NCBI GenBank assembly: GCA_937923965.1
Contig: CALDTL010000138.1
Span: 1 to 37,174 of the forward strand
From: an uncultured Caulobacterales bacterium
GTDB lineage: Bacteria > Pseudomonadota > Alphaproteobacteria > Caulobacterales > Maricaulaceae
DNA: 37,174 bases
Reading direction: 5' to 3'
The position numbers and the translations under genes were made by a program. Positions 1 to 37,174 of the stretch are shown here, piece after piece. The number at the start of each line of letters is the position of its first letter. Position 1 is the stretch's first letter. The notes beneath the pieces were generated by a model. The model had not been told where the DNA came from and ran no database searches. It saw only the letters and a program-made list of their open reading frames with translations.

Positions 1-499
1 GAAAGGCATGACGGACCATTATCCGCTCGCGGAAACGCAGCCATCCCCAGAGGAAGTGTCGCAGCGACTCCTTTATTCCCTCGTTGCCCCGTCGGCGCGC
101 ACATTTGCAGAAGGCGTTGTGCCCGACCCGCAAAGCGCAGACCTCGGCGCGATCTTCGGTCTCGGCTTCCCGCCTTATACGGGCGGGCCTCTGTCCTATA
201 TCGACACCATCGGTGCGGATGCCTATGTCGCGACATCGGATATGCTGGCGCAGCGTCACGGCGCTCGCTTTACGCCGCCGCAGCTCCTGCGGGATATGGC
301 GAAGTCCGGCAAAACGTTCTACGCCGATAGCACCCCGTCTTCGCAAAAGACCTATACGAAAAGCGCCCTAAACCGGATGCTAGAAGTCGAAGTCGTAAAA
401 ATCGCCAACGCCATGGGCATCGCCGCCAGCGTTGATGATTTAAAGGCAGATACGGTCGCGAAGATTTTAGCTGCGCAAGCGGGGAAGATCGCGGCTTAA
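1..499 (+). CDS. 3-hydroxyacyl-CoA dehydrogenase / enoyl-CoA hydratase (FadB/FadJ-type), C-terminal part, truncated by window start
   Basis: Frame is open back to the window edge; C-terminal residues (EEVSQRLLYSLVAPSA...DLGAIFGLGFPPYTGGPLSYIDTIGA) are typical of the multifunctional fatty acid oxidation alpha subunit. Confidence 0.85.
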   Translation, partial: KGMTDHYPLAETQPSPEEVSQRLLYSLVAPSARTFAEGVVPDPQSADLGAIFGLGFPPYTGGPLSYIDTIGADAYVATSDMLAQRHGARFTPPQLLRDMAKSGKTFYADSTPSSQKTYTKSALNRMLEVEVVKIANAMGIAASVDDLKADTVAKILAAQAGKIAA

Positions 500-519
500 A
501 TTATCTAAACTGTAAACAA

Positions 520-551
520 GAAAGCCCTGCTTCGAGCGGGGCTTTTTTTTT
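520..551 (+). terminator. Rho-independent terminator
   Basis: AAGCCCTGC-TTCG-AGCGGGGCTT stem followed by a T9 run, 20 bp after the fad stop codon. Confidence 0.85.
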
Positions 552-615
552 GGGCCTACACTAAGGCCTAGTGTAACCTGTAGAAGTTTCTTATTTAAGG
601 GGCTCTACGTCAAAC

Positions 616-639
616 TTATCCCTGCCTTCGCAGGGATGA
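616..639. repeat. Short REP-like palindrome
   Basis: TATCCCTG-CCTTCG-CAGGGATG; the ATCCCTG/CAGGGAT arms are the same as the outer arms of the 58-bp repeats nearby. Confidence 0.6.
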
Positions 640-675
640 GAATTGTAAAAAATCTCCAATACCTATACTATCTCT

Positions 676-733
676 CATCCCTGTCCGTTGTTTGGTGCGC
701 CAAACAACTTGAGCAGGGATCGGTGTGTTGAAC
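676..733. repeat. 58-bp nested palindrome, copy 1 (direct repeat of 1114-1171)
   Basis: CATCCCTGTCCGTTGTTTGGTGCGCCAAACAACTTGAGCAGGGATCGGTGTGTTGAAC; outer 7-bp arms ATCCCTG/CAGGGAT, inner 9-bp arms GTTGTTTGG/CCAAACAAC. Confidence 0.9.
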
Positions 734-776
734 ATCAAACAATGTCCAAAACCCCATTCAGGTAACCTCGAAACCA

Positions 777-1076
777 TCACATAAACCCGCCCGTTACCGG
801 ACAAATGGCCTGCCAATTCGGATTGCACTCCTCAATTAGCCGAATTTTCCAAGGGCGCTTCCACGCTTTCAATCGTTTCTCCCGCAAGATCGCTTCATTG
901 ATGTCGACGTAATCTTCGAACCAGACGAGGCGGTTTATACTCTTGCGCGCGGTGTAGCTCTTAGGGTCTATCTTCTGTTGATGATCAAGCAGTCGGGCTG
1001 GCAAATCCTTCGTCATGCCAATGTAAATCGCGCCATTTTTATGGCTGACCAGGATGTAAACGAAAGCGAAACTCAC
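777..1076 (-). CDS. GIY-YIG nuclease family protein (single domain)
   Basis: 99 aa; VYILVSHKNGAIYIGMTKDLPARLLDHQ carries the GIY-YIG-like core, followed by LVWFEDY and REKRLKAWKRPWKIRLIEECNPNW typical of the small UPF0213-like GIY-YIG family. Confidence 0.9.
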   Translation of the reverse strand: MSFAFVYILVSHKNGAIYIGMTKDLPARLLDHQQKIDPKSYTARKSINRLVWFEDYVDINEAILREKRLKAWKRPWKIRLIEECNPNWQAICPVTGGFM

Positions 1077-1113
1077 GTTCCATAATCAGCATTAGATCAA
1101 TTTGTGTCAAATC

Positions 1114-1171
1114 CATCCCTGTCCGTTGTTTGGTGCGCCAAACGACTTGAGCAGGGATCGGTGTGTTGAAC
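1114..1171. repeat. 58-bp nested palindrome, copy 2 (direct repeat of 676-733)
   Basis: Identical to copy 1 except CCAAACGAC in place of CCAAACAAC; same orientation. Confidence 0.9.
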
Positions 1172-1181
1172 CGAGCGCCCC

Positions 1182-4085
1182 TTACTTCTCCATTGTCTCT
1201 ATCAACTTCACCAGCTGGATAAATTCCGCGCGGTAGCCGTTTTCATCATCGCCCTTCGCGCCCTTGGCGAGCTTTATCGCGTCGGCATAGCTATAGTCTT
1301 CGACGGCCGTATCACCGCGGAGTTTCTGGCCGACGATTGAGACCGCCGTAGCGAAGCGCATGTCGTCGCTGGCGCGGCGCAGGCTCCGCTCTTGGCGCTT
1401 TCCGATGGGGAAAGTTTGAAGCGTGGAGGTGTCGGCATCCGGCAATTTATGACGGATTTTGACAAAGGCATATTCATCGGACCCCGTATTGGTCGGCGGC
1501 GTCTCCGCGACATAACGCAAGCTATCCACCGTTACCGCAGGCGATCCCACAGGCGTCATTTCATAGATCGCGGTGACGGTATGACCCGCGCCAATTTCGC
1601 CCGCATCGACCTTGTCATTATTAAAGTCCTGGCGTTTTAACGCGCGGGTTTCATATCCGATGAGGCGATATTCTGCGATGGTCGCCGGGTTGAACTCGAC
1701 CTGGATTTTGACGTCTTTGGCGATGGTAAAGAGCGCGCTGCCCGCTTCATTAGCGAGCACCTTTTGCGCCTCGGACAAGCTATCAATATAGGCCGCGACG
1801 CCGTTTCCATTTTGCGCGAGTGACTGCATGAGGTGGTCATTATAATTGCCCATCCCAAAGCCGAGTACGGAGAGGAAAATCCCGCTCTCGCGTTTCTCTT
1901 CAATGAACGTCTTCATGTCATCGGGTGACGAAAAGCCGACATTAAAGTCCCCGTCCGTCGCGAGGATCACGCGGTTCACGCCTTCATCATCAAAGTTTTC
2001 CTGCGCCTTGAGATAGGCGAGTTCGAGCCCCGCTGCGCCAGCCGTGGAGCCACCTGCCCTGAGATTATTCAGCGCTTTCAGAATATCGTCTTTATCTTTA
2101 ACGCGCGTTGGCTCCAGCACGGTTCCGCTCGCGCTCGCATAGGCCACGATGGAGACGGTGTCGTCTTCATCCAGCGTATTGAGAAGCAGCTTGAAACTAT
2201 TGATAAGCAGCGGCAATTTATTCGCTTGGTTCATCGACCCCGACGTATCAATGAGGAAAACCAAATTGCTGCGCGGCTTCTCGCTGGCGGGCGGGACATA
2301 GCCTTTGATGCCGACGTGCATCAGCTTCGTATCGGCATTCCACGGGTTGGACGTCACCGTGACATTGGCTTTGAACGGCTCATCTGCAGATTTCGGCGCG
2401 GCGTAATCATAGGGGAAATAATTGATCATTTCCTCCAGACGGATGGACGCCCGCGGCGGTAATTTTCCAGCATTAATAGACGCCCGCATGAAAGAATAGC
2501 TAGCGGTATCCACATCCACAGAGAATGTAGAGACGGGCTTTTCCGCAACCGGAGTGGGGAGGTTCGCCTTGTAAATCTCAAACGCATCGCGGTTCTCAAA
2601 TTCGCGAACAATGTTGCCATCGTCGTCGCGGAGAATATATTTTGGCGGGGCGGGCTTTGTGAAACTCGCCGTCTTATTTAAGGCTTGAGAGTCAGGCTTC
2701 CATTCTTCTCTCGCGGGTTCGATTAATACTCTTTCACTTCTTGTTTCGTATTGCGCAGGCGTGATGACGTAATCAATTCGTTCTTCCTCGATCACGACCT
2801 TGTTGATGACTTCCTCACCATTCGCGAGTTTCACAACGAAATCCTTGGTCACGGCGGGAATAGTGACTTCTTCCACTTTCTGAGGCGTGATCATCACCTG
2901 TTTTGTAACCGTCTTATACTTCGCAGGTATCAGTACTCGGCACAGGATTTCGCCTGTGTCGCTTACAAGTGTTTCCGTGGATTCAACGACCTGATTGGTC
3001 ACGCCATTAAACACCGTAAATTGACGTTTGGCGCTGGGGTCAACCGCAGCTGCAGACTGGACGATTTCAAGCGTAAGACCTCCGATTTTTTCGGCTCCGC
3101 GCGGGGCATTTTCAGGTGCCGGAGCAACGCCTGCAACAAGGGCTGGCGGCGGAGTAGGAGCAGCAAAGCTAGGTCCCGATGCAATAAAAGAATTTTGTTG
3201 GGGGGGGCGTTGGTTAAACCTTTGGGCTCGTTTGCGATTCTCAGCTTCTATCCCTACCGAATCCGACCTGATCTCATTTAATAAACTATCCACGGATCCA
3301 ATCCCGCCTTGCGGCTGCGGAATTGGTTGCGGCGCAGATGGAAGAACCTCTGACGCGATAACGGTTTGCGTCCCATCATCTCTTAATTCGATAGTTTCGC
3401 TAATGGTTTCGAATGTCGGGGGGACCGTGACGAGTTCAGTGGATGATTCTTGCACAACAACAGGTTCTGAGACTGTTTCAAAAGTGCCATCCGCTTTTTC
3501 GACGCGGCGCGTTTCTTGTTTCGTCACAGCAGGAACTGTTCTTTCAACGGTTCGAGCCGGCGTTTTCTCTACGCGCCGTTCGACAACGATTGTCTGGGGC
3601 GCTTCAGCCGATTGCGCCTTAGCAGCACCCACCGTCTGATCATCGACTGCAGAGTCCATTTCCGCGACCTCTACGGCAATCGTCGTCTCTTCCAGCGTCG
3701 ATAAATCCCCCATCACCGGAAAGACGATCAACCCCGCGATTAAGGCCGCCGCGCAGGTGCCGCCCATCATCATGGTTTGTGGTTTGAAATTTGTTAGTGC
3801 GTTAAATTTGGCCATCGTCTGTCTCCCAAAGGTCTGCACACGCGTTGTTCGTGTGGTCTGACCTGTAGGACGTGCGGCAGCCGCCGTTCCTTGGGTAGCC
3901 GGTGTATTTTTTTCTGATGTCTCTATTTTTTCAGCGGTTTTTTCAGCAGTTTTTTCGACAATTTCTTCTGAAGAAAATTCTGCGTTGAACGCCGCCATCG
4001 CCGCGTCCATCGCGCCTTGACGAGAGGGTTTAGAAGGTTTCATTTTACGCATCTCTGCTGCCAGTTTATCTAATTCATTACTCAT
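1182..4085 (-). CDS. Membrane-anchored von Willebrand factor type A (VWA) domain protein, YfbK-like
   Basis: 967 aa; cytoplasmic N-terminus, one predicted TM (MMMGGTCAAALIAGLIVFPVMG), VWA domain with MIDAS-like DTSGSMNQANK, and C-terminal region like YfbK family proteins. Confidence 0.88.
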   Translation of the reverse strand: MSNELDKLAAEMRKMKPSKPSRQGAMDAAMAAFNAEFSSEEIVEKTAEKTAEKIETSEKNTPATQGTAAAARPTGQTTRTTRVQTFGRQTMAKFNALTNFKPQTMMMGGTCAAALIAGLIVFPVMGDLSTLEETTIAVEVAEMDSAVDDQTVGAAKAQSAEAPQTIVVERRVEKTPARTVERTVPAVTKQETRRVEKADGTFETVSEPVVVQESSTELVTVPPTFETISETIELRDDGTQTVIASEVLPSAPQPIPQPQGGIGSVDSLLNEIRSDSVGIEAENRKRAQRFNQRPPQQNSFIASGPSFAAPTPPPALVAGVAPAPENAPRGAEKIGGLTLEIVQSAAAVDPSAKRQFTVFNGVTNQVVESTETLVSDTGEILCRVLIPAKYKTVTKQVMITPQKVEEVTIPAVTKDFVVKLANGEEVINKVVIEEERIDYVITPAQYETRSERVLIEPAREEWKPDSQALNKTASFTKPAPPKYILRDDDGNIVREFENRDAFEIYKANLPTPVAEKPVSTFSVDVDTASYSFMRASINAGKLPPRASIRLEEMINYFPYDYAAPKSADEPFKANVTVTSNPWNADTKLMHVGIKGYVPPASEKPRSNLVFLIDTSGSMNQANKLPLLINSFKLLLNTLDEDDTVSIVAYASASGTVLEPTRVKDKDDILKALNNLRAGGSTAGAAGLELAYLKAQENFDDEGVNRVILATDGDFNVGFSSPDDMKTFIEEKRESGIFLSVLGFGMGNYNDHLMQSLAQNGNGVAAYIDSLSEAQKVLANEAGSALFTIAKDVKIQVEFNPATIAEYRLIGYETRALKRQDFNNDKVDAGEIGAGHTVTAIYEMTPVGSPAVTVDSLRYVAETPPTNTGSDEYAFVKIRHKLPDADTSTLQTFPIGKRQERSLRRASDDMRFATAVSIVGQKLRGDTAVEDYSYADAIKLAKGAKGDDENGYRAEFIQLVKLIETMEK

Positions 4086-4675
4086 GCGATTGCCTCCTCT
4101 CCTAATCCGTTATCTTTTGATGCGATTGTTTTTAACCGCCGCCTGATTTCGCTCATGCGCCACGCGATTGTGCCTTCCGCGACCCCTAAAACTTCGGCGG
4201 CTTCGGCGAAATTCATCTCCTCCCCGAGGGTCAGCGCCGCCGTTGCCCGCAGGTCTTCCGATAAGGTTCCGAGCGCCGTTTGCAGCCAAGATAAGCGGGA
4301 GGTCATATCCGCCGCCTCGCCCCGCGAGAGCGCTTCGACCTCGGCATAACCCGCCGTGGTTCGCGCCCGCGTCGCTGATTTTCGCAGCGCATCTTTGGCG
4401 GCATTCACCGCAATACGGTGCAGCCAGCTGGTGACTTTCGCTTCGCCGCGCCAATGTTTTAACTTACCCGGCAGGCTCGCCCATATTTCCTGCGTGATAT
4501 CCTCGGCGTCGCTTTGATTTCGGACGACACTATAAACGACGCGAAAAACGCGGTCATAATGCCGTCCCAATAGCTCACGAAACGCGGAGGCATCCCCCAA
4601 TGCCGCCCGCGTCATCAACGCTTCGCTATCGTCTTTTTGCTTCATCTTGACTGTAAGACGTATCCCAAATGGCAA
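4082..4675 (-). CDS. ECF-type RNA polymerase sigma factor
   Basis: Sigma-70 region 2 (RVVYSVVRNQSDAEDITQEIWASLPGKLKHWRGEAKVTSWLHRIAVNAAKDALR) and region 4 (TLGEEMNFAEAAEVLGVAEGTIAWRMSEIRRRLK); overlaps the VWA gene start by 4 bp. Confidence 0.92.
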   Translation of the reverse strand: MPFGIRLTVKMKQKDDSEALMTRAALGDASAFRELLGRHYDRVFRVVYSVVRNQSDAEDITQEIWASLPGKLKHWRGEAKVTSWLHRIAVNAAKDALRKSATRARTTAGYAEVEALSRGEAADMTSRLSWLQTALGTLSEDLRATAALTLGEEMNFAEAAEVLGVAEGTIAWRMSEIRRRLKTIASKDNGLGEEAIA

Positions 4676-4710
4676 TCCTTGGGAAATATTTTAAAAAAAC
4701 TGAATTTTTA

Positions 4711-4863
4711 CATACCCCCTTCTCCCATTGGGAGAAGGTGCCGGAGCATTTTGAAAAAATGTGGAGGCGGATGAGGGGTCAGCAACTTGCTGCGACAGCC
4801 CATTACTCGAAAATCTGTCCCCTCAACCGCCCTTCGGGCACCTTCTCCCTATGGGAGAAGGAC
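4711..4863. repeat. Imperfect inverted-repeat element (MITE/REP-like)
   Basis: CCTTCTCCCATTGGGAGAAGGTGCCGGAG ... GCGGATGAGGGG on the left is mirrored by CCCCTCAACCGCCCTTCGGGCACCTTCTCCCTATGGGAGAAGG on the right; each end is itself a short palindrome. Confidence 0.8.
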
Positions 4864-4867
4864 TCTG

Positions 4868-6142
4868 CTATTGCCGCATCCCTACATTTACATCCTCGGC
4901 CCGCAGGGGCACGGTTAGGGATAGGCCTGCCAGCGTCCGAGCCCGCGAAAGCGCGACGTATGTTTGGCCCATGGCAAAAGCCCCGCGTCCGAGATCAATG
5001 CGGACATCATCGAGCGTCAGGCCTTGGGCTTTGTGGATGGTCACGGCCCAGGCCAAAATGAGCGGCATTTGCTGAAAGCTGGCCGTGGTCGTCTCTTCCA
5101 TTTTCAGCTCGGCCTCATTCCATTTGTAATTAATCATGTCCCATTTTTCAGGCTCGATCTTCCGAACAGCGGGATCAGTGTCAAAGCGCACGAAGACCTC
5201 TTCGGGCGAAAGCGTTACGACGGTCCCGAGCGAGCCATTGACCCAGCGCTTCTTGGGATCATTGCGCACCGCCATCACCCGCGCGCCTTTTTTCAGCGCG
5301 AGCTGGGACGGAACGGGCAATCGATTGGCACTGAAATTCCCTTTCGTCTTACTCTCATATTCAACGGCGGCGCTCTCCAGCGCTTGTAACCCGCTTTTAT
5401 TATAGCGCTCCGCGACCGCATTGGTCGCTGTGAGCAGCACCGGGATATGGCCGTCGCGATGCGCGCCGACGCAGATATTATTTATCTCTTGAACGGTCTC
5501 TTCAACATTTCGGGCGACCCGCAAATCGGAAAGAAGCTTTACGAAATCGGCGTCGCGCTGGCGATAGACTCGCGAGAGTTCAAAATGCACAGGCGGATAA
5601 TTCTCCAGCACATTGGAGTTATAGGCATAGGGGCCGGAATAGCCGAGCTGCGCGAGAACAGCATGTTCATGGCGCGGGATGACCGGCGGTAGCTGGAAGA
5701 AATCCCCCACCAGCAACACCCGAACACCGCCAAAGGGCTCGCGCGAGTCTTGGGCTTTGCGCAGGACCAAATCTATTCCGTCGAGAATATCCGCGCGCAG
5801 CATAGAGACTTCGTCGATGACAATGAGGTCGACTTTTTTCCAAAGGCGGTTCTTGCGCTGATCGACCAGGGCGGCCTCGTCGATAATTTTGAACGGGAAA
5901 CGAAAGAAAGAATGGATGGTCTGCCCGCCGACATTTAGCGCCGCCACACCCGTCGGCGCGAGGACGACAGTGTTGCGGATATTGGCTTGGGTTTTGATAT
6001 AATTGACGAGGGTCGATTTGCCCGTCCCCGCCTCGCCCGTCACGAGGATCGGCGAGCGGTCATCGGACTCAAGCTGTTCCAAGATATGGCGAACCGTGGG
6101 GTCATCGGCATAGTTGTCGGGGAAATTCGCGGAGATGGCCAC
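4868..6142 (-). CDS. Pif1/RecD-like AAA helicase
   Basis: Walker A GEAGTGKST, TGVAALNVGGQTIHSFF, Walker B VIDEVSMLRAD, C-terminal VTIHKAQGLTL and YVALSRARTLAGL. Confidence 0.9.
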   Translation of the reverse strand: MAISANFPDNYADDPTVRHILEQLESDDRSPILVTGEAGTGKSTLVNYIKTQANIRNTVVLAPTGVAALNVGGQTIHSFFRFPFKIIDEAALVDQRKNRLWKKVDLIVIDEVSMLRADILDGIDLVLRKAQDSREPFGGVRVLLVGDFFQLPPVIPRHEHAVLAQLGYSGPYAYNSNVLENYPPVHFELSRVYRQRDADFVKLLSDLRVARNVEETVQEINNICVGAHRDGHIPVLLTATNAVAERYNKSGLQALESAAVEYESKTKGNFSANRLPVPSQLALKKGARVMAVRNDPKKRWVNGSLGTVVTLSPEEVFVRFDTDPAVRKIEPEKWDMINYKWNEAELKMEETTTASFQQMPLILAWAVTIHKAQGLTLDDVRIDLGRGAFAMGQTYVALSRARTLAGLSLTVPLRAEDVNVGMRQ

Positions 6143-6598
6143 TTAGGCTTTTTTCTCCCAACGCCCGCGATCATCTTGCTGATAATAGGCCAGTGCCGCA
6201 CCGGTGTCTTTCAGGGCTTTCCACCGCCCGCGTTCGCGCTGCACATCCTCACTGGCGCGGCCATTTATCATGACCATCGCGCGGCTGACGCCGTCCATGT
6301 CTGCGACCTCGGCACCATCAATCAGGAACACTGCGTCAAAGCCTTTGGCGCTTTCTGTGGTGGCGCTCAATAGGATCGGCTGCAGCTCGGCTTGTGGTTC
6401 GTCTTCTCGGCCATGCGGCAGAAAGGAGTCATCGCGAAAGGTCCATAGAAACGTGTCTAGGCCTTCGAGCTTGTCCGCAGGCAATTTCACCAAAGCACGC
6501 CAACCTTTAGATAGCGTCTTCTCGAGCAAGCCCGGCAAAACGCCCTCGAGGGTCGACGCCTCTAGGTGATAGAACCAATATTCTGCGGCGCCAGCCAC
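6143..6598 (-). CDS. holC: DNA polymerase III chi subunit
   Basis: EYWFYHLEASTLEGVLPGLLEKTLSKGWRALVKLPADKLEGLDTFLWTFRDDSFLPHG is characteristic of HolC. I prefer a GTG start at 6598 over the ORF-track start at 6652, which runs into pepA. Confidence 0.88.
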   Translation of the reverse strand: MAGAAEYWFYHLEASTLEGVLPGLLEKTLSKGWRALVKLPADKLEGLDTFLWTFRDDSFLPHGREDEPQAELQPILLSATTESAKGFDAVFLIDGAEVADMDGVSRAMVMINGRASEDVQRERGRWKALKDTGAALAYYQQDDRGRWEKKA

Positions 6599-6602
6599 AG
6601 AG

Positions 6603-8048
6603 CTAGGCTTCGTGATTATCGGCAATCCAGCGATTGAGCAGACGCACGCCAAAGCCCGTACCGAATGTGGGCACGCGCGGATCTTTGGACCCGTTGACCA
6701 TGCCGGTTCCCGCGATATCCAAATGCGCCCAAGGCGTATCTTTGCCCACGAAGCGTTTGAGGAACTGCGCCGCCGTGATCGAGCCTGCCGCGCGCCCGCC
6801 GATATTTTTCATATCCGCATTGGGCGAGTTCAGCAGTTTGTCATATGATGTATGTAGCGGTAGTCGCCACGCCTTATCCGTCGAGACTTCGCCCGCCGCA
6901 TAAATCTGCTTGGCGAGATCATCATCTGGCGAAAACAGCCCGCAATATTCATGGCCGAGCCCGACGATAATCGCGCCCGTCAGCGTCGCCAAATCGATCA
7001 TAGCCGCAGGCTTATATGTTGTGACGGCATAATGCAGCGCATCGGCGAGGACGAGACGCCCTTCCGCATCTGTGTTTTGCACTTCGATGGTTTGGCCCGA
7101 CATGGAGACGACAATATCGCCAGGCAGTTGCGCCTTACCATCCGGCATATTTTCGACAAGGCCGACAATGCCGACGACATTGGCTTTGGCTTTGCGGGTC
7201 GCCAGCGCGCACATTGTGCCGACAACCGCAGCCGAGCCGCCCATATCGCCTTTCATGTCCCACATATTATTCCCGGGCTTGAGGCTAATGCCGCCCGTAT
7301 CAAAGGTTACGCCTTTCCCCACGAGACAGGCTGGGGCCACGCCATCCTTGCCGCCGTTCCAGCGCATCACGACAAGCTGGCTCTCACGCTCGGAGCCAAG
7401 ACCAACGCCGAGCAAAGCATGTGCTCCCATTTTCTCCAGTTCCGGCTCACCCAAGACGTCAACCTCAAGACCGAGTTTAGTCAGCTCTTCAATACGGTCC
7501 GCATAGGCTTTGGGATAAATTTCATTTGGCGGCGCATTGACGAGATCACGCGCGAGAACAACGCCGTCGCCCGCGGGGCCATAATAATTCTTATAAGCGG
7601 CCTCGGCAGCCTTCGGATCATCGCTTGTCACTGTGATTGAGGCGAGCGGGGCTTTCTTGGATTTGGTCGCTTTGGACTTATGCTTGTCCCAGATATAACT
7701 CGCAAGACGCGCACCGAGCGCCGCCCGCGCCGAATCATCGGCTGTGGCATCGGTGCCTTCGAGATGGATTGTGAAATCGGTTGTGCCGCTTCCGCGCAAA
7801 GACTTGGCAACCTTCGCGGCGCAGATTTCATAATCAAATGGCTCTTTTTCGCCGCGCCCTCTGACGAAGACTTTGACGCCTGATTCGACGTAAGTTTCGA
7901 ATCCATCGCTGGATTTGCCGTGAAAATTCGCACCCTTTGCGGCGGCTTTGACAACCCCGCCATCATAGGCGTGATCTATACCGCTGGCCGAAATGACAAG
8001 AGCAGCCCCTGTTTTGGCTGCTGCCGGACCGGAAAATGTAACTTTCAT
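6603..8048 (-). CDS. pepA: Leucyl aminopeptidase (M17)
   Basis: LVGKGVTFDTGGISLKP, NTDAEGRLVLADAL and ATLTGAIIVGLG motifs of M17 aminopeptidases. Confidence 0.95.
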   Translation of the reverse strand: MKVTFSGPAAAKTGAALVISASGIDHAYDGGVVKAAAKGANFHGKSSDGFETYVESGVKVFVRGRGEKEPFDYEICAAKVAKSLRGSGTTDFTIHLEGTDATADDSARAALGARLASYIWDKHKSKATKSKKAPLASITVTSDDPKAAEAAYKNYYGPAGDGVVLARDLVNAPPNEIYPKAYADRIEELTKLGLEVDVLGEPELEKMGAHALLGVGLGSERESQLVVMRWNGGKDGVAPACLVGKGVTFDTGGISLKPGNNMWDMKGDMGGSAAVVGTMCALATRKAKANVVGIVGLVENMPDGKAQLPGDIVVSMSGQTIEVQNTDAEGRLVLADALHYAVTTYKPAAMIDLATLTGAIIVGLGHEYCGLFSPDDDLAKQIYAAGEVSTDKAWRLPLHTSYDKLLNSPNADMKNIGGRAAGSITAAQFLKRFVGKDTPWAHLDIAGTGMVNGSKDPRVPTFGTGFGVRLLNRWIADNHEA

Positions 8049-8165
8049 GAAATCACCTCAAGCTTGGTTTGAAGCACTGGTAAAGGAAGGGCCATCCCAT
8101 TAGAAGGGGGCAAATATCAATGAAGCGTGATTTTACGCTGCAAAGGCCCTATCAACGCTTAAACC

Positions 8166-9332
8166 ATGAAACTCCTCCAGCGTTATATCCTCTCGCAGGC
8201 TTTTTTGCCGGCGGTCTTGGCCTTATCCGCCTTGGCTATGCTCGCGCTTCTGACGCAATCGCTGCAAACACTCGATTTGATCGTCGAGAATCGCCAAAGT
8301 GGAGCCACATTCTTTTTTATTACAATTTTGGCACTTCCGCAGTTGATAAGCATTATCACGCCGCTCGCGGTTTTCATGGCCTCCATTTATGCGCTCAATC
8401 GGCTCACCACGGACTCGGAACTCGTTGTCGCGAAAGCAAACGGCGTGTCGCCCTGGGCGATAGGGACACCGATTTTGCGGCTCGGCGTCTATGCGTTCAT
8501 CTTTCACTTGGTCATGAATTTATTGCTACAGCCCGTGTCCTTGCGGCAAATGCGGGTCGAAATCTTGAAGGTCAGAACAGATATCGCCAGCCAAATGGTG
8601 CAGGCGGGGCAATTCGTAACACCAATGCCAGACCTCACCGTCTACACCCGCGAGATAGAACCCAATGGAAAGCTGCGGGACGTTATAATCTATGATGGCC
8701 GCGACCCTGAGTCTAAATCTACGCATATCGCCAAGACGGGTCAGCTTCTTAGGTCTGACACCTCGACCTCTCTCGTTTTGTTCGACGGGAATGTGCAAAC
8801 GCCCAATGACGACGGAAGTTTGGACTTGATTGATTTTGACACCTACCAACTCGACCTGTCAGATGTTGGGGCTTTAGATAAGGTCCTGAGGCTCAAGCCG
8901 TCAGATAAGTATTTGCACGAACTTCTGCGGCCCGATCCGCGAAGTTATATAACGCCCAAATCGAGAAAAGAACTCGCTGCGGAAGGGCACGCACGTCTTG
9001 CGGCGCCCTTATGGAATATAGCCCTCGTTTTAGTGGCGCTCGCCTTCATTCTGAGAGGCCAGCACTCCAAACTTGGCAATAACCGCAAGATTGCCATTTG
9101 CGCCGTCGTCGGCCTGTTGTTGCGCTTGATGGGTTTTGCCGTCGCCTCCTCCGCAGAAGGCAATTCTGCGCTCAATGCGCTGCAATATTTTATCCCGGCT
9201 CTCGTGATTGGGGTTTGCCTTTGGTATCTGACCTCAAAGCGGCAATGGCGAATGGGCAGCCATCGAAGACTTAAGAGCTATCATGCCGCGCTAGCGAACG
9301 CAGAGATGGCCCGCACCGAGACTCCGGCATGA
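8166..9332 (+). CDS. lptF: LPS export ABC transporter permease LptF
   Basis: YjgP/YjgQ family architecture: N-terminal TMs, periplasmic beta domain, C-terminal TMs; followed immediately by lptG. Confidence 0.9.
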   Translation: MKLLQRYILSQAFLPAVLALSALAMLALLTQSLQTLDLIVENRQSGATFFFITILALPQLISIITPLAVFMASIYALNRLTTDSELVVAKANGVSPWAIGTPILRLGVYAFIFHLVMNLLLQPVSLRQMRVEILKVRTDIASQMVQAGQFVTPMPDLTVYTREIEPNGKLRDVIIYDGRDPESKSTHIAKTGQLLRSDTSTSLVLFDGNVQTPNDDGSLDLIDFDTYQLDLSDVGALDKVLRLKPSDKYLHELLRPDPRSYITPKSRKELAAEGHARLAAPLWNIALVLVALAFILRGQHSKLGNNRKIAICAVVGLLLRLMGFAVASSAEGNSALNALQYFIPALVIGVCLWYLTSKRQWRMGSHRRLKSYHAALANAEMARTETPA

Positions 9333-10417
9333 GCCGCGCAACACTGTCGCGATATATCGCAGGCCGAATTTTGCGCGGCATCGGTATCGCTTTTTTGATT
9401 GTGACGACCATCATCGCACTCATCGACTATGTAGAAGAATCTCGGAATATTGGTATAGATGAGGACCTATCGATGGTTCAGGTTTTGATGCTAACGGCGC
9501 TAAAGGTTCCAAAATTAATTGAGCAAACCATCCCATTCGTAATCCTCTTTGGCGTGATGGGCGCTTTGGCGGGCATGAATAAAAGATCAGAGCTAACGGT
9601 TATGCGGGCTGCAGGGTTATCCGCGTGGAGATTTTTGCGCCCTGCGGTGATTGTAACGGGGATAATTGGCGTGGTGTGGGCAATCGCTATCAATCCGCTC
9701 TCTTCTCGCATGATGGGGATGTATGACGCGCGAACCACAGAAATTCTGGGCACCGAAGCCGTCGATGATATTTGGCTGCGTGAGGGCTCAAATGATGCGC
9801 AGAGGGTGATTCAGGCACGCGGTCTGGACTTGCTTGAAAAACGCTTGGATCAGCCGGTTTTCATTGAGATGGCCATTGATAATGATGGCGCCATTGTTTT
9901 CGAGCGCCGTTACGACGCACAGACAGCGAGACTTGTGACGCCTGGATTCTGGACGTTAACGACCGTGGTCGAAAACGCTCCCGGCGAAGAGCCGCGCCGC
10001 TCAGATGTCATCACCCTGCCGACGACAATTGATGTCGAAGAATTGAGAGAGCAATCCGGAGCCCGTGTTGACCCGCCATTTTGGGCCATTCGAAAAGAAA
10101 TTGAGGCGAATGAAACAGCCGGATTCTCAGCCCGAAAACTCAGGCTACAATTTCACAAACTGCTCGCGCTCCCCATTTCGCTCATCGCGATGACCTTTAT
10201 TGCCGCCGGCGTCTCCATGCATTTAGTCCGAGGCGGCGGCACCTTAAGGCTGCTCATCATGGGCGCGGTTTTAGGGTTTGGCGTCTTTTTCGCTGATAGC
10301 GTGATGACCGCTTTTGGCGAGGCCGCGATTTTACCTGTTATCCTCGCGGCTTGGACCGTCCCGATACTTGTTTTGCTTTTAGGCATTACGCATTTGGCCC
10401 GCATCGAAGACGGCTGA
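9329..10417 (+). CDS. lptG: LPS export ABC transporter permease LptG
   Basis: Second YjgP/YjgQ family permease, 4-bp overlap with lptF. Confidence 0.9.
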   Translation: MSRATLSRYIAGRILRGIGIAFLIVTTIIALIDYVEESRNIGIDEDLSMVQVLMLTALKVPKLIEQTIPFVILFGVMGALAGMNKRSELTVMRAAGLSAWRFLRPAVIVTGIIGVVWAIAINPLSSRMMGMYDARTTEILGTEAVDDIWLREGSNDAQRVIQARGLDLLEKRLDQPVFIEMAIDNDGAIVFERRYDAQTARLVTPGFWTLTTVVENAPGEEPRRSDVITLPTTIDVEELREQSGARVDPPFWAIRKEIEANETAGFSARKLRLQFHKLLALPISLIAMTFIAAGVSMHLVRGGGTLRLLIMGAVLGFGVFFADSVMTAFGEAAILPVILAAWTVPILVLLLGITHLARIEDG

Positions 10418-10463
10418 TACCTGACCGTAGTTTAATATTCAAAACGCTCACAGCGTCCTAAAC

Positions 10464-10491
10464 TTGCGACAATAATTCCTTGGGGTATAAC
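10464..10491 (+). promoter_or_regulatory. Putative sigma-70-type promoter of surA
   Basis: TTGCGA-N16-TATAAC located 30-60 bp upstream of the preferred surA ATG. Confidence 0.35.
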
Positions 10492-10521
10492 CGCCCTAGA
10501 ACTCAACAGAAGACGACTCTT

Positions 10522-11751
10522 ATGCGCCTTGTTAAAACCCTCGCTCTCGCAACCGCTCTGCTGACGACGTCTTCGGCGGCGATCGCCCAAAACGCGCCGC
10601 ATGGTATCGCGGCTGTGGTCAACTCTGATATCGTCACCATTCACGATTTACGGCAGCGCGTCCTCTTCATGATGGCCACAACCGGCGCAGAAACAGATGA
10701 AGCCAGTGTTCAGCGCCTGCAAAGACAGGCCCTCAGAAATTTGGTCGATGAGCATTTACAAATGCAAGAGGCAGAAAAATACGAGCAATCGATCTCGGAT
10801 GAGGAAGTCAATGCCTCTGTCGCTCGGCTCCTATCACGTAATGGCGCCGATCCGAATCAACTGGTTTCCGATTTGGCGGCTGCCGGCGTTTCTATCGAGA
10901 CTTTGCGCGATCAAATCCGGTCCGAAATCGCATGGCAGCGAATTGTCAACGGGCTGTACGGATCCCGGATTCGTATTTCAGATGCTCAGATTGATGAGAC
11001 GCTAAATCAAATTTCGGCGAACGCCTCTAAGCCAAATTATCGCGTGGCCGAAATCTACATTGAAGCCAGCCCAGAAATTGGCGGCATAGACGGCGCGATG
11101 GAAGGCGCAAATGCGATGATTGCGCAAGTCCAAGGCGGCGCGCCCTTCCCGCTACTCGCCCAACAATTTTCTTCCGCAGCCTCCGCAGCGAAAGGCGGCG
11201 ATGTCGGCTGGGTGCGCGAAGGCGAGCTCCGTCCGGAAATAGACACAATCATAAAGCAAATGCAGCCAGGTAGTATTTCAAAACCTATTCAAGTCCCGGG
11301 CGGGATTTATGTAGTCGCATTGGTGGACAAGAAAGTCTCCGAGTCGGACACGCTCTACACGCTGAAACAAGTCACGGTCGAAGCGGATTTAGACACGGCC
11401 AAGGCGCGCCTGATATCGCTACGGGGTGAACTGACCAGCTGCGATACCTTAGAAGAGGATGTGGAAGCGTTTGAAGATGTTCAGACCGCAGACATGGGGG
11501 AGATCAAATCTTCGGAGCTAAATGATAATATTGTCGCGGCATTAGAAAGCACCGATGTTGGCGGGCTGTCAGATCCTTTTGAACGTCCTGATGGCGCGAC
11601 CTCAATTATGGTTTGCAAGCGCCAAACGACGGGATCAGATATCCCGACCCGCGACCAAATTGAAGACCGCTTATTGGACCAACAATTAGCGCAAGCCTCC
11701 AAACGCGCCCTACGGGACCTGCGCCGACAGGCCACGCTCGTCGTTCGCTAG
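10522..11751 (+). CDS. surA: Periplasmic peptidyl-prolyl isomerase/chaperone SurA
   Basis: Signal peptide MRLVKTLALATALLTTSSAAIAQ, SurA N-terminal region, and one recognisable parvulin domain (VAEIYIEASPE...GGDVGWVREGELRPEI). Start chosen at the ATG at 10522 because the signal peptide begins there. Confidence 0.88.
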   Translation: MRLVKTLALATALLTTSSAAIAQNAPHGIAAVVNSDIVTIHDLRQRVLFMMATTGAETDEASVQRLQRQALRNLVDEHLQMQEAEKYEQSISDEEVNASVARLLSRNGADPNQLVSDLAAAGVSIETLRDQIRSEIAWQRIVNGLYGSRIRISDAQIDETLNQISANASKPNYRVAEIYIEASPEIGGIDGAMEGANAMIAQVQGGAPFPLLAQQFSSAASAAKGGDVGWVREGELRPEIDTIIKQMQPGSISKPIQVPGGIYVVALVDKKVSESDTLYTLKQVTVEADLDTAKARLISLRGELTSCDTLEEDVEAFEDVQTADMGEIKSSELNDNIVAALESTDVGGLSDPFERPDGATSIMVCKRQTTGSDIPTRDQIEDRLLDQQLAQASKRALRDLRRQATLVVR

Positions 11752-11763
11752 GGCCCTCATATC

Positions 11764-12750
11764 ATGCGCCCATTCGCAGTCAGTATGGGCGACCCAGCGG
11801 GCATCGGCCCTGAAATCACAATGAAAGCTTGGACAGAGCTGAGGGCGAGCCCCCAGCATGCATTCGCTGTGGCCGCTCCTGCGAGCCTGTTTGGTGATAT
11901 TCCACATGTTGTGATTGACGATATATCCGAGGCAGCTGAAGCTTTCAAAACCGCCCTCCCAGTCCTTGCGATTGACGGCCAGAGAGCGGCCCTCGGCAAA
12001 CCAAGTTCAAAACATGCGCCCGCGATTATTGAAAGTATCGAGCACTGCACAGCGCTGTGCCTAACGGGAAAAGCCGATGCTCTAATCACAAATCCTATCG
12101 CAAAACATGTTCTCTATGACGCAGGTTTCAACTTTCCGGGCCATACTGAATTTTTGGGACATCTTGCAGCAAATCGGGCTGCGCCCTATGCCTCCGGCCC
12201 CGTTATGATGCTGGCCGCGCAAGGCCTTCGCGTCGGCCTCGCCACTGTCCATATCCCTCTCAACAAAGCCGCTGAGCAAATTTCTACAGACGGAATCGTG
12301 CAGACAGCGCGCGTCATTTTGGGCGCATTAAAAACAGATTTCGGTATCACAAACCCTCGCCTTGCCCTGACAGGTCTAAACCCCCACGCCGGCGAAGGCG
12401 GCGCGCTGGGACGCGAGGAAATAGACATTATAAACCCAGCTGCGATACGTTTGCGCAACGAGGGCCACGACGTCACCGACGCGCAGCCCGCCGACACATT
12501 GTTTCATGCCGAGGCCCGAGAAGGCTATGACGCTGTCTTGGCCATGTATCACGACCAAGGCCTGATTCCGGTTAAAACCTTGGATTTCCACGGCGGGGTG
12601 AACATCACGCTCGGCCTACCCTTTATCCGCACCAGCCCTGATCACGGCACGGCTTTCGGCATTGCCGGAGACGGCGTCGCGCGGCCTGACAGCCTCATCG
12701 CGGCGATAAAAACCGCCCGCACAAATGCAGACCACCGTTATGCGTATTGA
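11764..12750 (+). CDS. pdxA: 4-hydroxythreonine-4-phosphate dehydrogenase
   Basis: MGDPAGIGPEI N-terminus, FPGHTEFL and YHDQGLIPVKTLDF motifs. Confidence 0.95.
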   Translation: MRPFAVSMGDPAGIGPEITMKAWTELRASPQHAFAVAAPASLFGDIPHVVIDDISEAAEAFKTALPVLAIDGQRAALGKPSSKHAPAIIESIEHCTALCLTGKADALITNPIAKHVLYDAGFNFPGHTEFLGHLAANRAAPYASGPVMMLAAQGLRVGLATVHIPLNKAAEQISTDGIVQTARVILGALKTDFGITNPRLALTGLNPHAGEGGALGREEIDIINPAAIRLRNEGHDVTDAQPADTLFHAEAREGYDAVLAMYHDQGLIPVKTLDFHGGVNITLGLPFIRTSPDHGTAFGIAGDGVARPDSLIAAIKTARTNADHRYAY

Positions 12751-13585
12751 GGACCTCCCCAGCCTTTCGGAAACTGTGAAAACACATGGGCTCGGCGCGA
12801 ATAAAAAACTGGGGCAGCACTTTCTACTCGACAGCAATTTAACCGATAAAATCGCTCGATTGGCCGAACCTCTCACCGGACATAGCGTCGCCGAAATTGG
12901 CCCCGGCCCGGGCGGTCTCACGCGGGCGCTCTTGCTACGCGGCGCCAAGACTCTTACCGCTATTGAGATGGATGCGCGGTTCATTCCCGCCCTCGCAGAG
13001 ATCGGAGATCTTTCAGACGGACGGATGGAAATCGCCCAAGGGGATGCGCTCAGATACGACATTGCGGCGCATCTGCCTGCGCCGAGGAAGATCGTGGCAA
13101 ACCTACCTTATAATGTCGGCACGAAAATGCTGATTAATTGGGTTACCGCCTCGCCAATCTTCTGGACACAAATGGTTTTGATGTTCCAACTCGAAGTCGC
13201 GCAGCGCGTTGTGGCGGGGGCCGGAGATCCGCATTATGGACGCCTTGCCGTCTTATGCCAATCTGTTGCCAGTTGCCGGCTAGCCTTTGAGGTCCCCGCG
13301 AGAGCCTTCACCCCGCCGCCCAAAGTCAATAGCGCTGTAATTGTTCTGGAGCCGCTGAAAAGGCCCTTTGAGGACCTGAAATTATTGGGCCGCGTGACGC
13401 AGGCCGCTTTTGGACAAAGGCGGAAAATGCTGCGCCGGAGCCTGCGCGCTCTCGCGGAGCAGTCGGATATTTCTTTAGATGCGTGGCTGATGGAGTGCGG
13501 GGTTGATCCGAAAGCCAGACCAGAGACCTTACCGGTCTCGGCGTTTCAAAAACTGACGACCGCGCTTAAAGCGCACCTTGAATAG
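12725..13585 (+). CDS. rsmA: 16S rRNA (adenine(1518)-N(6)/adenine(1519)-N(6))-dimethyltransferase
   Basis: GANKKLGQHFLLDSNLTDKIA, EIGPGPGGLTRALL, NLPYNVGTKML. Alternative start at 12740; overlaps pdxA. Confidence 0.95.
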   Translation: MQTTVMRIEDLPSLSETVKTHGLGANKKLGQHFLLDSNLTDKIARLAEPLTGHSVAEIGPGPGGLTRALLLRGAKTLTAIEMDARFIPALAEIGDLSDGRMEIAQGDALRYDIAAHLPAPRKIVANLPYNVGTKMLINWVTASPIFWTQMVLMFQLEVAQRVVAGAGDPHYGRLAVLCQSVASCRLAFEVPARAFTPPPKVNSAVIVLEPLKRPFEDLKLLGRVTQAAFGQRRKMLRRSLRALAEQSDISLDAWLMECGVDPKARPETLPVSAFQKLTTALKAHLE

Positions 13586-14351
13586 CGCGGCCCATGTCCT
13601 CTGGTGAGAGGCTGAGGGCGGTTCCGACTGTCATCAGACGATTAATGGTCGCCCGGTCACGATTATTCGTATTTCGGGCGAGTTTGCAAAGATCGCCGAA
13701 TAATGATTGCGACATACGCGAGGACCCGTTGACGCTGCGCCAATAACGGTGAGCAATGCGCTTCACATTCGGCCTGCCGCGATTTCCTGCGACAATCTTG
13801 TGGTAGGCTTTTTGGCGGTGACCGGTTCCAAGTCGCAATTCCCCCTCTAGCCGAGACATCGTCAACGCCCCCCTATCTTCGAAAACACTATAGCTTAGCC
13901 GAATAAGGGTTTCGGTGTATAAATCGAGTTCAGCGCTTAGATGTGTCGTAGAAGTTCCTACCAATGTTGCAGGGGTCTTTGCCTGGCGAAACCCAGCGAT
14001 TTTTGCCCGTTGCCCCATATGGACTTCCGGCGTGGGCGCGGATTGCGGATGCAGCAAAACCCAAACTTTATAAATATGGCCTTCATCTATGAGTTGGATA
14101 AAGAGCGCCAACACTCCGCCGATTAAAAAAAATGGAAGCTGGCTCGTAAAACTCTCCCGGAGAAGCTCACGGAACGTCTGGAATAGTGATTTTGGCTCAG
14201 CGCCTCCAAAGGATGAGAGGCAAGCTAAGAGAACAACGCAGGCGAGAACGCATAACAAGATGCGATCGCCTCTGGAGTGGTCTGGCATGACGCCACAAAG
14301 TGAAGAAATGATCGCCACGCCAAGAAGAAAAGAAAATACGACTTCAATCAT
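13566..14351 (-). CDS. Uncharacterised membrane protein, possible degenerate TerB-like C-terminal domain
   Basis: 261 aa; hydrophobic N-terminal helices, then a soluble region ending SQSLFGDLCKLARNTNNRDRATINRLMTVGTALSLSPEDMGRAIQ. TerB resemblance is weak and from memory. Confidence 0.6.
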   Translation of the reverse strand: MIEVVFSFLLGVAIISSLCGVMPDHSRGDRILLCVLACVVLLACLSSFGGAEPKSLFQTFRELLRESFTSQLPFFLIGGVLALFIQLIDEGHIYKVWVLLHPQSAPTPEVHMGQRAKIAGFRQAKTPATLVGTSTTHLSAELDLYTETLIRLSYSVFEDRGALTMSRLEGELRLGTGHRQKAYHKIVAGNRGRPNVKRIAHRYWRSVNGSSRMSQSLFGDLCKLARNTNNRDRATINRLMTVGTALSLSPEDMGRAIQGAL

Positions 14352-14397
14352 CCTTAGGGTCTAAGGCACATTGGTTTTTTTCAGATTAAGCTGGGGT

Positions 14398-15045
14398 TTA
14401 CCCGCCGTTTACCAAGCTCTTCACAAACCCGCCGAGCCACATCTGGCGGCGGCGGCGCATACGCTCTGAATTTACAATGGTTTGCAGCTCTGCCAAAGCG
14501 GTAGAGATATCCTCATTCACAATAACATAGTCATATTCCGCCCAATGGCTGATTTCGCCTTCTGACTTACTCATGCGCTTGGCAATGACGGCGTCGCTAT
14601 CCTGCGCGCGGGTCCGCAATCGCTGCTCTAACTCGCGCATATTCGGCGGCAGGATAAATATCTTCACCAAGTCATCGGCGGCCGCCTGCGTGAGCTGTTG
14701 AGCGCCTTGCCAATCAATATCAAAAACAACGTCTTTTCCGCGCGATAGAGCGTCCTCGACGGGTCCGCGCGGCGTCGCGTAAAAATTATCGAAGACCTTC
14801 GCATGTTCCAAAAACTCACCCTTCGCCTCCAGCTCTCCGAACCGGGTCTTATCGATGAAGAAATAATCGACGCCTTCTGTCTCTCCCGGACGGGGCGGAC
14901 GAGTCGTAGCCGAGACACTCATCGCCATATTTGGATTATCCGCGAGAAGCTTGCGCGTCAGAGTGGTCTTACCAGCGCCGCTGGGCGAGGACAAAACAAC
15001 CATCAAACCGCGCCTATCCGATTTTAGTTCGTTCAACACACTCAT
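14398..15045 (-). CDS. gmk: Guanylate kinase
   Basis: P-loop SSPSGAGKTTLTRKLL, SVSATTRPPRPGETEGVDYFF, DIDWQGAQQL. Internal ATG at 15045 preferred over the track start at 15078 (4-bp overlap with mltG). Confidence 0.95.
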   Translation of the reverse strand: MSVLNELKSDRRGLMVVLSSPSGAGKTTLTRKLLADNPNMAMSVSATTRPPRPGETEGVDYFFIDKTRFGELEAKGEFLEHAKVFDNFYATPRGPVEDALSRGKDVVFDIDWQGAQQLTQAAADDLVKIFILPPNMRELEQRLRTRAQDSDAVIAKRMSKSEGEISHWAEYDYVIVNEDISTALAELQTIVNSERMRRRRQMWLGGFVKSLVNGG

Positions 15046-16115
15046 CTTAGGCCTCTCTCGCGCTGTATCTTTCGCCATTTCGCTACATTGCGCTCATGCT
15101 CGCGAAGTGTCTTTGCAAAGGCATGGCCGCCTGTTCCATCTGCCACAAAAAATAGGGCCTCCGTTTCGTCGGGATTAAGAACCGCCAGGATGGCTTCCTT
15201 GCCTGGATTGCAAATTGGGGTCTTTGGCAGGCCCGGAATTTGGTATGTATTCCAATCTGTTTTCCGGTCAATTTCAGACCGCCGGATACGCCTACCAAGC
15301 GGCTCCCCTTGCGTGATGCCATAAATAATCGTTGGGTCCGATTGTAACTTCATGCCCTGCCTCAACCGGTTTGTGAAAACGCCGGCCACCTTGCCGCGTT
15401 CCATCCCGACGCCTGTTTCCTTCTCCACGACTGAAGCAAGAATGATCGCCTCTTCTTTTGTTTTCACAGGGATAGTTGGATCGCGATTTTCCCATGCGGC
15501 GTCGAGTAATTGTGTCTGCGCAAGCGCCATTTTCTGAAGCAACTGACTTTGCGTCATGCCGCGCGGCGTAAGGTAGGTTTCGGGAAGCAAAGTCCCTTCC
15601 GCCGGGACAGCCGGATCATCATCTACCAAGGTCGTAACATCGTCTAAGCTGCGGACAATCATCGCAGAGGTAAGGCCCTCTGCCGCTGTGAAGGGATAAA
15701 GAACAGCCTTCCCATTAGCGAGCCCATCATAGATCGCCGCCATGGACATGTCCTTGGATAGATAAAATTCGCCCGCTTTAAAATTTGCCTCATTGCCGCG
15801 AAGTTTAGTAACAGCCTTAAACAAAAATGCGTTTTCAATAAAACCAGTCTTTTCAAGATCTTGTGCAATCTTACTCAGGCCTGCACCCTTTGGGACCGTG
15901 AAGGCAACTTGATCGGAAGCACCCTCGGGCGCGCGCTCATATTTATAATTAATTGCGGCGTATCCGGCCAGCATTAACCCGCCAAAAAAGGTGATGAGCG
16001 CCGCCAGAGCAATGAAGGTCAGAAGCCGCCTATCCCGTTTTTCCAAACTGGGTTGGGGGTCGTCTTTTGTCTCTTTTTTTTCGCGGGCCACGGCCCGTCT
16101 ATTCCGCTTCGACAA
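15042..16115 (-). CDS. mltG: Endolytic murein transglycosylase
   Basis: YceG-like: single TM, then TLLPETYLTPRG, ASVVEKETGVGMERGKVAGVFTNRLRQGMKLQSDPTIIYG. Confidence 0.95.
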   Translation of the reverse strand: MSKRNRRAVAREKKETKDDPQPSLEKRDRRLLTFIALAALITFFGGLMLAGYAAINYKYERAPEGASDQVAFTVPKGAGLSKIAQDLEKTGFIENAFLFKAVTKLRGNEANFKAGEFYLSKDMSMAAIYDGLANGKAVLYPFTAAEGLTSAMIVRSLDDVTTLVDDDPAVPAEGTLLPETYLTPRGMTQSQLLQKMALAQTQLLDAAWENRDPTIPVKTKEEAIILASVVEKETGVGMERGKVAGVFTNRLRQGMKLQSDPTIIYGITQGEPLGRRIRRSEIDRKTDWNTYQIPGLPKTPICNPGKEAILAVLNPDETEALFFVADGTGGHAFAKTLREHERNVAKWRKIQRERGLR

Positions 16116-17382
16116 AAATCAAGGCCGCATTGGTTCCGCCAAACCCGAATGAATTGGACATCACCGCTTTGCCTTCAAACGGCACCGCTTTATTTGGGAC
16201 AAGATCCAGAACTGTTTCAACATTTGGATTATCCAGATTAAGGGTCGGCGGCGCCATTTTATCGCGCAGCGCCAAGATAGAAAAGATAGCCTCAACAGCG
16301 CCGGCGGCGCCAAGCAAATGCCCTGTCGCAGATTTCGTCGATGACATTTTCGCCTTCGCAGCGTGATCACCTAGCAAACGTTCAACGGCGCGCACTTCCA
16401 ATTCATCGCCCATCGGCGTCGAGGTTCCATGTGCATTCACATAGCCAATATCGGAAGGCGCGAGACCAGATTTTTTGAGCGCCATTTGCATCGCGCGAAA
16501 TCCGCCTTCGCCGCCCGGCGCGGGGCTGGTGATGTGGTGAGCATCACCAGATAGCCCGTAACCCACAAGCTCCGCGAGGATATTTGCACCGCGCGCTTTT
16601 GCCGTTTCGTAATCCTCAAGAACGACGACACCTGAGCCCTCGCCCATTAAAAATCCGTCGCGGCCTGCATCGTAAGGACGTGAGGCTTGTTCCGGCGTAT
16701 CATTATATCCAGTTGTCATGGCGCGGCAGGCCACAAAGCTTCCGATACCAAGCCGCGTAATGGACGCTTCCCCGCCGCCAGCGACCATCATGTCTGCGTC
16801 GCCGCAAGCGATGATCCGCGCCGCATCGCCAATGGCATGGGCCCCTGTCGCGCAAGCCGTCGCAATGGCGCTGTTGGGCCCTTTTAGGCCGTGGCGAATT
16901 GAGACCTGCCCCGAGGGTAGATTTATCAGCATGGCCGGTATGACGAATGGCGACAGACGCCTTGGGCCCTTATCGCGCAGCAATATGGACGCCTTATAAG
17001 TTGTATCGATGCCGCCGATGCCAGACCCTAGGATCACGCCTGCACGTTCGGCTTGCTCTGTGGTTTCAGGCACCCAGCCGGACGACTTGATAGCTTCGTC
17101 AGCGGCCGCGATGGAATAGAGGATAAATTCGTCAATGCGCTTGCGGTCTCGCGCGCTCATGACAGTGTCAGGATCAAAGGCCCCGACCATCTCCGGTGAT
17201 CCGCCTGCGCGGCCATCTACCCGAGGGATGACAGCAGCGACCTTACATCCAAGGTCGCTGACGTCGAAATGTTCAATACGGGACGCGCCAGATCTACCGG
17301 CGAGTATGTTGCCCCATGCGGTCTCAACGCCGCATCCAACGGGTGAAACGAGGCCTAGGCCTGTGACAACAACCCGTCGCAT
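16099..17382 (-). CDS. fabF: 3-oxoacyl-ACP synthase II
   Basis: RRVVVTGLGLVSPVG, ATACATGAHAIGDA active site, VNAHGTSTPMGDELE, STKSATGHLLGAAGAVEA. Confidence 0.96.
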   Translation of the reverse strand: MRRVVVTGLGLVSPVGCGVETAWGNILAGRSGASRIEHFDVSDLGCKVAAVIPRVDGRAGGSPEMVGAFDPDTVMSARDRKRIDEFILYSIAAADEAIKSSGWVPETTEQAERAGVILGSGIGGIDTTYKASILLRDKGPRRLSPFVIPAMLINLPSGQVSIRHGLKGPNSAIATACATGAHAIGDAARIIACGDADMMVAGGGEASITRLGIGSFVACRAMTTGYNDTPEQASRPYDAGRDGFLMGEGSGVVVLEDYETAKARGANILAELVGYGLSGDAHHITSPAPGGEGGFRAMQMALKKSGLAPSDIGYVNAHGTSTPMGDELEVRAVERLLGDHAAKAKMSSTKSATGHLLGAAGAVEAIFSILALRDKMAPPTLNLDNPNVETVLDLVPNKAVPFEGKAVMSNSFGFGGTNAALIFVEAE

Positions 17383-17394
17383 ACTGGAAGAACC

Positions 17395-17631
17395 CTAGCC
17401 AGTTTTCTCGGTGATGAATTTAACAGCATCGCCAACAGTCTGGATGTGCTCTGCGGCATCATCAGGGATTTCGATGTCGAATTCTTCTTCAAACGCCATG
17501 ACAAGCTCTACTGTGTCGAGGGAGTCGGCACCGAGGTCATCGATGAAGTGAGCATTATTGGTCACTTTGGCTTCTTCAGCGTCAAGATGCTCTACTACCA
17601 TCTTTTTTACGCGTTCGAGTACGTCTGACAT
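17395..17631 (-). CDS. acpP: Acyl carrier protein
   Basis: 78 aa; [31 protein letters not shown] with phosphopantetheine Ser. Confidence 0.98.
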
Positions 17632-17702
17632 ATGTCTTCCTTTAGTCTTGGCCGGAGATTATTTTCCGGCGGTTACTGGTGAGAGATGGTGCAAATCGCT
17701 CC

Positions 17703-17730
17703 AAAATCAACCCCTCGCCGTGTCGAGGGC
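17703..17730 (-). terminator. Possible terminator/attenuator between fabG and acpP
   Basis: On the minus strand: GCCCTCG-ACACGG-CGAGGGG followed by TTGATTTT; short, imperfect U tract. Confidence 0.4.
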
Positions 17731-17807
17731 GACCTAGCATAGCCATTTCGACATGCCTAGAGCTTTCATAGGCCTCTTTTAGAGGGGATATATAGCCCGA
17801 AAGCCCT

Positions 17808-18548
17808 TTATATCATGGTCATGCCGCCATTTATGTGGAGGGTTTGCCCAGTGACATAAGCGCCTTCATCTGACGCGAGATAAAGCGCGCCTGCTGCAAT
17901 ATCGCTTCCCTCTCCCAATTTGGCCGCAGGGATTCGCGACAGCGTTGCCTCTTTTTGCGCATCTGTGAGGGCGTCCGTCATTGGTGAGCGAATGAAGCCA
18001 GGCGCGATGCAATTGACTGTAATTCCGCGCGAGGCGACTTCTTGCGCAAGGGATTTCGAAAAGCCAATCATGCCAGCTTTTGAGGCCGCATAATTGGTTT
18101 GTCCGGGGTTGCCCGTGACCCCGACTATCGAGGTAATCCCGATTATCCGGCCTGATCTGGCTTTCATCATGGGGCGAAGACACGCTTTTGCTAGGCGGAA
18201 ATAACTCTCCAAATTGATCTTGATTACAGTGTCAAAATCTTCCTGTTTCATTCGCATGAGCAAGCCGTCCTTGGTGATGCCCGCATTGGCAATCAGAATA
18301 TCGACAGGACCGCCCAGCGCCTCAGCCGCTTGCCCGGGAAGCGCGTCAACGGCGTCTCCGTCGGACAGGTTGCACGGCGTCGCCGCAGCACGTTCGCCAA
18401 GCTCTGACACTAAAGTTTCCAGTTTTTCCGCCCGCGTGCCCGACAAAGCGACACTTGCGCCTTGCTTATGTAGCAGCCGTGCAATCTCGCCGCCAAGGCC
18501 CCCCGTCGCGCCCGTCACGAGGGCGCGTTTCCCAGTAAGGTCAAACAT
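17808..18548 (-). CDS. fabG: 3-oxoacyl-ACP reductase
   Basis: SDR family: GATGGLGGEIARLL, YAASKAGMIGFSKSLA, VNCIAPGFI; located in a fab cluster. Confidence 0.95.
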   Translation of the reverse strand: MFDLTGKRALVTGATGGLGGEIARLLHKQGASVALSGTRAEKLETLVSELGERAAATPCNLSDGDAVDALPGQAAEALGGPVDILIANAGITKDGLLMRMKQEDFDTVIKINLESYFRLAKACLRPMMKARSGRIIGITSIVGVTGNPGQTNYAASKAGMIGFSKSLAQEVASRGITVNCIAPGFIRSPMTDALTDAQKEATLSRIPAAKLGEGSDIAAGALYLASDEGAYVTGQTLHINGGMTMI

Positions 18549-18553
18549 ATTGA

Positions 18554-19501
18554 TTATCCTTTTATTTTTTCCGCGAAAGCTTCCAGCGCCTCTGGACTAT
18601 CTAATTGATTTCCGTCAAGGCCTTTGACGATGCGGCGGAGCATAACGGTCAGCACTTTTCCGCATCCCGGCTCTGCAAGTGTATCGATTTGGCCCTCGCC
18701 CGCCATCCACTCAATCGTTTCCCGCCAACGCACGCGACCCGTGACTTGTTTGACCAAGTCGTCCCGCAGGTCATCCGGGTCGCTAACAGGCCGGGCTTGA
18801 ATATTATTGATAACAGGCACGAGCGGCGGCAAAATTGTGGACTCTGTAAGCGCGGCCTGCATCGCATCGGCCGCAGGTGCCATGAGATCGCAATGAAACG
18901 GAGCGGAGACGTTTAGCATCATCGCTTTTTTCACGCCTGCATCCCGCGCGGCTTGAGCCGCGGCTTCGACAGCGGCAAGCTCGCCGGACAAAACAATCTG
19001 GCCCGTGGCGTTGTCATTTGCGATCTGGACAATTCCGACCTGGCTGCCCGCCGCGCAGGCGGCCTCAGCATCCTCGAGACTCGCTCCCAAAAGGGCCGCC
19101 ATCGCGCCGACACCAACAGGCACAGCTGCCTGCATTGCTTCTCCGCGAATGCGCAGCAATTTGGCCGTATCCTTGACGGTAATCGAAGACGCTGCCGCCA
19201 GCGCAGAATATTCACCGAGGCTATGTCCGGCGACAAAGGCGGCATCTGTAACTTTAACGCCAAATTCATCGTCAAGGGCGCGCATGGCCGCCAAGGAACA
19301 GGCCATCAAAGCAGGCTGCGTATTGGATGTCAGCGTTAGCTCATCCTGCTCCCCAGACCACATGAGCTTGGAGAGCTTTTGCTCTAGAGCGGCATCAACT
19401 TCCTCGAAGACAGCGCGGGCGGCGGGGAAGGCTTCGGATAGTGATTTGCCCATCCCCACAAATTGACTGCCCTGCCCCGGAAAAATAAACGCGAAAGCCA
19501 T
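18554..19501 (-). CDS. fabD: Malonyl-CoA:ACP S-malonyltransferase
   Basis: FIFPGQGSQFVGMGKSL, AGHSLGEYSALAAA active site. Confidence 0.96.
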   Translation of the reverse strand: MAFAFIFPGQGSQFVGMGKSLSEAFPAARAVFEEVDAALEQKLSKLMWSGEQDELTLTSNTQPALMACSLAAMRALDDEFGVKVTDAAFVAGHSLGEYSALAAASSITVKDTAKLLRIRGEAMQAAVPVGVGAMAALLGASLEDAEAACAAGSQVGIVQIANDNATGQIVLSGELAAVEAAAQAARDAGVKKAMMLNVSAPFHCDLMAPAADAMQAALTESTILPPLVPVINNIQARPVSDPDDLRDDLVKQVTGRVRWRETIEWMAGEGQIDTLAEPGCGKVLTVMLRRIVKGLDGNQLDSPEALEAFAEKIKG

Positions 19502-19690
19502 AAGAGGTCCTCAAAAAACTTTTGCCTAAGCTAGGGTTTCTTACAATGACGTCAATCCAAATCGGGGATTCATTGACCGCGTTCCATAGAATGCGCGTAA
19601 AATCCCCTTTAAACTGTAGAGCTAAAAACCAAAACCTATTGGAATTAAGAGCCCGTTAACGTTAGTTAACTACCCATCCGCAAGGGATGC

Positions 19691-21325
19691 ATGATTCGAG
19701 GGTTGGCAATGGCGTTGTTTCGCAAGAGCAAGAAAAAATCTGAAAGCACCGGAAAGAACGACGCCAACGCGGTCGATGCTGGCAGTCAAGCTAAATGGGA
19801 TAAATTAGAGCGGCTTATGGCCGATCAAACAGAGCTGCCAAGCACAACGATCGAGAATTTGGACGGCCATGATCTTCGCGGAACAGACTCAAGCCAGTTT
19901 GCGCCAGATTTAAAAATCGACATGCCAGTCGATTCTGAATTTTTAGATGTTACGCCCGACACGCCTGACCTCGAGAGTGAGATAAATTCATCCCCGCAGA
20001 CGGCCGCACCTTTAAGCGCTATGGCGCCCTCTGCCCATTTCGCCGGGCGGTCAAAATCAAACGCTGAAACTCCGCCAAGCGAATCCCTTGAGGATTTTGT
20101 TGCATCGCCCCCAGCGATTACGCGGCCGGACCGCGCAGATATTGGCGCGATGCGATTGGACGTCGCCAGAATTTCAGCGGATATCCAAAGCGGCGAGGAG
20201 CTATATCGTCGGGCGCAGCAACGTATAGAAAACCTAACGGGCTTTGTTGAGCGCGCAGAAATCGATTTTTCAATGCTCAATCGCTTGGAGCCTGAAAACC
20301 GTCGCCTGAAGGCGCGGAACCGGACCATAGAGCGCGAAATCGAGAGCCATCAGCAAAAAATGGCGGTCATGCAGGCTGATTTGGAAGACCGCGAGCATCG
20401 GCTGACCGAAAAGACGCGCATTTATGAATCCACTCTGGGCAAGCTTTCAATCGCGCAAAAATCGCTTCAAGAATATGAGAGAGCTCTCAGCAATACACGT
20501 GAAAGCTCTGATCGAAATGCGCTGAACTCAGAGCGTCTCCAAACCTCTCTGGATGTGGAGCGGCGCGAAAACCAGGTCTTGCGTGATCGTATCACTGAAA
20601 TCGTGAGCGACATGGACACCAAACAGAGTGCCTATGTCGAAGCCAAGAAAATCGCGGATAGCCTAGCCCAAGACTGCGCCGATTATCGCCACCAAGCCGA
20701 AAGCGCCGAAAAAGAAGCTGACGAGTTGCGGAAATCATTAGCCACAGCGCAAACGCAAAATAATGCTATGAAGGCGGAAATGGTCAGCTTGCATGAAGAT
20801 ATCCGCACGTTCAAATCGCAGTCAGAATTTACGATTATCAGCCGCGAAGACGAGATGACGGCTCTTCAATTGCAGGTTGACCACCTTACCAAACAACTCG
20901 ATATTAAAGATGAGATCGTTCGAAACGCGGCGCGGGATGTGCAGGAGCTGCGTAAAATCCGCACGGCACAAGACCTCGAGCGGGAGCGCTTAGAAGCCCA
21001 GATCGAAACACAGGCTTATCAGCTGGATAAGGCGAATTCCGATCTCCTGCAAACCAAGCAAGATGTTACGGATTTCGATCGCCGCTACAGAGATGTCGCA
21101 ACGGCCTTATCCGTGTCTCAAGCGCGCCGCATGTCAAATGAGCCGGCGGAGACACCAGACATCCAACCCTACGGCCAACAAGAACAGGATGTCTTTGCAG
21201 ATATGTCTGAAGACATCCACGCCCCAGTTGACGCAAAAACCGACGAGTTCAACGGCATGAGCGGACAAGAGGTTGAAGATCGTATCATGGACTTCCGCCT
21301 GGGACTTCGCAAAGATCTCACTTAA
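19691..21325 (+). CDS. Long coiled-coil protein, unknown function (possible cytoskeletal/cell-organisation role)
   Basis: 544 aa; acidic low-complexity N-terminal region, then about 330 residues of heptad-rich alpha helix, no other recognisable domain. True start may be ATG at 19709 (MALFRKSKKKSE). Confidence 0.7.
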   Translation: MIRGLAMALFRKSKKKSESTGKNDANAVDAGSQAKWDKLERLMADQTELPSTTIENLDGHDLRGTDSSQFAPDLKIDMPVDSEFLDVTPDTPDLESEINSSPQTAAPLSAMAPSAHFAGRSKSNAETPPSESLEDFVASPPAITRPDRADIGAMRLDVARISADIQSGEELYRRAQQRIENLTGFVERAEIDFSMLNRLEPENRRLKARNRTIEREIESHQQKMAVMQADLEDREHRLTEKTRIYESTLGKLSIAQKSLQEYERALSNTRESSDRNALNSERLQTSLDVERRENQVLRDRITEIVSDMDTKQSAYVEAKKIADSLAQDCADYRHQAESAEKEADELRKSLATAQTQNNAMKAEMVSLHEDIRTFKSQSEFTIISREDEMTALQLQVDHLTKQLDIKDEIVRNAARDVQELRKIRTAQDLERERLEAQIETQAYQLDKANSDLLQTKQDVTDFDRRYRDVATALSVSQARRMSNEPAETPDIQPYGQQEQDVFADMSEDIHAPVDAKTDEFNGMSGQEVEDRIMDFRLGLRKDLT

Positions 21326-21505
21326 GGCGACTATCGCTACATTTTACGGAAGTTTCCGCTTGCGAAATAGCGTTCGGGTCTTTATGCGGCGCACTTCACC
21401 GGATGACGGTGGGGTCCGGGCTATTCCGGGTCACTCCATCCATCAGATGATGGCTCCACCTTCTCGAGCGCATCTGCCGTCATTCATAGTCTGAAGGACT
21501 GTTAA

Positions 21506-21856
21506 ATGTCTCTTTACGAGCATGTCGTGATTTCACGACCGGACATCTCGACGAACCAAGTCGAAGAATTTGTCCAAAATCTAGCCTCTAAGATCGAAAA
21601 TATGGGCGGCACCGTCGAAGGCGCTGAATATTGGGGTCTGCGTAATTTGGCTTACCGCATGAATAAAAACCGCAAGGCGCATTATTCTTTGCTCAAAGTC
21701 AACGCCAATCCCGACGTGATCCACGAGATCGAGCGGACCCACCGCATCAATGAAGATATCCTGCGCTATATGTCGATCCGTGTTGACGAATTTAGCGAAG
21801 ATCCTTCCCCCATCCTTAAAAAGCGCGAAGAGCGCAAACGTAGAGATCGGAACTAA
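21506..21856 (+). CDS. rpsF: 30S ribosomal protein S6
   Basis: MSLYEHVVISRPDISTNQVEEFV...YWGLRNLAYRMNKNRKAHYSLL. Confidence 0.97.
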   Translation: MSLYEHVVISRPDISTNQVEEFVQNLASKIENMGGTVEGAEYWGLRNLAYRMNKNRKAHYSLLKVNANPDVIHEIERTHRINEDILRYMSIRVDEFSEDPSPILKKREERKRRDRN

Positions 21857-21859
21857 ATC

Positions 21860-22123
21860 ATGGCTGGTAAAGACCAAATCAAAATTGAGAACCTACCGTC
21901 TCGCTCCGGCTTTCGTCGTCGTCGCAAGGTGTGTCCATTCTCTGGCGAGAACGGCATCAAGATCGATTATAAAGATCCAAAGATGCTCCAGCGTTATATG
22001 TCTGAGAAAGGCAAGATCGCGCCGGCCCGTATTACTGCGGTGACGCATAAGAAACAGCGTAAGTTGGCTCAGGCCATCAAACGCGCACGCTTCCTGGGCC
22101 TTTTGCCCTATGAAGTTAAATAG
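21860..22123 (+). CDS. rpsR: 30S ribosomal protein S18
   Basis: [63 protein letters not shown]. Confidence 0.97.
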
Positions 22124-22135
22124 AGGAGATAGACC

Positions 22136-22780
22136 ATGGAAGTGATCCTTCTCGAACGTATCGAAAAGCTCGGCAATATGGGCGACGTTGTAAACGTCAA
22201 ACCCGGTTTCGGCCGCAACTTTCTGCTTCCGCAGGAAAAAGCTTTGCGTGCAACTAAAGCAAATCTTGCCCGTTTTGAAGCGGAACGTGAGTATCTTGAA
22301 CAGCGCAACGCCGAGAACCGCGACAAGGCGGCCTCTGAAGGCGAGAAGCTCAACGGCGCGAAAGTCGTCCTTATCCGTAAGGCCGGAGACACAGGCAACC
22401 TATATGGTTCCGTTTCTGCCCGCGACATCGCCGAGCATCTCGAGAAGCAAGGCGTTAAGCGCAACATGATCGTGCTGGAACAACCCATCAAAGCTTTGGG
22501 TCTACACGGCGTCAAAGTGAAGTTGCATCCCGAAGTCATCGTCGACATCGAAGTCAATGTCGCGAGATCTGAGGATGAAGCCGAGCGCCAAGCCAAAGGC
22601 GAAGACGTTATTGCGGCTGCTATGGCAGAAGAAAAAGCCGACACGGAAGAAGCTAATCGTGAACGCGCAGAAAATGCCGTCTCTATGTTCGAAGGCGACG
22701 CGCCGGATGAATTTACGGCGCCCGCATCTGACGACGCACCTGCTGAACCCGAAGCCCCTGCCCCTGCTGAAGAGGTTTAA
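22136..22780 (+). CDS. rplI: 50S ribosomal protein L9 with acidic C-terminal extension
   Basis: [40 protein letters not shown]; extra ~60-residue acidic/Pro-Ala tail. Confidence 0.97.
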
Positions 22781-22825
22781 TCTCGGGCCATCGCTCAGGG
22801 CGTTTTCGCTCAGATAAATCAATCA

Positions 22826-22863
22826 ACCCCGCTTGGAGCCATGTGCATCAAGTGGGGTTTTTT
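22826..22863 (+). terminator. Rho-independent terminator of the rpsF-rpsR-rplI operon
   Basis: ACCCCGCTTG ... CAAGTGGGGT stem (one G-U) followed by TTTTTT. Confidence 0.85.
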
Positions 22864-22872
22864 ATTTGGGGA

Positions 22873-23286
22873 CTAGGACAAATTCCGCAGGAGGACGCGG
22901 GTTCCAGACTCGGACTTGAACGTGTGCCTATCCAGAAACGGGATCGGCATTTGATACTCGTAGAAAACCCGAATATCAGCGAAAGTTCCGCCGTGTTCGT
23001 TCATTTGAGAAACGACCGCACGATAGGTTCCGCCAATTGGTTTTGTCAGTCGTTCCTCAAGCACAGCTTCAATGTCTGCTGTTGAGGGCTGGCTCATCAT
23101 GCGGACATCCCGCCCTGTATGTTCGCTAGCACGTTGCGCCTGATGGGTGCTGAAAAAGAATATTGCGACATGTAGCAGGGCGAAAATAGACAGCAGCACA
23201 AGCGGCATGATCATCGCCGCCTCAACAGCGGTCGCGCCGTCTTTATTGCGCGCAAAGCGACGTAAGATGTTACAACGTCTAAGCAT
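22873..23286 (-). CDS. TadE-like pilus assembly protein
   Basis: FARNKDGATAVEAAMIMPLVLLSIFALLHVAIFFF is a TadE-type N-terminal segment. Preferred start ATG at 23286 (TAATG overlap with upstream gene) rather than track start 23349. Confidence 0.8.
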   Translation of the reverse strand: MLRRCNILRRFARNKDGATAVEAAMIMPLVLLSIFALLHVAIFFFSTHQAQRASEHTGRDVRMMSQPSTADIEAVLEERLTKPIGGTYRAVVSQMNEHGGTFADIRVFYEYQMPIPFLDRHTFKSESGTRVLLRNLS

Positions 23287-24572
23287 TAATTCACCAGCCT
23301 GACGCCTGAGCTGCCCTGGTTGATTGATCGTGTCCCACGCGGCCCACAATCATTATTGGTCAGCGCCGAATTTCCAGAAAACTCAATCTGACTCGCAATA
23401 ATTTGTGTGCAATCACTGTTCAAATCCGCGCCGCCGCGAAAGTCGAGTTTTTGAGTCGGAAAATATAGTGCGCCTTCAAAGCGGGCACCCTGATTGCCAT
23501 TAATTCTGACGACGGCATTGGGGTCACTAGTATTCCTGTCCGCATACATCAATATTCCCGCATAGGGTCCGTCAGGCTGTGCGTAAAGCTCCATATAGCC
23601 GCCATTTGTGTTCTCAAAACGAGCGCCGTTCATGAAAATCATCGTCACGCCATCAGGCGTGCCATACATAGTACCACTATTTCTAAAGAAAAAAGTAGAC
23701 CCTCCATTAATGCCATCAAAGATATAAACACCTTTTTCCAAGAGGTCCAAACGCCCTCTAATAGCAAAATCTTTGGCAGAGCAATATCGGCCTGGACTCA
23801 TTGTTATGGCCCCATTTCTGCCGAATACAGGTTCTATGCAAGGCATGCCCAATGTGTTGGACGGCACATCTATATCAGCGTAAGGATCGGCGATCACAGG
23901 TTGATTATTTTTGGGCGTATTATTACAGGCAGGTAAAACCACTGTAGTCGTGTTAGAGACGGTCCCTGTGGCGGAGATACAATCCGCCGTGATCGTGCCA
24001 GACCCTGCGAGGTTAAACGCTTCATTCGCGTTGGAATTTGCGTGCATGGCACAGGTTTCCATCTCGAGATTGGCAGATCCTGAAATCGACATTGCGGCTG
24101 TGTTTGTTGGATGAAGCGAGAGCGCACAAACGGGCTGTCCGGGTGCCGTGAGAACGGTTGATTCAACAACATGAACAACGTCTTTCTGTCCGGGAAAAAT
24201 GCTTGATAAGTAACGTTCTTGTTTCTGCTCGATCCGAACGATCGCACCTTCGCTGCCAGCGTGAGGCCCAGACGAGATGGGCGTTTCGACCTCAATCTTA
24301 CCGTCAGCTACCGAATAGCCATTCTCGTAGGCGTCACCTTTGCCCGCCAATCTAGCTTTGGCACGGTTATTGGTCGTTTGATATTCCAGCGCAACGGCTA
24401 AGGCGGCCATGTCCGCCGCGCTCTGAATACGAGCGTTGCGCTGTTGAAAATGACCAGCCTCGAACGCAATTGCGCCCAGTCCGACAAGCAGCGGCAAAGT
24501 GATGGCATAAATAACGGCTGTCGCGCCGTCTTCATCGCGCTGCCATTTTTTGAAAAAAGTCTTCATTGACAT
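23286..24572 (-). CDS. TadG-like pilus assembly protein
   Basis: DEDGATAVIYAITLPLLVGLGAIAFEAGHFQQRNARIQSAADMAALAVALEY typical TadG N-terminus; 428 aa with a Gly/Asn-rich C-terminal region. Confidence 0.82.
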   Translation of the reverse strand: MSMKTFFKKWQRDEDGATAVIYAITLPLLVGLGAIAFEAGHFQQRNARIQSAADMAALAVALEYQTTNNRAKARLAGKGDAYENGYSVADGKIEVETPISSGPHAGSEGAIVRIEQKQERYLSSIFPGQKDVVHVVESTVLTAPGQPVCALSLHPTNTAAMSISGSANLEMETCAMHANSNANEAFNLAGSGTITADCISATGTVSNTTTVVLPACNNTPKNNQPVIADPYADIDVPSNTLGMPCIEPVFGRNGAITMSPGRYCSAKDFAIRGRLDLLEKGVYIFDGINGGSTFFFRNSGTMYGTPDGVTMIFMNGARFENTNGGYMELYAQPDGPYAGILMYADRNTSDPNAVVRINGNQGARFEGALYFPTQKLDFRGGADLNSDCTQIIASQIEFSGNSALTNNDCGPRGTRSINQGSSGVRLVN

Positions 24573-24586
24573 AAACCCACCTCTTC

Positions 24587-25258
24587 CTAGCGCAAGCGCG
24601 TGACAAGTTTTTCGCGAATTGGATCATTGCCGCCCTTGAGTGATTTCGCGTCATAATCGATGATAATTTCCGCAATAACGCGGGACTTATTACCATTTTT
24701 GCAATTAGTAGGACAAACCTCGTTACCTTCCGAGACGGCTATCGCCTCACGTTCATAGAAATGGTCTCGTCCGGTCATCTCGTCTTCAGCATCGGCCGTT
24801 TTCAGCTCTCCGGGATTCATGGCCGGACAGGCACAATAGGCCTGAATATCGATTTTGCTGAGATCCAGAGGAAGACCTGACGCGTCCTTGATGACAAGCT
24901 TTGCCGTCGAAATCCATCTTCCGGGTTCTACTTCGCCGTCTTGATTTTCGGTTGGCTTCAGCCCGCTCATATCGCCAGCCGCAATCTGGTCATGAAGATA
25001 ACTCGCGCCAGAATAGGCAGCAGTGTAAACTTTTTGATGATTATAGACGGAGAATCCCAAGGTGCCAGCCGTGAGCAATCCAAAAAGAACAAAGGGTGTG
25101 AGAATGGCTGTTTCCACAGCGATAGCGCCCGATTTGTCATTGACAAATTGGGTTATCCGCGCCCTGCTTTTGCGCAAATTAAAGCGCTGTGAACAGCGAG
25201 ACGAGACCTCTGTTAAGCGTGACCTTTTCCGATCAATAGTTTCCTTAAAAGCATTCAT
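24587..25258 (-). CDS. TadE-like pilus assembly protein
   Basis: FVNDKSGAIAVETAILTPFVLFGLLTAGTLGFSVYNHQKVYTAA N-terminal TadE-like segment. Confidence 0.8.
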   Translation of the reverse strand: MNAFKETIDRKRSRLTEVSSRCSQRFNLRKSRARITQFVNDKSGAIAVETAILTPFVLFGLLTAGTLGFSVYNHQKVYTAAYSGASYLHDQIAAGDMSGLKPTENQDGEVEPGRWISTAKLVIKDASGLPLDLSKIDIQAYCACPAMNPGELKTADAEDEMTGRDHFYEREAIAVSEGNEVCPTNCKNGNKSRVIAEIIIDYDAKSLKGGNDPIREKLVTRLR

Positions 25259-25408
25259 TTTTATCCCACGGTTTGTTCATCTGAACCCAAAATTGGGCGT
25301 AATTCACGGTGGACCTATAGCGGCAAGATCCGAATAAATGTGTAAGCTTTATACTTAACACCGCCTTTAGGCCCCGGCGAAAGCGAGGCATCAGCGCGTG
25401 TTCTGGTC

Positions 25409-27406
25409 TCAGAAATATTTAGATGGAAGGACTTCAACTGTCTGAGAGGCCGAACGCGAGAGCTTTATCCATTTAGATATGACCCGGAGAAGATTAGCTT
25501 TCTGCACGGGCTTTGTGATGTAATCATCCATCCCAGATTTTAGGAAAATATCTTTTTCACCCTCCATAGAGTGAGCTGTCAGGCATATGATTGGCGTGCG
25601 CTTCAACGCGTAATCTTCTTCAAGCTTTCTTATAAAATGGGTTGCGGTGATCCCATCCATAACGGGCATTGAAACATCCATAAAAATGAGGTCGAATTTT
25701 TTGACTTTAAAAATCTTAATCGCGTCCTCTCCATTCTGGGCAAATGTAATATTGATTTGGGGGTGCTTTAATAAGCCGGACACGGCTATTCGGTTAAATT
25801 CATCATCCTCAACAACGAGAATATTCAGCCTGACAGTTAAAGGCGCATCGCCCTTACTAACGGTATGTGTCTGAGACATAGGCACCTTGTTTTCAGTTAG
25901 TTTTGCCGCCGCCGGAGTTAGCCGGGCAGAGGTCTTTTTTGCGAGTTTTAACGGAAGACGAAGCGTGAAAGATGCGCCGTCACCAAGGGTTGAGGTCGCT
26001 GTCAAATTGCCCCCCATAACTTCCGCAAGCCCCCGCGAAATCGCGAGGCCTAAGCCGGTCCCCCCATAATTTCGGGTTTTTGAACTTTCCGCCTGGGTAA
26101 ACTTATCAAAAACCTTATCTATTTTATCTTTAGCGATCCCTATACCGGTGTCTTTGATTACAATTTTCATATTAGCGGAATCAGTTTCCATCTCCCCAAA
26201 GACGTCGATTGAGACCGAGCCCTCAGGGGTAAATTTAATTGCATTACTTATGATATTGGAGAGAATTTGTTGCATGTGGCCAAGGTCGGCGATGAAAAAC
26301 TCAGGCACCTCAGGCCCATAATTAAAATCAATCGATAGATTTTTTTTCAGAGCAGATGGACGGTATAAATCCAGACACTCCGTTATTATTTCTTTCAGGT
26401 TACAGAGCACCGGTTTGAGTGTCGTTTTTCCAGCTTCGAGATTTGAGCAGTCGAGAATATCATTGATTATGGCCAACAAATTATTTCCAGATTTAAGAAT
26501 AATATCGGTGCAGTGTTTTTGCTTTTCATCAAGTTCTGTGCGGGTCAGGACATCCACCATTCCCAAGACGCCGTTCATGGGCGTACGAATTTCATGGCTC
26601 ATATTTGCGAGAAATTCAGACTTTGTTTTATTCGCTAACTCTGCGGCGTCTTTGGCTTGTAAAACAGCCTTTTCCGCTGCCTTCAACTCATTCACATCAG
26701 AGGCAGTGATGAGGAGCGCCTTCTCGCCCGTTTTCACATCCGAGCATCGTTTAGCGCTCACATCAAACCATCTGGCATGATGTTTTGTCTTGAGCTTTGT
26801 AATTATGCGGCTGGCTCCGATTTCTTCGCACTCAGACTGCAGTATGCCGAAATCTGTTGAGTCCACGAACAGCTGGTCAAGCGTTGCGCCCGCACTGAGT
26901 AGGGTTTTTTGTGCTGCAGGGTTTTTATAGAGAGGCAATCCATCCAAGCTGAAAAGCGCGATGCTCACGTCAGTATGTAGAAGCGCTTTGGTGCTGCGGA
27001 GTGTCTCTGTGGGTTGTTCTGTTTCACCCAAAACTTCAACCATCATCGCCATGCGGCCGCCCGCCATTTGGAAACCCGAATAGACGACATTTACGGTAAC
27101 CGGAGTATCATTTGGGAACAGAGTCCAAACTTCGCTAAACTCAGCGTCTCTGATAAGAAACTCTGCCTGATATTGCCGCAACCTCTCGGCCACAGTGATC
27201 GACATACCAACAGAGAGATCCCGTGTTTTTAGCGAGGCTTCATCATCAGCCCCCCATAATTTACAACCCGCCTTATTTGCAAAGGCTATCTTGCAGGCAT
27301 CAATGTCATACACCCAGATGGGCGCGCGCAGCCGTCTCGCCAAATGGAAAGAGTCTGCGAGCCGAGCTTCGCTTAGGTTTAGATCTCTCATCTCAAGAGG
27401 TTTCAA
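25409..27406 (-). CDS. Soluble PAS-domain hybrid histidine kinase/response regulator
   Basis: HisKA FLANMSHEIRTPMNGVLGMVDVL; HATPase_c ISNAIKFTPEGSVSIDV, DTGIGIAKDKIDKVFDKFTQ, GTGLGLAISRGL; REC domain FDLIFMDVSMPVMDGITAT. No TM segment seen. Confidence 0.93.
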   Translation of the reverse strand: MKPLEMRDLNLSEARLADSFHLARRLRAPIWVYDIDACKIAFANKAGCKLWGADDEASLKTRDLSVGMSITVAERLRQYQAEFLIRDAEFSEVWTLFPNDTPVTVNVVYSGFQMAGGRMAMMVEVLGETEQPTETLRSTKALLHTDVSIALFSLDGLPLYKNPAAQKTLLSAGATLDQLFVDSTDFGILQSECEEIGASRIITKLKTKHHARWFDVSAKRCSDVKTGEKALLITASDVNELKAAEKAVLQAKDAAELANKTKSEFLANMSHEIRTPMNGVLGMVDVLTRTELDEKQKHCTDIILKSGNNLLAIINDILDCSNLEAGKTTLKPVLCNLKEIITECLDLYRPSALKKNLSIDFNYGPEVPEFFIADLGHMQQILSNIISNAIKFTPEGSVSIDVFGEMETDSANMKIVIKDTGIGIAKDKIDKVFDKFTQAESSKTRNYGGTGLGLAISRGLAEVMGGNLTATSTLGDGASFTLRLPLKLAKKTSARLTPAAAKLTENKVPMSQTHTVSKGDAPLTVRLNILVVEDDEFNRIAVSGLLKHPQINITFAQNGEDAIKIFKVKKFDLIFMDVSMPVMDGITATHFIRKLEEDYALKRTPIICLTAHSMEGEKDIFLKSGMDDYITKPVQKANLLRVISKWIKLSRSASQTVEVLPSKYF

Positions 27407-27648
27407 TGTCTATCGGCCCTTTAGGTTTTAAAAACACTCAGATGTCCATGATGGCCATATAAAGATTAAAAATTACAGTAGTGAATTTTAAAATAAAACT
27501 TATTTAGTGTGTTTTTGAGAACTTTCTTTCTAAACTCCAGCTCGGCAAAAACTCTCGGAACGTTAAGTTTAGCGGCTGGGGTGCCCCCAAGGCTTGACAT
27601 TCAGCCTCCTGCACTTTCTGAGATAGGGATATTTTCCATGGAGGCATC

Positions 27649-29265
27649 ATGAGCGAAATCCCAACGAAATCGACGCCCGTCAAACGTAAGCCGGGAAAGC
27701 GCGGGGCGTTCACCCGCTTTCTGGATGGGGTCGAATGGTTGGGTAATCTCCTCCCTCACCCCGTAACGCTTTTCGCCATTTTGGCGCTTGGGATTGTGCT
27801 GCTCTCGGGACTATTTGGATGGATGGGCTTGGCGGTCGAGGACCCGCGTCCAGCGGGCGCGCGGGGCGTTGCTGATGACGGAATGATCCGCGCGGTCAGC
27901 CTGATGAATGGAGACGGCCTGCGGCGGATCTTCGTCAATCTCGTCGATAATTTCACAAATTTCGCCCCGCTCGGCGTCGTGCTAGTCGCCATGATCGGCG
28001 TTGGCGTCGCAGAGAAGTCAGGGCTAATTTCCGCAGCCGTGCGCGCAATGGTTCTGGGCGCGCCCAAGCACCTTGTCACGGTCGCTATCGTCTTTGCAGG
28101 CATCGTCTCTAACACCGCATCCGAGGTCGGCTATGTCGTGCTAATCCCGCTGGCGGCGGCGATTTTCTACGCGCTGGGGCGACACCCACTGGCAGGCATG
28201 GCGGCGGCCTTTGCGGGTGTGTCCGGCGGATATAGCGCGAATTTGCTGATTGGCACGATCGACCCGCTGCTGGCCGGTATCACCGAGGAAGCAGCGCAAT
28301 TAATCGACCCGACCTATACGGTCGCCGCGACGTCGAATTGGTATTTCATGTTCGTCTCGACTTTCCTGATCACAGCGATCGCGTCGCTGGTGACCATCTT
28401 TATCGTCGAGCCGCAATTGGGCGACTATGACAGCTCCCGCGCGGACGAGACGGTTTTGGACAAATCTATGACGGATGATGTCACCCCATTGGAGAAGCGG
28501 GGGCTACGCTGGACGGGTGTAGCGCTGCTTGCTGTGCTCGGCGTTATGGCGCTGACCATCGTGCCGGAATGGGGCGTGCTCAGAGACCCTGACAACCCAG
28601 ACCCAATGAACAGTCCGTTCTTCGATGGGTTCGTTGTCTGGATCCTGATTTTCTTCTTGGTGCTGGGCTATACCTATGGCCGTGTTACCGGAACAATGAA
28701 AACGGACCGAGACGTCATTGACGGCATGAGCGACGCTCTCGCCTCGCTGGGCCTCTATATCGTGCTTGTGTTCTTCGCCGCGCAATTCGTCGCCTTTTTT
28801 GGCTGGACCAATCTCGGGGCCATAACGGCTGTATCCGGCGCGGAATTCATCAAAGAGTCTGGCATGAGCGGCCCGGTCGTCTTCGTCATGTTCATCCTAA
28901 TGTGCGCGCTCATCAACCTCTCGCTCGGCTCGGCCTCTGCGCAATGGGCCGTGACAGCACCGATTTTCGTGCCCATGTTGATGCTCGTCGGCTATTCCCC
29001 CGAAGTCATTCAGGCCGCCTATCGTATCGGGGACAGCTCAACAAATATTATCACGCCAATGATGAGCTATTTCGGCCTGATCTTTGCTTGGGCATTGCGC
29101 TATGATAAAGATCTAGGCGTAGGCGGGCTCATCGCGATGATGTTGCCCTATACGATCTTCTTCCTGATTTTCTGGATCGGTTTTTTCGTGTTGTGGACCT
29201 TTGGATTTGGCTTGCCCGTCGGCCCAGGATCGCCGACCTATTACACGCCCGCCATAGCCCCCTAG
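27649..29265 (+). CDS. AbgT family transporter
   Basis: FLDGVEWLGNLLPHPVTLFAILALGIVLLSGLFGWMGL and multi-TM AbgT-like sequence (GDSSTNIITPMMSYFGLI). Confidence 0.9.
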   Translation: MSEIPTKSTPVKRKPGKRGAFTRFLDGVEWLGNLLPHPVTLFAILALGIVLLSGLFGWMGLAVEDPRPAGARGVADDGMIRAVSLMNGDGLRRIFVNLVDNFTNFAPLGVVLVAMIGVGVAEKSGLISAAVRAMVLGAPKHLVTVAIVFAGIVSNTASEVGYVVLIPLAAAIFYALGRHPLAGMAAAFAGVSGGYSANLLIGTIDPLLAGITEEAAQLIDPTYTVAATSNWYFMFVSTFLITAIASLVTIFIVEPQLGDYDSSRADETVLDKSMTDDVTPLEKRGLRWTGVALLAVLGVMALTIVPEWGVLRDPDNPDPMNSPFFDGFVVWILIFFLVLGYTYGRVTGTMKTDRDVIDGMSDALASLGLYIVLVFFAAQFVAFFGWTNLGAITAVSGAEFIKESGMSGPVVFVMFILMCALINLSLGSASAQWAVTAPIFVPMLMLVGYSPEVIQAAYRIGDSSTNIITPMMSYFGLIFAWALRYDKDLGVGGLIAMMLPYTIFFLIFWIGFFVLWTFGFGLPVGPGSPTYYTPAIAP

Positions 29266-29370
29266 TGTGCGGGAGAGGAGGATAAAAGCGGCGCGCGCCC
29301 TGCGGCAAATCTACATCGGGCTTACCTGCCCCATTGAGCCGAGAGCCCCTTATGTCTAGAGGTCGTTCCG

Positions 29371-31326
29371 ATGACCGCTGAACTCGGACATATCGCGCTG
29401 ATCCTCGCTTTTTGCGTCGCACTGTTGCAATCCGTCATTCCAATGGTCGGCGCGCAAAAAAATGACGCGCGGATGATGGAATTTGGCGACCGCGCCGCGC
29501 TCGGGCAATTTGTGCTCGTGGCCTTTTCTTTTGCCGCCCTCACTAGCGTCTTCCTATCCTCCGACTTCTCCGTCAAACTCGCGGCGCTGCACAGTCATTC
29601 GGACAAGCCCCTGCTCTATAAGATCACAGGCGTATGGGGGAACCACGAGGGCTCGATATTACTCTGGGTGTTGATGATGGCAGGCTATGGCGCCTTCGTC
29701 CCAATCCTGGGTAAAACGCTCCCGCCAAGCCTGAAAGCGCGCGCAATTGCCGTTCAGGCCCTCGTTAGCGCAGGCTTTCTGGCCTTTATCCTATTTACGT
29801 CCAATCCATTTGAGCGGCTTAACCCTGTCCCAATTGACGGGAATGGATTGAACCCGATTTTACAAGACCCCGGCCTCGCCTTTCATCCGCCGTTTCTTTA
29901 TCTCGGCTATGTCGGATTCTCCCTCCCCTTTAGCTTCGCCGTAGCCGCCCTTATCGAGGGCCGCGTCGATGCGGTTTGGGCCAAATGGCTGAGACCTTGG
30001 GTTTTGATCGCTTGGAGTTTCCTGACTATCGGCATCGCCCTCGGAAGCTTCTGGGCCTATTATGAGCTCGGCTGGGGCGGTTGGTGGATGTGGGACCCCG
30101 TCGAAAATGTAAGCTTCATGCCTTGGCTAGCGGGGACAGCCCTGCTGCATTCTATCCTTGTGCTGGGCACGCGGCATAGCCTCGCGAATTGGACCGTCCT
30201 GCTGGCGATTACAACATTCGCCCTGTCGCTCATTGGGACTTTCGTTGTGCGCTCCGGGATCCTCGTGAGTGTGCATGCCTTTGCGGTAGATCCAGAGCGC
30301 GGCGTATTTCTCCTCCTGCTGCTCAGCCTTGCGACGGGCGGTGCGTTGACGCTCTATGCGCTGCGGGCAAATACATTGCGCGATCCAGCGCCGCTGAATT
30401 TGACCTCCAGAGACGGGGCGCTTGTCATGAATAATTTGCTCCTAATCGCAGCCCTCGCGACCGTCTTCCTTGGCACATTTTATCCGCTGCTGATTGACGC
30501 CGTAAATGGCTCTAAAATTAGTGTCGGTGCGCCTTACTTCGATCTGACCTTTGCGCCGATAATGTGCTTGCTCATCTTGTTCATGGGGATTGGTCCGATG
30601 TTGAAATGGCGTCGGGATAGCTTGCAGCGGTTGCGGCGGCCACTCTTGATTTGCGCAGCGGGCTTTGGCGTTATTTTTACCGCGGCGGCGCTCTTCGGGA
30701 AATCCGTCTTAGGCGCAGCGGCTTTGGCACTGGCCGCTTGGCTGGCGATTGGGACCATCCTCGCTATCGGCCGAAAAGCCAGATGGAGCCGCGCTGGATT
30801 AAAAGCGCAGCCCGCCTCCACATGGGGATTTGCAGGCGCGCACATGGGCATCGCGATTTTTACGGCCGCTGTGACAGCGATGACCGTATGGGCGCAGACG
30901 GATATTGGCACGCTGAAACGCGGGGATAGCCTGACCCTTGGCACATACACCTATACACTCACGGAGTTCGGCGGCGGACAACGTGACAATTATGATTTCC
31001 TCGCGGGCCAGGTTTCCGTCACAAAAAATAATAAGCCCATCACGACCCTGTCGACCGAGCGCCGCTTCTATCCGGTCCGCAATCAAATCACGACCGAGGC
31101 CGGATTGCATTTATCTTTCGGGCAAAGTCTTTTCGCGAGTATTGGCGAAGGCAACCCAGAAGACGGATTTATCGTGCAAGTCTATAAACACCCCTTTGTC
31201 GTTTGGATCTGGCTGGGCGCGCTTCTCATGGCGCTAGCCGGGTTCGTCTCTCTGGCTGACCGCCGCCTTCGCCTGCCAAGCCGCAAGCAAAAACCAGCCG
31301 CTGCAAATTTGGCACCCGCCGAATGA
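29371..31326 (+). CDS. ccmF: Cytochrome c-type biogenesis heme lyase CcmF
   Basis: WGNHEGSILLWV and WWD-type motif WGGWWMWDPVENVSFMPWLAGTALLHS. Confidence 0.96.
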   Translation: MTAELGHIALILAFCVALLQSVIPMVGAQKNDARMMEFGDRAALGQFVLVAFSFAALTSVFLSSDFSVKLAALHSHSDKPLLYKITGVWGNHEGSILLWVLMMAGYGAFVPILGKTLPPSLKARAIAVQALVSAGFLAFILFTSNPFERLNPVPIDGNGLNPILQDPGLAFHPPFLYLGYVGFSLPFSFAVAALIEGRVDAVWAKWLRPWVLIAWSFLTIGIALGSFWAYYELGWGGWWMWDPVENVSFMPWLAGTALLHSILVLGTRHSLANWTVLLAITTFALSLIGTFVVRSGILVSVHAFAVDPERGVFLLLLLSLATGGALTLYALRANTLRDPAPLNLTSRDGALVMNNLLLIAALATVFLGTFYPLLIDAVNGSKISVGAPYFDLTFAPIMCLLILFMGIGPMLKWRRDSLQRLRRPLLICAAGFGVIFTAAALFGKSVLGAAALALAAWLAIGTILAIGRKARWSRAGLKAQPASTWGFAGAHMGIAIFTAAVTAMTVWAQTDIGTLKRGDSLTLGTYTYTLTEFGGGQRDNYDFLAGQVSVTKNNKPITTLSTERRFYPVRNQITTEAGLHLSFGQSLFASIGEGNPEDGFIVQVYKHPFVVWIWLGALLMALAGFVSLADRRLRLPSRKQKPAAANLAPAE

Positions 31327-31844
31327 ACCTGCGCGGCCTGATACCCCTCTTCGTGTTTTTCGCTCTGATCGGCGCGCTGGCATTTGGCCTGACCCGCGAT
31401 CCCCGTATCCTGCCATCAGAACTCATTGAGAAGCCCTTCCCTGATTTCGCCTTGGAAGACCTAGAGGGCGGCCGCATCATCACGCCATCTGTTTTGGAGG
31501 GGCAAGTGAGCCTCGTGAACGTCTTTGGGTCGTGGTGCGTGGCCTGCACCGTGGAGCATCCGCAGCTCATGGCGATACGGAATGAACCCGATTTAAAACT
31601 CATCGGCATTGATTGGCGCGATACACGCGACGCCGCAAATCGGTGGCTCGTAAAACATGGCAACCCGTATGACCTTGTGATCTTTGATCCAAATTCAAAA
31701 CTCATCGTGCCGCTCGGCGTGTCGGGCGCGCCGGAGAGTTTCATTGTCGATAAGGCCGGACAAATTCGGTACAAACATGTCGGTATCATTTCGGAGAAAG
31801 ATTGGCGCGATACGCTGCGGCCCCTGGTGGAGAGTCTGCAATGA
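31323..31844 (+). CDS. ccmG: Thiol:disulfide interchange protein CcmG/DsbE
   Basis: Signal anchor, thioredoxin-like NVFGSWCVACTVEHPQL; 4-bp overlap with ccmF. Confidence 0.93.
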   Translation: MNLRGLIPLFVFFALIGALAFGLTRDPRILPSELIEKPFPDFALEDLEGGRIITPSVLEGQVSLVNVFGSWCVACTVEHPQLMAIRNEPDLKLIGIDWRDTRDAANRWLVKHGNPYDLVIFDPNSKLIVPLGVSGAPESFIVDKAGQIRYKHVGIISEKDWRDTLRPLVESLQ

Positions 31845-32272
31845 GGTGGATCCTGCTCATTTGGTTCGCTCTCGCAGCCCCGGCTTTTGCGCAAAGCTCG
31901 CCAGATGAACACCGCGCCCGCGAGATTGGCGCGCAGCTCAGATGTGTCGTCTGCCAGAACCAATCCATCGAAGAATCAGATGCACAGCTCGCGCAAGACA
32001 TGCGCCGCATTGTCCGAGAGCAACTCGCCACAGGCGCGACGAATGACGAAGTTATCTCCCACATCCGCGACAGCTATGGCGATTACGTTCTTCTCAAACC
32101 GCCCGTCCAATCCAATACTTACGTGCTTTGGGCGTTTCCCTTCGTGCTCGTCATCGTGAGCTTTATCTGGTGGCTGTCCACCGCGCGGCGCAGAGAGATC
32201 GTGCAAACCGAGGTCGAGCTGTCCGAAAATGACAAGGCGCTCTTGAGCTCGCTCATGGATGACACGCCGTGA
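31841..32272 (+). CDS. ccmH: Cytochrome c-type biogenesis protein CcmH
   Basis: LRCVVCQNQSIEESDAQLAQDMRRIVREQL; ATG at 31841 overlapping ccmG stop (ATGA). Confidence 0.94.
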   Translation: MRWILLIWFALAAPAFAQSSPDEHRAREIGAQLRCVVCQNQSIEESDAQLAQDMRRIVREQLATGATNDEVISHIRDSYGDYVLLKPPVQSNTYVLWAFPFVLVIVSFIWWLSTARRREIVQTEVELSENDKALLSSLMDDTP

Positions 32273-33102
32273 TCTGGGCCCTTGGCATCGCCCTCGCGCT
32301 CGCCTTGAGTTTTTATCTCATTGCGCCCTTCATTAGCCGCGACGTCACAATTCCAGAGTCCGAAGAAGTCATGACCTACCGCGCGGAGCTCCAAGCCCTA
32401 CAACGGAGCGACGCGCCGGACGCCGCCAAAATTGCCCGCCTCCAAAACCGCCTCCTGAAAGCGGCAAAGACCGAAGCGCCCCAGCAAAGCGAGCCGTCGA
32501 AATGGCTGCCCGCCATTCTCACAGTGGGCTTGCTGGGCGGCACCGTCGGGATTTACGCCTCTATCGGGTCGCCGAATTTCACGCCCGAGACGCGGCAACC
32601 CGCCCCAGCCGCGCCGCAAGACCCCGGCCAAGAGTTCCAAACGCTCCTGCCAAGATTTGAGGCCCTCCTCGCGAAAAATCCCGAGGATGCGAAAGGCTGG
32701 AATCTCTATGGGCGAACCTTGATGTTGTCCGGCGATTCAGAGGCAGGCCTTAGGGCGTATGAGCGCTCGCTTGAGCTCGAAGATACCCCAGAGGTCCGCA
32801 AAGAATATGAGGCCGCAAAGACATTCGCCTCTAGCACAGGTTCAGGCCCCAGCGCCGAGGACATCGCCGCCATGCAGAGCCTCTCGCCAGAGGATAGAAC
32901 CGCTGCGATTGAGGGCATGGTCGAAAGCCTGCGCGCCAGACTAGAGAGCGACCCTTCCGACGTGGAGGGCTGGACGCGCCTGCTGCGATCCCGAAAAGTC
33001 TTGGGCCAAACCGAGCAAGGCGAAGCGGACATAAAAACCCTCCGCCGCGTCTTGCCGGATCAAGCCGACGCCATCATCGCCCAATCTGGGTGGGGAGAGT
33101 AA
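32269..33102 (+). CDS. ccmI: c-type cytochrome biogenesis protein CcmI
   Basis: N-terminal two-TM architecture, TPR-like NPEDAKGWNLYGRTLMLSGDSEAGLRAYERSLEL; GTG start overlapping ccmH stop. Confidence 0.9.
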   Translation: MIWALGIALALALSFYLIAPFISRDVTIPESEEVMTYRAELQALQRSDAPDAAKIARLQNRLLKAAKTEAPQQSEPSKWLPAILTVGLLGGTVGIYASIGSPNFTPETRQPAPAAPQDPGQEFQTLLPRFEALLAKNPEDAKGWNLYGRTLMLSGDSEAGLRAYERSLELEDTPEVRKEYEAAKTFASSTGSGPSAEDIAAMQSLSPEDRTAAIEGMVESLRARLESDPSDVEGWTRLLRSRKVLGQTEQGEADIKTLRRVLPDQADAIIAQSGWGE

Positions 33103-33149
33103 ACGGGTTAAATAACTGACTTGCGCATTTTAATTTATGTCACACCGAC

Positions 33150-33186
33150 GCAAGCTCGTTGAAACCATAGTTTCAACATAGCTTGC
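33150..33186. repeat. Nested perfect palindrome downstream of ccmI
   Basis: GCAAGCT-C-GTTGAAAC-CATA-GTTTCAAC-AT-AGCTTGC: 7-bp outer and 8-bp inner arms, no T-run. Confidence 0.8.
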
Positions 33187-33254
33187 CCAGAAGACTAGAA
33201 TGGGCCCATGTCCTGAAGGTGGAAGCGAAAATACATCATCTGTTATACATCACT

Positions 33255-33374
33255 GTCATCCCCGACTTGATCGGGGACCAGCCCGGCTCAAAGGTTGGAG
33301 AGACGACAACGCGTCTCGCTGTCGGTGTGAATGATCGCTGATTCCGATGGTCCCGGATCAAGTCCGGGATGACA
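33255..33374. repeat. 120-bp MITE/REP-like inverted repeat element
   Basis: Ends TCATCCCCGACTTGATCGGGGACCA and TGGTCCCGGATCAAGTCCGGGATGA are inverted copies and each is internally palindromic; interior hairpin GAGACG..CGTCTC. Confidence 0.85.
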
Positions 33375-33445
33375 TGGGAGGGTTAGCTGTCCCGCTTTCC
33401 TATTTCTCTATCTCATCTCGTTTATCTCTTAAGTCTCGGTATTAA

Positions 33446-33632
33446 CTGGGATGTTCGTGTGGGTGGTTAGGCTCTGCGAGTGCGAATGCGGTATGCGAAT
33501 GCTTTGAGCCCTTCCCGCTTATTGCTAGAAAGCCCCACACGACGACGCCTTTTTGCGCTGACGGCCTAGCTGAACAGTCGAGGTCCAATAAGCTCGCGTC
33601 AGGCCACCCAAACTATCAGGACATTACCCCCA
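33446..33632 (+). ncRNA. Candidate structured ncRNA, possibly 6S RNA-like
   Basis: Long-range complementarity at the two ends: GGGATGT(33448-33454)/ACAT-TA-CCC(33621-33629) and TGGGTGG(33460-33466)/CCACCCA(33604-33610), plus GCGAG/CTCGC further in. No ORF fills the region. GAUGUUCG near the 5' end resembles the E. coli 6S 5' segment. Confidence 0.4.
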
Positions 33633-33722
33633 AAGCTTCAATGACAAGCGCCGCTTCTCCCCAATCAAGTCAATGTGCACGTGACCGCCCTGTGGAAGAA
33701 GACAAGCGTAAATATGCGGAAC

Positions 33723-33760
33723 AAAACCCAAAGTGAGGACGCATCTTTTTGGGTTTTTTA
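33723..33760 (+). terminator. Rho-independent terminator
   Basis: AAAACCCAAA ... TTTGGGTTTT followed by a further T-run. Confidence 0.65.
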
Positions 33761-33940
33761 TAAGGAGTTGAAAGCGTGAGATATTTCACCTTATCAAAGC
33801 TTCGTAAGTCGGGGGTTGAAATCGGATGGACCCGTTAGGTTTCGCGGGCGCAAGCTAGCGGGCAGAATTGACAAAGCTCTGTCACGTGGGCATGCTGTTA
33901 AAAGGCGGGCAACCTTAATTCGATTTGAGGAAGAGCTAAA

Positions 33941-35707
33941 ATGCTAAAATTAACCCCAAAGCACGCGGTCTTTGCCCGTCATCCGAAGATTGCTGTGTCG
34001 TCCCTCGCATTATTATTATGCACGGCGTGCGGTGGGGGCGGCAGTAGCAATAGTCCGTCCACCTCGACGCCGCCTCCCGCTGTAAACCAGTCGCCTGTCG
34101 TTACGGTATCTAAACTCAGCGTTGTCACCGAAGGCCAGCCCTTTGAGCTGGATGCTTCTGGGTCCACGGATCGTGAAGGAGACCGCTTGTCTTATAGCTG
34201 GCGACAACTGTCAGGGCCGAGTGTGGATATCGGCACCGCGACCGACGCAAAACTGAATTTGACCGCACCTGAATTGGAGGCGGACGGGTCTCTCTCATTT
34301 GAAGTTTCCGTCTCTGACGGGACGAATACAACCGTTTCGACGGTATCGTTAAATGTTGAGGATTTGAAAACAAATGTCGTTCTGTCCGAGAGCACCGAAT
34401 ATGGCACAGGCGGTCCAACCACCCCGAGCCAAACCGTGCCGGACCCCAGTATTTATGACGGGGATAAACCGCTTGATCGTATTATTGGCCTCACGACAGA
34501 GGCAGACGGCGGATATCGGGTGCATTGGACGGCCAGCAGTGGTGGTCGCGACATGCCTATCTCGTCGCAGGCCTTTACGGTCGACGGCGAGAAAACCGGA
34601 GTGCAAACGGATGGTGTCTTCATGGGCGGCGATCAGGGTACATCAGAAGAGGATGGTCAATCCTATAATTTATACACTTACGGGGTCACCTTCGCGACAG
34701 TGCAAAGCGGAAACACGCTCTATAATCTGAATGGGAAGATCCAGTTCGGAAACGGACTCACGATTGGATATGAATCGTTCCGGGGTTTGGTTGACGGCGA
34801 AGTTGATGGATTTGGAGACACATTGATTGCGCAATCGGAATATACACAAAGAACAATGGGCGGCGCCTATACGGCAATCGGCACGGATAATGTGCTTCTG
34901 ACTTTGTCGGAAAGAACAACGGATGATGCCCGTGATCCGGACGCAAAGGTCAATATGACCTCTTATGTCGTTGATAGGTTCGGGCAAGTCGTGAGCCATG
35001 ATTTAGGTCAGTACGAGTCCAATTCCACGGCAAATGGCGGCAACCGGATGACGGCGACGTCTTATGCGGGGGGCTCTTATTTGACGGCTTGGTCTCAGAA
35101 TACGGAAGATGCGGGCTATGACATTCGTATGCAGCGCGCGAATGAAGACGGCATTCTTTTGGGCCAGCAGGTCACCGTCAATGAGACGACGACGGGACAT
35201 CAACTGAACCCGCAATCCGCAACACTGACCGACGGCAATATGGTCGTCGCGTGGTTGAACCACTCGGATGAGGAAGATGGTCGGCGTGAAATCCAAGCCC
35301 GCATTGTGCAACCGAATGGAACCTTCGGGTCGGATAGCGTGACACTCGGTCCGAGCTTACGTTCGGTTTCAACAGAAACGTCAGGCAATCTGGCTTTTTA
35401 TATTTTGACGCCGCTGAACACGAATGAGCTGCTATTAACGTGGCAGGCACAAGTGCCGGGCGAAGATGGCGAGTCGACGGCATTGGAAATCCGCGCCTTG
35501 GTTTTGGATGCCGGACTGAATGTGGTTTCAAATGAATTCACGCTCGCAACAGGCGAACAGGCAGAGAATATTAATGGCATCCAAGCTGTCACCTTACCGG
35601 ATAACAGGGTCGTTTTGGGATGGTTTAATAATTTTCCGTACAGCGAACGCGACGAACGTCCCGACACGAGCCACACGGTCGGATTTTATCCGGTTGGCCG
35701 AGAGTAA
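33941..35707 (+). CDS. Lipoprotein with PKD/cadherin-like N-terminal domain and beta-propeller-like repeats
   Basis: Lipobox-like LLLCTACGGGG; PKD-like VVTVSKLSVVTEGQPFELDASGSTDREGDRLSYSWRQLSGPSVDI; later recurring blocks such as PQSATLTDGNMVVAWLNHSDEEDGRREIQARIVQPNGTFG. Confidence 0.82.
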   Translation: MLKLTPKHAVFARHPKIAVSSLALLLCTACGGGGSSNSPSTSTPPPAVNQSPVVTVSKLSVVTEGQPFELDASGSTDREGDRLSYSWRQLSGPSVDIGTATDAKLNLTAPELEADGSLSFEVSVSDGTNTTVSTVSLNVEDLKTNVVLSESTEYGTGGPTTPSQTVPDPSIYDGDKPLDRIIGLTTEADGGYRVHWTASSGGRDMPISSQAFTVDGEKTGVQTDGVFMGGDQGTSEEDGQSYNLYTYGVTFATVQSGNTLYNLNGKIQFGNGLTIGYESFRGLVDGEVDGFGDTLIAQSEYTQRTMGGAYTAIGTDNVLLTLSERTTDDARDPDAKVNMTSYVVDRFGQVVSHDLGQYESNSTANGGNRMTATSYAGGSYLTAWSQNTEDAGYDIRMQRANEDGILLGQQVTVNETTTGHQLNPQSATLTDGNMVVAWLNHSDEEDGRREIQARIVQPNGTFGSDSVTLGPSLRSVSTETSGNLAFYILTPLNTNELLLTWQAQVPGEDGESTALEIRALVLDAGLNVVSNEFTLATGEQAENINGIQAVTLPDNRVVLGWFNNFPYSERDERPDTSHTVGFYPVGRE

Positions 35708-35710
35708 GCT

Positions 35711-36727
35711 GTGCGGGTAGGGCGGCTCCAAGTTGCCCTCGGAGCGGGCCTTGTTTTTGGGCTGCTCGGTTGTTCGACTGTCGTTTCGAGTGGGCAGACA
35801 TACAGCGTTTCAAAAACCGGTTTTGCCAGCGTAAAAAAGGCCCCTGCCAGCCCGGCGGTGCCCGCGCCCGAGACGGATGAGGTCTCTCAATCGTTTTGGA
35901 GATCCCCACAGGTGTTATTCGCCCGTCAAAATAACGCTGAGGCAAGAGCTTTGGACGCGCGGCTCCGCGCCGAAGCGCCAGAGAATTTTGTGGAGTTTAG
36001 GTTATCTCAAGAGCCGGATATTCACTATCTATTTTCGTTTCTGGGAGACGCGGAAACGACTCTGGCAAGATATACGTCAAATCCGATATTTAAACCCAAT
36101 ACAGTGAAATACACGGCCGAGGCGCTGGAGGCTAAATCTAGCGAGTTTCATGCTGCTGTCGCAGTGCTTTATCCCGAACATAATCTGGAAAGCACAAGTT
36201 CTGTCGATATTCTGAAGGGAAAAGTCGTCGCCCATCTCGACCTCTATGAAGAAGATTTCAAAACCTTTCCGACTCTTGATCGCTTTAGATATGATCCGAT
36301 GGTGGAGCTAAATTATAATGGGCCGCTTGATCCACCTGAGGTGTTGTCTGCCCAGGTCGCCCCGCTTATCCGGCATTTCGCGCATGGCACAATTCAGGAG
36401 CCAATGGTGATTTTTGGGTATTCTGGGGAAGGGAAAATTCGCCTCAAAGATGGGTGCTTCTTTTTAGATGATGGGAAGCGAAAAGATCAACTCGTTGTCT
36501 TCCCGAAACGTGTGGGCGCCGTCGTGGATGACGAGGGCTATATTGCCCTCATAGATCGAAGTCCGCATCCCGGGAATAAAACAACCACCCGTGTTGGAGA
36601 ACCTGCCCAATGGTATAGCGGTCCAAAGGTGGTCACGGATCTCGACATTTTAACGCCCTTGCGATCGGCTTGTGGTCAGTATGATGCGGTCATTATTGGT
36701 GCGCCGATGCCACGCTCAACACATTGA
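35711..36727 (+). CDS. Uncharacterised lipoprotein
   Basis: GTG start 4 nt after the upstream stop codon; signal with lipobox VFGLLGC|S; 338 aa, no domain recognised. Confidence 0.7.
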   Translation: MRVGRLQVALGAGLVFGLLGCSTVVSSGQTYSVSKTGFASVKKAPASPAVPAPETDEVSQSFWRSPQVLFARQNNAEARALDARLRAEAPENFVEFRLSQEPDIHYLFSFLGDAETTLARYTSNPIFKPNTVKYTAEALEAKSSEFHAAVAVLYPEHNLESTSSVDILKGKVVAHLDLYEEDFKTFPTLDRFRYDPMVELNYNGPLDPPEVLSAQVAPLIRHFAHGTIQEPMVIFGYSGEGKIRLKDGCFFLDDGKRKDQLVVFPKRVGAVVDDEGYIALIDRSPHPGNKTTTRVGEPAQWYSGPKVVTDLDILTPLRSACGQYDAVIIGAPMPRSTH

Positions 36728-36884
36728 ACCCAAAGCGACCTGAGACATGGCGATTACCGGCGACGTGTTAACCCTACGCCAAGATTACCCCAGTTTTGGC
36801 ACTTGAAAGCGCTGCGCGAGAGGGCAATATGGGATTAACTGATTTGCCCCGGCGTTCTGCCTCGCGGGCCCAAAGGATAAACTT

Positions 36885-37174
36885 ATGATGCATGACCCCC
36901 AAGATACTTTAATGAACCTCGTCCCGATGGTTGTTGAACAAACCTCCCGCGGAGAGCGCGCGTTCGACATATTCTCTCGCCTGCTGAAAGACCGTATTAT
37001 TTTTCTGACCGGTGTTGTCGAAGACGGCATGGCGTCCTTGATTACATCGCAGCTGCTCTTCCTAGAGAGTGAGAACCCGAAAAAAGAAATCAGCATGTAT
37101 ATCAACAGCCCGGGCGGTGTTGTGACGGCCGGCATGGCGATTTACGACACGATGCAATATATCAAATGCCCGGT
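36885..37174 (+). CDS. clpP: ATP-dependent Clp protease proteolytic subunit, N-terminal part (truncated by window end)
   Basis: [87 protein letters not shown]; open at the window edge. Confidence 0.97.

Follow-up and report, generated by a model that had tools for sequence, protein, structure and literature searches.

The locus described here is, in our reading (with a probability of roughly 0.68), a REPtron-like unit in which a free-standing Slx1/UPF0213-like GIY-YIG nuclease gene is bounded by cognate palindromic repeats, which the enzyme would recognise, cut and mobilise. The locus lies in a stretch of 37,174 nucleotides from an uncultured Caulobacterales bacterium, the whole of which is referred to as the window. 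Among related genes, repeats bracket the nuclease gene, the repeat arms on its two sides match and are linked to the protein subfamily, empty sites are free of repeats and, in some genomes, REPIN-like doublets are dispersed. The features of the locus are as follows:

552–1181, no strand: segment of ~630 bp that is missing from the relative G009, between flanking genes at 8–499 (plus strand) and 1182–4085 (minus strand)
618–637, minus strand: simple REP-like hairpin ATCCCTGC-CTTC-GCAGGGAT, with the tag GAG at its right end (TCTCATCCCTG on the minus strand)
676–733, plus strand: nested (two-storey) palindrome, copy 1, with outer arms 677–683/714–720, inner arms 687–695/700–708 and a TCTC tag before AT
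777–1076, minus strand: free-standing GIY-YIG nuclease gene, 99 amino acids, GTG start
1114–1171, plus strand: nested palindrome, copy 2, with outer arms 1115–1121/1152–1158 and inner arms 1125–1133/1138–1146

The initial annotation had placed two same-strand 58-bp copies around the gene, 43 bp from its stop codon (copy 1) and 37 bp from its start codon (copy 2), and both the arrangement and the spacings are correct. The copies are 57/58 identical, both with outer arms ATCCCTG/CAGGGAT and inner arms GTTGTTTGG/CCAAACAAC, and the sole mismatch, A706 versus G1144, exchanges a T-A pair for a T-G pair, such that the single difference does keep a wobble-type pair in the inner stem, as had been claimed. 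In the window, the inner 22-mer of the copies is confined to these two sites (as many matches were obtained in 0/100 shuffles), and as single-stranded DNA the two copies fold much more stably than shuffles (z of about -4.3 and -4.1). The hairpin at 618–637, which that annotation overlooked, has the same stem as the copies and the opposite orientation to copy 1, so that the left flank (618–733) is an inverted doublet with a folding z of -7.5. In the window's own genome, there are only two more copies of the 58-mer, both diverged (79 and 83% identical), and dispersal of the 618–733 doublet type was not seen. This rarity, together with the enrichment of hairpins at GIY-YIG genes given below, agrees with the earlier expectation that the repeat should not be abundant genome-wide. 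Given that the palindromes lie 37–43 bp from the start and stop codons and that hairpins could act in RNA, they might alternatively serve the GIY gene as terminators or stabilise its mRNA. We consider this the least probable of the alternatives, and a very improbable one, as same-stem repeats, be they direct or inverted, stand on both sides whatever the gene orientation, and as tags and doublets are also found elsewhere in the genome.

Homologues of the GIY-YIG protein are present in 77/100 related genomes, with up to seven per genome. We retrieved 18-kb regions around 60 homologues and scored 64 genes, with 8 bp as the minimum stem length of a hairpin. Hairpin density was 3.26/kb within 250 bp of these genes, as compared to 0.20/kb beyond 1 kb (16 times); when only intergenic DNA was considered, the near and far values were 3.56 and 0.76 (4.7 times), while CGTC-tagged hairpins gave 1.56 near and 0.18 far from the genes. 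Bracketing was defined as a repeat that both 300-bp flanks have in common and that exceeds the 99th percentile of pseudo-gene controls. Such a shared repeat brackets 45/64 GIY-YIG genes, as opposed to 0/29 ParE toxin genes and 5/210 other small ORFs, and is absent at 19/64 genes; two YhbQ-like genes likewise have no shared bracketing repeat. Bracketing was also found in other orders of the class (30/42, null 1/158) and in other classes of the phylum (6/9, null 0/36), with named records from Azospirillum, Sinorhizobium, Sphingobium, Shinella, Novosphingobium, Rhizobium, Neisseria gonorrhoeae, Aeromonas and Dokdonella. This breadth supports the analogy drawn in the initial annotation, namely a REP/RAYT-like system with a GIY-YIG enzyme in place of the Y1 transposase: the gene is flanked by matching REP palindromes, as in a REPtron, and the protein is a GIY-YIG enzyme rather than the HUH/Y1 tyrosine transposase (IS200/IS605-like) of REPtrons. 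In Azospirillum lipoferum, the bracketed gene is found between sufB and sufC. At a Planktothrix locus (L274), a GIY-YIG gene located between an MmeI-type restriction gene and the DISARM gene drmA has direct repeats of the GTCATTCTGAG type, ~96 nt long, on either side, and at L224 (1850–2420), two direct REP heterodimers lie 440 bp apart around a short ORF that is not GIY and appears SEC-C-like, possibly a passenger.

The arms of the repeats upstream and downstream of the gene agree at 8/9 positions or better in 47 of the 69 genes that are tagged on both sides. Such matches amount to 6.8% when different genomes are compared and to 18% for paralogues that share a genome; within-genome permutation gave p = 0.0008. 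Tagged repeats on both sides were found for 24/240 control ORFs, a number that reflects a loose criterion with high background, and matching arms for 0/240. Between genomes, arm and protein similarity are correlated: a Mantel test was borderline with an initial set of 30 genes (p = 0.042) and gave r = 0.21 and p = 0.0015 with the larger one. For the closest protein of a different genome, the shared fraction of the arm is 0.76, as compared to 0.58 on average. It should be considered that this co-divergence may in part reflect joint vertical descent of linked sequences. A distant second GIY-YIG subfamily (VYILRC.DGS.Y.G; L278–L288, L290–L293), chosen as a negative control, turned out to have bracketing repeats of a class of its own, a nested palindrome of the form CCTTCGA..inner hairpin..TCAGGATGA, in 12/15 loci. 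While the CGTC hairpin accompanies 69/117 genes of subfamily 1 and the other motif 2/117, subfamily 2 shows 1/15 and 12/15, respectively.

These comparisons bear on another alternative, in which REPs passively gather wherever an intergenic gap is long or a small gene is dispensable and moves horizontally. REPs are indeed intergenic, and other inserts occur at the same sites, as at the insertion-prone gatA-gatB junction (L250–L265), which holds them in four genomes (G001, G004, G007 and G015). Such hitch-hiking is, nonetheless, strongly disfavoured by the bracketing frequencies of ParE toxin genes and other small ORFs, by the lack of matching arms in all 240 control ORFs and by the double dissociation of the two GIY subfamilies.

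In the relative G009, the genes that flank the segment in the window (85 and 87% identical) are direct neighbours, and ~14 bp take the place of the window's ~630 bp; the vWA/YfbK stop codon and the terminator beside 3HCDH are ~14 bp apart there. The empty-site check that had been proposed for this locus thus yielded a gene-less relative with zero repeats, and two other loci agree. Between gatA and gatB, six genomes have a junction of 9–16 bp and three, including the window's own genome, have a GIY unit with palindromes. Beside a squalene-synthase-like gene, G010 carries a GIY type with the stem ATTACCGGG, G008, G002 and G013 carry another with the stem TCCTAGGG, and five genomes lack both gene and REP; different species thus have different GIY/REP units at this one site (L236, L239, L243, L244). 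The polarity of insertion was taken from the majority state, and no clear target-site duplication was seen by eye at the empty/filled pairs.

Homing endonucleases exist among GIY-YIG enzymes, and the gene resembles free-standing members of that group in being a selfish-looking, stand-alone nuclease gene. It might accordingly invade REP sites by cutting and homologous repair, the flanks then being the split or duplicated target, and at several loci the gene does lie between long direct repeats (100–200 bp) that are nearly identical. We regard this as improbable. The empty sites at all three loci are without any REP, such that no recognisable target persists in the empty alleles and strict homing into REPs is disfavoured; at many loci, the flanking REPs are inverted with outward tags; and, in difference from homing endonucleases, the genes have no intron or phage context, with no tblastn match to the protein in 50,697 phage records. 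A phage origin was rejected on the same search.

The ORF at 777–1076 matches PF01541 (GIY-YIG) with E = 3e-13 and no other Pfam family. Among 20 homologues, Y7, Y18, G20, R28, E66 and N85 are invariant, such that the motif tyrosines (Y7, Y18), the Arg (R28) and the Glu (E66) of the superfamily are all kept. The AlphaFold model is of moderate quality (pLDDT 74), and the nearest solved folds in a Foldseek search were UPF0213 (1zg2), the branched-DNA nuclease Slx1-Slx4 and the UvrC N-domain, with weak matches throughout (E above 0.001). These weak matches suggest that the protein is a structure-specific nuclease, as predicted from the model. The protein thus resembles the non-eukaryotic Slx1 group/UPF0213 (Dunin-Horkawicz et al. 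2006, PMC1564403) in being a small, single-domain GIY-YIG protein with 1zg2 as its best, if weak, fold match, followed by Slx1, while the genes described here differ from that group in being multi-copy, insertion-polymorphic and bracketed by repeats.

The window's own genome encodes five GIY-YIG paralogues, the other four being 47–54% identical to the window protein. Palindromes are found near all five, with different stems: ATCCCTG (window), TTGCAAG, CCTAGGG, CCTAGG/CCTCGGG and CCCAGC. One of these paralogues (L006) has an in-frame TGA and yet keeps its bracketing repeats of 98 nt (82% identical), as if decaying. The same fold matches, and the fact that REPs form strong hairpins, would also suit a housekeeping role, in which an Slx1-like structure-specific resolvase removes REP cruciforms or hairpins and is retained together with them through selection for genome maintenance rather than through mobility. 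This is unlikely, even if the least unlikely of the alternatives, since it fails to predict that each paralogue has a stem of its own, that stems follow the protein subfamily and that empty sites are free of repeats. Near-identical multi-copy GIY cassettes were sought in G221, G281, G189 and G401 and none was found, and recent multi-copy transposition was accordingly rejected. As paralogues within a genome are also mostly diverged, the GIY gene is not visibly an active transposon, and this lack of recent within-genome copies suggests a slow, RAYT-like behaviour, unlike that of an active insertion sequence.

Most repeats beside GIY genes read (C)GTC-AT-stem-loop-stem-AT-CCA and thus belong to the CGTC REP superfamily described by Di Nocera et al. 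2013 (PMC3733652). These REPs were reported from Alphaproteobacteria and Neisseriae (dRS3), S. meliloti, A. lipoferum and N. aromaticivorans among them, as repeats with no association with transposase genes and seemingly with no dedicated enzyme (PMC3733652). In the same three species, we found CGTC-type repeats bracketing GIY genes. The window copies share with CGTC REPs a stem that begins with complementary AT (ATCCCTG/CAGGGAT) and differ in being two-storey, with stems of 7 bp (outer) and 9 bp (inner) instead of a single stem of 8–9 bp with a loop of 4–5 nt; the hairpin at 618–637, with 8 bp and a loop of 4, has the expected dimensions. In place of a CGTC, TGTC or CCTC tag, copy 1 and the hairpin carry TCTC, copy 2 has lost the tag and both copies end in CGG rather than CCA, while sister nested copies carry the GTC tag (L004, L154, L156, L161 and L167) and the CCA tail (L154, L156 and L167). 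As tag and tail have drifted, the window copies are not CGTC REPs in the strict sense, and the best explanation is that the nested palindrome is a long-form variant of this superfamily. Copies within the genus share the inner stem TTGTTTG..CAAACAA and vary in the outer stem, in both of its arms (ATCCCTG/CAGGGAT, ATCCCAT/ATGGGAT, TCCCGGGT/ACCCGGGA, TCCTCGGG/CCCGAGGA, ATTCCAGC/GCTGGAAT and TCCTAGGG/CCCTAGGA); compensation in the outer stem is argued from these listed sequences, as the automatic covariation count was weakened by alignment gaps there. An Rfam search of 400–1400 gave no match above threshold, and an integron attC site was rejected on inspection by eye, as the order of the GTT/AAC ends is wrong and an integrase was not seen nearby.

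A search for the stem pattern TCCTCGG found it in 14/60 genomes. In G028 and G010, there are only two such REPs genome-wide, and both bracket the GIY gene. Of the 42 matches in G065, many are paired as inverted doublets ~80–110 bp apart. Dispersed, REPIN-like inverted doublets, with a spacing of ~80–115 bp across genomes, were found in G065, G034 and G073, the last of which has REP doublets although no GIY gene was detected. The likeness to REP/RAYT systems (REPtrons) and REPINs of the GTAG superfamily thus comprises a nuclease gene flanked by matching REPs, single or as doublets, paralogues that each have their own REP type, and dispersed inverted doublets with a short spacer. The enzymes and repeats differ, RAYTs being HUH/Y1 tyrosine transposases with GTAG-type repeats, while here a hydrolytic GIY-YIG enzyme of 99 amino acids is found with CGTC-type repeats. 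RAYTs are thought to maintain GTAG REPs and themselves in genomes, and in a REPtron-like unit the GIY-YIG enzyme may do the same for its own repeats and itself. Its substrate would be the hairpin that its own REP forms, either as a cruciform or by extrusion on single-stranded DNA; the enzyme would recognise and cut this hairpin, and the cut could start the copying or insertion of the REP, the REP doublet or the whole cassette. Spread is proposed to proceed through host repair because GIY-YIG enzymes hydrolyse DNA and, to our knowledge, have no strand-joining step.

In the open PMC literature, the scope of our search (preprints and subscription journals lying outside it), no paper tying GIY-YIG genes to REPs was found, and the link is thus provisionally considered new. 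The origin of CGTC REPs, which are common in Alphaproteobacteria, in Neisseria and in further groups, had been left open for want of an enzyme that could be connected with them (PMC3733652). With a matched nuclease, this origin becomes directly testable, a non-HUH chemistry is added to REP biology and each of the many genes annotated only as 'GIY-YIG nuclease family protein' gains a concrete hypothesis, together with a DNA substrate predicted for it. At slightly less than even odds, palindromic repeats with dedicated nucleases would form a general class, with the window element as one member, in which at least two GIY-YIG subfamilies and possibly DUF559 endonucleases each have cognate nested palindromes that are spread or maintained without a transposase.

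As for DUF559, of the seven such genes found, 6/7 have a hairpin and 6/7 are bracketed, the associated repeats being of the CTTCTCCC type; this is possibly a third nuclease/repeat pair. Repeats of the CCTTCTCCC..GGGAGAAGG type flank DUF559 endonuclease genes elsewhere (L257 at 750–1079; L052, L062, L099 and L102), and the window itself contains an inverted doublet of CCTTCTCCC..GGGAGAAGG hairpins at 4715–4861.
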